Shown piece by piece: positions 1 to 64,000 of a DNA stretch of 64,000 bases. The stretch spans positions 62,001-126,000 of the forward strand of contig NZ_JACBGE010000007.1 of assembly GCF_021401345.1 (NCBI RefSeq). Reading direction: 5' to 3'. This DNA is from Hydrogenophaga sp. NFH-34. GTDB lineage: Bacteria; Pseudomonadota; Gammaproteobacteria; Burkholderiales; Burkholderiaceae_C. The notes under the pieces were generated by a model. It worked only from the letters and a program-made list of their open reading frames with translations. It did no database searches and was not told the origin of the DNA. Numbering within the stretch: position 1 is the stretch's first letter; each line of letters begins with the position of its first letter. The translations under genes and the position numbers were made by a program.

Positions 1-172
1 CTTCGGTCTGGCTCGGGGTGGGGTTCAGTGCGTTGGGGGTGCGGGCCAGCGCCGGTGTCAGCCAAGCGGGGGCGGCGAGGCCGGCGCACAGGCCGGCGGC
101 GCCCGCCAGCACGCGCCGCCGGGCGGGTGTGGCCGGGGCAGAACCCGGGAGCGGGGGGCGCAGGGGCATCAT
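1..172 (-). CDS. Secreted/periplasmic protein, 5' end only (partial)
   Basis: An open frame starts at an ATG ATG pair (172 or 169) and runs off the left edge without a stop, giving 57 residues. After a short proline-rich leader there is an arginine cluster (ARRRVLAGAAG), a hydrophobic stretch and an ALA-type cleavage site, so it reads as a Sec- or possibly Tat-type signal peptide. A purine-rich GAAAGG lies just upstream as a ribosome site. The mature part is too short to name a family. It lies 51 bases downstream of the Pat-like gene on the same strand and could be co-transcribed with it. Confidence 0.55.
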   Translation of the reverse strand, partial: MMPLRPPLPGSAPATPARRRVLAGAAGLCAGLAAPAWLTPALARTPNALNPTPSQTE

Positions 173-223
173 GGCAGGCCTTTCAGGTCGGGCCTGCGCT
201 CCGGGCGGCCGGATGGCCGACGT

Positions 224-2881
224 TCAGAGGTCCAGCGCGATGCGGCAGACGCTGCGGTCGTCGCGCTCGCAGGCATCTGTTTGGAAACCGAGCGAGCGGG
301 CGAGTTCCAGCATGGCGCTGTTTTCCTGCAGCACGGTGCCTTCGACGCGCCGCGTGCCGCGCTGGCGCAGGTGGTCGAGCAGCTTGCCCATGAGCCGGCG
401 GCCCAGGCCGCTGCCCTTGAGGTCCGAACGCACGATCACCCCGAATTCGGCGACGTCGTTGTCCGGGTCCACGTGGGCACGCACCGCACCCAGGGTTTCC
501 TCGCCGCCTGCCGGCAGCGGCCGGGTGGCGATGAAAGCCATCTCGCGCGCGTAGTCGATCTGCGTCAGCCGCGCCAGTTCGCTGTGTTCGATGCTGCGCC
601 GGCTGTGGAAGACGCGCAGGCGGATGTCTTCCGGGTCGAGCCGCTCCAGGAAGGCCAGGTGCTGGGCCTCGTCCTCCGGGCGGATCGGCCGCAGCGTGAG
701 CGGCCCGCCGCGCCAGTCAAGGGTCTCGACCAGTTCCACCGGGTAGGGCCGGATGGCGAAGTTCGCCGCGCCCGCGGGGCGCTGGGCCGACACCCGCACC
801 CGCGCGTCCAGCGCCACCGCGCCTTCGTGGTTGGCCAGCAGCGGGTTGATGTCGAGCTCGGCGATTTCGGGCACCTCGGCCAGCAGCTGCGACACCGCGA
901 CCAGCACGCGCGCGATGCCGTCTAGGTCGGCAGCGGGTTCGTCGCGGTAGCCCTGCAGCAGTCTGTGGATGCGCGTGCGGGCGATTTGCGCCCGGGCCAG
1001 CGGCGTGTTCAGGGGCGGTAGGGCGAGCGCGCGGTCGGCCAGCACCTCGACGGCGGTGCCGCCGGCGCCGAACAGGATCACCGGGCCGAACACGCGGTCG
1101 ACACTGGCGCCCACGATGAGTTCGTGCGCGTGTTTCTTGCGCACCATGGGCTGCACGGTGAAGCCCTGCACGTCGGCGTCGGGGCGCAACTGGCGCGCGC
1201 GCGCCAGCATGCTGGTGCAGACCTCGCGCAGCTCGTCGGCGTTGCCGATGTTCAGCCGCACGCCGCCCACGTCGGACTTGTGGCTGATGGCGTGCGAGAG
1301 GATCTTGATCACCACCGGGTAGCCCAGCGCATCGGCGACCGCCACCGCCTCGGTGGCACTGGGGCCGACCACGCGCGTGGGCACCACGGGCAGGCCGGCC
1401 GCAGCCAGCAGGGATTTGGCCTCCGGCTCGGTGAGGATCTCGCGGCCGTCGGCCAGCACGGCGTCGACGATGGCGCGGATGGTCGGCAGGTCGGGGGCCA
1501 GCGCCGCGTCGCGGGCGGGCGGGGTTTCCAGCAGTTCGGCCTGGTGCAGCCGGAAGGTGCGCAAAAAGGAGAAGGCGCGCACGGCCTCTTCGGGCGTGTT
1601 GAAGTCGGGCACGCCGGCGTCGCGGAACCGGCGCCGCGCCTCGGCCACGGCGCGGTCGCCCAGCCAGCAGCCCAGCATGCGGTGCGGCGCCTTGGCCACC
1701 TGGGGCAGCAGGGCCTCGGCGATCTGTGTGCTGGGCACGATGGCGGTGGGGGCGTGGATGAACAGCACGGCGCTGGCGGTGTCTTGCGCGAGCGCTTCCA
1801 TCGCCGCCACGTAGCGCGGGGCGGGCGCGTCGCCGATGATGTCCACCGGGTTGGCGCGCGACCAGTTGCCGGGCAGCACCGCGTCCAGGCGCCGCAGCAT
1901 GGCGTCGTCCAGCGGGGCCAGCGGCACGTTCAGCGCGGCCGCTTCGTCGGCGGCCATCACGCCCGCGCCGCCCCCGTTGGTCAGCACGATCAGTCGCTCC
2001 GACGGGCCGTCGCGGAAGCGCGCCAGCGTTTCGGCGGCCAGGAACAGGTCGTGCAGCGTGAGCACGCGCAGCATGCCGGCGCGCGCGATGGCGGCGTCGA
2101 ACACCGCGTCGGAGCCGGCGAGGGCGCCGGTGTGCGAGGCCGCAGCGGCCTGCCCGGCGGCCGAGCGCCCGGCCTTGACCACGATCACCGGCTTGTTGCG
2201 CGCCGCCGCGCGCGCGGCCGACATGAATTTGGGGCTTTCGTCGATGCTCTCGATGTAGAGCAGGATGGCGCGGGTCTTCGGGTCGCTGCCGAGGAAGTCG
2301 AGCAGGTCGCCGAAGTCGACGTCGGCCCGCTCGCCGAGCGAGACGAAGTGCGAAAACCCGATGCCGCGCGCGGCCGCCCAGTCCAGCATGGCCGTGACCA
2401 GGGCGCCTGACTGCGAGACAAAGGCCAGCTCGCCCGGCTGGGCGCCGATGTGGGCGAAGCTGGCGTTCAGCCCCAGGTGTGGCACCAGCATGCCGATGCA
2501 GTTGGGCCCGAGGATGCGCAGCGTGTGCCGGCGCGCGGCGTCGAGCATGGCCTGCTTGGCGGCCTTGTCGAGGCCGGCGGTGACGACGATGGCAGCCCGC
2601 GTGCCGCGTGCGCCAAGCTGGCGGATCAGCGGCGCCACCGTGTCCGGCGGCGTGCAGATGACGGCCAGATCCGGCGCTTCGGGCAGCGCATCGGTATTTT
2701 TGTAGGCCTTGTGCTGGCCCAGGTGGCTGTATTTGGGGTTGACCGGGTAGAGCCGGCCGGCAAAACCGCCCTGGGCAAGGTTGCGCCAGACCGTGGCGCC
2801 CACGCTGGCGGCGCGCTCGGAGGCGCCGAACACGGCCACCGAGGCCGGGGAAAACAGGGCGTCAAGGTGGCGGATGCTCAT
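224..2881 (-). CDS. Bifunctional acyl-CoA synthetase (ADP-forming type)/GNAT acetyltransferase, Pat-like
   Basis: The 885-residue protein has the order CoA-binding domain (about 1-130, with GASERAASVG), CoA-ligase domain (about 140-300, with SHTGALAGSD and the candidate phospho-His at 250), ATP-grasp domain (about 475-700, INPLLANHEG) and a C-terminal GNAT fold (about 715-885, with GSGLGRRLMGKL). This matches the Pat/YfiQ family of protein lysine acetyltransferases, which acetylate and down-regulate acyl-CoA synthetases in many proteobacteria. The ligase half is often non-catalytic in that family, but here the His motif is kept, so ligase activity cannot be excluded. The ATG at 2881 overlaps the stop of the DUF502 gene by four bases, indicating coupled translation. 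The open frame extends further upstream without similarity. Confidence 0.88.
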   Translation of the reverse strand: MSIRHLDALFSPASVAVFGASERAASVGATVWRNLAQGGFAGRLYPVNPKYSHLGQHKAYKNTDALPEAPDLAVICTPPDTVAPLIRQLGARGTRAAIVVTAGLDKAAKQAMLDAARRHTLRILGPNCIGMLVPHLGLNASFAHIGAQPGELAFVSQSGALVTAMLDWAAARGIGFSHFVSLGERADVDFGDLLDFLGSDPKTRAILLYIESIDESPKFMSAARAAARNKPVIVVKAGRSAAGQAAAASHTGALAGSDAVFDAAIARAGMLRVLTLHDLFLAAETLARFRDGPSERLIVLTNGGGAGVMAADEAAALNVPLAPLDDAMLRRLDAVLPGNWSRANPVDIIGDAPAPRYVAAMEALAQDTASAVLFIHAPTAIVPSTQIAEALLPQVAKAPHRMLGCWLGDRAVAEARRRFRDAGVPDFNTPEEAVRAFSFLRTFRLHQAELLETPPARDAALAPDLPTIRAIVDAVLADGREILTEPEAKSLLAAAGLPVVPTRVVGPSATEAVAVADALGYPVVIKILSHAISHKSDVGGVRLNIGNADELREVCTSMLARARQLRPDADVQGFTVQPMVRKKHAHELIVGASVDRVFGPVILFGAGGTAVEVLADRALALPPLNTPLARAQIARTRIHRLLQGYRDEPAADLDGIARVLVAVSQLLAEVPEIAELDINPLLANHEGAVALDARVRVSAQRPAGAANFAIRPYPVELVETLDWRGGPLTLRPIRPEDEAQHLAFLERLDPEDIRLRVFHSRRSIEHSELARLTQIDYAREMAFIATRPLPAGGEETLGAVRAHVDPDNDVAEFGVIVRSDLKGSGLGRRLMGKLLDHLRQRGTRRVEGTVLQENSAMLELARSLGFQTDACERDDRSVCRIALDL

Positions 2882-3522
2882 GAGTCGGTCTTTCCGGGTT
2901 CCCCCTTTTTGGACGACATGAAGGCGATCAGGGCCAGCCGCATGGCTTCTTCCACCGACATGTCCACGGGCGTGGTCCAGCTGCGCGGCACGAACACCGT
3001 GTAGCCGCCGATCATGTAGCCCATCGGCAGGTAGACGGCAACCTGGTCGCGCTCGCCCAGCTGCCCGGGCAGGCCCTTCATGCTTTGCCGGGTCACCAAC
3101 CCGATGATGCCCATCTCGCCGCCGGGCACGTTGAGCACCACCACCTGCTGGGCGTCCTGTTCGTGCGGCGCGAAATAGTCGGCGAAGTTCTTGAGCGAGG
3201 AATAGATGCTCTTGACCAGCGGCAGGTTGGTGAAGGGCAGCTCGATCAGGGACAGCAGGCGCCCGGTGATGGGCTGCGAGACCAGGAATCCCAGCGCCAG
3301 GATCAGCAGCGCGCCCAGGGCAATGCCCAGGCCCGGCAGGTAGAACTCGCCCGTGAACGGGCGCAGCAACTGCATGGCGGTGTGCTCGGCCCACGAAACG
3401 AGCAGGTAGAGCACGTACACCGTGATCGCCAGCGGCAGCAGGGTGATGAGGCCGCGCAGGAAATACTGCGACAGGCGGTGTGCCGGGGGATCGGCCGGGG
3501 TGGACGAAGGCGGGGGTGTCAT
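2878..3522 (-). CDS. DUF502 family inner membrane protein
   Basis: The 214-residue protein has two strong membrane segments near the N terminus (about 20-45 and 62-85) followed by a soluble part with the conserved DUF502 pattern (LPFTNLPLVKSIYSSLKNF, then GEMGIIGLVT and PMGYMIGGYTVFVPR). The function is not established; the family is widespread in bacteria and plants and is thought to sit in membranes. The ATG at 3522 was chosen because family members start shortly before the first membrane helix, although the frame stays open upstream. It overlaps the downstream Pat-like gene by four bases, so the two form a transcription unit. Confidence 0.85.
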   Translation of the reverse strand: MTPPPSSTPADPPAHRLSQYFLRGLITLLPLAITVYVLYLLVSWAEHTAMQLLRPFTGEFYLPGLGIALGALLILALGFLVSQPITGRLLSLIELPFTNLPLVKSIYSSLKNFADYFAPHEQDAQQVVVLNVPGGEMGIIGLVTRQSMKGLPGQLGERDQVAVYLPMGYMIGGYTVFVPRSWTTPVDMSVEEAMRLALIAFMSSKKGEPGKTDS

Positions 3523-3661
3523 GGTGCAATCAGCATAGCAGCCGCTGGCGGCGAAATCGAGGCAAGCCGAGACCCGGTCTTGCATTCCGCCCAGCCACCC
3601 CCAGTTGTGCTTTCCTGCATTCTTCGGGAACGCCGGGCCCGCGCCCAGGCTCCCACATGGC

Positions 3662-3982
3662 ATGAACACAGTTTCCGACTTCCTCGGCCGCGTGTTGCGC
3701 GGTCTGGTCCGCCTGGCTCTGGTGCTGGCTGCGGGCGTTTTTGTGCTGAGCTTTCTGCTGGCCGCCGTCGTGGTGGTGCTGGGGATGTCGCTGTGGTCGC
3801 TGATCACGGGGCGCAAGCCGGCGCCGGTGGTGATGTTCACCCGCATGCGCGAGCAGTCGCGGCGCTATGCGCAGGGCGTCTGGCAGGGGGCGGCCGCGTC
3901 GGGCGACGTGCTCGACGTGGAGGCCACCGAAGTGCAGGACGGTGGCGCGCGCCCCGATCGGCCGCTGCAGCGCCTGCCCTGA
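3662..3982 (+). CDS. Small membrane protein of unknown function
   Basis: This 106-residue protein has a long hydrophobic stretch at about residues 14-45, enough for one long or two short membrane helices. A basic, then acidic soluble tail follows (MREQSRRYAQ, VLDVEATEVQD). I do not recognise a named family. It is divergent from the DUF502 gene and convergent with rsmI, only 12 bases from the rsmI stop. The ATG at 3662 is preferred over an upstream in-frame start because it directly precedes the amphipathic and hydrophobic start typical of such proteins. Confidence 0.6.
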   Translation: MNTVSDFLGRVLRGLVRLALVLAAGVFVLSFLLAAVVVVLGMSLWSLITGRKPAPVVMFTRMREQSRRYAQGVWQGAAASGDVLDVEATEVQDGGARPDRPLQRLP

Positions 3983-3994
3983 GCCAGCCGTTCC

Positions 3995-4912
3995 TCAGTC
4001 CGCCGTCGGCGCCGCCCGGCGCTGCAACGCCAGGTCGTAGAGCCGGTTGCGCGGCGCGCCGGTGATGTCGGCGCACACCTTCACGGCCGTCTTGACCGGC
4101 AGTTCGGCCAGCAGCCGGTCCAGCGTCTTCAGCGTGGCCGCATCCAGGGCGTCTTCGTCCGCGCGGGGCGGCGCCGGGTGGAGGATCAGGGCGAACTCGC
4201 CGCGCTGCCGGTTCGGGTCAGCGTCGAACCACGCCGGCAGCGCCGAAGCCGGCATCTGCGCGACCTGCTCGAACTGTTTGGTCAGTTCCCGACCCACGGT
4301 GACGGTGCGTTCTCCCAGCACCGCCAGATCGGCCGCCAGGGCCACGATGCGGTGCGGCGCTTCCAGCAGCACCGTGGTGCGGGGGTCGGCGGCCAGCGCC
4401 TGAACGGCCTGGCGCCGCTCGGTCGATTTCGGGGGCAGGAAGCCAGCGAAGACGAACCGGCTGTCACCGCCTCCCAGCCCGGCCACGCTCAGCAAGGCGG
4501 TGACGCTGCTGGCCCCGGGCAGCGGCACGCAGCGCAGGCCGGTAGCCGCCACGACGGCACACAGGCGTGCCCCCGGATCACTCACGCCTGGCGTGCCGGC
4601 GTCGCTCACATAGGCCACCCTTTCCCCCGCTTGCAGGCGCTGCACCACGGTCTGTGCCGCCTGGGCTTCGTTGTGTTCGTGCAGGGCCAGCAGCGGTTTG
4701 TGCAGGCCGTAGGCCTGCAGCAGCGCGGCGGTGTGCCGGGTGTCCTCGCAGGCGACCGTGTCGGCCAGGTCCAGCACGTGCAAGGCCCGCAGGCCGATAT
4801 CGGCGAGGTTGCCGATGGGGGTCGCCACCATGTACAGCGCGCCCTGCGGATAATGCTGCGATCCGGCCAGCTCACGGGCAGCGGCCAGCAGGGAAGGGGA
4901 GGTAGGGGGCAA
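3995..4912 (-). CDS. rsmI: 16S rRNA (cytidine(1402)-2'-O)-methyltransferase RsmI
   Basis: RsmI uses SAM to methylate the ribose of C1402 in 16S rRNA, at the ribosomal P site. The protein has the family hallmarks YMVATPIGNLADI at about 27, ACEDTRHT, SDAGTPGVSDPG and LPGASSVTALL. At 305 residues it is a normal length. The only start that keeps the strand before VATPIGN is a TTG at 4912, with a weak GGAA upstream; the next ATG lies inside the motif. That TTG shares one base with the ATG of the divergent yraN gene, an unusually tight head-to-head arrangement. The neighbouring yraN-diaA-dolP order matches the conserved yraL-yraP block of proteobacteria, without lpoA. Confidence 0.93.
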   Translation of the reverse strand: MPPTSPSLLAAARELAGSQHYPQGALYMVATPIGNLADIGLRALHVLDLADTVACEDTRHTAALLQAYGLHKPLLALHEHNEAQAAQTVVQRLQAGERVAYVSDAGTPGVSDPGARLCAVVAATGLRCVPLPGASSVTALLSVAGLGGGDSRFVFAGFLPPKSTERRQAVQALAADPRTTVLLEAPHRIVALAADLAVLGERTVTVGRELTKQFEQVAQMPASALPAWFDADPNRQRGEFALILHPAPPRADEDALDAATLKTLDRLLAELPVKTAVKVCADITGAPRNRLYDLALQRRAAPTAD

Positions 4913-5325
4913 TGTGGAATTTCCGGAAAACGGCGGCCACCACGACCAAGCAACGGGGCGACGCGGCCGAAGAGGTCGCTCTGGCGCACCTGCAGCGGCA
5001 GGGTCTGCGGCTGGTGCAGCGCAACTTCCGCTCGCCCGGCCGGGGCGGGGGTGAGGTCGATCTGATTATGCGCGAGCCCGACGGCACGCTGGTGTTTGTG
5101 GAGGTGCGCCAGCGCTCAGGTGCCAGCCGGGGCGGTGCGGGCGGCAGCATCACGGCGCTCAAGCAACGGCGCATCGTGTTTGCGGCGCGGCACTTTTTGC
5201 ACCGCCAGGGGTCTGAACCGCCATGCCGTTTCGATGTGATCCTGCTCGACGGGCCTGCGGCCGAAGGTCAGGCGCCTTCGATCGAATGGCTGCGCGCAGC
5301 CTTTGATGCTTCTGCAAGCTTTTGA
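4912..5325 (+). CDS. yraN: UPF0102 family protein YraN (endonuclease-like fold)
   Basis: The 137-residue protein carries the PD-(D/E)XK-like core of the UPF0102 family, with GEVDLIM at about 47 and FVEVRQR at about 62, preceded by the usual KQRGDAAEEVALAHL helix. The cellular role is unclear; the fold suggests a nuclease related to Holliday-junction resolvases. The ATG has a strong ribosome site (GGGAGGTAGGG). It is divergent from rsmI and lies 28 bases before diaA, within the conserved rsmI/yraN/diaA/dolP block. Confidence 0.9.
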   Translation: MWNFRKTAATTTKQRGDAAEEVALAHLQRQGLRLVQRNFRSPGRGGGEVDLIMREPDGTLVFVEVRQRSGASRGGAGGSITALKQRRIVFAARHFLHRQGSEPPCRFDVILLDGPAAEGQAPSIEWLRAAFDASASF

Positions 5326-5353
5326 TACACCGACGCTCGCTATCATCCATGCC

Positions 5354-5974
5354 ATGCTTTTGCAACGCATCCAGCAACAGTTCATCGACAGCGCGGACCT
5401 GAAGTACCAGTGTGCGCAAACCCTTTCACCGGCCGTGGAAGCGGCCACCGGCGCCCTGCTGGCCTGCGTGACCGGCGGCGGCAAGGTGCTCGCCTGCGGC
5501 AACGGGGCCTCGGCCGCCGCCGCGCAGCATTTTGCGGTCAGTTTTGTCGGGCGCCATGAGCGCGAGCGCCCCGAGCTGGCCGCCTTGTCGCTGGCTTCGG
5601 ACGCGGCCCTGATCACCGGCATCAGCACCGATTTCGATGGCCGCTCAGTGTTCGCGCGCCAGGTGCGCGCGCTGGGCCAGTCCGGCGACGTGTTGCTGGT
5701 GCTGTCCACCAGCGGCAATTCGGCCAATGTGCTGGCGGCCGTGGAAGCCGCGCACGAGCGCGACATGACCGTGGTGGCGCTGACCGGGGCCCGCGGCGGC
5801 GGCCTCGTGCAGACGCTGCGCGACACCGACGTGCACGTGTGCGTGCCCCACGAGCAGCCGTCCCGGATTCTCGAAGTGCACCACCTGGTGCTGCACTGCC
5901 TGTGCGATGGCGTGGACGCGCAATTGCTGGGGGTGCCCGATTCCTTGACCACCGAACAGGAGCTTGCCTCATGA
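5354..5974 (+). CDS. diaA: SIS-domain protein DiaA (DnaA initiator-associating protein)
   Basis: A single SIS fold of 206 residues contains the phosphosugar-binding-type loops ACGNGASAAAAQHFA and VLSTSGNSANV. In Escherichia coli the homologue DiaA is a tetramer that binds DnaA and promotes timely replication initiation; the related GmhA is a sedoheptulose-7-phosphate isomerase. Position between yraN and the BON-domain gene supports DiaA over GmhA. The start MLLQRIQQQF at 5354 aligns with the E. coli start; in-frame starts upstream only add unrelated residues overlapping yraN. The stop overlaps the dolP ATG by four bases. Confidence 0.88.
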   Translation: MLLQRIQQQFIDSADLKYQCAQTLSPAVEAATGALLACVTGGGKVLACGNGASAAAAQHFAVSFVGRHERERPELAALSLASDAALITGISTDFDGRSVFARQVRALGQSGDVLLVLSTSGNSANVLAAVEAAHERDMTVVALTGARGGGLVQTLRDTDVHVCVPHEQPSRILEVHHLVLHCLCDGVDAQLLGVPDSLTTEQELAS

Positions 5975-6612
5975 AAACCTCTTTCTCCCCGAGCCGATGG
6001 ACCCTGGGCCTGCTGGGCGTCGCGGCGCTGTCGGCCGCGCTCTCGGCGTGTGCCCCGCTGGTGGTGGGCGGCGCCGTGGCGACGGGCGCGATGGTGGCCG
6101 TGGACCGGCGTTCTTCCGGGGCGCAACTGGACGACCAGGCCATCGAACTGCGTGCTGCCAGCCGCATCCGCGACCAGATGGGGTCGCGGGCCCGCATCAA
6201 TGTGACCAGCTACAACCGGCGCGCCCTGCTCACGGGAGAGGTGGCCAACGAGCGCGACAAGGCGCTGGCCGAGCAGGTCGTCAAAGGGGTGGACAACGTG
6301 GCCGGTGTCTTCAACGAACTGGGCATCACCAACAGCCCTTCGCTCAAGGAGCAGGTGGCCGATACCGTGCTCACGGGCCGGGTCAAGGCCGGGCTGGTCG
6401 ACACCAAGGGCCTGTCGGCCTCGGCCTTCAAGGTGGTCAGCGAGCGGGGCACGGTGTACCTGATGGGCCGTGTGACGGCCCGCGAAGCCGATCAGGCCAC
6501 CGAGGTCGCGCGCACCACCCAGGGGGCGCAGCGCGTGGTGCGGGTGCTGGAAATCATCAGCGACGAAGAGCTGGCGCGCATCCAGTCGTCGTCCCCCAGT
6601 ACCAGCAACTGA
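5971..6612 (+). CDS. dolP: Dual BON-domain outer-membrane lipoprotein DolP (YraP)
   Basis: The 213-residue precursor begins with a lipoprotein signal ending in LSAC, with Cys27 as the lipidation site. Two BON domains follow (about 55-115, containing NVTSYNRRALLTGEV, and about 125-205, containing VSERGTVYLMGRV). DolP homologues sit at the inner leaflet of the outer membrane, bind anionic lipids and support envelope integrity. The ATG overlaps the diaA stop, so the two genes are translationally coupled. The C-terminal tail is short and serine-rich. Confidence 0.9.
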   Translation: MKTSFSPSRWTLGLLGVAALSAALSACAPLVVGGAVATGAMVAVDRRSSGAQLDDQAIELRAASRIRDQMGSRARINVTSYNRRALLTGEVANERDKALAEQVVKGVDNVAGVFNELGITNSPSLKEQVADTVLTGRVKAGLVDTKGLSASAFKVVSERGTVYLMGRVTAREADQATEVARTTQGAQRVVRVLEIISDEELARIQSSSPSTSN

Positions 6613-6648
6613 TGCGTGCGTGGGCCGGGTCCACCGGCCCGCAACGCA

Positions 6649-7551
6649 TCAGCGCAGGCGCTTGATCAGGCTGGACGTGTCCAGCCGGTGACCGCCCATG
6701 GCCTGCACGTCGGCATAGAACTGGTCGACCAGTGCGGTCACGGGCAGACGGGCGCCGTTGCGTTTGGCCTCGTCGAGCACCAGACCGAGGTCCTTGCGCA
6801 TCCAATCCACGGCGAAGCCGAAGTCGAACTGGTCGGCGACCATGGTCTTGCCGCGGTTGTCTAGCTGCCAGCTCTGGGCCGCCCCCTTGCCGATCACGTC
6901 CAGCACGAGGTTCACGTCCAGGCCTGCCTTCTGGCCGAATGCAATGGCCTCCGAGAGGCCCTGGACCAGGCCGGCGATGCAGATCTGGTTGACCATCTTG
7001 GTCAGTTGCCCGGCACCGCTGCCGCCCATGAGGGTGAAGGCGCGGGAGAAAGCCATCGCCACCGGGCGGGCCGCGTCGAAGGCGGCGGTATCGCCGCCAC
7101 ACATCACGGTCAGCGCGCCGTTCTGCGCGCCGGCTTGGCCGCCCGAAACCGGGGCGTCCACGAAGGCCAGCCCCAGGTGTTTGGCCGCACCGTGCAGTTC
7201 GCGCGCCACGTCTGCCGAGGCGGTCGTGTGGTCCACGAAGATGCCGCCGGGTTGCAAGCCAGCGAAGGCGCCGTCCGCGCCCAGCGTGACCGCGCGCAGG
7301 TCGTCGTCGTTGCCGACGCAGCAGAACACGATGTCGGCGCCCATGGACGCCTCGCGCGGGGTGCCTTTGGCAGAACCGCCGAACTCGGCCACCCAGGCTT
7401 GGGCCTTGGCCGGCGAGCGGTTGTAGACCGTCACCGCATGCCCGGCCCGTGCCAGGTGCCCGGCCATGGGGAAGCCCATGACACCCAGCCCGAGAAAAGC
7501 GACTTTCTTCGGCGCTGTGGATTCGTAGGTTTTGGCGGCGATGCTGCTCAT
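6649..7551 (-). CDS. NAD(P)-dependent beta-hydroxyacid dehydrogenase (3-hydroxyisobutyrate dehydrogenase family)
   Basis: The 300-residue enzyme has an N-terminal Rossmann motif GLGVMGFPMAGHL (from residue 21), the substrate-binding signature DAPVSGGQAGA and the catalytic-lysine helix GSGAGQLTKMVNQI. This is the beta-hydroxyacid dehydrogenase superfamily, which includes 3-hydroxyisobutyrate, tartronate semialdehyde and succinic semialdehyde reductases. The sequence alone does not settle the substrate. The ATG at 7551 follows family practice; the frame continues upstream through the repeat at 7609-7670 without similarity. It is convergent with dolP and lies downstream of pilT-pilU on the same strand, apparently as a separate unit. 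Confidence 0.85.
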   Translation of the reverse strand: MSSIAAKTYESTAPKKVAFLGLGVMGFPMAGHLARAGHAVTVYNRSPAKAQAWVAEFGGSAKGTPREASMGADIVFCCVGNDDDLRAVTLGADGAFAGLQPGGIFVDHTTASADVARELHGAAKHLGLAFVDAPVSGGQAGAQNGALTVMCGGDTAAFDAARPVAMAFSRAFTLMGGSGAGQLTKMVNQICIAGLVQGLSEAIAFGQKAGLDVNLVLDVIGKGAAQSWQLDNRGKTMVADQFDFGFAVDWMRKDLGLVLDEAKRNGARLPVTALVDQFYADVQAMGGHRLDTSSLIKRLR

Positions 7552-7608
7552 GGATGGGTCTGCGAACAAGAAGGGAAGTTCACCAAGAAACGCTGCGGAG
7601 CCGGCTTT

Positions 7609-7670
7609 GCCGGGCCGCAGGCATGGGCCCCTTGAGGGGGTGACGCGCCGCAAGCGCGGCGCGAGAGGGC
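7609..7670. repeat. GC-rich palindromic repeat element, intergenic copy
   Basis: Just after the pilU stop lies an element beginning GCCGGGCCGC, followed by CCCCTTGAGGGG. It then has a perfect 8-bp inverted repeat (CGCGCCGC at 7644-7651 and GCGGCGCG at 7656-7663) with a 4-base loop. The opening block and the CCCCT-rich core resemble the segments found inside putA and inside the ring-hydroxylase alpha gene of this window. No T tract follows on either strand, so it is not a classical intrinsic terminator, though it may end or stabilise the pilU transcript. Confidence 0.55.
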
Positions 7671-8807
7671 TCAGACAATCGTGAGGTGCTCGGTGCCGGC
7701 GGCCAGGTCCAGCGTGCGGGCGCGCTGGCTGTAGAGCTTGATTTGCAGCCGCAGGTCGTTGAGCGAGTCGGCGTTGCGCAGAGCGTCTTCGAGCGTGATG
7801 ATGTTGGCCTCGAAGGCTTCGTACAGCGCCTGATCGAAGGTCTGCATGCCGATGTTGGTGCTCTTCTTCATGATCTCCTTGATCTCGGCGACATCGCCCT
7901 TGAAGATCAGATCCGTGATCAATGGGGAGTTGAGCATGATCTCGACCGCTGCGTAGCGGCCCTTGCCGTCCTGGCGCGGCACCAGCCGCTGCGAGATCAG
8001 GGCGCGCAGGTTCAGCGACAGGTCCATCAGCAGCTGGGGGCGGCGCTCTTCAGGGAAGAAGTTGATGATCCGGTCCAGGGCCTGGTTGGCGCTGTTGGCG
8101 TGCAGCGTGGCCAGGCACAGGTGCCCGGTTTCGGAGAACTGGATCGCGTACTCCATGGTGTCGCGATCACGGATTTCGCCCATCAGAATCACGTCGGGTG
8201 CCTGCCGCAGCGTGTTCTTGAGCGCGATCTGCCAGTTGTCCGTGTCCAGTCCCACCTCGCGCTGCGTGACCACGCAGTTCTTGTGCGGGTGCACGAACTC
8301 GATCGGGTCTTCGATCGTGATGATGTGGTCCTGGGTGTTTTCGTTGCGCCAGTCGACCATGGCGGCCAGCGAGGTGGACTTGCCCGAGCCGGTGGCGCCC
8401 ACGAGGATGCACAGCCCGCGCTTGCCAGTGGCCACTTCCTTGAGCACCTGGGGCAGGCCCAGCACGTCGATGGTCGGCAGCACCGCCGGAATGGTCCGCA
8501 GCACCATGCCGATCTTGCCCTGCTGCACGAAGGCGCTGACCCGGAAGCGCCCGATGCCGGGCGGCGAAATCGCGAAGTTGCACTCGTTGGTGCGTTCGAA
8601 CTCGGCCGCCTGTTTGTCGTTCATGATCGAACGCGCCAGCGCCAGGGTGTGGGTGGCATTCAGGGGCTGCGGCGAGACCTTGATGACCTTGCCATCCACT
8701 TTGATGGCGGGCGGAAACTCGGCCGTGATGAACAGATCGCTGCCGCTGCGGCTGAGCATCAGCTTGAGCAGGTCGTTGATGAACTTGGATGCCTGATCGC
8801 GTTCCAT
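7671..8807 (-). CDS. pilU: Type IV pilus accessory retraction ATPase PilU
   Basis: The 378-residue hexameric ATPase powers pilus retraction together with PilT. The Walker A motif GATGSGKS lies at 137-144, the Walker B region is VILMGEIRD, and the His-box ETGHLCLATLH is present. It lacks the AIRNLIRE retraction motif that its neighbour PilT has (NSPLITDLIFKG stands there instead), which separates PilU from PilT. It lies 86 bases downstream of pilT on the same strand, the common pilT-pilU order. Confidence 0.95.
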   Translation of the reverse strand: MERDQASKFINDLLKLMLSRSGSDLFITAEFPPAIKVDGKVIKVSPQPLNATHTLALARSIMNDKQAAEFERTNECNFAISPPGIGRFRVSAFVQQGKIGMVLRTIPAVLPTIDVLGLPQVLKEVATGKRGLCILVGATGSGKSTSLAAMVDWRNENTQDHIITIEDPIEFVHPHKNCVVTQREVGLDTDNWQIALKNTLRQAPDVILMGEIRDRDTMEYAIQFSETGHLCLATLHANSANQALDRIINFFPEERRPQLLMDLSLNLRALISQRLVPRQDGKGRYAAVEIMLNSPLITDLIFKGDVAEIKEIMKKSTNIGMQTFDQALYEAFEANIITLEDALRNADSLNDLRLQIKLYSQRARTLDLAAGTEHLTIV

Positions 8808-8893
8808 GAGAGGGCCTTTGCGCGGACTGAAGCGGAAACGGAGGACTGCTGCGGGGACTCAGGTGGCGGGCGAGTGGCAGGGGCTGGGCACGA

Positions 8894-9937
8894 TCAACCC
8901 GGGAAATTTTCGGGAATCTTGGCCTTGCCGCGGGCTTCGGCCGGGCTGATGACGTTGCGGCGCACCAGATCGGCCAGGTTCTGGTCGAGCGTCTGCATGC
9001 CCATCGAGTTGCCGGTCTGGATGGCCGAGTACATCTGGGCCACCTTGTTCTCGCGGATCAGGTTGCGGATGGCGCTGGTGCCGATCATGATTTCGTGCGC
9101 GGCCACGCGCCCGCTGCCATCCTTGAGCTTGCACAGCGTCTGCGCGACCACCGCCACCAGCGATTCCGACAACATGGCGCGGACCATGTCCTTTTCTTCG
9201 GCGGGGAACACGTCGATGATCCGGTCGATGGTCTTGGCCGCGCTGCTGGTGTGCAGCGTGGCGAACACCAGGTGGCCCGTTTCGGCCGCCGTCATGGCCA
9301 GGCGGATGGTTTCCAGGTCGCGCAATTCGCCGACGAGGACCGCATCCGGGTCTTCCCGCAGGGCCGAGCGCAGGGCGTTGGCAAAACTCAGGGTGTGCGG
9401 ACCGACCTCGCGCTGGTTGACCAGGCACTTCTTGGATTCGTGCACGAATTCGACCGGATCCTCGATGGTCAGGATGTGGCCGTATTCGGACTCGTTGAGG
9501 TGGTTGACCATGGCCGCCAGGGTGGTGGACTTGCCCGAGCCGGTGGGCCCGGTCACCAGCACCAGGCCGCGCGGGCGCAAGGCCAGATCGGCAAAGATCT
9601 TGGGTGTGTTGAGCTGCTCCAGCGTCAGCACCTTGCTGGGAATGGTCCGGAACACAGCGCCAGCGCCCCGGTTCTGGTTGAACGCATTGACGCGAAAGCG
9701 CGAAAGCCCTTCGATTTCGAACGAGAAATCCACCTCCAGGAATTCTTCGTAGTGCTTGCGCTGGCTGTCGTTCATGATGTCGTACACCATGGCGTGGACC
9801 TGCTTGTGGTCCAGCGGCTCGACGTTGATGCGTCGCACGTCGCCGTGCACCCGTATCATGGGCGGCAAGCCAGCGGAAAGGTGCAGATCGGAAGCCTTGT
9901 TCTTGGCAGCAAAGGCAAGCAGTTGGGTGATATCCAT
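8894..9937 (-). CDS. pilT: Type IV pilus retraction ATPase PilT
   Basis: The 347-residue protein has Walker A GPTGSGKST at 130-138, Walker B AVLVGELRD, ETGHLVFATLH and the C-terminal AIRNLIRE motif needed for retraction. It acts as a cytoplasmic hexamer at the base of the type IV pilus, depolymerising pilin and so driving twitching motility and DNA uptake. It is followed by pilU and is divergent from yggS, separated by 38 bases that must hold both promoters. Confidence 0.96.
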   Translation of the reverse strand: MDITQLLAFAAKNKASDLHLSAGLPPMIRVHGDVRRINVEPLDHKQVHAMVYDIMNDSQRKHYEEFLEVDFSFEIEGLSRFRVNAFNQNRGAGAVFRTIPSKVLTLEQLNTPKIFADLALRPRGLVLVTGPTGSGKSTTLAAMVNHLNESEYGHILTIEDPVEFVHESKKCLVNQREVGPHTLSFANALRSALREDPDAVLVGELRDLETIRLAMTAAETGHLVFATLHTSSAAKTIDRIIDVFPAEEKDMVRAMLSESLVAVVAQTLCKLKDGSGRVAAHEIMIGTSAIRNLIRENKVAQMYSAIQTGNSMGMQTLDQNLADLVRRNVISPAEARGKAKIPENFPG

Positions 9938-9975
9938 CCCGATTCCCGTATGGCGTGTTGGTGCGACAACCGATT

Positions 9976-10686
9976 ATGACGACGATTGAGGGCAATCTCC
10001 AGCAAGTTCGCGGTGCGATCGCCACAGCCTGTGAACAGGTTGGCCGGACTGTGGACAGCGTCCGACTCCTGGCGGTCTCCAAAACCTTCGGACCCGATGC
10101 CGTGGTGCAGGCCTGGCGTGCCGGGCAGGACGCCTTTGGCGAGAACTACATCCAAGAAGGGGTGGAAAAAATGCTGGCCGTGCGCGAGCAGTGCCCGCAG
10201 GCGCTGCTGCAGTGGCACTGCATCGGCCCCATCCAGAGCAACAAGACCCGCCTCGTGGCCACGCATTTCGACTGGGTTCAGTCGGTGGACCGGCTCAAGA
10301 TCGCCCAGCGCCTGAGTGAGCAGCGCCCACCGGAGGCACCGCCCTTGCAGGTCTGCCTGCAGGTCAATGTCGACGGGGGGGCGAACAAGGCCGGCGTGGC
10401 GCCTGACGCGCTGGAGGCGCTGGCCGAGGTCGTGGCACCGCTGCCCCGGTTGCGCCTGCGCGGGCTGATGTGCATTCCCGAACCGGCCGAGACCCGGGAC
10501 GCGCAGATGGCCGTGTTCCAGCGCGCACGGGCGCTGTTCGATCGGCTCAACGAGCGGGGCTACGGGCTGGACACGCTGTCCATGGGCATGAGCGAGGACC
10601 TGCCCGCAGCGATTGCGGCCGGGTCCACCCTGGTGCGAGTGGGGCGCGGAGTGTTCGGCTTCCGCGCGCGCAAGACCACCGGCTGA
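9976..10686 (+). CDS. yggS: PLP homeostasis protein YggS (PROSC/PLPBP family)
   Basis: The 236-residue protein is a single TIM-barrel domain that binds pyridoxal 5'-phosphate and affects vitamin B6 and amino-acid homeostasis without known catalysis. Family features are LLAVSKTFGPDAV with the PLP lysine at about 35, FGENYIQEG, WHCIGPIQSNKT, and the phosphate-binding end SMGMSEDLPAAIAAGSTLVRVG. The ATG at 9976 was chosen over an upstream GTG/TTG-type start. Divergence from pilT is the standard arrangement in beta- and gammaproteobacteria. Confidence 0.94.
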   Translation: MTTIEGNLQQVRGAIATACEQVGRTVDSVRLLAVSKTFGPDAVVQAWRAGQDAFGENYIQEGVEKMLAVREQCPQALLQWHCIGPIQSNKTRLVATHFDWVQSVDRLKIAQRLSEQRPPEAPPLQVCLQVNVDGGANKAGVAPDALEALAEVVAPLPRLRLRGLMCIPEPAETRDAQMAVFQRARALFDRLNERGYGLDTLSMGMSEDLPAAIAAGSTLVRVGRGVFGFRARKTTG

Positions 10687-10709
10687 GCCGGCGGGCATCG
10701 GCCTTCAGC

Positions 10710-11270
10710 TCAGCGCACCACCGGCTTGATGTTGCCGCACTGGGCGTTGAGCCAGCGGCCCGTGCCTTCCACGGTGGTGTTCATGGTCTTGCCGGCTTGC
10801 GCGGTCTTGACCTGCATCTTCATGTCGTAGCCGGTATCGCCACGGAAGGTGTAGGTGCCTTCGCCCGATGACTGCGGGTCCTTGCAGGCGAAGCTGAGCT
10901 TGACCGTGTTGCCGGTGCGGGAGTGGATCTTGGTGGTGCAGTCGCCTTCGGCCTGCGTGGGCAGATCGTTGCGTGCGGCCATTTCGGGTGTGATGCAGAT
11001 CTGCATGGCCATGGCGCCGCCGGCCCCTTGCCCGATCTTCAGCCCCTGCGAGGCCATCATGTCTTCCATCTGCTTGCGTTGCGCCGGGGGCAGGCTGGCC
11101 AGTTGCTGGCGCATCTGGGCCATGGCCTGGTCCACTTCGGGGTTGCCGCCGACCTTGGACTGGATTTCCCACAGACCGGGTTTGGTGGTCTGGGCCATGG
11201 CGGTGGCGGACAGCAAGGCCAGCACGGGCAGGCTCCGGCGGAGCAGGGAAAGGCGCATCGGGTTCTCCAT
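10710..11270 (-). CDS. DUF3617 family secreted protein
   Basis: The 186-residue precursor has a signal peptide ending in ATAMA-QT, then the DUF3617 start TTKPGLWEIQSKV. Conserved cysteines follow in QICITPEMAA, EGDCTTKI, SFACKDPQ and LNAQCGNIKP. The family is common in Comamonadaceae and other proteobacteria and has no known role; it probably folds in the periplasm with two disulfides. A second start (MRLSLL, 11258) is equally plausible. It is convergent with yggS and sits alone between yggS and the Lrp-type gene. Confidence 0.8.
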   Translation of the reverse strand: MENPMRLSLLRRSLPVLALLSATAMAQTTKPGLWEIQSKVGGNPEVDQAMAQMRQQLASLPPAQRKQMEDMMASQGLKIGQGAGGAMAMQICITPEMAARNDLPTQAEGDCTTKIHSRTGNTVKLSFACKDPQSSGEGTYTFRGDTGYDMKMQVKTAQAGKTMNTTVEGTGRWLNAQCGNIKPVVR

Positions 11271-11339
11271 GAATCGGCGAAAGGAAAGACCGCATTGTGT
11301 CTTGCCCTCCGGTGCGTGCCTACCCCCCGGTTGGGGGGC

Positions 11340-11813
11340 TCAGAGCGGCAGCCGGCTGCTGTTCTTCACCTCTTCCATCACCGCATAGGTGCGCGTCTCG
11401 CGCACACCCGGCAGTTCCCACAGCACCCGGCCGGCGAAGTCGCGGTAGGCGGCCATGTCGGCCATGCGGGTCTTGAGCAGGTAGTCGAAGCCGCCGGCCA
11501 CCATGTGGCACTCCATGATTTCGTCGCGGACCTGAACCGCCGCTTTGAATTCGTTGAACACGTTGGGGGTGGTGCGGTCGAGCAACACCTCGACGAAGAC
11601 CAGCATGCCGCGTCCGAGCTGGAGCGGGTTCAGCCGCGCCTCGTAACCCAGGATGTAGCCGTCGCGCTGCAGGCGTTGGGTGCGTGCCAGCACGGCGGTG
11701 GGCGACAGCGCCACGGCCTCGGCCAGCTTGAGGTTCGAGATCCGCCCGTCAGCCTGGAGAACTTTCAGGATGCGCAGGTCGATGCGGTCAATTTCTGGGG
11801 TGTGGTCAATCAT
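11340..11813 (-). CDS. Lrp/AsnC family regulator, likely controlling putA
   Basis: The 157-residue protein has an N-terminal winged helix-turn-helix (ILKVLQADGRISNLKLAEAVALSPTAV) and a C-terminal RAM ligand domain (MLVFVEVLLD, VAGGFDYLLKTR). It is divergent from putA across 105 bases, the arrangement of PutR/BkdR-like Lrp regulators that activate proline use when proline binds. The ATG at 11813 is favoured; a TTG at 11837 would add eight residues. The shared intergenic region contains a perfect 9-bp inverted repeat that is a candidate operator. Confidence 0.88.
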   Translation of the reverse strand: MIDHTPEIDRIDLRILKVLQADGRISNLKLAEAVALSPTAVLARTQRLQRDGYILGYEARLNPLQLGRGMLVFVEVLLDRTTPNVFNEFKAAVQVRDEIMECHMVAGGFDYLLKTRMADMAAYRDFAGRVLWELPGVRETRTYAVMEEVKNSSRLPL

Positions 11814-11844
11814 GGGTGGTGAATTATCCTGTCCCAACTAAAAA

Positions 11845-11895
11845 AACAGCGAAAAATTCATTGATGGGGTCATCAGACTGTCGGTATTCGCTGTT
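11845..11895. promoter_or_regulatory. Paired inverted half-sites in the putA/Lrp divergent promoter region
   Basis: AACAGCGAA at 11845-11853 and its exact reverse complement TTCGCTGTT at 11887-11895 lie with centres 42 bases apart, close to four helical turns, in the 105-base gap between the Lrp-type regulator and putA. Lrp-family octamers wrap DNA and often read helically phased half-sites. The site is AT-richer than its surroundings. I infer that it is the regulator's operator; this is not proven by sequence alone. Confidence 0.55.
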
Positions 11896-11918
11896 CCATC
11901 CCGCTCCGGAGAACCCCC

Positions 11919-14900
11919 ATGCCTCGCCGCATCGACCGACTGCCTTTTCCCTACCGGCCCGAAGCCGAGACCGTGGCCCAGCGCCTGGCTGCCTTGCAGG
12001 GGGCGCTGGACTGGGCGGCGGCGGCCCAGGCGGCCGCGCCCTGGGTGCGGGCGGTGCGCGAGAACCCGCCGCCTTTCTGGGCCATGGAAAGCCTGCTCAA
12101 GGAGTACCCGATCTCCAGCGCCGAAGGGCTGGCGCTGATGCGCCTGGCCGAGGCGCTGCTGCGGGTACCCGATGTCGAAACCGCCATCGCGCTGACCGCA
12201 GATCAACTGGGCCGGGCGGATTTCGACGGTGCGGCGCACGCCACCGCCGGGCCGGCCCCTGTTGGCGCGGGCCTTCTTGGGCAGCCTGGCGAAACCAGGG
12301 GAGGGGGGCAGGTCTCGGCGCTGGCGCGGCTCTCGTCCAGCGCCATCGCCTTGTCCAAACACTTCCTGCCCGAGTCCGGCCACGAACCCGGCCTGATGGC
12401 CAAGCTGGGCGCGCGTACCGTGGTGGCGGCCACGCTGCGGGCCGTGCAGTTGCTGGGCCGGCAGTTCGTGCTGGGCCAGACCATCGCCGAGGGCATGAAG
12501 GAGGCCGCGGCTGCGCGCAAGAATCAGGCAAACCTGCGGGTGCTGCCGGGCCGTGCCAAGGCGGAACAGTCGTTTGCGGGGAGCAGCGACCCACGCACCG
12601 GTGGCGCAGGGGGGCTCTGGTTCAGCTACGACATGCTGGGAGAAGGCGCGCGCACCGCGGCCGACGCGCTGCGCTACCAGGCCAGTTACGCGGACGCCAT
12701 CGCGGCGATCGCGAAGGGGGCCGATCCCGCACGCCATCCGTCGCAGAACGACGGCATCTCGATCAAGCTCAGCGCCTTGCACCCCCGCTATGAAGACGCG
12801 CAACACGGTCGCGTGATGGCCGAATTGGTGCCGCGCGTGTGGTCCTTGTGCCAGGCTGCGGCTGCGGCCAACCTCAACCTGACCATCGACGCCGAAGAGG
12901 TCGACCGGCTCGAACTGTCGCTGGAGGTGTTCGAGGCGCTGGCGGCGCGTGTGGCCCAATACTGCCCGCAGTGGCCTGGCCTGGGCCTGGCGATGCAGGC
13001 TTACCAGACGCGTGCGGTGGAGCTGATTGATCACGTGGCTTCGCTGGCCCGGCAATACCGGATCCGCTTCATGTGCCGGCTGGTCAAGGGAGCCTATTGG
13101 GACGCCGAGATCAAGCGCGCGCAGGAACAGGGTTTGCCGGCCTATCCGGTGTTCACCCACAAGCACCACACCGATGTGAGCTACCTGGCGTGCGCCCAGG
13201 CACTGCTGGGGGCTCCCGACGCGATTTTTCCGCAGTTCGCCACCCACAACGCCGGCACCATCGCGGCCATCCTGCAAATGGCCTCGCGCAAAGGGGTGCC
13301 GTTCGAACTGCAGCGCCTGCACGGCATGGGCGAAGGCATCTACCGCGAGGTCCTCAAGAACCCGCTGGTGAGCTGTCGCGTCTACGCCCCGGTGGGTGCG
13401 CACCGCGACCTGCTGGCCTACCTGGTGCGGCGCCTGCTGGAGAACGGCGCCAACTCGTCTTTCGTGCACCAGTTGGCCGACGAGTCGGTGGGCATGGACG
13501 AACTGCTGATCTCGCCGCTGCGGCTGGAGCCGGACGGTTCACTGCCGCTGCCGCCGGAGCTGTACGGTGCGGCGCGGGCCAACAGCAGTGGCCGCGACCT
13601 GGCCGTGGTCGTCCAGCGCGACGAACTGCTGGCGGCGCACGCGGCCTGCACCGTGCCTGTGGTGCCTGAGGCCCAGGCCGATCAGGCAGCCGACGCGGTG
13701 GCGCGTGCCATCAGCGCCTTCGCGGCCTGGAACCACACGCCGGTGGCGCAGCGTGCGGCCATGCTGCGCTTCGCCGCCGACACGCTGGACGCCGCGCTGC
13801 CGCGCTTTGGCGCCCTGCTGGTGAAGGAGGCGCACAAGACCTGGGGCGACGCCGTGTCCGAGGTGCGCGAGGCGGTGGACTTTCTGCGCTACTACGCCAA
13901 CGAGGCCGAGCGTGTGATGGCGCCACAGACCTTGCCAGGCCCCACGGGCGAGAGCAATACGCTGCGCCTCGAAGGCCGCGGCGCCTGGGTCTGCATCAGC
14001 CCCTGGAACTTCCCGCTGGCCATCTTCATGGGGCAGGTCGCGGCCGCGCTGGCCACGGGCAACACCGTGCTGGCCAAGCCGGCCGAGCAGACGCCGGCGG
14101 TGGCGCTCGAAGCCGTCAAACTGCTGCACGCCGCCGGCATCCCGCCAGACGCGCTGCAGCTGTTGCATGGCCCGGGCGAGACGGTGGGCGCCGCGCTGGT
14201 GGCCGCGCCCGGCGTGGCCGGCGTGGTGTTCACCGGCTCCACCCAGGTGGCCAAGCTCATCCAGCGCGCGCTTGCCGCGAAAGACGGCCCTATCGTGCCG
14301 CTGATCGCCGAAACCGGCGGCATCAACGCCATGCTGGTCGACAGCACGGCCCTGCCCGAGCAGGTGGCCGACGCGGTGGTGCAGAGCGCCTTCCGCAGTG
14401 CCGGGCAACGCTGCTCGGCGCTGCGCCTGCTGTGCGTGCACGAGGCGATCGCCGACGGCGTGATCGAGATGATCCAGGGCGCGGCGAAGGAACTCGTGGC
14501 CGGCGATCCGTCGCAGTTGGCGACCGACCTTGGGCCGGTGATCGATGCCGAGGCCTTCGACAACATCCAGCGCCACCTGCTCCGTCTCCACGGAAGCGCC
14601 CAGGCGCTGCTGCCCAGTACCGATGCGGTGCCTGTGCTGCCCAATTTGGTTGCGCCCCAGATGTTTGAAGTGAACGCCATTGCCGACGTGACCGCTGAAA
14701 TCTTCGGCCCGGTGCTGCAGGTGGTGCGCTGGCGCGGTGAGCCGATGGACGTGATCCGCCAGATCAACGCGCTGGGCTATGGCCTGACGCTGGGCATCCA
14801 GACCCGCATCGACAGCCGCGCGCAGGCGCTGGCCGCGGCGGCGCGGGTGGGCAACGTTTATGTCAACCGCAACATGATCGGCGCCGTGGTGGGCGTTCAG

Positions 14901-15041
14901 CCCTTCGGCGGCGAAGGCCTCAGCGGCACCGGACCCAAGGCCGGCGGGCCCAATTATCTGTTGCGCTTTTGCGCCGAACAGACGCTGACCATCAACACCA
15001 CCGCGGCGGGGGGCAATGTGACGCTGCTGGCCGCAGGCTGA
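11919..15041 (+). CDS. putA: Bifunctional proline dehydrogenase/L-glutamate gamma-semialdehyde dehydrogenase PutA
   Basis: This 1040-residue enzyme oxidises proline to glutamate in two steps, using FAD and then NAD. The proline dehydrogenase barrel spans roughly 235-530 (SIKLSALHPRYE, RLVKGAYWDAEIKRAQ, LQRLHGMGEG). The aldehyde dehydrogenase half spans 570-1035 (SPWNFPLAIFMG, AETGGINAMLVD, SAGQRCSALR with catalytic Cys832). There is no N-terminal ribbon-helix-helix domain, so this PutA is not its own repressor; the divergent Lrp gene presumably takes that role. Two Gly/Pro-rich segments (about 110-131 and 209-233) seem extra compared with the family as I know it and coincide with repeat-like DNA. 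Confidence 0.95.
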   Translation: MPRRIDRLPFPYRPEAETVAQRLAALQGALDWAAAAQAAAPWVRAVRENPPPFWAMESLLKEYPISSAEGLALMRLAEALLRVPDVETAIALTADQLGRADFDGAAHATAGPAPVGAGLLGQPGETRGGGQVSALARLSSSAIALSKHFLPESGHEPGLMAKLGARTVVAATLRAVQLLGRQFVLGQTIAEGMKEAAAARKNQANLRVLPGRAKAEQSFAGSSDPRTGGAGGLWFSYDMLGEGARTAADALRYQASYADAIAAIAKGADPARHPSQNDGISIKLSALHPRYEDAQHGRVMAELVPRVWSLCQAAAAANLNLTIDAEEVDRLELSLEVFEALAARVAQYCPQWPGLGLAMQAYQTRAVELIDHVASLARQYRIRFMCRLVKGAYWDAEIKRAQEQGLPAYPVFTHKHHTDVSYLACAQALLGAPDAIFPQFATHNAGTIAAILQMASRKGVPFELQRLHGMGEGIYREVLKNPLVSCRVYAPVGAHRDLLAYLVRRLLENGANSSFVHQLADESVGMDELLISPLRLEPDGSLPLPPELYGAARANSSGRDLAVVVQRDELLAAHAACTVPVVPEAQADQAADAVARAISAFAAWNHTPVAQRAAMLRFAADTLDAALPRFGALLVKEAHKTWGDAVSEVREAVDFLRYYANEAERVMAPQTLPGPTGESNTLRLEGRGAWVCISPWNFPLAIFMGQVAAALATGNTVLAKPAEQTPAVALEAVKLLHAAGIPPDALQLLHGPGETVGAALVAAPGVAGVVFTGSTQVAKLIQRALAAKDGPIVPLIAETGGINAMLVDSTALPEQVADAVVQSAFRSAGQRCSALRLLCVHEAIADGVIEMIQGAAKELVAGDPSQLATDLGPVIDAEAFDNIQRHLLRLHGSAQALLPSTDAVPVLPNLVAPQMFEVNAIADVTAEIFGPVLQVVRWRGEPMDVIRQINALGYGLTLGIQTRIDSRAQALAAAARVGNVYVNRNMIGAVVGVQPFGGEGLSGTGPKAGGPNYLLRFCAEQTLTINTTAAGGNVTLLAAG
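12246..12310. repeat. Possible repeat-derived insertion inside putA (first)
   Basis: A block opening GCCGGGCCGGCCCC and ending in a G-rich run contains a short perfect hairpin (CCTGG-CGAAA-CCAGG). It encodes PutA residues of about 110-131, rich in Gly, Ala and Pro, between ADFDGAAHAT and SALARLSSSAIAL, which are family-like on both sides. The opening bases match the other repeat copies in this window, but the rest matches only loosely, so membership in the same repeat family is tentative. Confidence 0.35.
12545..12616. repeat. Repeat-derived in-frame insertion inside putA (second)
   Basis: This segment reads GCCGGGCCGTGCCAAGGCG, then a G-rich run GCGGGGAGCAGCGA, CACGCA and a second G run. 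It lines up end to end with the element inside the ring-hydroxylase alpha gene at 56276-56347, with the same blocks in the same order and similar spacing. In PutA it encodes about residues 209-233, between a family-like helix (EAAAARKNQAN) and FSYDMLGEGART. The frame is preserved. Confidence 0.55.
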
Positions 15042-15048
15042 GCCGGTT

Positions 15049-15063
15049 GCGCGCGGGGCGCGC
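15049..15063. terminator. Hairpin between convergent putA and response-regulator genes
   Basis: A perfect dyad GCGCGC-GGG-GCGCGC fills most of the 24-base gap between the stops of putA and the response regulator, which converge here. A T tract is lacking on both sides, so it may act as a bidirectional but inefficient or Rho-assisted terminator. Confidence 0.4.
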
Positions 15064-15065
15064 TA

Positions 15066-15551
15066 TCAGACCAGATCGCCGTAGCCGGTGTTGCGCACCC
15101 CGGTGCCCCCTGAGGGCGGGGCGGTCTGGTTGACGTTCACCCAGAACTCGCAGACGTGTTTCATTGCGTTGAGAAACTGCGCGAATTCGGTCGGCTTGGC
15201 GATGTAGGCGTTGGTGCCGGCGTCATAGGCGCGCTGCAGGTCGCTGGGCTCGGTGGAGGATGTGAGCACGACCACCGGAATGTTGTGCAGCGTGTCCGAA
15301 CCCTTGATTTCCTTGAGCACGCCGATGCCATCAAGCAGCGGCATCTTCAGGTCCAGCAGCACCAGGATCGGGTCGCCCACGGGCCGTCCGCTGAAGTGGT
15401 CGCGCCGGTGCAGGTAGTCCAGCGCCTGCATGCCATCGGACACGTGCGTGACCCGGTGGTCCAGACCATAGCGCGCCAAGGCCAGCTTGGTCAGTTCGGC
15501 GTCGTCGGGGTTGTCTTCGACGAGCAGGATGGCTTCTGCGTGATGGTTCAT
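15066..15551 (-). CDS. Single-domain response regulator (Rcp1-like)
   Basis: The 161-residue protein consists of one receiver domain with no output domain. The acidic pocket (LLVEDNPDDAEL), the phospho-acceptor in VLLDLKMPLLDG, the Thr/Ser switch VVLTSSTEPSD and the conserved Lys (YIAKPTE) are all present. Such Rcp1-like regulators usually pair with soluble phytochrome-type or multi-PAS kinases, and this one directly follows such a kinase. The ATG at 15551 lies 3 bases past the kinase stop (15554-15556); a GTG at 15557 would overlap the stop. No output is visible, so signalling must go through another protein. Confidence 0.88.
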   Translation of the reverse strand: MNHHAEAILLVEDNPDDAELTKLALARYGLDHRVTHVSDGMQALDYLHRRDHFSGRPVGDPILVLLDLKMPLLDGIGVLKEIKGSDTLHNIPVVVLTSSTEPSDLQRAYDAGTNAYIAKPTEFAQFLNAMKHVCEFWVNVNQTAPPSGGTGVRNTGYGDLV

Positions 15552-15553
15552 GG

Positions 15554-18500
15554 TCACAGGGAGGCAAGGAATGAGTCTGGTGCGCTGTCCGAAGAAGGGG
15601 CGCTCTCGAAGGGCAACGAAAAGTGGAACACGCTGCCTTCCCCGAGACGACTCTCCGCCCAGATGCTGCCACCGTGACGCTCGATGATGCGACGGGTCAG
15701 GGCCAATCCGATGCCCGTTCCCTCGAATTCCGACGCGCGATGCAGACGCTGGAACACGCCAAACAGTTTCTGTGAGTATTTTGTATCAAAGCCCACGCCG
15801 TTGTCACGGACATAAAAGGTGTAGCCGACGGCTGGATCAACGCTCCAGCCGATTTCGATGCGGGCGCAGGCGCGGGGACGGGTGTATTTGTAGGCATTGC
15901 CCAACAGATTGGCCCAGACTTCGCGCAGCAGCAGGCCGTCGCCCTGCACGACCGGCAGGTCGGGGGCGATCACCCATTCGATGGTGCGACCCTCCGTGTC
16001 GTGGGCGAGCTGCGCCACCACGGCGTCCACCAGCAAGGCAAAGTCGACCGAGGTCATGTTCACCGCCGCACGGCCGAGCCGGGAGAACGCCAGCAGACCA
16101 TCGATCAGCTGGCTCATGTGGCGCGCCGAGTTGGCGATGGTGTTCAGGTACTTGCGGGTGGCCTCGTCGGTGCGCCCGTGCAGATGCTCTTCCAGCAGGC
16201 TGACGAAGCTGGAGATGTGGCGCAGGGGCGAGCGCAGGTCGTGGGAGACCGAGTAGGAGAACGATTCGAGCTCCTTGTTGGCCGCCAGCAGTTGCTCGGT
16301 GCGTTCGGCCACGCGGTTTTCCAGCTCGTCGTTGATGTTGCGCATGAGGTCGTCCAGGCGCTTGGCGTCCGTCATGTCGCGGTTGATCCGGGCGAAGCCC
16401 TGCAACTCGCCACTGTCGTCCCGCAAGGCGATCAGCAGGGAGTGCGAAAAGTAGCGGGTGCCGTCCTTGCGCTCGTGCCAGCTCTGGAGCTCGTGCTGTC
16501 CGCGCGAAGCCGCCAGGCGCAGCATCTGTTCGGCCTTGGCGTGGGACGCCTCGGGGATGGTGCCGCGAAACAGCACCGAATAGTGGCGGCCGACGACTTC
16601 GGTCGGGGAATAGCCTTCCATGCGCTGGGCGCTGTCGGTCCAGTCGGTGATGCGGCCCTGGGCATCGAGGAAAAAGATGCAGTACTCGCGCAGGTTGTCC
16701 ACCATCAGCCGGAAGCGTTGTTCGCTCTCCAGCAACTCGGCCGAGCGCTCGCGGATGCGGGTCTCGAGTTCGATGTTCAGGTGTTTGACGCGCTCTTCGA
16801 CCTGTTTGCGGGCGGTGATGTCGATCAGCTGGATGAACACCCCTTGCACGGCGTCCTTGTGCAGGTCGGGCAGGTAGGACGCACGGATGAACATCGGCGC
16901 GCCGTCGACCGTGGTGCGCCAGGTCTCGAAATGCTGGGGCTCGCCCCGCAGCGCCGCTTTCAGCCGGGGTTCGACCTCCTGCCAGACGGTGGGCGACACG
17001 CACTGGCTGATGTGCAGGCCGGTGATCTTTTCGGGATCCAGGCCCAGCAATCGGTGGTGCTCAAGGTTGGCAAAACGGAAGCGCAGGGATGCGTCCAGGT
17101 AGGCGATCAACCCCGGGACGTGGTCGGTGATCGTCTGCATGAAGCGCTGCTGGTCACGCAGCGCCGCCTCGGCGGCCTTGCGTGCGGAGATGTCGACCAC
17201 CGTGGTGTTGCTGCGCAGGAATTCGCCTTGCAGGTCGCGAACGGCCGACGAGGACAGCAGCGCGTGAAAGATGCTGCCGTCTTTGCGGCGGACCGCGTAT
17301 TCGACGTTTTCCACCGGGACACCGGCAATCAGCCGCTGCAGGCGGTCTGCCAGCAGGGTCGCACGCTCCGGAAGCACGATGTCACGGAAGGACAGCCGGC
17401 CGATGACTTCTTCGCGGGTGTAGCCCAGCCAGCCCAGTTCGGTGTCGTTGATCGAGACGAAGACCCCGTTCCGGTCCAGCGAGTGGTAGCCGCAGGGGGC
17501 GTGGTCATAGAGCGCCTGCGACAGGGACAGCGCCTCGTGCAACTGCCGGTTGATGCGCTGCACGCTGTCTTCCGAGGCTTTGCGCTCGGTGATGTCCAGC
17601 ATCTGGATGATCAGCCCCTGGACCTCGCCGTCCTGGCGGTACGGGGTGTATTCGACGCTGGCGTAGAAGCGGTGGCCGTCGGGGAAAGTGCGTTCGCCTT
17701 CGAAACGCTGCGATTCGCCCCGCAGGGCGGCTGCCAGGCGTTCCCGTGCGGGCTCGTAGTCGCGCGCCGGAGCGATCTGGCTCAGGTGCATGCCCACCAG
17801 ATCGTCGGGTGAACCGCCGGTCCAGCGCGCGTACGCCGCGTTGGCAAAGCGGCAGCTCAGTTCGCGATCGAAAAAGGCGAGCTGGACCGGCACCGTGTTG
17901 GTCACCGCTTGCAGAAAGCTGCGCTGGGCGTGCAGGGCCGCTTCGGCTGCCTTGCGGGCGGTGATGTCCAGCAAGGTGCTGTTGGTGCGCAGGAACTGGC
18001 CGTTCTCATCGTAAACGGCGGTGCTGGAAGCCAGGGCCACGAACGGGCGTCCATCCGGCAGTTTGAGGCTGACTTCTTCGGGGTCGAGCCGGCCCGTGCG
18101 CATCAGCTGTTCGCGCCGCGCCTCTTGCTGTGCCAGGTATTCCGGCTGCACCAGATCGTGCGCACAGAGTTTGCCCTCCACCTCTTCCCGGGTGCGCCCG
18201 AGCCAGTTCAGTGCGGTCTGGTTCATCATCTGAACCACGCCGTGCACGTCCAGCGAGTAGTAGCCGCAGGGTGCGTGGTCGTAGAGTGCGCGGGCTTCCG
18301 ACAGGGTGGTCTGCAGGCGTTCGTTGGCGAGGGCCAACTCTTCGGTCCGCTCCTTGACGCGTTGTTCCAGTTCGGCATTGAGGCGGCGCACCTCGTCCTG
18401 GCGTTCGTGCTGCTCGGTCACGTCGCGCGAGACGGCCAGCAGCATGACCGGCGAACCGTTGGCATCGAGGATGGGGGAAATCAGCGTGTCCCACCATTTG

Positions 18501-19360
18501 CCGCGCCCCTTGAACGTGGGCGCGAAGCCGAAGAACCGCGCATGTTCGCCGCGGCGGGCGCGTTTCACCGCATCCAGGGCGACGTCGTGGCCATCGTCGG
18601 GCCACCAGGTGGTCCAGTCGGATCCGCGGACCTGTTCAAAATCGTCGACCTCGACCAGCTTGCAGCCCTGCTGGGTCATCTGGAGCAAGCGCGCATCCAG
18701 ATCCAGCACCTTGGTGCAGTCGGGGCTGCTGGCGATGATCTGCCGGTTGAGCTGGTCCTTGATCTGGGCGTCGGCCTCCAGCGTGCGCAGCCGCGAAACG
18801 TCCTGCACGAAGCCCAGGTGGCCAAACAGCTGTCCCCGGGCGTCGCGCTGCGGTACGTTGCGCACCAGCACGTGGCCGATGTCGTTGTCCGGCCGCTGGA
18901 TCCGGAACTCCACATTCAGGCTTTCGCCCTGGCCAATGCCCTTGGCCCAGTGCGCCCGCACCTGGTCCACGTCGTCGGGGTGCAGGCGGGCGAACCAGCC
19001 GAAATTGGGGAAATCGGTGGCCTCCAGCGCGAAGATGCGGCACAGGGATTCGTCCACGTGCGTGAGCATGCCGACCGCGTCGGTGCGGAAAACCCCGATG
19101 GGAAAGACGCTGGCCAGGGCCGAAAACAGGGCTTCGTACTCCAGCTGTGCCTGCGAGGCCGGCTTGACGCCCAGGCCCACGACCGGCAGGTCGGCATCGG
19201 GTGTTTCGGGGGCGAGCTGGCGGGCGTACTGCTGGCGCAGCAACTGGTTTTCGTGCCGCAGGGCTTCGATTTCCTGCAGGAGCGCAGCCTCCCGAGCGGA
19301 CGCAGGAACGTCTCCGGCCTTGGCGGCAGGGCCACCGTAGAGAGGGTACAGCGCGCTCAT
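15554..19360 (-). CDS. Soluble multi-PAS sensor histidine kinase
   Basis: The 1268-residue kinase has a short coiled N terminus and about seven PAS domains (starting near 75, 200, 352, 485, 610, 745 and 885), separated by helical linkers. They are followed by a HisKA region (ESFSYSVSHDLRSPLRH, His1040) and an HATPase domain (NLLGNAYKY, DNGVGFD, GTGIGLAL). No membrane segment is seen, so it is cytoplasmic. Residues 352-605 and 610-862 are clearly duplicated: both begin ALYDHAPCGY and both contain TREEV and ITARKAAEAAL or a near copy. The C-terminal kinase core resembles bacteriophytochrome kinases, and the next gene is an Rcp1-like regulator. The ligand is unknown; no chromophore-binding GAF or PHY domain is evident. 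Confidence 0.92.
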   Translation of the reverse strand: MSALYPLYGGPAAKAGDVPASAREAALLQEIEALRHENQLLRQQYARQLAPETPDADLPVVGLGVKPASQAQLEYEALFSALASVFPIGVFRTDAVGMLTHVDESLCRIFALEATDFPNFGWFARLHPDDVDQVRAHWAKGIGQGESLNVEFRIQRPDNDIGHVLVRNVPQRDARGQLFGHLGFVQDVSRLRTLEADAQIKDQLNRQIIASSPDCTKVLDLDARLLQMTQQGCKLVEVDDFEQVRGSDWTTWWPDDGHDVALDAVKRARRGEHARFFGFAPTFKGRGKWWDTLISPILDANGSPVMLLAVSRDVTEQHERQDEVRRLNAELEQRVKERTEELALANERLQTTLSEARALYDHAPCGYYSLDVHGVVQMMNQTALNWLGRTREEVEGKLCAHDLVQPEYLAQQEARREQLMRTGRLDPEEVSLKLPDGRPFVALASSTAVYDENGQFLRTNSTLLDITARKAAEAALHAQRSFLQAVTNTVPVQLAFFDRELSCRFANAAYARWTGGSPDDLVGMHLSQIAPARDYEPARERLAAALRGESQRFEGERTFPDGHRFYASVEYTPYRQDGEVQGLIIQMLDITERKASEDSVQRINRQLHEALSLSQALYDHAPCGYHSLDRNGVFVSINDTELGWLGYTREEVIGRLSFRDIVLPERATLLADRLQRLIAGVPVENVEYAVRRKDGSIFHALLSSSAVRDLQGEFLRSNTTVVDISARKAAEAALRDQQRFMQTITDHVPGLIAYLDASLRFRFANLEHHRLLGLDPEKITGLHISQCVSPTVWQEVEPRLKAALRGEPQHFETWRTTVDGAPMFIRASYLPDLHKDAVQGVFIQLIDITARKQVEERVKHLNIELETRIRERSAELLESEQRFRLMVDNLREYCIFFLDAQGRITDWTDSAQRMEGYSPTEVVGRHYSVLFRGTIPEASHAKAEQMLRLAASRGQHELQSWHERKDGTRYFSHSLLIALRDDSGELQGFARINRDMTDAKRLDDLMRNINDELENRVAERTEQLLAANKELESFSYSVSHDLRSPLRHISSFVSLLEEHLHGRTDEATRKYLNTIANSARHMSQLIDGLLAFSRLGRAAVNMTSVDFALLVDAVVAQLAHDTEGRTIEWVIAPDLPVVQGDGLLLREVWANLLGNAYKYTRPRACARIEIGWSVDPAVGYTFYVRDNGVGFDTKYSQKLFGVFQRLHRASEFEGTGIGLALTRRIIERHGGSIWAESRLGEGSVFHFSLPFESAPSSDSAPDSFLASL

Positions 19361-19409
19361 CGCGCCAACTGTACCCCAGCGTCGAAACGGGGTCTCTCGG
19401 ATTTAGCCG

Positions 19410-20912
19410 TCAGAAACGGGGCAGTTCTGGAAACGCCAACTGCCCGCCGCGCACGAGCATCTTGCCGTATTCGGCGCAGCGGTGCGTGGTCGGAATCACC
19501 TTGCCAGGGTTGAGTAGTTCTTTGGTATCAAAGGCGTGCTTGACGGCGAACATCAGCCGGTTTTCTTCGGCGCTGAACTGCACGCACATGCTGTTGAGCT
19601 TTTCCACGCCGACGCCGTGTTCACCCGTGACGGTACCGCCCATGGCGACGCTGGTTTCCAGGATGTCGGCGCCGAACAGTTCGCAGCGGTGGAGCTGGTC
19701 GGGATCGTTGGCATCGAACAGGATCAGCGGGTGCAGGTTGCCGTCGCCGGCGTGGAAGACGTTGGCGCAGCGCAGGCCGTACTTCTGTTCCATCTGGCCG
19801 ATGGCGATCAGGATGTCGGCCAGGCGTTTGCGCGGAATGGTCGAGTCCATGCACATGTAGTCGGGGCTGATGCGGCCCGACGCCGGGAAGGCGTTCTTGC
19901 GGCCGCTCCAGAAGCGCAGGCGCTCGGCCTCGTCCTTGCTCACCGCGATGGCGGTGGCGCCGCAGCCGCGCAGCACCGCGCTCATGCGGCCGATTTCCTC
20001 TTCCACCTCTTCGGGCGTGCCGTCGCTTTCGCACAGCAGGATGGCCTCCGCGTTCAGGTCGTAGCCGGCCTTGACGAAGTCTTCGACCGCGGCGGTCATG
20101 GGCTTGTCCATCATCTCCAGACCTGCCGGGATGATGCCGGCCGCGATGACCGAAGCCACCGCGTCGCCCGCCTTCTGGATGTCGTCGAAGCTGGCCATGA
20201 TGCAGCGCGCCAGCAGGGGCTTGGGCACCAGCTTGACGGTGACTTCGGTGGTCACGGCCAGCATGCCTTCGCTGCCGATCACCAGCGACAGCAGGTCCAG
20301 ACCTGGCGTGTCGAGCGCGGTGCCGCCGAAGGTCACGGGCTCGCCCTCCACGGTGAAGCCGCGCACCTGCAGCACGTTGTGCACGGTCAGGCCGTACTTC
20401 AGGCAGTGCACGCCACCGGAGTTCTCGGCCACGTTGCCGCCGATGGTGCAGGCGATCTGGCTGCTGGGGTCGGGTGCGTAGTACAGGCCATGCGGCGCGG
20501 CCGCCTCGCTGATGGCCAGATTGCGCACGCCGGCTTGCACGACAGCGGTGCGCGAACGGGGATCGATCGACAGGATCCGGTTGAATTTGGCCAGCGACAT
20601 CGTCACGCCCAGCGCGTGCGGCATGGCGCCGCCCGACAGGCCGGTGCCGGCGCCTCGGGCCACCACCGGCACGGCCAGCGCGTGGCAGGTCCGGAGCACG
20701 GCCGCGACCTGGGTTTCGGTTTCCGGCAGGGCCACCACCAGCGGCCGTTCGCGGTAGGCGGTCAGGCCGTCGCACTCGTAGGGCACGGTGTCCTCGGGTT
20801 GCCAGAGCAGCGCGTGGGCGGGCAGAACGGCCTGGAGCGCGCGCACCACCTCGGCCTGGCGGGCGGCGCGCTCGGCGCGGGTGACTTCGGCAGGGGCGGC
20901 GACAGCGTTCAT
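19410..20912 (-). CDS. glcD: FAD-linked oxidase, glycolate oxidase subunit GlcD-like
   Basis: The 500-residue protein has an FAD_binding_4 domain (VVARGAGTGLSGGAMPHALG at about 83-102, IGGNVAENSGGVHCLKYG) and a C-terminal FAD-oxidase domain (FHAGDGNLHPLILFD, TVTGEHGVGVEK, NPGKVIPT). This fits GlcD, the flavin subunit that oxidises glycolate to glyoxylate with GlcE and GlcF. Those subunits are not adjacent here, and D-lactate dehydrogenases share the same domains. The ATG at 20912 gives the usual N terminus. The gene is divergent from the small heat-shock gene. Confidence 0.85.
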   Translation of the reverse strand: MNAVAAPAEVTRAERAARQAEVVRALQAVLPAHALLWQPEDTVPYECDGLTAYRERPLVVALPETETQVAAVLRTCHALAVPVVARGAGTGLSGGAMPHALGVTMSLAKFNRILSIDPRSRTAVVQAGVRNLAISEAAAPHGLYYAPDPSSQIACTIGGNVAENSGGVHCLKYGLTVHNVLQVRGFTVEGEPVTFGGTALDTPGLDLLSLVIGSEGMLAVTTEVTVKLVPKPLLARCIMASFDDIQKAGDAVASVIAAGIIPAGLEMMDKPMTAAVEDFVKAGYDLNAEAILLCESDGTPEEVEEEIGRMSAVLRGCGATAIAVSKDEAERLRFWSGRKNAFPASGRISPDYMCMDSTIPRKRLADILIAIGQMEQKYGLRCANVFHAGDGNLHPLILFDANDPDQLHRCELFGADILETSVAMGGTVTGEHGVGVEKLNSMCVQFSAEENRLMFAVKHAFDTKELLNPGKVIPTTHRCAEYGKMLVRGGQLAFPELPRF

Positions 20913-21004
20913 GCGCGGCAGTGTACGGGCGGAAGCCGGTGGGCGCATTGAAGAAACTTGCAGCGTCGTTTGAACGCGGTTGTGCGCGGGGGCGCCTGCC
21001 GGGT

Positions 21005-21032
21005 CTTGAAAAGCCGCTGTCGGTTGCTATCT
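21005..21032 (+). promoter_or_regulatory. Candidate sigma-32 (heat-shock) promoter for the Hsp20 gene
   Basis: CTTGAAA at 21005-21011 matches the RpoH -35 consensus exactly. A GCTATCT at 21026-21032, 14 bases later, resembles the CCCCATnT -10 element imperfectly. It lies about 65 bases before the Hsp20 start, a sensible leader length. The functional context (a small heat-shock protein) supports it. Confidence 0.5.
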
Positions 21033-21094
21033 GGAGAGCACGGGGCGGGACCGAACCAGCCCCCAAACCCACCCACCGTTTTCAGGAGTCCAAC

Positions 21095-21523
21095 ATGAAC
21101 CCTCTGATTGCCCGTTCCGGCCTCTTCGACGACTTCTTCAAGGACGTCGCCCCCGGCTTTTATGTCCGCCCGCTGCATGGCGATTCGCTGCCCTCGCCGT
21201 CGCAGATCAAGATCGACGTGAAGGAAACTCCGTCGGCCTACACCGTGGTGGCGGAGGTGCCGGGCGTGGCCAAGGAGGACATCCATGTCACGGTCGAAGG
21301 CAGCGTGGTGACACTGCGTGCCGAAGTCAAGCAGCAGGACAGCCAGGCCCAGGACGAGAAGGTGCTGCGCACCGAACGCTATTACGGCGCCGTCGCCCGC
21401 AGCTTCCAGCTGGCGACCGACATCGACAATGAGCGGGCAAAGGCGAAGTACGAGAACGGTGTGCTGGCGCTGACGCTGCCGAAGAAGGTGGCACTGGCCG
21501 GCCAGCGCCTCAGCATCGAATAA
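21095..21523 (+). CDS. Small heat-shock protein, Hsp20/alpha-crystallin family
   Basis: The 142-residue chaperone has the alpha-crystallin domain from about 42 to 133 (IKIDVKETPSAYTVVAEVPGV, EDIHVTVEGSVVTLRAEV, ENGVLALTLPKK) and a very short C-terminal tail ending LSIE. Small heat-shock proteins hold unfolding proteins as large oligomers for later refolding by DnaK/ClpB. The ATG at 21095 has a strong AGGAG six to seven bases upstream. A heat-shock-type promoter is visible upstream. Confidence 0.93.
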   Translation: MNPLIARSGLFDDFFKDVAPGFYVRPLHGDSLPSPSQIKIDVKETPSAYTVVAEVPGVAKEDIHVTVEGSVVTLRAEVKQQDSQAQDEKVLRTERYYGAVARSFQLATDIDNERAKAKYENGVLALTLPKKVALAGQRLSIE

Positions 21524-21541
21524 CCCCCGCGCCGCGAGGCT

Positions 21542-22411
21542 TCAGCTCAGAGAGTTTTTGAGCCACTCGGCAAAGGCGGCGCACTCCCAGCGGTCCATCG
21601 TGCCGGCGCGCCAGCACAGGTAATGGGCATGCGGGCTGGGGACGTGCCGGGGATAGAGCGGCACCAGCGTGCCGTTCTCCAGCCAGGGCTGGGCCAGCTT
21701 GAGGCGCACCAGCGCCACGCCCATCCCGGCGGCGGCGGCGTCGCACATCAGGCCGATGTCGTTGAACTGCGAACCGTCGACGGGTTCTGGCCAGTCCAGG
21801 TCGTGCGCGGCGAACCAGGTGCGCCAGGGCTCCAGCGGGCTGCGCAGCAGCGGCAGGCCTTCGAGGTCGGTGGCGTCGTCAAACGGGCCCTGCTCGCGCG
21901 CGAACACCGGTGATGCCAGGGGCGTGACCTCGTCCTTCATCAGGCACAGGTGTTCCACGTCGGCGTAGCGCCCGGTGCCAAAGCGCACGGTGAGGTCGGC
22001 GTCTTCGGCCACCACGTCCAGCAGCGGGATGCTCACCTGCAGCGTGAGGTCGATTTCCGGGTAGGCATCGGTGAATTGGCGCAGGCGCGGCAGCAGCACC
22101 GAGCGGGCAAAGGTCGGCGTGACCGCCAGGCGCAGCTTGCGCCGGCCCGGCGAGGCCGCTCCGCTGGGAAATTTCTGCAGGATGGCCAGGCCTTCGCGCA
22201 CATGGGCCAGGTACTCGATGCCCTCGGTGGTGAGGGAAAAGTCCGCACGGCCGAAGAGCTTGGTGCCCAGGATCTGTTCCAGCTGGCGGATGCGGTGGCT
22301 GACGGCGCTGGGGGTGACACACAGCTCTTCGGCGGTCTGGGTCACGCTGCGCAGGCGTGCCAGCGCCTCGAAGGTCAGCAGGCACTGGATCGGCGGAATC
22401 CGGATCGTCAC
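21542..22411 (-). CDS. LysR-type regulator, GcvA-like
   Basis: The 289-residue protein has an N-terminal helix-turn-helix (LRSVTQTAEELCVTPSAVSHRIRQLE) and an LysR substrate domain. The start IPPIQCLLTFEALARL and the HTH sequence resemble the GcvA/AmpR-like subgroup. The target is not clear. It sits downstream of purU on the same strand and is convergent with the Hsp20 gene. A link with one-carbon or glycine metabolism next to purU would suit GcvA but is only an inference. Confidence 0.85.
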   Translation of the reverse strand: MTIRIPPIQCLLTFEALARLRSVTQTAEELCVTPSAVSHRIRQLEQILGTKLFGRADFSLTTEGIEYLAHVREGLAILQKFPSGAASPGRRKLRLAVTPTFARSVLLPRLRQFTDAYPEIDLTLQVSIPLLDVVAEDADLTVRFGTGRYADVEHLCLMKDEVTPLASPVFAREQGPFDDATDLEGLPLLRSPLEPWRTWFAAHDLDWPEPVDGSQFNDIGLMCDAAAAGMGVALVRLKLAQPWLENGTLVPLYPRHVPSPHAHYLCWRAGTMDRWECAAFAEWLKNSLS

Positions 22412-22511
22412 GGCAGCGGCTCAGGTGCGGCGTGCCGGCCCGCCCCGAAATCGGCCAGCCCTCCCGCTCGGCGGGAAGCCGTTGTCAGGGCCGCATCGGG
22501 GGGCATGTGGT

Positions 22512-23360
22512 TCACTTGAACACCACGGTTTTGTGGCCGTTGAGCAGCACGCGGTGCTCGCTGTGCCACTTCACGGCGCGGGCCAGCACCTGGCTTTCGG
22601 TGTCGCGGCCCACAGAGGTCAGGTCTTCCACCGTGTCGGTGTGGTCCACGCGGGCCACGTCCTGCTCGATGATCGGGCCCTCGTCCAGGTCGGCCGTCAC
22701 GTAGTGGGCGGTGGCACCGATCAGCTTCACGCCGCGGTCGTGCGCCTGGTAGTAGGGTTTGGCGCCCTTGAAGCTCGGCAGGAAGCTGTGGTGGATATTG
22801 ATCGCCTTGCCCGAGAGTTCGCGGCACAGCCGGTCGCTCAGGATCTGCATGTAGCGCGCCAGCACCACCAGATCGGCACCTTCGCTGCGGATGATCTCCA
22901 GTTGCCGCTCTTCGGCCTGGGCCTTGCTGTCCTTGCCCACGGCGATGTGGTGGAAGGGCACGTTGTAGCTGGCCGCGAGCTGGTAGAAGTCGCGGTGGTT
23001 GCTGACGATGGCACGGATGTCCAGGCGCAGCAGACCACTCTTCCAGCGGAACAGCAGGTCGTTGAGGCAGTGGCCTTCCTTGCTGACGAAGATCACGGTC
23101 TTCATCGGCGCGGCCAGCGGGTGCAGGCCCCACTGCATGCCGAAAGGCTCGGCGAACAGCTGGAGCTGCAGGCGCAGATCGTCGGGCGTGAGCTGGGCGC
23201 AGGTGAACTGCACGCGCATGAAGAACAGCCCGGTGGCGTGGTCGTTGTACTGGGCAGCTTCCTCGATATTGCCGCCGCGTTCCAGCAGGAAGCCCGAGAC
23301 CGCATGCACGATGCCGGTGCGGTCCTGGCAGGACAGGGTGAGAACGTAGGATGGGTTCAT
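22512..23360 (-). CDS. purU: Formyltetrahydrofolate deformylase PurU
   Basis: The 282-residue enzyme hydrolyses 10-formyltetrahydrofolate to formate and tetrahydrofolate, balancing the one-carbon pool. An N-terminal ACT domain (YVLTLSCQDRTGIVHAVSGFL) is followed by a formyltransferase domain with VLARYMQILSD, INIHHSFLPSFKGAKPY and GATAHYVTADLDEGPIIEQ. The ATG at 23360 (MNPSYVLTL) gives the normal start. The reading frame stays open for a further 90 codons upstream, but that part encodes a decayed sigma-factor fragment and not PurU sequence. Confidence 0.93.
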   Translation of the reverse strand: MNPSYVLTLSCQDRTGIVHAVSGFLLERGGNIEEAAQYNDHATGLFFMRVQFTCAQLTPDDLRLQLQLFAEPFGMQWGLHPLAAPMKTVIFVSKEGHCLNDLLFRWKSGLLRLDIRAIVSNHRDFYQLAASYNVPFHHIAVGKDSKAQAEERQLEIIRSEGADLVVLARYMQILSDRLCRELSGKAINIHHSFLPSFKGAKPYYQAHDRGVKLIGATAHYVTADLDEGPIIEQDVARVDHTDTVEDLTSVGRDTESQVLARAVKWHSEHRVLLNGHKTVVFK

Positions 23361-23369
23361 GGTGGGGCA

Positions 23370-23671
23370 ATTGTCGCAGCACCGCCCGGCAGCTGGCGCC
23401 CGATGCAGGTGGTCCAGCGCGCGGTTGCGCGTCACCACGCACAGCCACGTCAGCGTTCTGGCCGGCGGTGCGGTGGTTCCGGAGGCCGTCTGCCACAGCT
23501 GGGCAAACACGCCCTGCACCACATCTTCTGCGGCAGAGCGGTCCTGCAGTACCTGCGCAACGGTGGCCAGCAGAACGCCCGCCGTGAGCCCTTGGAGCGT
23601 TTTGAAGGCGGCGCGATTGCCCAGATCCAAGCGGGCGCGACCAGGGCCTCGACCTCTTGATGTGTTTCCAT
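23370..23671 (-). pseudogene. Decayed ECF sigma-factor fragment (region 2 only)
   Basis: An ATG at 23671 begins METHQEVEALVA. After an apparent single-base deletion near 23636 the frame continues as RLDLGNRAAFKTL, DRSAAEDVVQGVFAQLW and TWLCVVTRNRALDHLHR. These are the region-2 landmarks of SigK/RpoE-type extracytoplasmic sigma factors. Region 4 is absent, and the frame runs straight into the purU start. An anti-sigma gene is not seen. I read this as a truncated, frameshifted relic; it inflates any automatic purU start call. Confidence 0.6.
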
Positions 23672-24073
23672 GAAATGCCGGATGGATGAGAGACAGGCGG
23701 GCCTGTCAGAGGCTGGGCGGGCCAGCAGACCGCTGGGCGCAATTTGGCGTAGATTGCTCGTGGCCCGCAAAAGCCGGCTTGGGCAGCCAGACCGGCGCTT
23801 CTTCAGTACGCGTGGGTGGTCTGGGCGGTCGAGGCTGTGGGGGCGACCGGGCGGATGATGTGCCAGACGCCGCCGCTGCCGTCGCCCGCTTTGTCATCGG
23901 CCTGGGCGTTTTGGATGCAGTCGTGCGAGACTATTTTTTCGGGAGGGCGTCAACGGCTGCTGTGGCCCCCGGGGGGCGGCGGCAAGTTGGTACCATGGCC
24001 TGCTTACCGGCGACGGACCGGAACGGTCGCGCCCGCCGTCTTGTGTGTGTGTGCTCAGCTCTGGAGACCTGAC
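23672..24073. other. Non-coding gap upstream of the SPFH gene
   Basis: About 400 bases between the sigma-factor relic and the SPFH gene hold no open frame with coding character or recognisable product. Most is GC-rich, with one AT-rich patch near 23930-23942 (ACTATTTTTTCGG). The SPFH gene's ribosome site (CTGGAGACC) lies at the right end. Divergent promoters for purU and the SPFH gene are expected here, but I cannot place them with confidence. Confidence 0.4.
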
Positions 24074-25147
24074 ATGGCCCTCATGGATTTTCTGAACCGC
24101 CAGTTCATCGACGTCATCGAGTGGGTCGACGACTCGCGCGACACCCTGTCATACCGCTTCCCGGATGACGACAAACAGATCAAGAACGAAGCCCAGCTCA
24201 TCGTGCGCGAGAGCCAGGTGGCGCAGTTTGTCTATGTGGGCCAGTTCGCCGACACGCTGGGGCCCGGGCGCCACACGCTCAAGACCGAGAACATCCCGAT
24301 CCTGAGCGACCTGCTGGGCTGGAAGTACAAGTTCCAGACACCGTTCAAGGCCGACGTCTACTACGTCATCACCCGGGTGTTCACGGGCAACAAGTGGGGC
24401 ACGTCCAACCCGGTGATGATGCGCGACGCCGATTTCGGCGTGGTGCGGGTGCGGGCTTTCGGCACCTACGACTTCAAGATCGTCGACCCGGTCAAGTTCC
24501 TCAAGGAAGTGGCGGGCACCGACCACCATTTCCGGCTGGACGAATTCAACGACGTGATGCGTTCGCGCATCGTCAGCATCTTCAGCGAAACCCTGGCCAA
24601 GGCCAAGGTGCCGGCGCTGGACGTGGCCACCCGCTATGGTGAACTGGGCGCGGCGCTGCTGGAACCGCTGAACGTGGCCATGCGCGACCTGTACGGGCTG
24701 GAACTGACGGCTTTCGTGGTCGAGAACGTTTCGGTGCCGCCGGAGCTGGAACAGGCCATCGACAAGCGGGGCGCCATGACCGCCATCGGCGACCTCAACG
24801 ACTACGTCAAATACAACATGGGCAACGCGCTGGCCGAAGGCAAGGCCGGGGCGGCGGGTGTGGGGGCCGAACTGGCGGCCGGCCTGGCCATGGGGCAGGC
24901 CATGCTGCAGGGCGGCATGGGCGCGGCCCAGGCACCGTCCCAACCCGGGTTTGTGCCGGGGGCGGCAGCGGCGGCGCCCGTGGCCGCTGCCACGCCGGCC
25001 CTGCTGACGCCGGAGCAGGTGGCCGAGGTGCTGGGCGTGGCGCCCAGCGACGTGTTGCAGGAGCTGGAGGCCGGCAACCTCAAGGGGCGCAAGATCGGCA
25101 CCCAGTGGCGCGTGACCCAGGCCGCGCTGGACCAGTTTCTGCAGTGA
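24074..25147 (+). CDS. SPFH-domain protein with C-terminal helix-turn-helix (YdjI-like)
   Basis: The 357-residue protein has an N-terminal SPFH/band-7-like region of the virion-core/YdjI type (about 1-270, with DTLSYRFPDDDKQIKNEAQLIVRES split by FVYVGQFADTLGPGRHTLKT). An Ala/Gly/Pro-rich linker (about 275-308) follows, then a compact C-terminal helix-turn-helix of excisionase type (LLTPEQVAEVLG, then GRKIGTQWRVTQAALDQFL). No membrane helix is seen. Family members often end in a zinc ribbon or GYF-like module, so a DNA-binding-like tail is unusual. The next gene, a zinc-ribbon membrane protein, follows after 55 bases and is probably a partner. Confidence 0.75.
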   Translation: MALMDFLNRQFIDVIEWVDDSRDTLSYRFPDDDKQIKNEAQLIVRESQVAQFVYVGQFADTLGPGRHTLKTENIPILSDLLGWKYKFQTPFKADVYYVITRVFTGNKWGTSNPVMMRDADFGVVRVRAFGTYDFKIVDPVKFLKEVAGTDHHFRLDEFNDVMRSRIVSIFSETLAKAKVPALDVATRYGELGAALLEPLNVAMRDLYGLELTAFVVENVSVPPELEQAIDKRGAMTAIGDLNDYVKYNMGNALAEGKAGAAGVGAELAAGLAMGQAMLQGGMGAAQAPSQPGFVPGAAAAAPVAAATPALLTPEQVAEVLGVAPSDVLQELEAGNLKGRKIGTQWRVTQAALDQFLQ

Positions 25148-25202
25148 GTCTCAGGCGCTGTTTCGGCACAGCGGTGGCGCGTCAGACCGTGATGGGTGAT
25201 GC

Positions 25203-26270
25203 ATGCAGTTGAGTGAGATCTCGGCGCGGGAAAAGCTGGCCTGTCCCGCCTGTGGCGGTGAAGCCCAGTGGAGCCCGGCCAAGAAGGCTCTGGTGTGCGC
25301 CTATTGCGGCACCGAGTCGCCTTACGAAATCCGCGCCGACGGCGAGATCGTCGAGCACGACCTGGTGGCGGCGCTGCAGGCGATCCCGGCCAGCGCCCGG
25401 GGTTGGCAGGACGAGCGGCGCTCGGTGCGCTGCCAGCACTGCCAGGCCATCAGCGTGTTTTCGTCGGCGCAGCAGGGCAAGGCGTGCGACTTCTGCGGCT
25501 CCACGGCGCTGGTGCCGTTCGAGGAGGGGGACGATGTCATCCGGCCCGAGAGCCTGCTGCCGTTCGACATCGACCAGCCGCGCGCACGCGACCGGCTGCG
25601 CCAGTGGTACGGTTCGCGGTTCTGGGCCCCCAACAACCTGGGCAGCAAGGCGCTGACCGACACCTTGCACGGGGTCTACCTGCCTTACTGGACCTTCGAC
25701 GCCGACGTCAGCGCCGACTACACCGCCGAAGGCGGCACCTATTACCAGGACCGCGAAGGCAAGCGCCAGGTGCGCTGGTTTCCCGTGGCGGGCCGGGTGC
25801 AGCATTTTTTCGACGACACACTGGTCTGCGCCTCGCGCGGGGTGCATCCGCGGCTGATCCAGGCGGTGGAGCCGTTTCCCACGGCTTCCGAGCGGCTCAA
25901 GGCCTACGACCCCGGCTACCTCAGCGGCTGGACGGTGGAGCGCTACCAACTCGACCTGGTGGCTGCGGCGCAACGGGGGCGCGAGCGCATGATGGAGGCA
26001 GTCCGCCGCCTGTGCGGGCAGGACATCCGGGCTGATACGCACCGCAATCTGCGCGTGAACGCCCACTTCGACCGGCAAACCTTCAAGCACGTGTTGCTGC
26101 CGGTGTGGCTGGTGGGCTACCGCTACGGCAGCAAGGACTACCAGGTGGTGGTCAACGGCGCCACCGGCCAGGTGGCCGGTGAATACCCCAAGAGCTGGGT
26201 CAAGATCGCACTCGCGGTGCTGGCCGGCCTGATCGTGCTGGGGATCGTCTTCGCGCTCGAAGGGCGCTGA
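25203..26270 (+). CDS. Zinc-ribbon protein with C-terminal membrane anchor
   Basis: The 355-residue protein begins with two zinc ribbons (CPACGG...CAYCG at about 14-37, and CQHCQ...CDFCG at about 77-100). A soluble region rich in aromatic residues (HGVYLPYWTFDADVSADYTA, LLPVWLVGYRYGSKDYQVVVNG) and a single C-terminal membrane helix (about 333-352) follow. It resembles the TFIIB-type zinc-ribbon/helicase-like proteins found next to SPFH genes. The role is unknown; pairing suggests a membrane-associated SPFH complex. Confidence 0.72.
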   Translation: MQLSEISAREKLACPACGGEAQWSPAKKALVCAYCGTESPYEIRADGEIVEHDLVAALQAIPASARGWQDERRSVRCQHCQAISVFSSAQQGKACDFCGSTALVPFEEGDDVIRPESLLPFDIDQPRARDRLRQWYGSRFWAPNNLGSKALTDTLHGVYLPYWTFDADVSADYTAEGGTYYQDREGKRQVRWFPVAGRVQHFFDDTLVCASRGVHPRLIQAVEPFPTASERLKAYDPGYLSGWTVERYQLDLVAAAQRGRERMMEAVRRLCGQDIRADTHRNLRVNAHFDRQTFKHVLLPVWLVGYRYGSKDYQVVVNGATGQVAGEYPKSWVKIALAVLAGLIVLGIVFALEGR

Positions 26271-26274
26271 GGCC

Positions 26275-27105
26275 TCAGCGGCGCATTTGCTGGCGCAGCT
26301 CGGCGCAGTGGTCGCGGGGCGGTTGCGGCGGTGTGCGCCAGACGCGGTCTGCGGCCTGCGCTTCCGGAGTGGTGAGCGGTTGGTCGGTCTGAGCCAGCGA
26401 AACAATCACCCGGTACGGGCTGTCCGGCGGCAGGTGCCGGGGCACGCCCAGGTCGCGCCGGACATGGCCGTTGCCCGCCACCAGCAGCACGGTGGCTCCC
26501 GCGCGCTGGGCGCCCCGGGCCGTGTCGGCCATGGTGCGGTCGCGGGCGATCTGGATGCGGGCCATGGGCGCGACCTGCGCCTCGGGCAACAGGCCGCAAT
26601 GGCCTTCGCGGAGGGCGTCGCGCTGCTGCTGCAGGGCCGCAGGGTCGAGGGTGCTGTCGAGCGTGGTGTCGCTCATCGCCGGGCGCATGCGTTCGCGGGG
26701 CAGGTTGCCGCCCAGCACCGGCACGTCGGCGCGCACCGCCGCCATCACCACCGGGCCATAGACCGCCCAACGCCAGTGGCCGCTGTTGGCCTCGTCGGCC
26801 CAGCCCAGCGCCTGGCGTACCCGGGCTTCGTCGGCGTCCCGGGGCAGGCCGGTGGTCTGCCGGCCCTGCTCCAGCATTTCCAGCACCACCGCCGCGAGCA
26901 CGCCCTGTTGGGCCAGCCGTTCGACGGTCTGGCGCTGCAGAGCCTGATGCTCGGGCGCGTCGTGCTGTTCGCCCAGCAGCAGCACCGGCGTGGGCATCAG
27001 GCCGTCCAGGCGGCCGGCGTCGGCCAACGGATCGGGTGCCGAGGCACAGCCGCTGCCCAGCGCGGCCACGCAGGCCAGTAACATCAGCACTTTTCGCGTA
27101 TTCAT
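26275..27105 (-). CDS. ChaN family lipoprotein (haem/iron-related)
   Basis: The 276-residue precursor has a lipoprotein signal ending GSGCAS with Cys20. The body shows the ChaN-like core: VLLLGEQHDAPEH near 45, ANSGHWRWAVYGPV, ARDRTMADTA and VLLVAGNGHVRRDLGVPRHL. The Campylobacter homologue ChaN binds haem and has been linked to iron uptake; a hydrolase role is also suggested by its EreA-like fold. The gene is convergent with the zinc-ribbon gene (4-base gap) and divergent from the AbrB transporter. Confidence 0.82.
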   Translation of the reverse strand: MNTRKVLMLLACVAALGSGCASAPDPLADAGRLDGLMPTPVLLLGEQHDAPEHQALQRQTVERLAQQGVLAAVVLEMLEQGRQTTGLPRDADEARVRQALGWADEANSGHWRWAVYGPVVMAAVRADVPVLGGNLPRERMRPAMSDTTLDSTLDPAALQQQRDALREGHCGLLPEAQVAPMARIQIARDRTMADTARGAQRAGATVLLVAGNGHVRRDLGVPRHLPPDSPYRVIVSLAQTDQPLTTPEAQAADRVWRTPPQPPRDHCAELRQQMRR

Positions 27106-27147
27106 GCGCGGAATACTACGGCCAACCACGCCGCGCCCGAACAGGCC

Positions 27148-28266
27148 GTGGGCCGCCTTCCGATCTTGACCGCTTCCGCCCCTGTGCCCCACCGCCCCTG
27201 GGGCATGCCCTTTCTGGTTCGCGTGCTGCTGACGCTGGTTCTGGCGTACGCGGCGGCGCGCCTGTGCGTCTGGTGGCAGACCCCCATTCCCTGGATGATC
27301 GGGCCGCTGGTCGCGACCTCGGTGCTCTCCGTGCTCGGCCTGCCGACCACGAGCTGGGTGCCGCTGCGCAATGCCGGCCAAGGGGTCATCGGCGCGGCAC
27401 TGGGCCTGTATTTCACCCCGGCGGTGGGGGCGCTGGTGGTCGGCCTGTGGTGGGCCATCGGTCTGGGCATCGTCTGGGCCCTGACCCTGGGGCTGGGTTT
27501 TGGCGCATGGTTGCGGCGTGTGAACGGTCCGCGCATGGCCGCGCTCAGTCCGTCGCAGCGTTTTTCCACCACCTATTTCGCGGGCGCGATCGGCGGGGCT
27601 TCCGAAATGACCTTGCTGGCGGAGCGGCATGGCGCCCGCACCGACCTGGTGGCCTCGGCCCACAGCCTGCGGGTGCTGCTGGTGACGCTGGCCGTGCCTT
27701 TCGCCATGCAGGCTTGGGGGGTGCACGGTCTGGACTTGTCTCTGCCGTCCGCGCGCGACGTGCTCTGGCCCGGCCTGCTGGGGCTGGGCGGCCTGGCGCT
27801 TGTCGGGGGCTGGGCCATGCAGCGGGCCGGGCGGGCCAACCCCTGGTTCATGGGGGCGCTGGTGGTCACCATGGGCGTGACGCTGGCGGGCGTCACGCTT
27901 TCGGCGCTGCCCGGCTGGCTCACGGCGGGGGCGCAACTGGTCATCGGTGTGAGCCTGGGGGTGCGGTTCACGCCGGCGTTCGTGCACACGGCGCCGCGCT
28001 GGTTGGGCTCGGTGGCGCTGGCCACCGTCGCCATGATGCTGCTGTGTGCGGGGTTCGGGCTGCTGCTGGCGCGGCTGACCGGCCTGCATCCGGCCACGCT
28101 GGTGCTGGGCACCTCGCCCGGTGGTATTGCCGAAATGGCGATCACCGCCAAGGTATTGCAACTGGGCGTGCCGGTGGTGACGGCGTTCCAGGTGTGCCGG
28201 CTGGTGGCGGTGCTGGTGCTGGTCGAGCCGGTGTACCGGTGGTGGTGCGCGAGATCGGCCGGCTGA
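27148..28266 (+). CDS. AbrB/AmoA-type duplicated membrane transporter
   Basis: The 372-residue integral membrane protein has about ten hydrophobic segments and the internal duplication of the AbrB/YdaH ('ammonia monooxygenase regulator') family. The two repeats contain matching motifs: GAIGGASEMTLLA in the first half and GTSPGGIAEMAITAKVL in the second. Substrates of this family are not settled. The GTG at 27148 gives a 19-residue leader; an ATG near 27205 (MPFLVRV) is also possible. Confidence 0.82.
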   Translation: MGRLPILTASAPVPHRPWGMPFLVRVLLTLVLAYAAARLCVWWQTPIPWMIGPLVATSVLSVLGLPTTSWVPLRNAGQGVIGAALGLYFTPAVGALVVGLWWAIGLGIVWALTLGLGFGAWLRRVNGPRMAALSPSQRFSTTYFAGAIGGASEMTLLAERHGARTDLVASAHSLRVLLVTLAVPFAMQAWGVHGLDLSLPSARDVLWPGLLGLGGLALVGGWAMQRAGRANPWFMGALVVTMGVTLAGVTLSALPGWLTAGAQLVIGVSLGVRFTPAFVHTAPRWLGSVALATVAMMLLCAGFGLLLARLTGLHPATLVLGTSPGGIAEMAITAKVLQLGVPVVTAFQVCRLVAVLVLVEPVYRWWCARSAG

Positions 28267-28272
28267 GGGGCC

Positions 28273-28300
28273 CAAAAAACGAAGCCCGGCAGGGCCGGGC
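28273..28300 (-). terminator. Intrinsic terminator downstream of the DUF3567 gene
   Basis: Read on the minus strand, a perfect 7-bp stem (GCCCGGC/GCCGGGC, loop CCT) is followed by TTCG and six T residues. It lies about 90 bases past the DUF3567 stop and near the end of the convergent AbrB gene. This is a good factor-independent terminator for the minus strand. Confidence 0.7.
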
Positions 28301-28388
28301 ATTCAAGAAAGGCGATGGAGGCCGTTGCCGAAAGGGCGGTGGCTGATCACCCGCGGGCGGCACAGGGGCTCGCAATGCGGGAGCGTCT

Positions 28389-28670
28389 TCAGTGCATGAC
28401 CACCGGCATCTGGGCCAGGGTGGCATAACCTTCGAGCGTGTCTTCCACCTCTTCCTGCGACGGCATGTCGTTTTGCCAGGCATTGATCTGCTGCTGGAAC
28501 AGCTCGGCCCACGAGCCATCAAGGTAGACCTCTTTGCCCGAGCGCTTGTCCACGATTTCAAAACCGTGGCGTGGCATCTGCGGGCCTGCAGGCGCGGTCT
28601 CGCCTTCGGCCGGGGCATTGGCCAGGATATGGACCACGGCAAAGGCTTCTGAGTCGTAGAGCATGTGCAT
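28389..28670 (-). CDS. DUF3567 family small protein
   Basis: The 93-residue acidic protein begins MHMLYDSEAFAVVHIL and includes HGFEIVDKRSGKEVYLDG and SQEEVEDTLEGY. This matches DUF3567, a short family confined mostly to Burkholderiales with unknown function. The first ATG (28670) was chosen by family similarity; six more codons are open upstream. It stands alone and is followed by an intrinsic terminator. Confidence 0.8.
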   Translation of the reverse strand: MHMLYDSEAFAVVHILANAPAEGETAPAGPQMPRHGFEIVDKRSGKEVYLDGSWAELFQQQINAWQNDMPSQEEVEDTLEGYATLAQMPVVMH

Positions 28671-28861
28671 GGCTGAAAAATCCTTCAAAGAGAGCCTGAG
28701 CGGCTCTGTACTTTTTATATCGGCAAACGGCCCACCTTCTGCAGGCCCGATGGGTTTTAGATGGTTCCACCGCCCAAAGATTCAAGATGCGTGTGTTTTT
28801 CGGCACATTTCCGGGCTTGGCGGTGCCAACAGGGGCTGCGCCATCACCAGTGGCCCGCGCC

Positions 28862-30157
28862 TCAACGCTGTGCCGGCGGTTCGGGCTGGACCGCGATCGG
28901 GGGCAGTTCGGTGAGCTGCTGGTCCGCCACATCGCCGTTGCGGCTGGTGAGCCGGATGCGCACCGGCAGGTGGCGCAGGCTCGGGGCCAGCCAGATTTCC
29001 ACGCGCTGATCGAATTCCTTGCGGGGGCTGCGCAACAGCTTGCGGGCCCGAACGGTGCCGGCCGGCAGCGCCAGGTCTTCTTCGGGCCCGACTTCGAATT
29101 GCCAGACTTCGGACGATGTGGTGTCGGTCACCGGCAGGCGCACGATCTGCCCGGTTCCCAGCGCGTCGGGCCGCGCGTTGAGCAGCAGGCCCAACTGCAG
29201 AATGACCGACACGCGGTCCTGCGCGCCGGGCAGCAGGGGGGCGTCCGGGGTGTTGCGGCTGTAGCGGATGCGGCCTGCGGTGCGGTCGAAATGGGCCGCA
29301 GTCTCGCTGCGGCGGCGGTCGGCGAAGCGTTCGGGTTCCAGACCCGCAGGGCCGATACGGCCCGTGCTTTCCTGCTGGCGGCTGCCCACCAGAAAGGCGC
29401 TGATTTCCGTGCGCGCGGTGTAGCTGCCGCCGTCGTGCTGCCAGGCCAGCACGCTGCCAGCGTGGTACTGGAAGCCCTTGCTCTGGCCGCTGACGGTGTA
29501 GCGCAGCTCGGTGCTGCCGGCCAACTGGTTCGCCAGATTGCCCGCCGAGGGCAGCAGGTTGTGGGCGTCGGGAGCGCTGTCTGCGCGCAGGCTGGCCGTG
29601 GGTGAAGGCGTTGCCACGGGGGCCGGCGGGGCGGTCTGTGGTTCCGGGGAAGGGGTGGGTGCCGGTGCTTCGGCCACAGCGGGGGGCGGGGGAGGCGCTG
29701 GCGCGTCGGCCACGGCGGGCTCTGGAAGCGGCTCCGGTTCAGGGACGGTTGCAGGGGCTTCGACCACGGCGGGCGCGGGCGGTGGTGGCGGTGGGGCCTT
29801 GCGCGGCGCTGGCGCTGGCGCTGGGGGAGGCGGTGGTTCGGGCCGCGGTTCTGGCAGCACGATCCAGCGCACCGTGCTTCGCTCGACAGGCAGGGGGGCG
29901 AGCGTGGGCACCGTGGTGGGCGTGCCGGCGGCGGGGGTGGGGGTGTTCGCCTGATCGCTGCGCGCAGGCAGGGCGTCCTGGGCGTTGGGGCTGTTCCGGC
30001 TGGAAAAGCTCCACAGCGGTGCCCCGGCCAGTCCCCACAAATGGGCCAGCAGGACACCGCCGCCCAGCAGCGCCAGCGTGCGAGCGCCCGGGCCGGGCGC
30101 CAGAGACGGGAGCGGGGAGCGGCTCGCTGGCACGGCGGATGGCCCGACTCTGGTCAT
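28862..30157 (-). CDS. DUF3108 family envelope protein with proline-rich spacer
   Basis: The 431-residue protein has one N-terminal membrane helix (about 25-45), a long Pro/Ala/Glu-rich spacer (about 98-185) like that of TonB, and a C-terminal DUF3108 domain (RYTVSGQSKGFQYHAGSVLAWQ onward, ending VRIRLTSRNGDVADQQL). DUF3108 proteins are predicted periplasmic beta-barrel-like or lipid-handling domains of unknown function. The start overlaps the stop of the IclR gene by four bases, so they are co-expressed. Confidence 0.8.
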   Translation of the reverse strand: MTRVGPSAVPASRSPLPSLAPGPGARTLALLGGGVLLAHLWGLAGAPLWSFSSRNSPNAQDALPARSDQANTPTPAAGTPTTVPTLAPLPVERSTVRWIVLPEPRPEPPPPPAPAPAPRKAPPPPPPAPAVVEAPATVPEPEPLPEPAVADAPAPPPPPAVAEAPAPTPSPEPQTAPPAPVATPSPTASLRADSAPDAHNLLPSAGNLANQLAGSTELRYTVSGQSKGFQYHAGSVLAWQHDGGSYTARTEISAFLVGSRQQESTGRIGPAGLEPERFADRRRSETAAHFDRTAGRIRYSRNTPDAPLLPGAQDRVSVILQLGLLLNARPDALGTGQIVRLPVTDTTSSEVWQFEVGPEEDLALPAGTVRARKLLRSPRKEFDQRVEIWLAPSLRHLPVRIRLTSRNGDVADQQLTELPPIAVQPEPPAQR

Positions 30158-31041
30158 GCCCCCGGGCCGCGGTACCCCAGGTCGGCGCTCAACTGGGCCG
30201 TGGCGCGCAGCAAGGCCTGCGCCGGCCCACCGTCCCAGCGGGTGTCGAGCGTGGTCACCGATCCAAGCACCACGATGCCCATCGCCAGACGGCCCTGTGC
30301 GTCGAACACCGGGGCACAGAAGCCGCCCACGCCTTGGAGCAGGCTGTTGACCACGCGCGACAGGCCGTGCTGGCGGGTTTCGTCCATCAGGGCCTGGACA
30401 TCGGCCTGGGAGCGGGGCACATCGGTCAGGTAGTCGTTGACCGGGAGCTTCTTGAGGCGCGCCAGTTCGTCGCGAATCATGGGCGGAATGCGCTCGCCAT
30501 CGCGCCCCTCATGCTTCATGAAGGCGGCAAAACAGCGCCCCGTGGCCGAAGTCAGCAGCGGCATCACATCGCCCAGGCGCAGGGTCACGGGCACGGTTTG
30601 GGGGGCTTCGGCCCAATGCACCATGGTCGGCCCCTGGTTGCCCCAGACGGCGATGGCCAGCGTGTGGCCGGTTTCGGCCAGCAACGCCGGCACGCGCTCG
30701 CGCGCCAGCTTGACGGCATCGATGCGCGACAGGCTGGCCAGGCCCAGGCGCAGCGCGGCCGGGCCGAGGTCGTAGCGCGTGCTCACCGGATCCTGCATCA
30801 CCAGGCCCATGCGCTGGAAACTCACCAGATAGCGGTGGGCCTTGGCCGAACTCATGCCGGCGCTGGCGGCCAGGTCGCGCAGCATGAGGGCGCCCGGCGC
30901 GTCCGAAAGGGCGCGCAGCAACTCGAAGCCCACCTCCACCGACTGGATGCCTGCCCGCAGGTGTTCGGTGTCGTCAGCCTGTTCACCGGACGCGGATGCC
31001 CTGGCGCGGGCGCGGGTTGTTGAAGACGGGCTGGCAGGCAT
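30154..31041 (-). CDS. IclR-family transcriptional regulator
   Basis: The 295-residue protein has an N-terminal winged HTH at about 33-95 (LRDLAASAGMSSAKAHRYLVSFQRMGLV) and an IclR effector domain (IAVWGNQGPTMVHWAEAP, GRCFAAFM, GVGGFCAPVFDAQGRLAMGI). It is divergent from a fumarylacetoacetate hydrolase gene across an AT-rich 151-base region, suggesting that it controls an aromatic degradation step. It is coupled by a four-base overlap with the DUF3108 gene, which has no obvious metabolic link. Confidence 0.88.
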   Translation of the reverse strand: MPASPSSTTRARARASASGEQADDTEHLRAGIQSVEVGFELLRALSDAPGALMLRDLAASAGMSSAKAHRYLVSFQRMGLVMQDPVSTRYDLGPAALRLGLASLSRIDAVKLARERVPALLAETGHTLAIAVWGNQGPTMVHWAEAPQTVPVTLRLGDVMPLLTSATGRCFAAFMKHEGRDGERIPPMIRDELARLKKLPVNDYLTDVPRSQADVQALMDETRQHGLSRVVNSLLQGVGGFCAPVFDAQGRLAMGIVVLGSVTTLDTRWDGGPAQALLRATAQLSADLGYRGPGA

Positions 31042-31192
31042 CAGGGCTTTGAACTAGAATGCAATTCTTACGGATAGGTTAACCGATTTCACTATTCGTA
31101 ATTTCATTTATGCGTGATTCGGTCTACGGGCGCCTCGGTCACATGCGCGGGCGTCGTTTTCGTTTCTTCCTCAGCGGCAACAGGAGACAGGC
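31042..31192. promoter_or_regulatory. AT-rich divergent control region, IclR/FAH genes
   Basis: The stretch around 31045-31115 is markedly AT-richer than the rest of the window, including the palindrome GGTTAACC and the run ACTATTCGTAATTTCATTTATG. It lies between the divergent IclR and hydrolase genes and should hold both promoters and an IclR operator. The hydrolase's ribosome site (ACAGGAGACAG) is at its right end. I cannot assign exact -35/-10 boxes. Confidence 0.5.
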
Positions 31193-32203
31193 ATGAAACT
31201 CGCCACCTACAAGGATGGCTCTCGCGACGGACAACTGGTGGTGGTCTCGCGCGATCTGAGCACGGCCCATTATGCGACGGGCATTGCCCAGAAGCTGCAG
31301 CAGGCCCTGGACGACTGGAACTTCATCGCCCCCCAGTTGCAAGACCTGTACGTCACCCTGAACAACGGCAAGGCGCGCCACGCGTTTCCGTTCGATCCGA
31401 AGCAATGCATGGCGCCGCTGCCCCGTGCCTACCAGTGGGCCGACGGCTCGGCCTACATCAACCACGTCGAGCTGGTGCGCGCCGCGCGCAACAGCGAAGT
31501 GCCGCACAGCTTCTACGAAGACCCGCTCATGTACCAGGGCGGCAGCGACGACTTCATCGGCCCGAACGATGACGTGGTGGTGCCCAGCGAGGACTACGGC
31601 ATCGATTTCGAGGCCGAGATTGCGGTCATCACCGGCGACGTGCCGATGTGCGCCACGCCTGAGCAGGCGATCGACGGTGTGCGTCTGCTGATGCTGGCCA
31701 ACGATGTGTCGCTGCGCAACCTGATCCCGGCCGAGCTGGCCAAGGGTTTCGGCTTCTTCCAGAGCAAACCGGCCACGGCCTTCAGCCCGGTGGCGGTCAC
31801 GCCCGATGAGCTGGGCGATGCCTGGCAGGGCGGCCGCGTCAACCTGACGCTGCAGAGCACCTGGAACGGCCGCAAGGTCGGCATGTGCGATGCCGGCCCC
31901 GACATGACCTTCCACTTTGGCCAGTTGATCGCCCACATTGGCAAGACGCGCAACGTGCGCGCGGGCTCCATCGTGGGTTCGGGCACGGTGAGCAACCGGG
32001 GCGTCGAGGTCAACGGCAAGAAGGACTGGCCGAAGGGCTATTCGTGCATCGCCGAGAAGCGCGCCATCGAAACCATTCTCGACGGCAAGCCATCCACCGG
32101 CTTCATGAAGTTCGGCGACACCATCCGCATCGAGATGAAGGGCCCGGACGGGCAGAGCATCTTCGGCGCCATCGACCAGAAGATCGCCCCGCTGGCGGCA
32201 TAA
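31193..32203 (+). CDS. Fumarylacetoacetate hydrolase family protein
   Basis: The 336-residue enzyme has the FAH metal-binding pattern (DYGIDFEAEIAVITG with the two acidic ligands, ANDVSLRNLIP, FFQSKPATAFSP) and the C-terminal GSIVGSGTVSNRG and MKFGDTIRIEM. It cleaves a beta-diketone-type product, most likely fumarylacetoacetate at the end of the homogentisate route, though fumarylpyruvate from gentisate is possible. The latter would fit the salicylate 5-hydroxylase genes 24 kb away. An IclR regulator is divergent. Confidence 0.88.
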   Translation: MKLATYKDGSRDGQLVVVSRDLSTAHYATGIAQKLQQALDDWNFIAPQLQDLYVTLNNGKARHAFPFDPKQCMAPLPRAYQWADGSAYINHVELVRAARNSEVPHSFYEDPLMYQGGSDDFIGPNDDVVVPSEDYGIDFEAEIAVITGDVPMCATPEQAIDGVRLLMLANDVSLRNLIPAELAKGFGFFQSKPATAFSPVAVTPDELGDAWQGGRVNLTLQSTWNGRKVGMCDAGPDMTFHFGQLIAHIGKTRNVRAGSIVGSGTVSNRGVEVNGKKDWPKGYSCIAEKRAIETILDGKPSTGFMKFGDTIRIEMKGPDGQSIFGAIDQKIAPLAA

Positions 32204-32283
32204 GCCGCCACGCTCCGCCGTTGCCTCCCAGGAGGGGCGATCCGGCGGGGCGGCTCTTTGCCGGCGCGAGCGCCCCGTCCTCC
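32204..32283. repeat. GC-rich inverted repeat between convergent genes
   Basis: Between the stops of the FAH and VOC genes lies an imperfect inverted structure (GCCGCC...CTCCGCCG against CGGCGGGGCGGC), plus an inner CCTCC/GGAGG stem. No strong T run is present. It probably acts as a bidirectional transcription end. Confidence 0.35.
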
Positions 32284-32718
32284 TCAACTGGCGTAGAGGT
32301 CCGCCAGCGAAGCGAAGCCCTTGACCTCGATCGGGTTGCCGAAAGGGTCGCAGAAGAACATGGTCCACTGCTCGCCCGGCTGGCCCTCGAAGCGCACCTG
32401 CGGCGGCAGCACGAAGTCGACACCGGCGGCGGTCAGGCGGTCGGCCAGCGCGCGCCACTCGGTCAGCAGCAGCACCAGGCCAAAGTGCGGCATCGGCACC
32501 ATGTGGTCACCGACCTTGCCGGTGCGGGTGGTCTTGAAAGGCTCGCCCAGGTGCAGCGAGATCTGGTGACTGAAGAAGTCGAAATCGACCCAGGTATCGG
32601 TGCTGCGGCCTTCGGTGCAGCCCAGTACGCCACCGTAAAAGTGGCGGGCCTCGTCCAGGTCGGTGACGTGGAAGGCGAAATGAAACAGGCTTCGGGTGGT
32701 CAGCAGGGTGTCGGGCAT
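32284..32718 (-). CDS. VOC/glyoxalase family protein
   Basis: The 144-residue protein has two beta-alpha-beta-beta-beta units: [23 protein letters not shown] at the start and [10 protein letters not shown]...[13 protein letters not shown] at the end. Candidate metal ligands are His and Glu in these strands. VOC proteins include glyoxalases, dioxygenases and resistance proteins, and the sequence does not say which. It is convergent with the FAH gene. Confidence 0.82.
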
Positions 32719-32789
32719 GCGCGCAGGATATCAGCGCGGGGCGGGCGTTTTCCGTCCCTGGCGGAAAAGCCCGGCCCGGCCACTGGGCC

Positions 32790-33176
32790 TCAGTAGCCGG
32801 GCGTGGGCGCGCTGCGGCTGGCCTGCTCGATCTTGTCCTGGCAGGCCACGCAACGCAAGGCGACCGGGTTGGCGTGCAGGCGCGCGGTGGCGATCGAGGT
32901 GCCGCAGTCCACGCACAGTCCGTAGCTGCCATCGGCCACGCGTTGGAGGGCCGCGTCGATGGCGATCAGTTCGGCCGATTCGCGCTCCTCCAGAGCGAAG
33001 GCCAGGTCGCGTTCGGCGTCGGCCTGGGCCCAGTCGTCGCTTTCCGTCTCGCGGGCATTCGCGGCCGCTTCGGCGCGGCCGATCTTGCCGCCGCGCTGTG
33101 CACGCAACTGCGCCAGCACTTCGGTGCGCATGGCCTGCAGTTGATGGCGGTAGGTGTCGGAAATCGGGGTGCTCAT
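32790..33176 (-). CDS. TraR/DksA-type C4 zinc-finger protein
   Basis: The 128-residue protein has an N-terminal coiled coil and a C-terminal C4 zinc finger ([17 protein letters not shown], then CVACQ), the DksA/TraR signature. It lacks the DxxDxA coiled-coil-tip acids of true DksA ([10 protein letters not shown] precedes the finger instead), so it is more likely a DksA-like accessory regulator that binds RNA polymerase in the secondary channel. It stands alone, divergent from the enoyl-CoA hydratase-like gene. Confidence 0.82.
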
Positions 33177-33376
33177 GGTTTCTCCTCGGGTTCGCATCGG
33201 GTGCCGCCGGCAGGCGGGCACGGGTTTTATCTTGCGCCCGCACCCTGGGCCGGGCATTGATCGGCGTCAAGCGGGTGACGCCCATGCGCCTGGCGAGAAG
33301 AAAACCCTCGGCGAAAAAGCGGGCGTTTCGGCGCAGAATCGTTGCTTTCGTCCCGCAAAAACAAGGAGAGACAACG

Positions 33377-34216
33377 GTGCCCGCCATCGATTACAGCCGC
33401 TACCAGACCCTCGACATCACCCGCCGCGGCCCGACCGTGGATGGTGTGCCCTCGGTGCTCGACATCCGCATGAAAGCCGACGGCCCCGGTGGCAACGGCA
33501 AGCTGCCTACCGCCGGCCATGACGGCCACTGGGAGCTGAGCGAGATCTGGCGCGACGTGGGGCGCGACGACAGCGTGCGCTGCGCCGTGCTGCGCGGCAG
33601 CGGGATGGGCTTTTCCGGCGGCGGCGATCTGGCGCTGGTGCAGGACATGGCGACCGATTTCGAGGTCCGCACCCGCGTCTGGAAGGAGGCGCGGGATCTG
33701 GTCTACAACGTCATCAACTGCGACAAGCCCATTGTCAGCGCCATGCACGGCCCCGCGGTCGGTGCGGGCCTGGTGGCGGGCCTGCTGGCCGACATTTCCA
33801 TTGCGGCGAAAAGCGCGAAGATCGTCGACGGCCACACCCGCCTGGGCGTGGCGGCGGGCGACCACGCCGCCATCGTCTGGCCGTTGCTGTGCGGCATGGC
33901 CAAGGCCAAGTACTACCTGATGCTGTGCGACCCGATCAGCGGCGAGGAGGCCGAGCGCATTGGCCTGGTGTCGTTGGCTGTCGATGACGACACCCTGCTG
34001 GACAAGGCCTACGACGTGGCCGACCGGCTGGCCGCAGGCAGCCAGACCGCCATCCGCTGGACCAAGTACTCGCTCAACAACTGGCTGCGCCAGGCGGGTC
34101 CGGCGTTCGACACCTCGCTGGCGCTCGAATTCATGGGGTTTGCCGGGCCGGATGTGCGCGAAGGTGTGGCATCCTTGCGCGAGCGTCGTGCGCCGCGTTA
34201 TGGTGCCGATACCTGA
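33377..34216 (+). CDS. Enoyl-CoA hydratase/isomerase family protein
   Basis: The 279-residue crotonase-fold protein has the oxyanion-hole segment [18 protein letters not shown], the second oxyanion loop [18 protein letters not shown] and a C-terminal helical part. One catalytic glutamate position carries a different residue pattern ([15 protein letters not shown]), so hydratase activity is uncertain and another crotonase reaction is possible. It starts with GTG at 33377 behind a strong AAGGAGAG; the ATG further in would remove part of the fold. Confidence 0.85.
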
Positions 34217-34315
34217 CACCCTTCCAGGAGACGACATGGCCCCCCACGCTCCTTCCTGTTCGCGGCACCCTGTGGGGATGCCGGTCTTCCTGATGCGGTG
34301 TGACGGCGGCCGACC

Positions 34316-35293
34316 ATGAGCGATACCCGCGGTTTTGGCGCCTTCGTGCCGGGCTTCGAATTCCTCCAGAACCTGGCTGGCCAGGCCGCCAGCGGTGTGG
34401 CACAAGGGCTGGGGGGCGGCGGCATGCCCAAGCTCTCCAGCTGGGTGGCGCCCACCTTCAATGTGGAAGAGCTGGAAAAGCGCATCGAGGAGCTCAAGGC
34501 GGTGCACTTCTGGCTCGACCAGAACACCAAGGCGCTGTCGGCCACCATCCAGGCGCTGGAGGTGCAGAAGATGACGCTGGCCACGCTCAAGAGCATGAAT
34601 TTCAGCCTGGGCGACGTGGCGGATGCGCTCAAGATGCCGGCCGCCGCGTCGGCATCGCCCTCGGCGGGGGCTTCCGGCAGCGCCGGGTACACCCCGTTTG
34701 CCGGCCTCGAAGTGCCGCCACGCACCTACGGCGCCGCGCCGGTCGAACCTCCGGCCATGCCGCCGGCACCCGCACCCGAAGCGCCTGCAGAGCCCCGGCA
34801 CCGGCGCGCTGCTGCGGCCGCCCAGCCTGCGGCGGCCCCGGCGTCCGGGGTGGTGGACCCGATGCAGTGGTGGGGTGCGCTGTCGCAGCAGTTCCAGTCG
34901 ATCGCCAGCCAGGCGCTGCGCGACGCGGCCGGCCAGATGCCCGGCGCCGCAGCCGCCGCCGGCAATGCGGCGCCAGCGGCCGAGAAAGCGCCGGCATCCC
35001 GCTCCCGGCCGCGCAAGACCGCCGCCAAGAAGGCGCCTGCCCGCGCACCGGCAGCGGCGCCGCGCGCGGCGAAGGCATCACCGGCTGCTGCCCCCGCGCC
35101 AGCGCCGGCCCGTGGCCGCGCTTCGGCCGCGCCTGCGGCCCGCCGGGCGGCCACCCAGAGCGGCCTGGGCGCGGGTGACTGGCCGCTGCCCACGGCGTTT
35201 TTTCCGGGCTTCCAGTCGGCGCCAGCGCCGGCCGCCCCCGCTTCCGCTCCCGCCCCGGCGCCGGCCCGGCGAACCCCGGGGCGTCGCCGCTGA
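34316..35293 (+). CDS. phaM: PHA granule multifunctional protein PhaM
   Basis: The 325-residue protein begins with the conserved PhaM region (PGFEFLQNLAG, VAPTFNVEELEKRIEELKAV, WLDQNTKALSATIQALEVQKMTLATL). A long Ala/Pro-rich tail follows, carrying lysine/arginine clusters (RPRKTAAKKAPARAP) like histone H1 tails. In Ralstonia, PhaM binds PHA synthase and DNA, tethers granules to the nucleoid and activates the synthase. The tail is longer than I expect for the family and is low-complexity. It shares a direction with the preceding enoyl-CoA hydratase-like gene and the following FIST gene. Confidence 0.85.
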   Translation: MSDTRGFGAFVPGFEFLQNLAGQAASGVAQGLGGGGMPKLSSWVAPTFNVEELEKRIEELKAVHFWLDQNTKALSATIQALEVQKMTLATLKSMNFSLGDVADALKMPAAASASPSAGASGSAGYTPFAGLEVPPRTYGAAPVEPPAMPPAPAPEAPAEPRHRRAAAAAQPAAAPASGVVDPMQWWGALSQQFQSIASQALRDAAGQMPGAAAAAGNAAPAAEKAPASRSRPRKTAAKKAPARAPAAAPRAAKASPAAAPAPAPARGRASAAPAARRAATQSGLGAGDWPLPTAFFPGFQSAPAPAAPASAPAPAPARRTPGRRR

Positions 35294-35307
35294 CTTGGCC
35301 TGTTGCA

Positions 35308-36609
35308 ATGAAACGTTTTCCCTACGCCCACGCCACCCACCCGCAATGGCGCATGGCCGCCGCGCTGGTGCTGGCGCAACTGCGCGCGCAGATGGCCCTG
35401 CCTGAGCAGGCAGCCGCGCCCTCGCTCGGGCTGCTCTACGTCACCGACCACTACGCCAGCGAAGCGCAGGCCATCCTGGACCACATCAGTGCCGAACTGC
35501 GCGAGGTGACCGACTGGGCCGGCACCGTCGGTATCGGCATCGCGACCAACAACGCCGAATACTTCGACGAGCCGGCGCTGGCGGTCATGCTGTGCGACCT
35601 CAGTCCCGACCAGTACCGCGTGTTCAGCGGCGTGGCGCCGCTGCCGGCCAGCGGCACGGGTGATGGCGGTTTCGTGGCGCACACCGCGCTGCTGCATGCC
35701 GACCCGCAGCTGCACGACCTGGGCGAACTGGTGGCCGAACTGGCCGAGCGCACCCAGACCGGTTACGTGTTCGGCGGCCTGACCGCCAGCCGCTCGGCCA
35801 ACGTGCAATTCGCGCTGGGCAGTGCGGGCAACCTGCGGGGGCAGGGTGCGGCCAGCGGCGTGCTCAGCGGGGGCATCAGTGGCGTGGCCTTCGGGCCCGA
35901 GGTGGAGCTGATCTCCCGCGTCACGCAGGGCGCGCAGCCGGTGGACCGCGAGCGCGAGGTCACCGCCGTGGAAGACAACGTGGTGCTCGCGCTGGACGGC
36001 GAGCCGGCGCTCGACGTGCTGCTGCGCGAGCTGGAGATCGACCTCGACCAGCCCGAGGCCGCCATGGCGCGGTTGCGGCGCACCCTGGTCGGCATCACGC
36101 CGCCGTCGCGCAGCGGCCTGGATCTCGACCTCAACCACCCGTCGCATGCCCGCGGCCAGTTTGGCCCGGAGGTGCTGGTGCGCCACATCATCGGGCTCGA
36201 CCCGGGGCGGCGCGGCATTGCCATCGCCGAGCGGCCGTCCCTGGGCGCGCGGCTGGCATTCTGCGAGCGCCATGCGCAGGCGGCGCGGGCCGATCTGGTG
36301 CGCATCTGCAGCGAAATCCGCGAAGAACTGGCGCCCGAAATGTCGGGCATCGGTGATGTGTTCACCGCGCCGGACGATGCCACACTTGCCGCCCCGCGCC
36401 AGATCGCCGGTGCCATCTACGTGAGCTGCTCCGGCCGTGGCGGACCGCATTTCGGTGCTCCCAGCGCCGAATTGCAGATCGTGCGCCGCGCGCTGGGTGA
36501 TGTGCCGCTGGTGGGCTTTTTTGCCAATGGCGAGATCGCGCACCAGCAGCTCTACGGGTACACCGGGGTGCTCACGGTGTTCGTGCACGACGGCGTGCCA
36601 GCCGCCTGA
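35308..36609 (+). CDS. FIST domain (small-ligand sensing) protein
   Basis: The 433-residue protein has a FIST_N domain (about 40-230, GLLYVTDHYASEA, GYVFGGLTAS) and a FIST_C domain (about 240-425, HIIGLDPGRRGIAIAERP, ISVSCSGRGGPHFG-like YVSCSGRGG, LVGFFANGEIA). FIST domains are thought to bind amino-acid-like small ligands and usually feed kinases or other outputs, but none is fused here. It starts 14 bases after phaM, so it may be co-transcribed. The role is unknown. Confidence 0.85.
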   Translation: MKRFPYAHATHPQWRMAAALVLAQLRAQMALPEQAAAPSLGLLYVTDHYASEAQAILDHISAELREVTDWAGTVGIGIATNNAEYFDEPALAVMLCDLSPDQYRVFSGVAPLPASGTGDGGFVAHTALLHADPQLHDLGELVAELAERTQTGYVFGGLTASRSANVQFALGSAGNLRGQGAASGVLSGGISGVAFGPEVELISRVTQGAQPVDREREVTAVEDNVVLALDGEPALDVLLRELEIDLDQPEAAMARLRRTLVGITPPSRSGLDLDLNHPSHARGQFGPEVLVRHIIGLDPGRRGIAIAERPSLGARLAFCERHAQAARADLVRICSEIREELAPEMSGIGDVFTAPDDATLAAPRQIAGAIYVSCSGRGGPHFGAPSAELQIVRRALGDVPLVGFFANGEIAHQQLYGYTGVLTVFVHDGVPAA

Positions 36610-36625
36610 TCCTGGCGGTTCGCGC

Positions 36626-37048
36626 TCAGGCCGAAGATGGCGCGCTGATCCCCGGCGGCAGGTCTTCGCAGGCCAGGCGCAGCCGGTTGTGCTCGGGGTC
36701 GGCCAGCAGCGCCTGCCATTGGCCGTAGGCGGTGGCGAAGGGCGCGCGCAGCAACTGCCCACCCAGCACTTCGACCCGGGCCGCCACGGCGTCCACCTCG
36801 GCCGGGGTGTCCAGCAAAAAAATGGGGTAGCCCCCGGCCCGGGTTGCCGCAGTGCGTCGCGCTGCGGCGGGCCGGTCGGGCGAGGCCCGGCGCGCAGCGG
36901 CTTCGAAGCCGAACAGGAAGTCCGGCGTGTGCACCGAGCGGAACGAGGGCGAACGTGTATAGGCGGCTTCGGGCAGGTCCAGCAGCGCGCGGTAGAAGGC
37001 CAGTTGCGCCTCGATGTCGCGGCAGCGCAGGTTGAAGAGCAGCTTCAT
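36626..37048 (-). CDS. VOC/glyoxalase family protein
   Basis: The 140-residue protein opens with MKLLFNLRCRDIEAQLAFYRALLDLPEAA and ends with the mirrored module FATAYGQWQALLADPEHNRLRL, the bipartite VOC pattern. A stretch rich in Ala and Arg (about 55-70) interrupts the middle. It is 32 bases downstream of the ABC solute-binding gene and on the same strand, so it may be the last gene of that operon. Substrate unknown. Confidence 0.75.
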   Translation of the reverse strand: MKLLFNLRCRDIEAQLAFYRALLDLPEAAYTRSPSFRSVHTPDFLFGFEAAARRASPDRPAAARRTAATRAGGYPIFLLDTPAEVDAVAARVEVLGGQLLRAPFATAYGQWQALLADPEHNRLRLACEDLPPGISAPSSA

Positions 37049-37080
37049 GCAACGGGCCTGGCGGGCTGCGTCTGGGCGGC

Positions 37081-38043
37081 TCAGGGCGCGAGGGTCACGC
37101 GGCTGGGGTCGAGCGCCTGCAGCGGGGCGGCGTCGATCCAGCGCCGGTACAGCGCGGTGCTGGGCTCGCCTTCCTTGACCAGGCCGCGCGCCTTGAGCCA
37201 CTGGCCTTCCTTGACCATCACGTCCAGCGTGGCCGGGTCGAGCTTGATGCGGAACTCGTAGTCGCCCCAGGCGGCCTTGATGGCGTCGGCCGGCAAGGCC
37301 GGGCCGACGAAGCGGGCGGTGGTGGCCTGGGCTTCGGCGGTGTCGCGGTGCACCAGTTCTTCGCCCTTGAGCAGGGCCGCCAGCACGCGGCGCGTCTGTG
37401 CCGGGTTGGCGCTGGCCTTCTCCGAGGCGGCCAGGATGAAGCTGCTGGCGTGGCCGGGCAGGCGCAGTTCGCGGTACTGCGCGCCGAGCACGCGCTGGGC
37501 CGTGGGGTAGGCGTTGGGGAAGGGCACGATGGCGTCGACATCGCCGCGGGCCAGGGCGGGAATCATCTCGGGCGGCGGCACGTTCACCAGCTCGGCCTGC
37601 ACGCCCGCAGCGGCGAGTGCGCTGGCGATGATGTAGTGCACGTTGGTGCCCAGCGGCATGGCGATCTTTTTGCCGGCCAGGGCCTTCAGGTCGGTCAGCG
37701 GCTGATCGCCCTTGGCGATGACGCGGAAGCTCCGGTACTGCGAGAGCACGGCCACCACCGAGAACTTGAGGTTGCGCATGACACCGGCCACGGCCGGGAA
37801 TTCGGCCATCACCGCGTAATCGAGCTGGCCCCCGATCAGCGCCTCGAAGCCGGCGCGGCCGCTGGCGAAGGGCACGATCTTCACGTCCAGCTTCTCGGCC
37901 GCCCAGAGCTGCTTGTCGGCCGCTTGCGCGATCTGCGGCACGTCGGGGTAGGCGCCCCAGCCGATCGACACCGGGGTCGGGTCCTGGGCCAGGGCCCGGG
38001 TGGCAAAGAGCATCAGCGCGGCGGCGCGCAGCAGGGATTTCAT
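37081..38043 (-). CDS. NitT/TauT-type ABC transporter solute-binding protein
   Basis: The 320-residue precursor has a signal peptide ending ALA-QD, then the NMT1/SsuA-like domain (VSIGWGAYPDVPQIAQAADKQLW, GRAGFEALIGGQLDYAVMAEFP, GKKIAMPLGTNVHYI). Such proteins bind nitrate, taurine, sulfonates or sulfate esters in the periplasm. It is followed upstream in the operon by the ATPase and permease genes and an arylsulfotransferase, so an aryl sulfonate or sulfate-ester substrate is most likely. Confidence 0.85.
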   Translation of the reverse strand: MKSLLRAAALMLFATRALAQDPTPVSIGWGAYPDVPQIAQAADKQLWAAEKLDVKIVPFASGRAGFEALIGGQLDYAVMAEFPAVAGVMRNLKFSVVAVLSQYRSFRVIAKGDQPLTDLKALAGKKIAMPLGTNVHYIIASALAAAGVQAELVNVPPPEMIPALARGDVDAIVPFPNAYPTAQRVLGAQYRELRLPGHASSFILAASEKASANPAQTRRVLAALLKGEELVHRDTAEAQATTARFVGPALPADAIKAAWGDYEFRIKLDPATLDVMVKEGQWLKARGLVKEGEPSTALYRRWIDAAPLQALDPSRVTLAP

Positions 38044-38092
38044 GGCGGTTCTCCTGGAGGGCAAAGAAAGGTGGCGGGGTTGAAGGGCGGTA

Positions 38093-38880
<788 letters not shown>

Positions 38881-38884
<4 letters not shown>

Positions 38885-39642
38885 GACTGCTCCCAGTGCA
38901 CCAGGCGGCGGCTGATCTGCACGAACACGAAGTCCAGCAGGCCGCCGAGCAGGCCGAGTTCGATCAGACCGACGAACATGCGGTCGGTGCGGAAAAACTG
39001 GCGCGACTCCTGAATGCGGTAGCCGATGCCCGACGAGGCCCCCGTCAGCTCTGCCGCCACCAGGCTGAGGAAGGCCAGCGCCGCGCCCAGGCGCAGGCCC
39101 GAGACGATGTGCGGCGCGGCCGCCGGCACCACCACCTCGAAGAATTCGCGCCAGGTGCCGGCACCCAGCGAGCGCGAGGCGCGGATGTAGGTTGGTGCGA
39201 TCTGCGAGGCGCCGTGGTCGGTGTTGAGCCAGACCGCCAGGAACACCGTGTACGTGATCAGGAAGTACTTGGAGGGCTCGCCGATGCCGAACCACACGAT
39301 GGCCAGCGGCGCCAACGCGATCGCCGGGATCGGCCGCAGGATGTTGAGCAGCGGGTGCAGCGTGTAGCTCACGGGCCGCAGCCGCGCGGTCAGCAGGCCC
39401 AGCACCACGCCGAGCACGGCGCCCAGCGCGAAGCCGACGGCCGAGCGCTTGAGCGAGATCGCCAGGTCGGCCATCAGCACGCCTTCCTGGTACTGCTCCA
39501 GCGCGGCGTGCAGGATGGTGCCGGGGGCGGGCACGAAGTCGGGGTTGAGCCAGCCGGCCAGCGACGCGGCGCTCCAGAGCACCAGCACCAGGCCCAGCGA
39601 CACCCCCAGTTGCGCCACGCGGGCGATGCTGTGGTTCATCAT
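38881..39642 (-). CDS. ABC transporter permease (TauC/SsuC type)
   Basis: The 253-residue inner-membrane protein has about six helices and the binding-protein-dependent transport motif (EFFEVVVPAAAPHIVSGLRLGAALAF). It starts with a double ATG and sits 16 bases after the arylsulfotransferase gene, overlapping the ATPase gene by four bases. This tight packing shows one operon. Confidence 0.9.
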
Positions 39643-39658
39643 GCGCTCCGTCGAAGCG

Positions 39659-40774
39659 TCAGGCCCGCAGCCACGGCAGCGCCGAGGCCGGGTAGCGGAA
39701 GGTCTGGAACACGCTGTTCAGGCGGCCCGGCCCGGTTTTGCGCGCGGCGGCGTCGGGGTATTCGGCGAACCAGGGGATCACGTATTCCCACACCACCTCG
39801 CCGTCGGGGTTGACCTCGAACAGGCGGCCTGTGGCCGATTCGGTGATGTGCGTGTTGCCGTTCCACAGCCGCTGGGCGTTGCCCATGAAGGCGGTGTAGA
39901 AGGCGTTGACCATCTCGTCCTGGTAGCTCCAGACCACGCGGTTGTCGGCCGGGTCGATCTCGACCACGCGCGAGAAGGCCACGTGGGCGCCTTCGCGGAA
40001 GTTGCCGTTGTCGAAGGCCAGGATGTGCCCGTTGGCCAGCGGCACCGGCGCGTGCTGGTGCGAAACCACGCTGGGCGGCACGTGCAGCGTCACCGCGCCG
40101 CTGGCCTTGTCCACGCCGATGATGCCGGCGGTGGTGCGCAGGCTCATGAGCACCGTGCCGTCGGCCATCACGCCCAGGCCGTTGACCAGCGGCCAGTGGT
40201 AGCGGCCAAAGCCCGGGTGGATGGGGAAGTCCTCGGGCTTCAGGTGTTCCCAGGCCTTCCATTCCCACACCAGTTCGCCCGCGCGGTTGACCTCGCGGAT
40301 CACGTCGGCGTACATCACTTCGTCGGGGCCGTGCGCGGTGCCGCCGGGCACGCGCGCGGCGAAACCTTCGGGCACCACGTCGCAGGCGGCGTAGAGCAGG
40401 TGGCCGTTGGGCAGCCATTGCGCGTCGTGGTGGTGGGCCGGGTCCTGGTAGCGCCAGACCACGTCGCCTGCGGGCGTGACCTCGTAGAAATCGCCGCCGT
40501 GCCACATCGACCAGGGCGCGTAGCGGTCCGGCGATTCGGCGTGGTTGCCGTTGTAGCCGAGGTTGCCGTTGGGCAGGATCACCGCGTGCCGACCGGCGCG
40601 CACCGGCAGCTTCCACTGGTGTGCGACACGGCCTTCGATGTCGATCAGGTAGACGTGGCCGTCGGCGGTCTGCGGCGCGATCAGGGTGTAGCCGCCGGCG
40701 CTGGCGGCGGGGTCGTGGGCGATCAGGCCCACGCCGCGGCGGCGCTGGGTGATCTGGTCGACGGTGGTGGCCAT
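39659..40774 (-). CDS. Arylsulfotransferase (ASST)-family protein without signal peptide
   Basis: The 371-residue protein is a beta-propeller of the arylsulfate sulfotransferase family. It shows repeated blades (HAVILPNGNLGYNGN, HHHDAQWLPNGHLLYAA, SHQHAPVPLANGHILAFDNGN, NGNTHITESATGRLFEV) with histidines that could be the catalytic and substrate-binding ones. Classical ASSTs are periplasmic and have signal peptides. This one starts MATTVDQITQRRRGVG and is probably cytoplasmic. It heads an operon with a sulfonate-type ABC importer and faces a LysR gene, which points to processing of imported aryl sulfates or sulfonates. Confidence 0.8.
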   Translation of the reverse strand: MATTVDQITQRRRGVGLIAHDPAASAGGYTLIAPQTADGHVYLIDIEGRVAHQWKLPVRAGRHAVILPNGNLGYNGNHAESPDRYAPWSMWHGGDFYEVTPAGDVVWRYQDPAHHHDAQWLPNGHLLYAACDVVPEGFAARVPGGTAHGPDEVMYADVIREVNRAGELVWEWKAWEHLKPEDFPIHPGFGRYHWPLVNGLGVMADGTVLMSLRTTAGIIGVDKASGAVTLHVPPSVVSHQHAPVPLANGHILAFDNGNFREGAHVAFSRVVEIDPADNRVVWSYQDEMVNAFYTAFMGNAQRLWNGNTHITESATGRLFEVNPDGEVVWEYVIPWFAEYPDAAARKTGPGRLNSVFQTFRYPASALPWLRA

Positions 40775-40917
40775 GGGAGGCTCCTTGCTGAGGGGGTGCA
40801 TCGCCGCCGAACAGGGGATCTCGGGGCGTCTGGGTGTGCACTGTAGAGGGCGTTCAGCGTCAGGAACAGCGCAATGTTTTTGCATCCCTGTCAGAAAAAT
40901 CTTTACACTCGCCGGCC

Positions 40918-41868
40918 ATGCCCGCGATCTCCCAGGCTTTCCGCTGTTTTGACGAAGTGGCCCGTCGCGGCTCGGTGCGCAAGGCCGCCGAGACCCTGCA
41001 CCTGACGGCGGCGGCGGTCAACCAGCAGGTGCTCAACCTCGAAGCGCAGGTCGGCACGCCGCTGTTCGACCGGCTGCCCCGGGGCATGCAGCTCACCGCT
41101 GCGGGCGAAATCATGATCGCCGCCGTGCGCCGCAGCCAGCGCGACTATGACAACGCGCTCACGCAGGTGGAAGACATGCGCGCCCTGCGCCGCGGCCACG
41201 TCAACATCGGCGTCTCGCACTCCACCGCCGAATCGCTGCTGCCGCAGGTGGTGCAGTCGGTGCAGCGCAGCCACCCGGGCATCACCTTCAGCGTGCGCTC
41301 GGGCAATGGCGAATCGCTGCTGCGGGGCGTGGCCAACGGCGAGATCGACGTTGCCTACTGCCTGCGGCGCACCCCGCCGCCCGGTGTGGAAGAAGTGCGG
41401 GCACACCCGCAGCAACTGGGCGTGGTGATGGCGCCCGGGCACCCGCTGCACACCCCCGCGCGCCTGCTGCGGCTGCGCGACTGCCTGGACCACCCGCTGG
41501 TGATGATGTCGCCCGACATGGAATTGCGCAGCCTGCTCGAACGCATCGACCCGCGCCTGGCGCGCGCCGGCCGTCCGCTGGTGGAAACCAGCTCGGTGCC
41601 CATGGTGCGGCGCCTGGTGGCGGGCAGCCAGGCGGTGAGCTTCCTGCTGCCCGACAACGTGGTCGAAGACGTGGACGCGGGCCGCCTGGTGTGGGTGGCG
41701 CTGGAAGATGCCGCCGCGCGCCTGTTCAGCGGCATCTACCAGCGCTCGGGCTACACCACCTCGGTGGCGATGGGACTGCTGTTGGGTGCGCTGGAAGCCG
41801 AGGTCAACGCCATCCACCAGCGCTTCGACCGGCAGGCCCCGCCCCCGCTGCAGGGCTTCGCCACCTGA
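40918..41868 (+). CDS. LysR-type regulator, divergent to the arylsulfotransferase/ABC operon
   Basis: The 316-residue protein has a HTH (GSVRKAAETLHLTAAAVNQQVLNLE) and a LysR substrate domain (RGHVNIGVSHSTAESLLPQVVQSV, GEIDVAYCLR). The divergent position over a 143-base gap makes it the likely regulator of the sulfotransferase-ABC operon, much as LysR regulators serve sulfate-ester genes in pseudomonads. An AT-rich patch just upstream (TCAGAAAAATCTTTACAC) probably holds its promoter. Confidence 0.88.
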   Translation: MPAISQAFRCFDEVARRGSVRKAAETLHLTAAAVNQQVLNLEAQVGTPLFDRLPRGMQLTAAGEIMIAAVRRSQRDYDNALTQVEDMRALRRGHVNIGVSHSTAESLLPQVVQSVQRSHPGITFSVRSGNGESLLRGVANGEIDVAYCLRRTPPPGVEEVRAHPQQLGVVMAPGHPLHTPARLLRLRDCLDHPLVMMSPDMELRSLLERIDPRLARAGRPLVETSSVPMVRRLVAGSQAVSFLLPDNVVEDVDAGRLVWVALEDAAARLFSGIYQRSGYTTSVAMGLLLGALEAEVNAIHQRFDRQAPPPLQGFAT

Positions 41869-41893
41869 GCCGCTGGCGCGGCGCGCGGGCCGT

Positions 41894-42625
41894 TCAGCGC
41901 CGCAGCGCGGTGAAGGCTTCGAACTCCCAGCTGCGCATCGCCAGCACCAGCGTGTAGCCCTCTCGGTCTTTCTGGGCCAGCTTCTGGTCGGTCTGGTGCT
42001 GCTGCGCAAAGTCCTGCGCCACACGCTGCAGCCGTTCCAGGAACACCGGTGCCAGCGCGCGGCTGACCGAGCCGTGCACGAGCATCAAGCCTTCGCCCGA
42101 GCCGTCGAACCCGCCCGCGAAGTAGTCGAGCAGGGCGTGGTCGCGAAAGTAGTTCATCACCGGCCCGTGCGGGCGCCAGCGGAAGGTCTTGGCGAGCTTG
42201 AGGCGGTAGCGGTTGAGCGGGCGCAGCTCGATGATGCCGATGCGGTCGAGCTGGGCCAGGTACTTCACGCATTCGGCCTCGGTGAGCCGGTAGGCGGCGG
42301 TGATCTGCTCCAGCGTCCACTGGCTGAGCACGCAGATCGCCACCAGCAGCAGCTTCTTGTCGGCCACCACCGCGCGTTCCTGTTCAGCCGTCATTTCCTT
42401 GAGCAGCGGCTGCGCGTCGGCCACGCGGCGCGCGAGTTCGGCGAAGTCGATCTTGAGCGCGCGGCAGATCTCGTCCACCCGCGAGAGCGACATGTCGCCC
42501 TTGGCCAGCATGCGCTTGACGCTCGACTCGGCCATGCCCAGCGCCAGTGCCAGGTCGGCGTAGGTCATCTGCGCGGCCTTGAGTTCCTTCTTGATCGTGC
42601 CGACGAGGTCGAGGGTGGTGCTCAT
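41894..42625 (-). CDS. XRE-family helix-turn-helix regulator with C-terminal effector-like region
   Basis: The 243-residue protein has an N-terminal XRE-type HTH (MTYADLALALGMAESSVKRMLAKGDMSLSRV, about 20-50), followed by a region with a second possible winged helix (QWTLEQITAAYRLTEAECVKYLAQLDRIG) and a C-terminal helical part. This architecture recurs in betaproteobacteria and has no assigned ligand. It is convergent with the LysR gene and divergent from the ceramidase-like gene. Confidence 0.75.
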   Translation of the reverse strand: MSTTLDLVGTIKKELKAAQMTYADLALALGMAESSVKRMLAKGDMSLSRVDEICRALKIDFAELARRVADAQPLLKEMTAEQERAVVADKKLLLVAICVLSQWTLEQITAAYRLTEAECVKYLAQLDRIGIIELRPLNRYRLKLAKTFRWRPHGPVMNYFRDHALLDYFAGGFDGSGEGLMLVHGSVSRALAPVFLERLQRVAQDFAQQHQTDQKLAQKDREGYTLVLAMRSWEFEAFTALRR

Positions 42626-42747
42626 GCGGATCGGGTACCGATTAGCGATACCAGTGGTGAAAAAAATGGCCACTGTATCGCATGGAGCCACCCGATCCGG
42701 TGGGCCGCCCGGACACTGCGCCCGCTGTTCCACCCCCTGGAGTTCCC

Positions 42748-43590
42748 ATGCGATTGCCCGCCGTCTCCCCCTCTCCCGCCTTCGCGCGCTGGGCCACCGC
42801 CCTGCTGCTGCTCTGGTTGCTCGCGCTGACCGCCGGGCCTGCGCTGTCCGAAGCGCTTGGGTTCACGCTCAACGCCCACGGCCACGCCCACCTGCACGCG
42901 CACGGCCACCCCTTCGTCGACGCGCGCACCCTGTTCGGTATTCCGAACGCGATGGACGTGCTCACCAACGCGCCGCTCACTCTCGCGGGTCTCTGGGGTC
43001 TGCTGGCCTTGCGAGGCCGCACGCTGCCCGGTGCGACGCAGAAGGCCGCCCTGGTGTTCTTCGCCGGGCTGGTGGCCACCGGCTTCGGCTCGGCGGGGTA
43101 CCACTGGGCGCCCGATGCCACAGGTCTGGTCTGGGACCGCCTGGGTATGGCCGTGACCTTCGCGGGGGCGATCTCGTTGGCTGTGGCCGAGCGCGTGGGG
43201 CAGGTGCCAGCCCGTCGGTCGCTGCACCTGTCGCTGCCGCTGGCCACGTTCTCTGCCATCCTGCCAGCGTTCACCGGCAACGTGCTGCCCTGGGCCGTGA
43301 TGCAGTTCGGTGGCATGGCACTCATCGTCTGGCTGGCGCTGCGCACACCAGTGGCTGGCGCCATTGGCATCCGCCTGGGGGCGCTGATCGGTCTGTACGC
43401 GCTCGCCAAAGCGCTGGAGCTGGGCGATGCCGCCGTGTTCCACGCCACCGCCGACACGCTCTCTGGTCACAGCCTCAAGCACCTCACCGCGGCGCTCGCG
43501 GCCTGGCCTGTGATCGTGGCGTTGAGGCCGCAGCGTCCAGCCAAAGCACCCTCGAGCCTGCGGCAGAATGCACCGGGCCGCGCCGCGTGA
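42748..43590 (+). CDS. Ceramidase-like (CREST superfamily) membrane protein
   Basis: The 280-residue protein has about seven membrane helices. Conserved motifs are FGIPNAMDVLTNAPLTLAG, GFGSAGYHWAPDATGLVWDRLGM and FHATADTLSGHSLKHLTAALAA; these carry the Ser/His/Asp set expected of CREST-type hydrolases related to alkaline ceramidase. It may act on amide-linked lipids. A His-rich loop (HGHAHLHAHGH, about 45-56) is notable and could bind metal. The ATG at 42748 follows a CTGGAG ribosome site; an upstream start would add a Pro-rich leader. It directly precedes an acyltransferase fusion. Confidence 0.72.
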   Translation: MRLPAVSPSPAFARWATALLLLWLLALTAGPALSEALGFTLNAHGHAHLHAHGHPFVDARTLFGIPNAMDVLTNAPLTLAGLWGLLALRGRTLPGATQKAALVFFAGLVATGFGSAGYHWAPDATGLVWDRLGMAVTFAGAISLAVAERVGQVPARRSLHLSLPLATFSAILPAFTGNVLPWAVMQFGGMALIVWLALRTPVAGAIGIRLGALIGLYALAKALELGDAAVFHATADTLSGHSLKHLTAALAAWPVIVALRPQRPAKAPSSLRQNAPGRAA

Positions 43591-43625
43591 ACCCCGCGCC
43601 AAGAACACCTCTGGAGGAGACCCGA

Positions 43626-45581
43626 ATGTCCACCCCGCAAGCCGCGTTGAGCACCGACGCCATCGCCCACGCTGGCCACAGCAACCAGTTTGCCCTGCTC
43701 ACGCAGCGCCGCTTCGGCCCCTTCTTCTGGGTGCAGTTTCTCGGTGCCGGCAACGACAACGTTTTCAAGTTCGCCTTCACCGTGCTGGTCACCTACCAGT
43801 TGCAGGTGCAATGGCTGCCGGCGTCGATGGCCGGGTTGGTGATCGGCGCGCTGTTCATCCTGCCCTTCCTGCTGTTCAGCGCCACCAGCGGCCAGCTGGC
43901 CGACAAGTACCCCAAGGAGGTGCTGATCCGGTTCGTGAAGAACCTGGAGATCGCCATCATGCTGCTGGCCGGCTGGGGCTTCATGCAGCAGCACGTGCCG
44001 ATGCTGCTGTTCTGCGTGTTCCTCATGGGCCTGCATTCCACGCTGTTCGGCCCGGTCAAGTTCGCCTACCTGCCGCAGCACCTGAGCGAGCGCGAACTTA
44101 CCGGCGGCAACGGCATGGTCGAGATGGGCACCTTCGTCGCCATCCTGCTGGGCAACGTGGCCGGCGGCCTGCTGATCGCGCTGCCCCTCGTCGGGCCCAG
44201 TTATGTCGCGGCCGCCTGCCTGTTGCTGGCCCTGATGGGCCGCGCGCTGGCCCAGGCGGTGCCGGTCTCGCCGGCCACCGACCCGGCGCTGAAGATCAAC
44301 TGGAACCCCTTCACCGAAACCTGGCGCAACCTCAAGCTGGCGCACGGCAACGTGGTGGTGTTCCGCTCGCTGCTGGGCATCAGCTGGATGTGGTTCTTCG
44401 GCGCCGTGTTCCTGAGCCAGTTTCCGGCCTTCGCGCACGACGTGCTGCGCGGGAACGAACAGGTGGCTTCGCTGCTGCTGGTGGTGTTTTCGGTCGGCAT
44501 CGGCGCGGGCGCGCTGCTGTGCGAAGTGCTCAGCCGCCGGCATGTGGAAATCGGCCTGGTGCCGCTGGGCGCCATCGGCATGACGGTGTTTTCGGTGGAC
44601 CTGTACTTCGCGGCCAACGGCGTGCCGCCATCCACCGCCGTGCTCACGCTCGGCCAGTTCCTGGCTGAGCCCGCACACTGGCGCGTGCTGGCCGACCTGG
44701 GCCTGCTCTCGCTGTTCGCCGGCATCTACAGCGTGCCGATGTACGCGCTGATCCAGATGCGCAGCCAGCCCACGCACCGCGCCCGCATCATCGCGGCCAA
44801 CAACATCCTCAACGCGCTGTTCATGATCGCCAGCTCGTTGCTGGCCGGTGCGCTGCTGGCTGCGGGCTTCAGCATCGCCGAGCTGTTCCTCATCGTCGGC
44901 CTGGCCAACGCCGTGGTGGCCGGCTACATCTTCCTGCTGGTGCCCGAATACCTGCTGCGCTTCGTGGCCTGGGCGGCTTCGCGCTTCGTCTACCGCTTCC
45001 AGGTGCGTGGCGACGAGCGGATTCCCACCGGCGGTGCGGCCGTGCTGGTCTGCAACCACGTCAGCTTTGTCGACGCGGTGCTGCTCATGGCCGCCAGCCC
45101 GCGCCCGATCCGCTTCGTGATGGACCACCGCATCTTCCAGGTGCCGGTGCTCGGCTGGCTGTTCAGGCTGGCCAAGGCCATCCCCATCGCGCCGCAGAAG
45201 GAAGACCCGGCGGTCTACGAAGCCGCCTTCCGCGAGGTGGCGCACACCCTGCGGGCCGGTGATCTGGTGGGCATCTTCCCCGAAGGCGCCATCACGCGCG
45301 ATGGCCAGTTGCAGCCCTTCAAGGGCGGCATCATGAAGATCCTCGAAACGGCCAAAGCCGACGGCCTGCCCGAAGTGCCGGTCATCCCCATGGCGCTGAC
45401 CCACCTGTGGGGGTCGTTCTTCAGCCGCATCGAAGTGGTCAACGGCAAACACCAGGCCATGGTGCGCCCCTTCCGGCGGGGCATGTTCAGCCGCGTGGGG
45501 CTGAATGTGGGCGACGCGGTGAAGGCGGAAGACGTGACACCGGAGGGGTTGCGGGAGCGGGTGGCGGGGTTGTTGGATTGA
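43626..45581 (+). CDS. Lysophospholipid transporter (LplT-like MFS)/1-acylglycerol acyltransferase fusion
   Basis: The 651-residue protein joins an MFS transporter of about 12 helices (about 25-430; FGPFFWVQFLGAGNDNVFKF, PFLLFSATSGQLADKYPKE) to a PlsC-type acyltransferase (about 450-651). The acyltransferase carries the HX4D motif (CNHVSFVDAVLL) and FPEGAI. This resembles LplT fused to the acyltransferase part of Aas. The fusion flips lysophosphatidylethanolamine inward and reacylates it, or supplies other phospholipid repair. The ATG at 43626 follows CTGGAGGAG. It lies 35 bases after the ceramidase-like gene in the same direction. Confidence 0.88.
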   Translation: MSTPQAALSTDAIAHAGHSNQFALLTQRRFGPFFWVQFLGAGNDNVFKFAFTVLVTYQLQVQWLPASMAGLVIGALFILPFLLFSATSGQLADKYPKEVLIRFVKNLEIAIMLLAGWGFMQQHVPMLLFCVFLMGLHSTLFGPVKFAYLPQHLSERELTGGNGMVEMGTFVAILLGNVAGGLLIALPLVGPSYVAAACLLLALMGRALAQAVPVSPATDPALKINWNPFTETWRNLKLAHGNVVVFRSLLGISWMWFFGAVFLSQFPAFAHDVLRGNEQVASLLLVVFSVGIGAGALLCEVLSRRHVEIGLVPLGAIGMTVFSVDLYFAANGVPPSTAVLTLGQFLAEPAHWRVLADLGLLSLFAGIYSVPMYALIQMRSQPTHRARIIAANNILNALFMIASSLLAGALLAAGFSIAELFLIVGLANAVVAGYIFLLVPEYLLRFVAWAASRFVYRFQVRGDERIPTGGAAVLVCNHVSFVDAVLLMAASPRPIRFVMDHRIFQVPVLGWLFRLAKAIPIAPQKEDPAVYEAAFREVAHTLRAGDLVGIFPEGAITRDGQLQPFKGGIMKILETAKADGLPEVPVIPMALTHLWGSFFSRIEVVNGKHQAMVRPFRRGMFSRVGLNVGDAVKAEDVTPEGLRERVAGLLD

Positions 45582-45688
45582 GGGGCGGCGTGCGCTCCGG
45601 AGCCGGCGCCCACGCCGCGGGCGGACCGGTGCCTTCTTCCATGAAAGCGGTGCAAAACGGGAAGGCCTCGAGTGAATACAAACACCGC

Positions 45689-45707
45689 GGCCTGGACGCA
45701 GGCCTTT
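45689..45707 (+). terminator. Hairpin at the 3' end of the acyltransferase gene
   Basis: The stem GGCCTG-GACG-CAGGCC is perfect and is followed on the plus strand by TTT, a weak T tract. It overlaps the stop of the convergent lipoprotein gene. A bidirectional or weak terminator is likely. Confidence 0.4.
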
Positions 45708-46398
45708 ACTCCTGCCCCAGTCCCAAACGCTGAATCAATTCCTGGATCGCGGCGCTCACAACCGTCTTGATATCGTTTTCCACCACAGGCTCCAGCTCCG
45801 GTTTCAACGTCGCTCCTTTGTCCAAGGCGGCTTTGCCGTGTGTTTTGTCAACGATCATCTTCAGCGAGGTTTCGGTGACCAATGCGATCTGGCGGCCCGT
45901 TTTGGTTTCGAACAAACCGGCTTCCAGCGAGGCGTAGGCTGCTGAGTAAGGCGGCAACCCAAACGCGGAACGCTGGCGCACGCCGATTCCCTTGAGAGGG
46001 ACTTCATTCAAAGGAACGAAGTCACCACCGACTGAAGGTGAAATCACCACAACCAGGTCAGCCACCTGCGCGGCAGGATGCTTCAACACATCTTCCTTGG
46101 TGAGCCCGTCGAGCTCCAATGCCTTGACGGTTGTGAAACGGCCTCCCTTGCTCAAAGTCGTTTCAGCATTTTTCAATGCCAGGGACGCCAGTTGCCAATC
46201 AGGGCGCTTCAGCGTGGATGAGTCGTTGTTGAAGGCCGTTGTCCCTATCCAGGAAAGCCGAATGGTCGAATCCAGCGTGGCAGCAATGGCCAACGACTTT
46301 CCGTCTGTCGCCGCCTGTACGGCAGCTTTGTCGACAGATGCGCAGCCCCACAAGCCCGTGGCTGTCAATGCAACGAAAAAGTAGCGGAAAAATTTCAT
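45706..46398 (-). CDS. Hypothetical lipoprotein (lower-GC gene)
   Basis: The 230-residue precursor has a lipoprotein signal ending GLWGCAS, with Cys19. The mature part begins KAAVQAATDGKSLAIAATLDS and contains ADLVVVISPSVGGDFVP and GRQIALVTETSLKMIV. I do not recognise a family. The gene is visibly less GC-rich than its neighbours, at both wobble and other positions, consistent with later acquisition. It converges with the acyltransferase gene, and its promoter side borders a gene-poor, AT-richer gap. Confidence 0.7.
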   Translation of the reverse strand: MKFFRYFFVALTATGLWGCASVDKAAVQAATDGKSLAIAATLDSTIRLSWIGTTAFNNDSSTLKRPDWQLASLALKNAETTLSKGGRFTTVKALELDGLTKEDVLKHPAAQVADLVVVISPSVGGDFVPLNEVPLKGIGVRQRSAFGLPPYSAAYASLEAGLFETKTGRQIALVTETSLKMIVDKTHGKAALDKGATLKPELEPVVENDIKTVVSAAIQELIQRLGLGQE

Positions 46399-46813
46399 GG
46401 AACTCCTCGGGTAATTTTTTGAATGACCGGCGCATTATCCAGGGCCAGCTATCGATTGTTGCCACTCCTTCGCAGAATTGAATGGGGCTGGAATTCATGC
46501 CCTACCAAGTGGCGCAGAGGTTCTGGATCTCGGTGCATTGCTGGGCAGTGAAGGGTTCCATGCCAGTGCCCTGAGTTGTTGCCTCGTGCCCCCCTGTTTG
46601 GCTTGCTGGATCGCACGGCAGGTGGTCTTCCGGTCTGCTGCGTGGGGCGTGCCAACCGGAAAACGACCGAGATCCGAAAACAGCCAGTGTGCGAGGGTAT
46701 CGAAATTCGATGCTGGTGGTTATCGAAACCTGTTCTGGTGGATGAAAGTGCGCCGGTTCGCCGTGAGGGTTGCCACCATCCGCCCCATGTTCAACAACCC
46801 ACCGAGGTTTCAC
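46399..46813. other. Gene-poor, lower-GC gap
   Basis: About 415 bases with no convincing gene. The left part contains AT-rich stretches (GGTAATTTTTTGAATG) that should hold the lipoprotein promoter. The rest has only short open frames with neither family similarity nor a ribosome site. Base composition stays below the window average to about 46760. It may be a remnant of an acquired or decayed segment. Confidence 0.45.
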
Positions 46814-47284
46814 ATGGTCAGCGGCTCCCGTTCCCCCCTCATCGTGATGCGCGACACCCGCGCCTGGCAGTTTCAGGTCTGGGCCTCGTTCGGGCTCGCG
46901 GTCTTTCTCTGTGCCATCGGCCTGGCGTGGCTGCCCGGTCAGGCGCTGGACCGGGCGTTCATGGTGATGGGGTATGTGTTCTGCCTTTCGACCGCGTTCG
47001 TGCTGTCCAAGGCGGTGCGCGACCAGCAGACCGCGCAGCGGGCGGGAGAGGCCGAGACGCCGATGTGGCGCTTCGTGGTCTGGGGTGGCTTCGGTGTCGC
47101 GATGGGGCTGACGGCCTGGGGTTTGCTCCGCATGCAGATCAACGAGACCTACAAGGCCTATCTGGGCGTGAGCTGGCTGTACCTGGTGACGTCGGCGTTC
47201 ACGCTGGCCAAAACATTGCGCGACCGGCATGAGGCGGACCTGATGGGCCGTGCTCGCGATCGCTTCCCCACGCAGGAGCAATGA
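46814..47284 (+). CDS. YiaA/YiaB family inner membrane protein
   Basis: The 156-residue protein has four membrane helices arranged as two similar halves (DTRAWQFQVWASFGLAVFL/SKAVRDQQ, and WRFVVWGGFGVAMGLTAWG/AKTLRDRHEAD), the YiaAB two-helix duplication. Function unknown; in enterobacteria YiaA is linked to stress. The ATG at 46814 follows a GAGG. The stop is 1 base from the start of the next gene, so they form an operon. Confidence 0.8.
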   Translation: MVSGSRSPLIVMRDTRAWQFQVWASFGLAVFLCAIGLAWLPGQALDRAFMVMGYVFCLSTAFVLSKAVRDQQTAQRAGEAETPMWRFVVWGGFGVAMGLTAWGLLRMQINETYKAYLGVSWLYLVTSAFTLAKTLRDRHEADLMGRARDRFPTQEQ

Positions 47285-47285
47285 C

Positions 47286-47744
47286 ATGAACGCTGTTTTT
47301 CTGAAGAAGCTGTGTGTGGCGGGCTGTCTGGCCGCTGTCTTGGTGGCGGCGCCGGTGCGGGCGCAGAGCGAGGCTTCACTGGCGCTGTCGGCCCTGCCGG
47401 TGGCGTCGGTGGTGGGGGCGGGGGCTTCGGCCGCAGGCGGTGCTGCTGCGCTGAGCACGGTGCCGGCAGCGCTGACGCTCAGCGGCGCGGTGCTGGTGGT
47501 GAAGGCGGTGGACGTGTCGGCGCGCGGCACGGTTATCGTGCTGGAGCGCGTGTCCGATGGTGCGCGCACCAGTGTGGAAGTGACCGGGCATGCGGCTTCG
47601 GGCGTGGGGGCCAGTGTGGGCACGGCGGTCGCGGTGAGCGTGATCGGTGCGGGGGTGGTGCTTTCGGCGGCGGGGGAGGTGCTGTGCTTCATCCCGAACG
47701 CGCTGGGCCGTGCGTTGCTGCACAACGAGAAGATCACCAATTGA
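47286..47744 (+). CDS. Secreted hypothetical protein (Ala/Val/Gly-rich)
   Basis: The 152-residue precursor has a Sec signal ending VRA-QS. The mature part has alternating small hydrophobic stretches, a central strand (GAVLVVKAVDVSARGTVIVLERV) and a C-terminal hydrophobic region (GTAVAVSVIGAGVVLSAAGEVLCFIP). I do not recognise it. It lies between YiaAB and the frameshifted DUF2145 gene, all in one direction, and is probably an envelope protein made with them. Confidence 0.6.
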   Translation: MNAVFLKKLCVAGCLAAVLVAAPVRAQSEASLALSALPVASVVGAGASAAGGAAALSTVPAALTLSGAVLVVKAVDVSARGTVIVLERVSDGARTSVEVTGHAASGVGASVGTAVAVSVIGAGVVLSAAGEVLCFIPNALGRALLHNEKITN

Positions 47745-47844
47745 ACCCGCAACACGCTTTCCGCTTTTCCTGGGGCGACACCAGCGGCCTGGCTCTCCCG
47801 TTCTGTGGTGTCTGCTGGACGGGCCATTTCACACGAGAGGCATC

Positions 47845-48641
47845 ATGAAAACCCAATGGCATTGGGGGTTGGCGCTACTTTGCGCATGCGCCGCCACCGC
47901 AGCGCATGCCGGCCGTTCCTGCGAGGCGCGTCCGTTGACGTCACAGGCACTGGCGCAAGGCCTGGAACTGGCGCATCGCACCGCCGAGGCCTTGGACGCC
48001 GAGTTCGCGCGCAGCGGCGCGCGGGTGGTGGTGCTGGGCCGGGCGGGGCAGGACCTGTCAAAGTACCAGCTGCGCTGGTCGCCCTGGGCTGGGCCTACAA
48101 GACGACCGAAGGGCCGTGGCGCGTGCTGCACAAGCTCAACCAGTGCGGCACGGGCCACGGGGCGCTGTACCGCCAGGGCCTGGGGGAGTTTTTCCTGGAC
48201 GACTTGTGGCGTCACGAGGCGGTGTGGTCGGTGCCGGCGCCGTCGCTGCAGGCACCGCTGTACACCGTGCTGACCGACCCCGCGCGCAGCGTGCGGCTGA
48301 ACGAGCGGGCCTACAACATGGTGGCCTACCCCTGGGGCACGCGCTACCAGCAGTCCAACCAGTGGGCGCTGGAGACCTTGGCGTTGGCGGCCGACCCGGG
48401 CGTGACCACACGGCCGCAGGCACAGGCCTGGCTGGGGTTCAAGGGCTACCAGCCGAGCACGCTGCGGCTGGGCCCGATGACGCGCCTGGGCGCCAGCAGC
48501 ACGTCGGCGCACATCCGCTTCGACGATCACCCGAACGCCAAGCGGTTCTCCGACCGCATTGAAACGGTGACGGTCGATTCCGTGCTCGACTGGATGGTCC
48601 GCACCGGGTTGGGTTCAGCGCCGCAGCAACTGGTTCTGTGA
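47845..48641 (+). pseudogene. DUF2145 family protein, broken by a one-base frameshift
   Basis: The ATG at 47845 opens MKTQWHWGLALLC, a signal peptide ending AHA-GR. It continues through SRS-type DUF2145 sequence to GQDLSKYQLRWS at about 48079. The frame then changes: LGWAYKTTEGPWRVLHKLNQCG, EFFLDDLWRHEAVW and FDDHPNAKRFSDRIETVTVDS, all family-like, lie in the frame one base earlier. Loss of one base at about 48081-48083 (TGGTCGCCCTGG, expected TGGTCGCACCTGG) restores the family pattern. Either the gene is inactive or there is a sequencing error. Its predecessor is the secreted Ala/Val-rich protein. Confidence 0.8.
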
Positions 48642-48722
48642 AGCCGTCGCAGGGCGTGCGGGAGAATGGGCGCGCGGCGACGTATCGTCGTGGGCATTCC
48701 ATGAAGAAAGAGGGAAGTTGAC

Positions 48723-49799
48723 ATGAGCAACGCTTTGCGTTTGTCGGAAAAGTGGTTCCGCCGTGGCCTGTGGCTGGTGGCGTTTCTGTTCGCGTGGTTT
48801 CTCACCGGCTTGGGCAGCACCATCGTGGGCGATCTGCCGCAGGTGGAGCAGCAACGCTCGCTGGAAGACTTCATGGACGCGTCGCGCACAGCGGCCCTGC
48901 GCCAGACGCTGAAGTCCACGGAGCAGGCGGCGGAGGACGCGCAGGCCGCGCTGGAGCAGGCGCAACTGAAGTTGCAGACCGCCAGGGCCGACAACCGCGC
49001 GGCGCGCGAGACCTTCGACAACTGGCTGGCCACGCGCCGTGCCACGCAGCGGCCCGAGCAGGATGACGAACTGCTGCAGCGCACGCGCGAACTGGACGGT
49101 CTGCGCCAGGCCGAGCGCGACGCGCTCGCGGCGGTGCAGCGACAGCAGCAGGCCGCGCTGGACGCCAGCCAGGCCAGCCAGCGGGCGCAGGCCGAGCTGG
49201 GCCGTCTGCAGGGCGCGGCCCGCGAGGCCTACCGGTCGGCCCAGCGCGCCCAGGAACTGCGCGTGTTCGGCTACCGCCTGGCGCTCACGCTGCCGCTGCT
49301 GGTGGTGGCGGGCTGGTTGTTCAAGAAGCACCGGCAGGGCGCATCGTGGCCGTTCGTGTGGGGTTTCATCTTCTTCGCGCTGTTCGCCTTCTTCGTCGAA
49401 CTGGTGCCCTATCTGCCGAGCTACGGTGGCTACGTGCGCTACATCGTCGGCATCGTGCTCACGGTGATCGGTGGTCGCTACGCCATCCAGGCGCTGCAAC
49501 GTTATCTGGAGCGGCAGAAGCAGGCCGAAGCCCAACCCGACAACCAGCGCCGCAAGGAGCTGGACTACGACCTGGCGCAGGCCCGGCTGGCCAAGAACGT
49601 GTGCCCGGGTTGCGAACGTGCGGTCGATCTGAAGGACGGCAAGACCGATTTCTGCCCGCATTGCGGCCTGTGCCTGTTCGACCGCTGCGGCCATTGCAGC
49701 ACCCGCAAGAGTGCGTTTGCGCGCTACTGTTTTGCGTGCGGCACAGCGGCTGTGCCCGCGGGGCGGGCGGAGGACGCGCCTGCACAAACAGCGACCTGA
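48723..49799 (+). CDS. Membrane protein with coiled coil and C-terminal zinc ribbons
   Basis: The 358-residue protein has one N-terminal membrane helix (about 15-35), a long coiled coil (about 45-175), a cluster of membrane helices (about 180-265) and two zinc ribbons at the C terminus (CPGCERAVDLKDGKTDFCPHCG, then CGHCSTRKSAF...CFACG). Similar genes are sometimes mislabelled serine endopeptidase, which the sequence does not support. No catalytic triad is apparent. A role in envelope assembly or sensing is possible; I cannot assign one. Confidence 0.72.
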   Translation: MSNALRLSEKWFRRGLWLVAFLFAWFLTGLGSTIVGDLPQVEQQRSLEDFMDASRTAALRQTLKSTEQAAEDAQAALEQAQLKLQTARADNRAARETFDNWLATRRATQRPEQDDELLQRTRELDGLRQAERDALAAVQRQQQAALDASQASQRAQAELGRLQGAAREAYRSAQRAQELRVFGYRLALTLPLLVVAGWLFKKHRQGASWPFVWGFIFFALFAFFVELVPYLPSYGGYVRYIVGIVLTVIGGRYAIQALQRYLERQKQAEAQPDNQRRKELDYDLAQARLAKNVCPGCERAVDLKDGKTDFCPHCGLCLFDRCGHCSTRKSAFARYCFACGTAAVPAGRAEDAPAQTAT

Positions 49800-49888
49800 G
49801 TGGCCGGTTGAGCCGCCGTATGGGCGCATACTGCAGCCTTGTTTGACTTTTCCGGAAAGCCGGGTGCCCGTGGTACCTGCCCACCGCC

Positions 49889-50755
49889 ATGATCCGCCTT
49901 GATTTGCGCATCGAGTTGAACTACGACATCGATGCCTTCGGTGCGGACTTCATCTTCAACATCCATCCCGCGTTCACGCCGCAGCAGCGGGTGCTGAACG
50001 AGAACCTGTGGCTCAGCCAGGCGCTGACGCCCCTGTTGCAGACCGAGTCGCACAGCGGCAACCGGCTGCTGCGCCTGCGGGCCGGTCCGGGGCCGCTCCG
50101 GCTGGTCTACACCGCGCTGGTGGAAATCGAACACCACAGCGTGCCGCCGACGCAGTTGAACGAAATCCCGGTGGCGCAGTTGCCGGCTGACGTACTGCGC
50201 TACCTGTATCCCAGCCGCTATTGCCAGTCGGACCGGCTGGGCCGTCTGGCCCATCAGGCTTTCGGCTCGTTGTGGCAGGGCCATGACCGGGTGATGGCCG
50301 TGCAGCACTGGGTGCAGCGCCAGGTGACCTTCACGCCGAACACCACGAATGGCAATACGTCGGCGGTGGACACGCTCATCGAGCAGGTGGGTGTGTGCCG
50401 GGACTTTGCGCACCTGATGATTGCGCTGCTGCGCGCGCTCAACATTCCGGCGCGCATCGCCACCGGCACCGATTACGGGGCCGATCCGGCCCTGGGCCCG
50501 CCCGACTTCCACGCCTACGTCGAGGTCTATCTGGGCGGGCGCTGGTGCATCTTTGATCCGTCGGGGACGGGCATTCCCATGGGGTTCATGCGCATCGGCA
50601 CCGGCCGCGACGCCGCCGATGTGGCGTTCGCCACGATCTTCGGTGGCGTGAGGACCCAGGCGCCCATCATCAGCGCCGTGCCGTCTGCCGGCAGCCCGAT
50701 ACCGCAGCACAGCGCGTACGCGGTGTCCACCGACGCCGGGCTGGTGCGGGCCTGA
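49889..50755 (+). CDS. Transglutaminase-like family protein
   Basis: The 288-residue protein carries a transglutaminase core with the Cys-His-Asp set: GVCRDFAHLMIALLR (Cys), DFHAYVEVYLG (His) and WCIFDPSG (Asp). The N-terminal beta domain (LDLRIELNYDIDAFGADFIF) matches the bacterial family often found next to alpha-E and circularly permuted ATP-grasp genes, but those are not adjacent here. A protease-like or cross-linking role is possible. Confidence 0.88.
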   Translation: MIRLDLRIELNYDIDAFGADFIFNIHPAFTPQQRVLNENLWLSQALTPLLQTESHSGNRLLRLRAGPGPLRLVYTALVEIEHHSVPPTQLNEIPVAQLPADVLRYLYPSRYCQSDRLGRLAHQAFGSLWQGHDRVMAVQHWVQRQVTFTPNTTNGNTSAVDTLIEQVGVCRDFAHLMIALLRALNIPARIATGTDYGADPALGPPDFHAYVEVYLGGRWCIFDPSGTGIPMGFMRIGTGRDAADVAFATIFGGVRTQAPIISAVPSAGSPIPQHSAYAVSTDAGLVRA

Positions 50756-50782
50756 CCCACGGCCGCGGCCGCAGCGCGGCGG

Positions 50783-52761
<1,979 letters not shown>

Positions 52762-52768
52762 TCAAAGC

Positions 52769-52789
52769 GGCCCGGGGTGTGCCCGGGCC
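52769..52789. terminator. Hairpin between the PQQ-type dehydrogenase and tgt
   Basis: GGCCCGGGG-TGT-GCCCGGGCC forms a strong GC stem in the 71-base gap. It follows the dehydrogenase stop on the minus strand and precedes the tgt start. No clear T run follows, so its action may need Rho or be attenuating. Confidence 0.35.
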
Positions 52790-52820
52790 GGGCTTCGTCC
52801 TTTTCAGGGAACGAGCTCCG

Positions 52821-54071
52821 CTACCGGCGCTTTCCTTCCGGCGCCACCACCAGCACCGTGCGGTTGCGGTCCTCCACGATCCACAGCCGCCCCTGCCGGT
52901 CGACGGTGATGCCGGCCGGGTTGCCCAGTGGGCGCACGCCCCGCTGCACTGTCCAGCCGGCCACCTCGTTGCGGGCGGCGCCGGTGGGCTGGCCGTCGCG
53001 GTTGAGCGTGAAGCTGACGATCCGGTGCCCCTGGCTGCGGTAGCCGTGCCAGACGGCGAGCAGCCGGCCGCTCCAGGGTGTGGCGCGGTCCGGGTGGTCG
53101 GCGGGCGGCACCGTGAGCAGTTGCAGCGGTGCCACGTGCGCGGGCCAGGCCATGACCGGCGGCGTGTGGTCACTGGCGCGGCAGCGGGTGCGGCCTTCGT
53201 AGCCGCGCGCCACGACCGGGCGGCCGCGGGCGTCGCTCAGGCATTGGGGCCAGCCGTGGTCAGAGCCTGGTTTCAGTTCGTTGAGCTCTTCGGCGGGCAG
53301 CGTGGCATCGGTGTAGTCGACCGAGTTCTCGGCCTGCCACAGGCGCGGCCCTTTCGGGCCGGCGGTGAAGGCCAGGCCGAGCGAGTTGCGCAGGCCGGTG
53401 GCGTGGGGGCGCAGCGACTGCAGGGTGTGTTCCGGTCCGCCGAGCACGGCCTCGTACACCGCCGCGCGCGGTTGCGGGCCCTGTTTTTCCGGGCAGGGCA
53501 GGGGCTGCTGCTGGCGGTCGTCGCGGCAGGCGTCGGTGGCGGAGCCGAGGTTGATGAACAGGTGGCCGTCAGGGCCGAAGACGATTTCCTTGAGCGGGTG
53601 CGCGCCATCGGCGGGCAGGTCCGTGATGACGTCTTCGCGCTGCACGTTCAGCCCGACCGGGGTGCGCCAGATGGTGCCGGCCTCGCCCACGTAGACCTTG
53701 CCGTCGGGCCCGAGCGCCAGACCGTGCGGGCGGTCGAGCCGGGCGGCCAGGATGCGGGTGCGCGCCTCGTCGCCCGGGGTGTCGGGCAGGACCAGTTCCA
53801 GCAGGCGCCCACGGTGGGGCTCCCAGTTGCCCATGTCGGCGATCCAGAAGCGGCCGGGGGCCACTTCCAGAATGCGGCGGGGCATGGAAAGCCCTTGCGT
53901 GCCCGTGGCGACCAGGCCCGCGCACCAGCCGGCGGGTGTGGCCAGCGCGACGCGGGGGAAACCGGCGCATTGGCCCTGGGTCAGATAAGGCGCCTGGGCC
54001 AGGGCGCCCGCAGGCAGGAGGACGGCGCAGGCCAGGCCAAGGCGGCGAAGCCGTGCCCGGAAGCCGGTCAT
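52821..54071 (-). CDS. PQQ-dependent sugar dehydrogenase-like secreted protein
   Basis: The 416-residue precursor has a signal peptide ending ALA-QA and a six-bladed soluble glucose dehydrogenase/sorbosone dehydrogenase propeller (ARLDRPHGLALGPDGKVYVGEAG, HPLKEIVFGPDGHLFINLGS, PGSDHGWPQCL, VRPLGNPAGITVDRQGRLWIVED). Such enzymes oxidise sugars in the periplasm using PQQ and calcium. Cofactor use is inferred from the fold. An open frame extends upstream but has no similarity. Confidence 0.82.
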   Translation of the reverse strand: MTGFRARLRRLGLACAVLLPAGALAQAPYLTQGQCAGFPRVALATPAGWCAGLVATGTQGLSMPRRILEVAPGRFWIADMGNWEPHRGRLLELVLPDTPGDEARTRILAARLDRPHGLALGPDGKVYVGEAGTIWRTPVGLNVQREDVITDLPADGAHPLKEIVFGPDGHLFINLGSATDACRDDRQQQPLPCPEKQGPQPRAAVYEAVLGGPEHTLQSLRPHATGLRNSLGLAFTAGPKGPRLWQAENSVDYTDATLPAEELNELKPGSDHGWPQCLSDARGRPVVARGYEGRTRCRASDHTPPVMAWPAHVAPLQLLTVPPADHPDRATPWSGRLLAVWHGYRSQGHRIVSFTLNRDGQPTGAARNEVAGWTVQRGVRPLGNPAGITVDRQGRLWIVEDRNRTVLVVAPEGKRR

Positions 54072-54088
54072 CGCGGCCAGCGGGCGGC

Positions 54089-54238
54089 TCAGCGCCCGGG
54101 GATGGTGGTGCTCAGGCTGTCGTCGCTGCGTTCGTTCTGCGCCGCCAGCGGTTCGGAATGGTCCCAGCTCCAGGCCAGAAACAGGGCCAGCAGAAGGGAG
54201 AGCAGCACGGCGAGGCTGAGGCGAACGAGGATTTCCAT
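54089..54238 (-). CDS. Short single-pass membrane peptide (49 residues)
   Basis: The frame begins MEILVRLSLAVLLSLLLALFLAW, a single strong membrane helix, and continues with an acidic, serine-rich soluble end (SDDSLSTTIPGR). A GAGG-like site precedes the ATG by an adequate spacing. It lies 17 bases before the PQQ-type dehydrogenase on the same strand, so it may be co-translated. Small membrane proteins of this kind are plausible but unproven. Confidence 0.5.
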   Translation of the reverse strand: MEILVRLSLAVLLSLLLALFLAWSWDHSEPLAAQNERSDDSLSTTIPGR

Positions 54239-54320
54239 GGGGCGGGCGGGGGTGGTTCGGTGCGGGCATGGGCATTGTCCGTGCAGGCGGGCACGGCCCG
54301 CCGCAGCCGGTCGCATTTTT

Positions 54321-55256
54321 TCAGGTGATCGTGTCGGATTTCGCGACGGGGGTGGTGCCGAAGCAGCGGGCCATGACCGCGCGCAGCCACTGATGGCCGG
54401 GGTCGCGGTGCAGGTGGGCGTGCCAATACTGGGCGATCGTGCTGACCGGCAGCTTCAGCGACAGCGGGCGTGCCACCAGCGCGTGGGGCGCCGTCAGCCG
54501 CTCGGCCAGGCGCTCGGGCACGGTGGCGATCAGGTCGGTGCTGCCCAGCACGTGGCCCAGGGCCACGTAGTGCGGCACGGTCAGTTGCACCGTGCGGTGC
54601 ACGCCGAGGCGTTGCAGGGCTTCTTCGACCAGACCGTGCGCCGTGCCCGCCGACACCACGCGCACGTGCGCCGCTTGGCGGTACAGCGTGGCGGTCACCT
54701 GCGGGCGCACGGCCAGCGGGTGCGCCTGGCGCATCAGCGCCACGTAGCGCTGGCGGAACAGCGCCTGCTGGAAGTAGCCTGCCTGCAATGGCGGCAGCGA
54801 GCCCAGGGCGAGGTCTACGCGGCCGGTCGCCATGTCCTCGCGCAAGGTGGAGTCGGCCACGGTGACGGCGCGCAGGGTCACGCCGGGGGCCTCGTGCGCC
54901 AGGGTGTCCATCAGCACCGGCAGGAAGTAGATCTCGCCGACGTCGGTCATGGCCAGGGTGAAGCAGCGGTCGCTGTTTGCCGGGTCGAAGCTGGCGCGCA
55001 CGTTCAGCGCGCTTTGCAGCGTGTGCAGCGCCTGCGCCACCGGGGACGCCAGTTGCTGGGCATAAGGCGTGGGCACCATGCCGGCCGGGGTGCGCAGGAA
55101 CAGCTCGTCGCCCAGCAGGTCGCGCAAGCGGCGCAGGGCGTTGCTGACCGCCGGCTGGCTCAGCCCCAGCGACTCGGCCACGCGCGAGACCCGGCCGTCC
55201 TGCACCAGGCGGTCGAACACCAGCAGCAGGTTGAGATCCAGCTCGGTCAGCTTCAT
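54321..55256 (-). CDS. LysR-type regulator, NahR/NagR/DntR-like
   Basis: The 311-residue protein has the NahR-subfamily start (LTELDLNLLLVFDRLVQDG, SRVAESLGLSQPAVSNALRRLRDLLGDELFLRTPAGM) and a ligand domain of this group. NahR/NagR-type regulators sense salicylate or nitroaromatic compounds. It is divergent from the salicylate 5-hydroxylase-like operon. A perfect dyad lies 12 bases upstream of its ATG. Confidence 0.85.
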   Translation of the reverse strand: MKLTELDLNLLLVFDRLVQDGRVSRVAESLGLSQPAVSNALRRLRDLLGDELFLRTPAGMVPTPYAQQLASPVAQALHTLQSALNVRASFDPANSDRCFTLAMTDVGEIYFLPVLMDTLAHEAPGVTLRAVTVADSTLREDMATGRVDLALGSLPPLQAGYFQQALFRQRYVALMRQAHPLAVRPQVTATLYRQAAHVRVVSAGTAHGLVEEALQRLGVHRTVQLTVPHYVALGHVLGSTDLIATVPERLAERLTAPHALVARPLSLKLPVSTIAQYWHAHLHRDPGHQWLRAVMARCFGTTPVAKSDTIT

Positions 55257-55267
55257 GGCTCTTGCGT

Positions 55268-55282
55268 ATTCACGGGGTGAAT
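55268..55282. promoter_or_regulatory. LysR-type operator dyad upstream of the oxygenase operon
   Basis: The sequence ATTCAC-GGG-GTGAAT is a perfect palindrome with a 3-base centre, containing the T-N11-A pattern typical of LysR regulators. It lies in the 108-base gap between the NahR-like regulator and the oxygenase alpha gene. NagR/NahR sites known to me contain a related TTCA...TGAT or ATTCACGC element. The position suggests autoregulation and activation of the operon. Confidence 0.6.
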
Positions 55283-55364
55283 AAAGGGTATCACGCCAAT
55301 TCCCTTGCCGGATGGCCGGGTTGCCCCGATCATGCGGGCCACAAGAACACCCACGGAGACAAGC

Positions 55365-56756
55365 ATGCACCCTGCCAGCGGGCCCGACGCCCTGCACTGG
55401 GAAGCCGGCGGCACCAGCCGCATCCCGTTTGCCGTCTATACCGACGAGCAGCGCCACCGGCGCGAACTCGATCGCTTCTTCTACCAGGGCCACTGGTGCT
55501 ACGTTGGCCTGGAAGCCGAGATCCCGAACGCCGGTGACTTCAAGCGCACCGCAGTCGGCGAGCGATCGGTCATCATGACCCGCGCCGCCGACGGGCACGT
55601 CCACGTGGTGGAGAACGTCTGCGCCCACCGTGGCATGCGTTTCTGCCGCGAACGCCACGGCAACAAGACCGAATTCGTCTGTCCCTACCACCAGTGGAGC
55701 TACACGCCCGACGGCACGCTGCAGGGCGTGCCGTTCCGGCGCGGCGTGCGCCAGGACGGCAAGGTCAACGGCGGCATGCCGGCCGATTTCAATCCCAAGG
55801 ACCACGGCCTGACGCGGCTCAAGGTCGCCGTGCGCGGTGGGGTGGTGTTCGCCAGCTTCGACCACAACGTCGAATCGCTGGAAGACTACATGGGGCCGAC
55901 CATCCTCACCTACTTCGACCGCCTGTTCAACGGCCGCAAGCTCACCATCCTGGGCTACAACCGCCAGCGCATCCCCGGCAACTGGAAGCTGATGCAGGAG
56001 AACATCAAGGACCCGTACCACCCCGGCCTGCTGCACACCTGGTTCGTCACCTTCGGGCTCTGGCGCGCCGACAACAAGAGCGAGCTGCGCATGGACGCGC
56101 ACCACCGCCACGCGGCCATGGTCTCCACCCGCGGCAGCATGGGCCAGGCCAGCGGCCAGGCGGCGCAGGTGACGCAGGTGTCCAGTTTCAAGGAGACGAT
56201 GCAACTGGAAGACCCGCGCTTCCTGGACATCGTGCCCGAGCCCTGGTGGCAGTTGGGGGGGCAAGAACCAGCGCCGCCGGGCCGCCCCAAGGCGCCGGTC
56301 GCCCCCTCGGGGGGCAGCGAAGGACACGAAGTGCCGAGTGTGGGGGTTCAAGTTCCCACGGCGGTCATGACGACCCTGTTCCCCAGCGTCATCTTCCAGC
56401 AGCAGGTCAACAGCGTGAGCACGCGCCACATCCAGCCCGATGGGCATGGCGCGTTCGATTTCGTCTGGACCCACTTCGGCTTCGAGGACGACACGGAAGA
56501 GATGACGCAGCGCCGTCTGCGCCAGGCCAACCTGTTCGGCCCGGCCGGCTTTGTCAGCGCCGACGACGGCGAGGTGATCGAGTTCTCGCAACAAGCCTTC
56601 GACAGCAAGCCGCAGCACCGCGCGCTGGCCGAACTGGGCGGGCGCGAGGTGGGCGAAACGGATCACATGGTGACCGAGACACTGATCCGCGGCATGTATG
56701 AGTACTGGCGGAAAGTCATGGAAGCTCCGGAAAAGAGCGATGGAGGTGCCGCATGA
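55365..56756 (+). CDS. nagG: Salicylate 5-hydroxylase-like large subunit (Rieske oxygenase alpha)
   Basis: The 463-residue oxygenase component hydroxylates an aromatic acid at a mononuclear iron. The Rieske site is C86-A-H88...C106-P-Y-H109. The iron site is in DPYHPGLLH (H219, H224) with a later Asp. Long identical stretches match NagG-type salicylate 5-hydroxylase, which makes gentisate. Residues of about 296-330 (between EPWW and PTAVMTT) form a Gly/Pro-rich segment encoded by repeat-like DNA that I do not expect in the family. The ATG at 55365 follows a GGAGAC. It overlaps the beta gene by four bases. Confidence 0.85.
56276..56347. repeat. Repeat-derived in-frame insertion inside the oxygenase alpha gene
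   Basis: The segment opens GCCGGGCCGCCCCAAGGCG, has a palindromic core CCCCCTCGGGGGG, then CAGCGA, CACGAAGTG and a final GTGGGGG. It lines up block by block with the second putA element (12545-12616). In the protein it lies within the extra residues of about 296-330. The whole apparent insertion (56250-56354) is 105 bases, a multiple of three, so the frame is kept. Confidence 0.6.
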
Positions 56757-57244
56757 GCGCGCTCGTCAAAGTTGACTTCGACACCTGGCAGGCGCTGCAG
56801 CAGCTCTACAGCGACTACGCGTCTGCGGTGGACAGCGGGCAGTGGGAACTGTGGCCGGAGTTTTTCACCGCCGACTGCGTCTACAAGCTGCAGCCGCGCG
56901 AAAACCACGAGCGCGGGTTCCCGCTCTCGACGCTCGCCTTCGACAGCCAGGCCATGCTGCGCGACCGCGTCTACGGCATCCAGGAGACCCTGTTCCACGA
57001 CCCGTATTACCAGCGGCATGTGGTGGGAGCCCCCGTCGTCCGGCAGGTCGACGGGCAGGGCCGGCTGCATTGCGAGGCCAACTACGCGGTGTTCCGCACC
57101 AAGCTCGACGGCCCGAGCACGGTGTTCAACGTCGGCCGCTACCTCGACATCGTGACGAAGACGCCGGACGGCCTGAAGTTCGCCCAGCGTCTGTGCATCT
57201 ACGACAGCGAGATGATCCCCAATTCCATCATTTACCCGATTTGA
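56753..57244 (+). CDS. nagH: Salicylate 5-hydroxylase-like small subunit (Rieske oxygenase beta)
   Basis: The 163-residue beta subunit has the cystatin-like fold of ring-hydroxylase small subunits: [38 protein letters not shown] and [18 protein letters not shown] at the end. The C-terminal block is diagnostic of the salicylate 5-hydroxylase/NagH group. It gives structure to the alpha3beta3 oxygenase and has no metal site. Its start overlaps the alpha stop. Confidence 0.88.
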
Positions 57245-57258
57245 TCAGGACAGCACTC

Positions 57259-57570
57259 ATGAGCAACTGGACCGACGTGGCCGCCGAGGCCGATCTGTTC
57301 GAAGGCGCGGGCATCCCGGTCGCACCTGCTGGGCACGATATCGCGCTGTACCTGCAGGACGGGCAGGTGTTTGCCACCGACAACCTCTGCACGCACGGCC
57401 ACGCCAAGCTGTGCGATGGTTTTCTGGAGGGGTTCGAGATCGAATGCCCCTTTCATCAAGGCCGCTTCGACATTCGCTCCGGCGCAGCGACGTTGGCACC
57501 CTGCACGGAACCGATCAGGAGCTGGCCGGTGAAGGTCGAGGGTGGCCGGGTCTGGCTGGACCTGGCTTAG
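57259..57570 (+). CDS. Rieske [2Fe-2S] ferredoxin of the oxygenase system
   Basis: The 103-residue ferredoxin has the Rieske motif C44-T-H46...C63-P-F-H66, placed in the usual 4Fe-free beta fold. It shuttles electrons from a reductase to the alpha subunit. The reductase gene (NagAa type) is not adjacent, so this operon borrows one from elsewhere. The stop overlaps the convergent thioesterase stop by four bases. Confidence 0.85.
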   Translation: MSNWTDVAAEADLFEGAGIPVAPAGHDIALYLQDGQVFATDNLCTHGHAKLCDGFLEGFEIECPFHQGRFDIRSGAATLAPCTEPIRSWPVKVEGGRVWLDLA

Positions 57571-58010
57571 TGCTCCTTGGGCAGTGCCGACGGTGCCGCG
57601 CCCAGCAGGTTGCGGGCCGTGGCCAGCAGGGTGGCACAGTGGGTCGGGTGGCCGTCGTGGACGGCGTGCACTTCGGCCGCGCACACGCTGAGCTGCCGAC
57701 CCGCATTCACCACGCGCCCGATCGCCCGCAGGTGGCTGCCGCGGGCCGGCGCAAACAGCTTGAGCGTGCCGTCGATGGTGGCGTTGCTCGCGCCCTCGGG
57801 CAGGAGCGAGGCCGCGGCGCCGACGGCCGCGAAGTCGGCAATGGCGAACAGGGCGGTGGCCTGCAACTGGCCTTCGCGAAAGCAGAGCGCGGGGGTGATC
57901 GGCATCTCGATCTCCACATGGCCTGGCTCGAACGCGACGAAGCGCAGTTGCAGGGTGTGCGCGATCGGCATGGCCAGAATGGCATTGCGAATGGTCTCGA
58001 TCGGGGTCAT
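57567..58010 (-). CDS. PaaI-like hotdog thioesterase
   Basis: The 147-residue hotdog-fold protein (ELQRFV-like LQLRFVAFEPGHVEIEMPI, AIADFAAVGAAASLLPEG, RAIGRVVNAGRQLSVCAAEV) belongs to the PaaI/DUF4442-like thioesterases. Such enzymes release aryl- or acyl-CoA. It is convergent with the ferredoxin gene and divergent from a MerR gene, so it need not belong to the salicylate operon. A link to aryl-CoA turnover is only an inference. Confidence 0.78.
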   Translation of the reverse strand: MTPIETIRNAILAMPIAHTLQLRFVAFEPGHVEIEMPITPALCFREGQLQATALFAIADFAAVGAAASLLPEGASNATIDGTLKLFAPARGSHLRAIGRVVNAGRQLSVCAAEVHAVHDGHPTHCATLLATARNLLGAAPSALPKEH

Positions 58011-58086
58011 CGGTGTCTCCGGTAATCCAAGGGAACACCGAGGCTACGAAAGCTCGCACAGTGCGAAGGGCGTTAGGCTCTGGGCC

Positions 58087-58503
58087 ATGAAGATTTCCGA
58101 ACTGGCCCGCCTGTCCGGTGTTTCGGTGCACCGGCTGCGGCGTTATGAAGCGCTGGGTATGTTGCCCGCCGCGCGCTCGCCTTCGGGGCACCGCGAGTTT
58201 GCGAGCGGTGCGGTGCGCGAGGCCATCTTCATCGCCATGAGCCGCGACCTGGGCTTCTCGCTGGAGCGCGTGGCCCAGATGCTGCCCCGCTACCGCGCGG
58301 GCACGCTGTCGTTCGACGACATGAAGGCCTTCATGGAAGAGCGCATCGCGGAGGTGGATGCGGTCCTGGCGGAACAGCGCGCGCTGCGCCGGCGGCTGGT
58401 GCAGCACGTGCGCTGGCTGATGCGCCGCAAGGCCAGCTTTGCACAGCGCGCGGCGGCCAGGAATCCGTTCATTCTGGCCGAGCGCTCGAAACGCCGGCGC
58501 TGA
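58087..58503 (+). CDS. MerR-family transcriptional regulator
   Basis: The 138-residue protein has the MerR winged HTH (KISELARLSGVSVHRLRRYEALGMLPAARS) and a helical dimer segment (VAQMLPRYRAGTLSFDDMKAFMEERI). No cysteine cluster for metal binding is evident, so the signal is probably not a metal. It is divergent from the thioesterase gene across 76 bases and may regulate it. Confidence 0.85.
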   Translation: MKISELARLSGVSVHRLRRYEALGMLPAARSPSGHREFASGAVREAIFIAMSRDLGFSLERVAQMLPRYRAGTLSFDDMKAFMEERIAEVDAVLAEQRALRRRLVQHVRWLMRRKASFAQRAAARNPFILAERSKRRR

Positions 58504-58512
58504 CGCGTGGCG

Positions 58513-59616
58513 TCAGCCCTGGCGGCGCGCCAGCAGCATCGCGTCGCCGTAGCTGAAGAAGCGGTAGCGCTGCGCCACCGCGTGGCGGTAGAGCGCCATC
58601 ACGGGTTCGTATCCGGCGAAGGCGCTGACCAGCATCATCAGCGTGCTTTTGGGCAGGTGGAAATTGGTGACCAGCTGGTCCACCACCCGGAAGTCGAAGC
58701 CCGGCGTGATGAAGATGTTGGTGTCGCCCTGGGTCTCGCCGTTGCGCGCCCAGCTTTCCAGGGTGCGCACCGTGGTGGTGCCAATGGCCACCACCTGGCC
58801 GCCCCGGGCCCGGCAGTCGGCGATGGCTTGCACCGTTTCGGGGGGTATGACGTACCGCTCATGGTGCATGACGTGATCGCTGATGCGTTCCGTCTTCATG
58901 GGTGCGAAGGTGCCCGCGCCCACATGCAGGGTCACGTTGGCACGCCGCACGCCGCGCGCATCCAGCGCGGCCAGCACGCCGTCGTCGAAATGCAGCGCCG
59001 CGGTGGGCGCGGCCACCGCACCGGGCACGCGCGCGAACACCGTCTGGTAGCGCCGCGCGTCGTCGGCGCTGTCGGCGTGGGTGATGTAGGGCGGCAGGGG
59101 CACGTGGCCGTGGCGCTCCATCAGCGTGTACGGGTCTTCGCCGGCCGGGCCTTCCAGCCGCAGGCGGAAGAGCTGGCCCTGGGCGTCGGGCCAGCGGCCC
59201 AGGAAAACGGCGTCGAACCCGCCCTGGCGCAGGCCACCGGCCAGGTGCAGGCGGCCGCCGGGCAGGGGTTTCTTGCTCACCCGCAGATGCCCCACCACTT
59301 CGTTCGGCGAGCCATCGCTGGCCTCGTGCGGCAGCAGCACGCGCTCGATCAGCAGCTCCAGCTTGCCGCCGCTGGCCTTCTCGCCAAAGATGCGCGCCTT
59401 GACAACCTGGGTGTCGTTGAAGACCAGCAGATCGCCCGGCTGCAGCAGGCCGGGCAGGTCGCGGAAGATGCGGTCGACCGCCGCCGCGCCGGTACCGTCG
59501 AGCAGGCGCGAGGCGCTGCGTTCGGTCGCCGGGTGCTGGGCGATGAGTTCGGGGGGGAGATCGAAGTCGAAATCGGCGACGGTGTAGCGATCGTCGCCGG
59601 GGCTGGGCAGGCTCAT
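58513..59616 (-). CDS. queA: S-adenosylmethionine:tRNA ribosyltransferase-isomerase QueA
   Basis: The 367-residue enzyme transfers the ribosyl group of SAM to preQ1 in tRNA to give epoxyqueuosine, following Tgt. Family features: [67 protein letters not shown] and [15 protein letters not shown]. It starts 45 bases downstream of the Cache/CheW gene stop and probably has its own transcript. Confidence 0.95.
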
Positions 59617-59661
59617 GGGGTTTGAGGGCCGGACGGGGCCCGTTCCAAAACGCAGGGGCCG

Positions 59662-62190
59662 CTATTGTGGCAGGGCCGGGGCGATGAGTTTCTCGAACAG
59701 CTTTTCGATGTCCAGCAACTGGATCAGGGGCTGGTCGCCCTCCGGTTTGACGAAGTGCGTGACCAGCTTGCCGGCCCCTTGTGGGGCAAAAGGCGAGGGC
59801 ACGATTTGCTCGTCGGCGTACTCAGGCACCGCGTGCAGCGCGTCAACCAGCAGGCCGACGGTGCGCGGACCCTGGCGCACGACCACGATCTCGCTGGCGT
59901 CTTCGAGGCGCGTGGGGCGGCCGTTGACGAGTTGACCGAGGTCGTAGACCCAGGCCACGCGCTCGATGGCGATGCCCGCCTGCGGCACCAGCATGCCGAT
60001 GCGCCCGGACGGGTCGGCCATGGTGCGGCCGGTCAGCAGCGTGGCCGGCACCGATTCGGCGACCTGGGTGGCCGGCATGGCCAGGATGTGCTGGCCGCAC
60101 CAGACGGTGGCGTACATGCGCAGCGTGCCCGCACCGGAGGCCACGTCGGTGCCCGCCTTGTAGCTGCCGCGCGCGATCAGTGCCCGCTCCTGCACCTCGC
60201 CCAGCGGAATGCAGACGATGGCCAGCACGTCGTCGACGTAGCCGTCGGTGGTCTTGAATTCGCGGTAGCCCTGGCAGACGGCGGCGCCCATCACCACGTA
60301 GTGGCCCTCGTGTTCGAGCACGCGCGCCGCGCTGCGGCCACGTGGCAGGTCGGTCACGCCCGGCGGCAAGGGCAGTGGGGTGCCGACAGGCTTGCCCGGA
60401 TCGGTGGTCGACATGACGCGGCCCTGCCGGTTGACGAAATAGGCCGAGGTGTGCAGCGCCTGCGACAGGCAGCCCTTGAGCATGGCCTCGAACTCGCGCT
60501 CGGCCTCGAACACGATGCCGATGCCGCCCACCACGCGACCTTCGTCGCTCGGGTGGTGGATGGCGGCGTGGTAGGTGTAAGTGGGGGCTTCGCCGCCAAG
60601 CAGGCAGGGCCCGAAGGCGGTGACGGCGTAGGACTGGTCGTCGCGCAGGGCCTTGACGCGCTGCATCGTGGCCGGGTCCACGACCAGCGGCTGGCTCTGG
60701 GCGTCGCTGCCCATGAGCGCGCCGCGCGAGGCGGCCAGCACCTGGCCCTGCGCGTCGTACACATAGAGCGTGCTGTAGACGGTGTAAAGCTCGTTGATGT
60801 AGTCGAGGATGCGGGTGATCGCGCTGGCGTCGGGCTGGGGGCTGGCCAGCGCGGCGCGGATCTCCGGCGTCAACGCCCACCAGCGGCAGTCGTTGGCGCG
60901 TTCATAGAGGTTGCGGTCGAGCAGATCCACCAGCAGCTGCGCGACCGACTCGGCGTTGTCCAGGCGCGATTCGAGCACGGTCTCGTACAGATCGCTGATC
61001 GAGCGCGAGAAAACCTCGTTGCTGCGCGCGCCGGTTTCGCTGATCTGTTCGAGGATGGCCTTGAGCTGCTGCTGACCGCCACGGCCTTCGGAGGTGATGA
61101 CCTGCCCGTTCCAGACCACGCGCTGGATGGTTTCGGTGGCGCTCATCACCTCGTACAGCGGCGGGCTGAAGCGCCGCGCGTGCGACAGCAGGCCGGCGGC
61201 GGTGGCCGGCTCCAGCGCGGCCAGCGTCTGGCGCGATGCGGCCGAAAACGCCAGCTGCAGCGGAATCATCACCTGGCCCTGCCAGCCGGCGGGTCCCGGG
61301 TAGCCCTGGTAGTTTTCCGCCGAGCAGGTGTGGACCAGGTATTCGCGGCCCTCGTGGATGAACACCTGGGGCCGGCCTTCGGGGTTGACCGGCACGGTCG
61401 TGCCCACCGCGACCCAGCGGTCGTCGGCGCTGGCGATCACGCGCTGCCGGGCGTCCAGCAGCAGCATGTTCATGCGGCCTTCGCGGTCGCGGTGCGAGCG
61501 GAAGATGCCGGCCATCTCGCGCTCGAAGTCGAAACACAGGCACAGCAGGCCCACCACGGCGCCCGTCTCGGGGTGGTGCATGCGGCGCGAATAGATCAGC
61601 GCCTGCGACTTGCCCGGCCGCAGGTCGGTGGCGCGGAAGGTTTCGACGAAGCCGTCGGTCTTGAGCGTCTCGGCGATCAGCGGGTCGGTGCTGCCCTCGA
61701 CCGGCGAATCGGGGTCGATCTGCACCAGCACGTTGCCCTCGGTGTCGACCAGCAGGATTTCGTTGTAGACCGTGTACTTGCTGCGGTAGGCCAGCAGGCG
61801 CGAGCGGATGGCATCGATGTCTTCGCGCTCGCCCGCGACGAAGGCGCACAGCTCGCGGTCGGTGGCCAGAAAGCCCACGTCGGCGGTGCGTTCGTACAGG
61901 TTGCGCACCACGATGTCGATCACGTAGCGGGCCTTGGTCCCGATCGCGGCCAGCACGTTGCCGACCTTTTCGCCGACCAGGCTGCCCACCAGTTCGCGTT
62001 CGAGCCGGTTGAAGCCGGCCTGGGTGGCGCTCATGATCGGCAGGATGTTGCGCGCCTCCTGCGGGCAGTTCATCTTGGCCGACGCTTCGATCATGCGCCA
62101 CATCACGCCCAGCTCGTGCAGCGACTGTTCGCAGCGCACGACGTCGCGCATGTACGGCAGAAACGTGTCGGTGTGCAGGGACGGGCTCAT
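59662..62190 (-). CDS. Double-Cache/CheW protein without membrane segments
   Basis: The 842-residue protein has two Cache-like ligand domains (about 75-300 and 430-660; VYNEILLVDTEGNVLVQIDPDSPV and VYSTLYVYDAQGQVLAASRGAL are matching landmarks), with a helical spacer between them. A C-terminal CheW domain (about 685-842: GIAIERVAWVYDLGQLVNGRPTRL, IVVVRQGPRTVGLLVDALHAV) follows. Cache domains are normally outside the membrane, but no signal peptide or membrane helix is visible, so it is likely a cytoplasmic adaptor to a chemotaxis-type kinase. The two Cache halves look duplicated. No other che gene is in the window. Confidence 0.82.
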   Translation of the reverse strand: MSPSLHTDTFLPYMRDVVRCEQSLHELGVMWRMIEASAKMNCPQEARNILPIMSATQAGFNRLERELVGSLVGEKVGNVLAAIGTKARYVIDIVVRNLYERTADVGFLATDRELCAFVAGEREDIDAIRSRLLAYRSKYTVYNEILLVDTEGNVLVQIDPDSPVEGSTDPLIAETLKTDGFVETFRATDLRPGKSQALIYSRRMHHPETGAVVGLLCLCFDFEREMAGIFRSHRDREGRMNMLLLDARQRVIASADDRWVAVGTTVPVNPEGRPQVFIHEGREYLVHTCSAENYQGYPGPAGWQGQVMIPLQLAFSAASRQTLAALEPATAAGLLSHARRFSPPLYEVMSATETIQRVVWNGQVITSEGRGGQQQLKAILEQISETGARSNEVFSRSISDLYETVLESRLDNAESVAQLLVDLLDRNLYERANDCRWWALTPEIRAALASPQPDASAITRILDYINELYTVYSTLYVYDAQGQVLAASRGALMGSDAQSQPLVVDPATMQRVKALRDDQSYAVTAFGPCLLGGEAPTYTYHAAIHHPSDEGRVVGGIGIVFEAEREFEAMLKGCLSQALHTSAYFVNRQGRVMSTTDPGKPVGTPLPLPPGVTDLPRGRSAARVLEHEGHYVVMGAAVCQGYREFKTTDGYVDDVLAIVCIPLGEVQERALIARGSYKAGTDVASGAGTLRMYATVWCGQHILAMPATQVAESVPATLLTGRTMADPSGRIGMLVPQAGIAIERVAWVYDLGQLVNGRPTRLEDASEIVVVRQGPRTVGLLVDALHAVPEYADEQIVPSPFAPQGAGKLVTHFVKPEGDQPLIQLLDIEKLFEKLIAPALPQ

Positions 62191-62255
62191 GCCAGGGCTT
62201 TAGCAAGCGCCGTGCCCCGGTGAGCGGGGTTAAATCGATGGTTCACAATGCCGCC

Positions 62256-64000
62256 ATGCCGGAGACGCCTGCCCCCGCCGAAACCTCCCCAAAGCCCGCT
62301 GCAGCGGGCGCGCCGACGCTCTCTGCGCCGCAGAAAGCCCTGCGCAAACTCGGTCTGGTGCGCGACATCGACCTGGCCCTGCACCTGCCCCTGCGCTACG
62401 AGGACGAGACCCGGCTGACCACGCTGGCGGCAGCGCGCGACGGCGAGGTGGTGCAGATCGAAGGCACCGTGACCCAGCAGGAAATCAGCTACCGGCCGCG
62501 CCGCCAGTTGCTGGTCACGCTCGACGACGGCACCGACACCTGCACCCTGCGCTTTTTCACCTTCTACCCTTCGCACCAGAAGGTCCTGGCGGTGGGCGCG
62601 CGGGTGCGCGTGCGGGGCGAACTGCGCGGGGGTTTTCTGGGGCGCAGCATCATGCACCCCACGGTCAAGGCCGCGGGAAGCGAGCTGGCGACGGCGCTCA
62701 CCCCGGTCTACCCCACCAGTGCCCAATTGCCCCAGGCCTACCTGCGCAAGGCGGTGGTCAGCGGGCTCCAGCGGGCGGCGCTGGACGAAACCGTGCCGGC
62801 CGCACTGCTGCAGCACCTGCGCCAGGCCTTGCCGGGGCTGCGCGGCCCGCTGATGACGCTGCGCGAGGCCCTGCAATTCCTGCACCACCCTGGCCCGGAC
62901 GTGTCGCTGGCCGCGCTGGAAGACCGCAGCCACCCGGCCTGGCAGCGACTCAAGGCCGAAGAACTGCTGGCCCAGCAGCTGTCGCAGCTGATGGCCAAAC
63001 GCGAGCGCGATGCCTTGCGCGCGCCGGCCCTGGCGGTGTCGCCGGGGGGCCTGCCGGAGCAGTTGCTGGCGGCGCTGCCGTTTGCGCTGACGGCGGCGCA
63101 GCGCCGCGTCTGCACCGAGATCGCCGCCGACCTGGCCCGCCCGGTGCCCATGCACCGCCTGCTGCAGGGCGACGTGGGCTCGGGCAAGACCGTGGTGGCG
63201 GCCATGGCCGCCACCCTGGCCATCGGCGCCGGCTGGCAGTGCGCGCTGATGGCGCCCACCGAGATCCTGGCCGAACAGCATTTCGCCAAGCTCATCGGCT
63301 GGCTGGAACCGCTGCTGGCACCGCTGGGCAAGCGCGTGGCCTGGCTCACCGGCAGCCAGAAGAAGAAGCAGCGCATCGAGATGCTGGCCCTCATCGCCAG
63401 CGGCGAGGCCGCCTTGGTGGTGGGCACGCACGCGGTGATCCAGGACCAGGTGCAGTTCAAGCAGCTCGCGCTGGCCATCATCGACGAGCAACACCGCTTC
63501 GGTGTGGCGCAGCGGCTGGCGCTGCGGAGCAAGATGGGCGAGGGCATCGCCCCCGGGGCGCATGGGGCGACGGCTTCGGAGCCGCATCTGTTGATGATGA
63601 GTGCGACCCCCATTCCCCGCACGCTGGCCATGAGCTATTACGCCGACCTCGACGTGTCGACCATCGACGAACTGCCGCCCGGGCGCACGCCCATCGTGAC
63701 CCGCGTGCTGTCCGACAGCCGCCGGCAGGAGGTGATCGAGCGCATCCGCGTGCAGGTGGCCGAGGGGCGGCAGGTCTACTGGGTCTGTCCGCTGATCGAA
63801 GAGAGCGAGGTCATCGACCTGTCCAATGCGACGGCCACGCACGCGGAACTCAGCGCCGCGCTCAACCGTGCCCACGGGCCTTTCCGGCCAGACGTGTCGC
63901 TGTCCAAGGCTTCCGAGGGCCCGGCGCTGCCGACCCAAGGGCTTGTTCCTTCTCCCAGTGTCGAAGGCGAGACAGAGCAGGGGGACGTCGCTTCAGCGGC
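62256..64000 (+). CDS. recG: ATP-dependent DNA helicase RecG (partial, 3' end outside window)
   Basis: The first 581 residues are present. They include the wedge domain (about 30-190), the Walker A LLQGDVGSGKT (about residue 302), APTEILAEQHF, the DEQHRF box (IIDEQHRFGVAQRL) and SATPIPRTLAMSYYADLDVS. RecG reverses stalled forks and processes Holliday junctions. The region QRLALRSKMGEG...SEPHLLMM and the segment after AELSAALNRA (about 63872 onward) look longer than the family as I know it, with low-complexity insertions. The ATG at 62256 is divergent from the Cache/CheW gene. Confidence 0.93.
   Translation, partial: MPETPAPAETSPKPAAAGAPTLSAPQKALRKLGLVRDIDLALHLPLRYEDETRLTTLAAARDGEVVQIEGTVTQQEISYRPRRQLLVTLDDGTDTCTLRFFTFYPSHQKVLAVGARVRVRGELRGGFLGRSIMHPTVKAAGSELATALTPVYPTSAQLPQAYLRKAVVSGLQRAALDETVPAALLQHLRQALPGLRGPLMTLREALQFLHHPGPDVSLAALEDRSHPAWQRLKAEELLAQQLSQLMAKRERDALRAPALAVSPGGLPEQLLAALPFALTAAQRRVCTEIAADLARPVPMHRLLQGDVGSGKTVVAAMAATLAIGAGWQCALMAPTEILAEQHFAKLIGWLEPLLAPLGKRVAWLTGSQKKKQRIEMLALIASGEAALVVGTHAVIQDQVQFKQLALAIIDEQHRFGVAQRLALRSKMGEGIAPGAHGATASEPHLLMMSATPIPRTLAMSYYADLDVSTIDELPPGRTPIVTRVLSDSRRQEVIERIRVQVAEGRQVYWVCPLIEESEVIDLSNATATHAELSAALNRAHGPFRPDVSLSKASEGPALPTQGLVPSPSVEGETEQGDVASA

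Follow-up and report, generated by a model that had tools for sequence, protein, structure and literature searches.

A short hairpin-rich repeat family of Hydrogenophaga found in frame in nagG and other conserved genes

The nagG-type gene of Hydrogenophaga sp. NFH-34 raises the question of why 35 residues separate EPWW from PTAVMTT in its product, when the nearest Hydrogenophaga orthologues have 6 residues (QLGEQM type) and many others have 2 (GG type, EPWWGGPTAV) at the same site. The gene lies in a stretch of 64,000 nucleotides, here called the window. A preliminary description of this DNA had proposed that a palindromic repeat was inserted in frame in a Rieske oxygenase gene, adding about 35 residues or 105 bases. 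Here, we show that the frame 55305-56756 stays open through the extra stretch and that copies of the repeat share a family stem, which bears out the proposed insertion. The figure of 35 residues describes the whole EPWW–PTAV interval but overstates the net gain, which is 29 residues (87 bases) over the nearest orthologues and 33 residues over those of the GG type. The finding stands and is broader than was first supposed: the stretch belongs, as one copy among many, to a repeat family that Hydrogenophaga shares with some of its relatives.

The element in nagG and the plan of the repeat

The features of the window that concern us are as follows.

55305..56756, + strand: nagG-type gene, salicylate 5-hydroxylase large (alpha) subunit, with Rieske and Ring_hydroxyl_A domains; frame open through the insert
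56250..56354, + strand: EPWW-to-PTAVMTT stretch of 35 codons, the finding of the preliminary description
56262..56265, + strand: CAAG, left copy of a possible target-site duplication (4 bases; weak)
56266..56347, + strand: palindromic repeat element of 82 bases, in frame in nagG; matched by the covariance model across all of its 81 positions (E 8.8e-12 in the window)
56267..56275, + strand: left arm of hairpin 1, ACCAGCGCC; paired with the right arm at 8 of 9 positions
56276..56290, + strand: loop of hairpin 1, GCCGGGCCGCCCCAA, near-invariant, 15 bases
56291..56299, + strand: right arm of hairpin 1, GGCGCCGGT
56301..56315, + strand: hairpin 2, GCCCCCTCGGGGGGC, read as APSGG
56325..56333, + strand: hairpin 3, CACGAAGTG, a weak 3-base stem (by eye)
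56340..56347, + strand: tail, GTGGGGGT, the conserved right end of the element
56349..56352, + strand: CAAG, right copy of the possible target-site duplication (4 bases; weak)
12538..12615, + strand: second, decayed-looking copy, in frame in putA (LPGRAKAEQ...GSSDPRTGGAGG) just before FSYDMLGE; peptide read by eye

The nagG product has the Rieske and catalytic domains of a salicylate 5-hydroxylase large subunit, and its closest solved chain is a salicylate 5-hydroxylase (7c8z_A, E 2.8e-216); every NCBIfam equivalog that it matched scored below its cut-off. The alignment with 7c8z_A falls into two matched stretches, one on either side of the insert, and places the insertion site between W316 and P319 of that chain. 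This alignment was used in place of an AlphaFold2 model of the loop, which was dropped at a mean pLDDT of 45.8 (41 close orthologues). The putA copy has an E of 0.00069 in the window and 0.056 in the whole genome, and the PutA assignment comes from NF008869.

Across copies, the unit consists of hairpin 1 (loop GCCGGGCCGCCCCAA between variable arms), hairpin 2 (GCCCCCTCGGGGGGC), a weaker hairpin 3 that comes in two sequence types (by eye), and a tail, GTGGGGGC. It is not the single 72-base sequence that had been proposed. In this genome and in the complete congener genome G025, matches are mostly 80-84 bases long, with a class of 71-77 bases that has the same plan (by eye) and some of 93-110 bases; tandem arrays also exist, one of which, at C44, has a period of 84.

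The arms of hairpin 1 vary among copies yet compensate for each other. In the 28 distinct arm pairs from all 35 aligned copies, 199 of 224 positions pair, against 138.2 (sd 5.9) in shuffles. A covariation test on 32 of the 35 rows (31 distinct) gave 87.5% paired cells, 72 double-change cells and a covariation score of 0.686, where shuffles gave 60.0%, 21.2 and 0.210 respectively; one of the three omitted rows, L055 (one-base shift, 3/8 paired), counts against the stem. Sliding the arm alignments reduced pairing to 27-43%. Folding of the nagG copy as a single sequence gave a stability no greater than that of its own shuffles (z -0.03). In the 35-copy alignment we saw by eye no terminal inverted repeats, the left arm being variable and the right end being GTGGGGGC, and the same alignment has no conserved GTAG or CGTC tetranucleotide at a palindrome end. 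Copying of the variable arms from the target site was considered and dropped, as the arms are unlike the empty sites (by eye).

The preliminary description had also considered that the segment might be unique in the genome, or that its 35 residues might be common to orthologues. Neither is so. The insert is present in 8 of 107 NagG rows (99 different), and BLAST of this genome gave at least 49 matches to the nagG repeat, with 40 of 99 candidates scored. A covariance model built from 35 copies found at least 78 matches at E<=0.1 and at least 62 at E<=1e-3 in the 5.18 Mb genome, counts that are lower bounds as 150 of 9780 candidates were scored; G025 has at least 85 matches at E<=1e-4 (150 of 10366 candidates scored). 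With up to 39 candidates scored per genome, at least one match was found in 74 of 118 relatives, namely 67/67 of the same genus, 3/3 of the same family and 4/48 of the same order.

Copies inside genes and between them

To place the copies relative to genes, a codon-usage model trained on 37 frames of the window was applied to 240 bases on each side of 69 of the 78 model matches in this genome, those with E above 0.0079 (the 9 weakest) being left out. The genome scan that had been proposed places 19 of 69 copies in frame inside open frames, 17 of them with E<=1e-3. A further 17 are of the same-strand junction type, in which the coding flanks differ in frame or are separated by a stop, and 33 lie elsewhere. 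Among 84 of the 85 copies of G025 (3960699 was left out), 13 are in frame inside genes and 38 are at same-strand gene junctions. No clear frame-broken gene was seen among the 69 classified places of this genome.

According to family models, the in-frame genes of this genome include cobyric acid synthase (cobQ), RadA, HypD, RecJ, HrpA, RsmG, LigA, RecQ, the sulfate adenylyltransferase large subunit (cysN), glyoxylate carboligase, bifunctional salicylyl-CoA 5-hydroxylase and an RND permease, and those of G025 include UvrA twice, XdhA twice, GlnE, CobQ, biotin carboxylase and acyl-CoA dehydrogenases, among others in both genomes. Several family-model matches span the insert as one stretch. Some of the invaded genes are usually essential. 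We also observed that many in-frame targets (ligA, recJ, radA, recQ, hrpA, uvrA) are DNA repair or nucleic-acid genes.

Orthologues with empty sites were compared for four genes (ligA, recJ, cobQ and nagG) and one junction; for the remaining in-frame cases the evidence is the match to the repeat, the codon test of the flanks and the family models. For ligA, 20 genomes were searched and 18 of the 19 with a match are empty, the insert being found in G054 alone. For recJ, all 19 genomes with a match are without the insert, and one has a different 8-residue stretch. For nagG, 96 of 107 gene rows (99 different) are empty, 8 have the insert and 3 have a possible remnant. For cobQ, 14 of 19 genomes with a match are empty and 5 carry the element. 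It is in the sense orientation in the window's genome and antisense in the 5 others, one of which has two copies in tandem. The cobQ copy of the window's genome is preceded by 10 further residues, so the insertion point can be assigned to the same loop but not proven to be the same base. The opposite orientations are most simply explained by separate insertions, a later inversion being conceivable. We noted that the empty cobQ genes (L234-L248) are not all alike at the insertion point, where 5 residues set them apart (VVAGPGGALGEIG versus VVDGGEIG), possibly as a footprint.

We consider it very probable that these copies belong to a family of short, non-autonomous, hairpin-rich mobile repeats whose in-gene members keep the reading frame, mostly with hairpin 2 in one frame per strand. 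Most copies lie outside genes or at gene junctions, and in this explanation copies inside genes would survive when the frame is kept and, mostly (27/31, see below), when hairpin 2 is read in that one frame.

The prominence of junctions invites another reading, that the element is primarily a structured RNA or DNA site selected between genes, as a terminator, mRNA stabiliser or protein-binding site, and that the in-gene copies are accidental. Junctions hold 17/69 places here and 38/84 in G025, and the stems covary strongly. In 14 of the 17 junction places here the end of the upstream stop falls in the span from 24 bases before the element start to 4 bases past it, and in 10 it falls within 5 bases of the element. 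In two others the upstream stop is about 90 bases ahead, with a tandem partner in between, and at C71:80877, upstream of hypD, the upstream frame crosses the element and stops just beyond it; G025 has seven same-strand cases with the upstream frame running into or beyond the element. On the other hand, when 8 loci were compared with Rfam at E values up to 1, the only matches were RNase P and a weak asX3, neither overlapping a copy. Moreover, the stem is also present in in-gene copies and persists there from one species to another: in the nagG copies the hairpin 1 arms pair at 67/72 positions against 53.7 in shuffles (2/5000 as high; 9 rows, one being a copy beside nagG rather than an insert). 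We regard a primary role between genes as possible but less likely than not; it is in any case compatible with the mobile-repeat explanation rather than opposed to it.

Template switching between palindrome arms during replication can turn imperfect palindromes into perfect ones, and the stems could have been kept paired in this way without selection. In favour of this, in-gene stems pair just as those outside genes do, although the loop is nearly invariant. The strong conservation of the loop and of hairpin 2 is left unexplained, and we view this account of the stems as somewhat doubtful.

Reading frame, mobility and the age of the nagG copy

The in-frame copies are biased in how hairpin 2 is read. 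One frame is used in 17 of 21 sense copies and in 10 of 10 antisense copies (27/31 together), with binomial tails of 1.4e-5 and 2.9e-5 respectively, copies sharing a gene family or genome being not fully independent. Of 153 places, 8 showed no recognisable hairpin 2 and are not in the count, rsmG being the one in-frame case among them, and the short class supplies three of the four sense exceptions. The other frames are mostly open as well: of the 114 copies outside the in-frame class, 82-86% have a given frame open in sense and 65-96% in antisense. The peptides read from hairpin 2 are APSGGS in sense and SLPPEGA in antisense. By eye, at least two frames are in use over the loop of hairpin 1 (AGPPQ, PGRPK) and three over the tail (SVG, AWG, ERGG), so that the hairpin 2 peptide is the fixed part.

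The bias could instead reflect a target choice that depends on codon phase, with no selection on the peptide. By reasoning alone, insertion in high-GC genes could favour one codon phase. This is improbable, since the frame of hairpin 2 is mostly constant but those of the hairpin 1 loop and of the tail vary, and neither end of the element therefore fixes the phase.

The insert would be translated as a peptide of about 25 to 30 amino acids, which would form a small Gly/Ser/Pro/Ala-rich loop, probably disordered, with the protein fold kept around it and a near-neutral effect on the enzyme. In two nagG pairs the insert has dN/dS values of 0.45 and 0.49, on 6 and 7 differing codons, against 0.04-0.12 in four flank comparisons. 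Its dS is 0.12-0.14 against 0.23-0.50 in the flanks (few codons), and constraint may act at the DNA level too. A bolder proposal is that the element is adapted for translation, with hairpin 2 encoding, in one frame on each strand, a benign flexible peptide that enables gene invasion; together with a putative transposase, it would be a natural machine for inserting loops. We put this forward as speculation that is rather unlikely to hold.

Evidence for movement comes from the ends of the copies. At C55:127890, comparison with G049 and G063, relatives whose site is empty, shows CATGAC doubled around the element. Over 45 non-tandem copies, the direct repeats at the two ends have a mean length of 3.76 bases against 3.21 in shuffles (0/400 shuffles reach it). 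Most of this signal is carried by 11 junction copies (0/400 shuffles), and the end repeats of 19 in-frame copies (22/400) and of 15 others (48/400) are not clearly above chance. Short direct repeats of this kind fit a mobile, non-autonomous element, which would be moved in trans by a putative transposase with a target duplication of 4-6 bases. We found no transposase for it: this genome's one Y1_Tnp (PF01797) gene, a 276-aa frame, has no copy in its 3.3 kb locus. As a candidate mover of the RAYT-mobilised REP/REPIN type the Y1 transposase failed, the repeats not flanking the gene in the one genome tested. The hypC/hypD junction was unusable for the duplication test, its spacer being variable.

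How long has the copy been in nagG? On a protein tree of 107 NagG rows (99 different; insert columns removed), the 8 insert rows need 7 changes with remnants excluded, or 8 when 3 remnant rows count as inserts, on what is a quick tree with 43 of 96 inner branches under 80 that left out L037 (a paralogue) and L089 and L059 (duplicates). One recent insertion at nagG is rejected by these 7-8 changes. The Pseudacidovorax insert row is sister to an empty Pseudacidovorax (SH-aLRT 100). Fresh independent insertions fit poorly, since insert identity tracks flank identity: the window's nagG is 93.3% identical to that of G059 in the insert and 93.6 and 91.9% in the flanks. The nagG copy is thus old, or arrived with its gene. 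It is not new: a gain long ago followed by several losses would fit, and so would transfer along with the gene.

Three Acidovorax genes (L105, L108, L110) have a longer loop at the NagG site in which the repeat is not intact, and these loops may be remnants. An ordinary lineage-specific Rieske oxygenase loop that grew without any mobile element, through slippage during the replication of GC-rich DNA, could draw on those genes and on the site's tolerance of length change (2 or 6 residues in empty orthologues), but is refuted by the genome-wide copies (at least 62 at E<=1e-3) and by 18 other in-frame gene places in this genome, and is extremely improbable.

Relation to known elements

The preliminary description had suggested a Comamonadaceae counterpart of the palindromic elements of Rickettsia (RPEs), and the in-frame copies with empty orthologues support it. 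RPEs are 105-146 bp long with 12 bp terminal inverted repeats, and are reported in 19 frames, with a tested guanylate kinase (PMC2229807). Like the present repeat, they are described there as small palindromic repeats in frame in conserved protein genes, where the peptide is tolerated, and as intergenic too (PMC2229807). In-frame insertion in conserved genes with empty orthologues is found here for four genes. In contrast to that description of RPEs, the Hydrogenophaga repeat is mostly 80-84 or 71-77 bases long and GC-rich, is built of successive hairpins and shows no terminal inverted repeat. Its host is a free-living betaproteobacterium, whereas Rickettsia is obligate intracellular.

The further claim that such elements are known only from Rickettsia does not hold, since a published account of GTAG- and CGTC-type REPs places them inside genes in Opitutus, Xanthomonas, Thauera, R. 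conorii and others (PMC3733652). By that account, intragenic REPs are often in DNA repair genes, and two Xanthomonas recB genes were hit at about the same site (PMC3733652). The Hydrogenophaga family resembles them in being intragenic hairpin repeats with DNA repair genes among the targets, but these REPs are 20-40 bp units with a tag (PMC3733652), and the Hydrogenophaga consensus is without one. RU-1/ERIC of enterobacteria and NEMIS of Neisseria are likewise small mobile repeats whose open frames are fused in frame to genes, but they have terminal inverted repeats according to the RPE paper (PMC2229807), and none was seen here. When compared with a MITE, the Hydrogenophaga repeat lacks terminal inverted repeats (by eye), and the picture for target-site duplication is mixed: clear at one site with empty relatives (CATGAC), above shuffles in the 45 non-tandem copies and in the 11 junction copies, and not clearly so in the 19 in-frame and 15 other copies.

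The kind of element is already known; the literature searched, which largely lacked subscription papers, yielded no description of this repeat family, its host group, its covarying plan or its one-frame bias. The Hydrogenophaga copies offer a large number of naturally replicated insertions that keep the frame of conserved genes and for which orthologues without the insert exist, in bacteria that live freely and can be cultured, and the occurrence of both orientations in one gene (cobQ) is part of their value. Translation of the peptide, its cost to the enzyme and the mover of the repeat become testable outside the obligate intracellular Rickettsia, and the bias for one frame per strand opens selection for harmless peptide inserts to measurement. 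Annotation of the genus should allow for loops of this sort in LigA, RecJ, RadA, UvrA, CobQ and NagG.

We would like to point out two further observations. Just 5' of hypD (L041:2378-2458), the element lengthens the upstream reading frame, and the copy upstream of hypD is present in the relatives G025 and G063 too (L260, L261); the element may also create new protein ends. In G025, xdhA (L298:679-2769) and uvrA (L276:965-3079) have two separate in-frame copies apiece.
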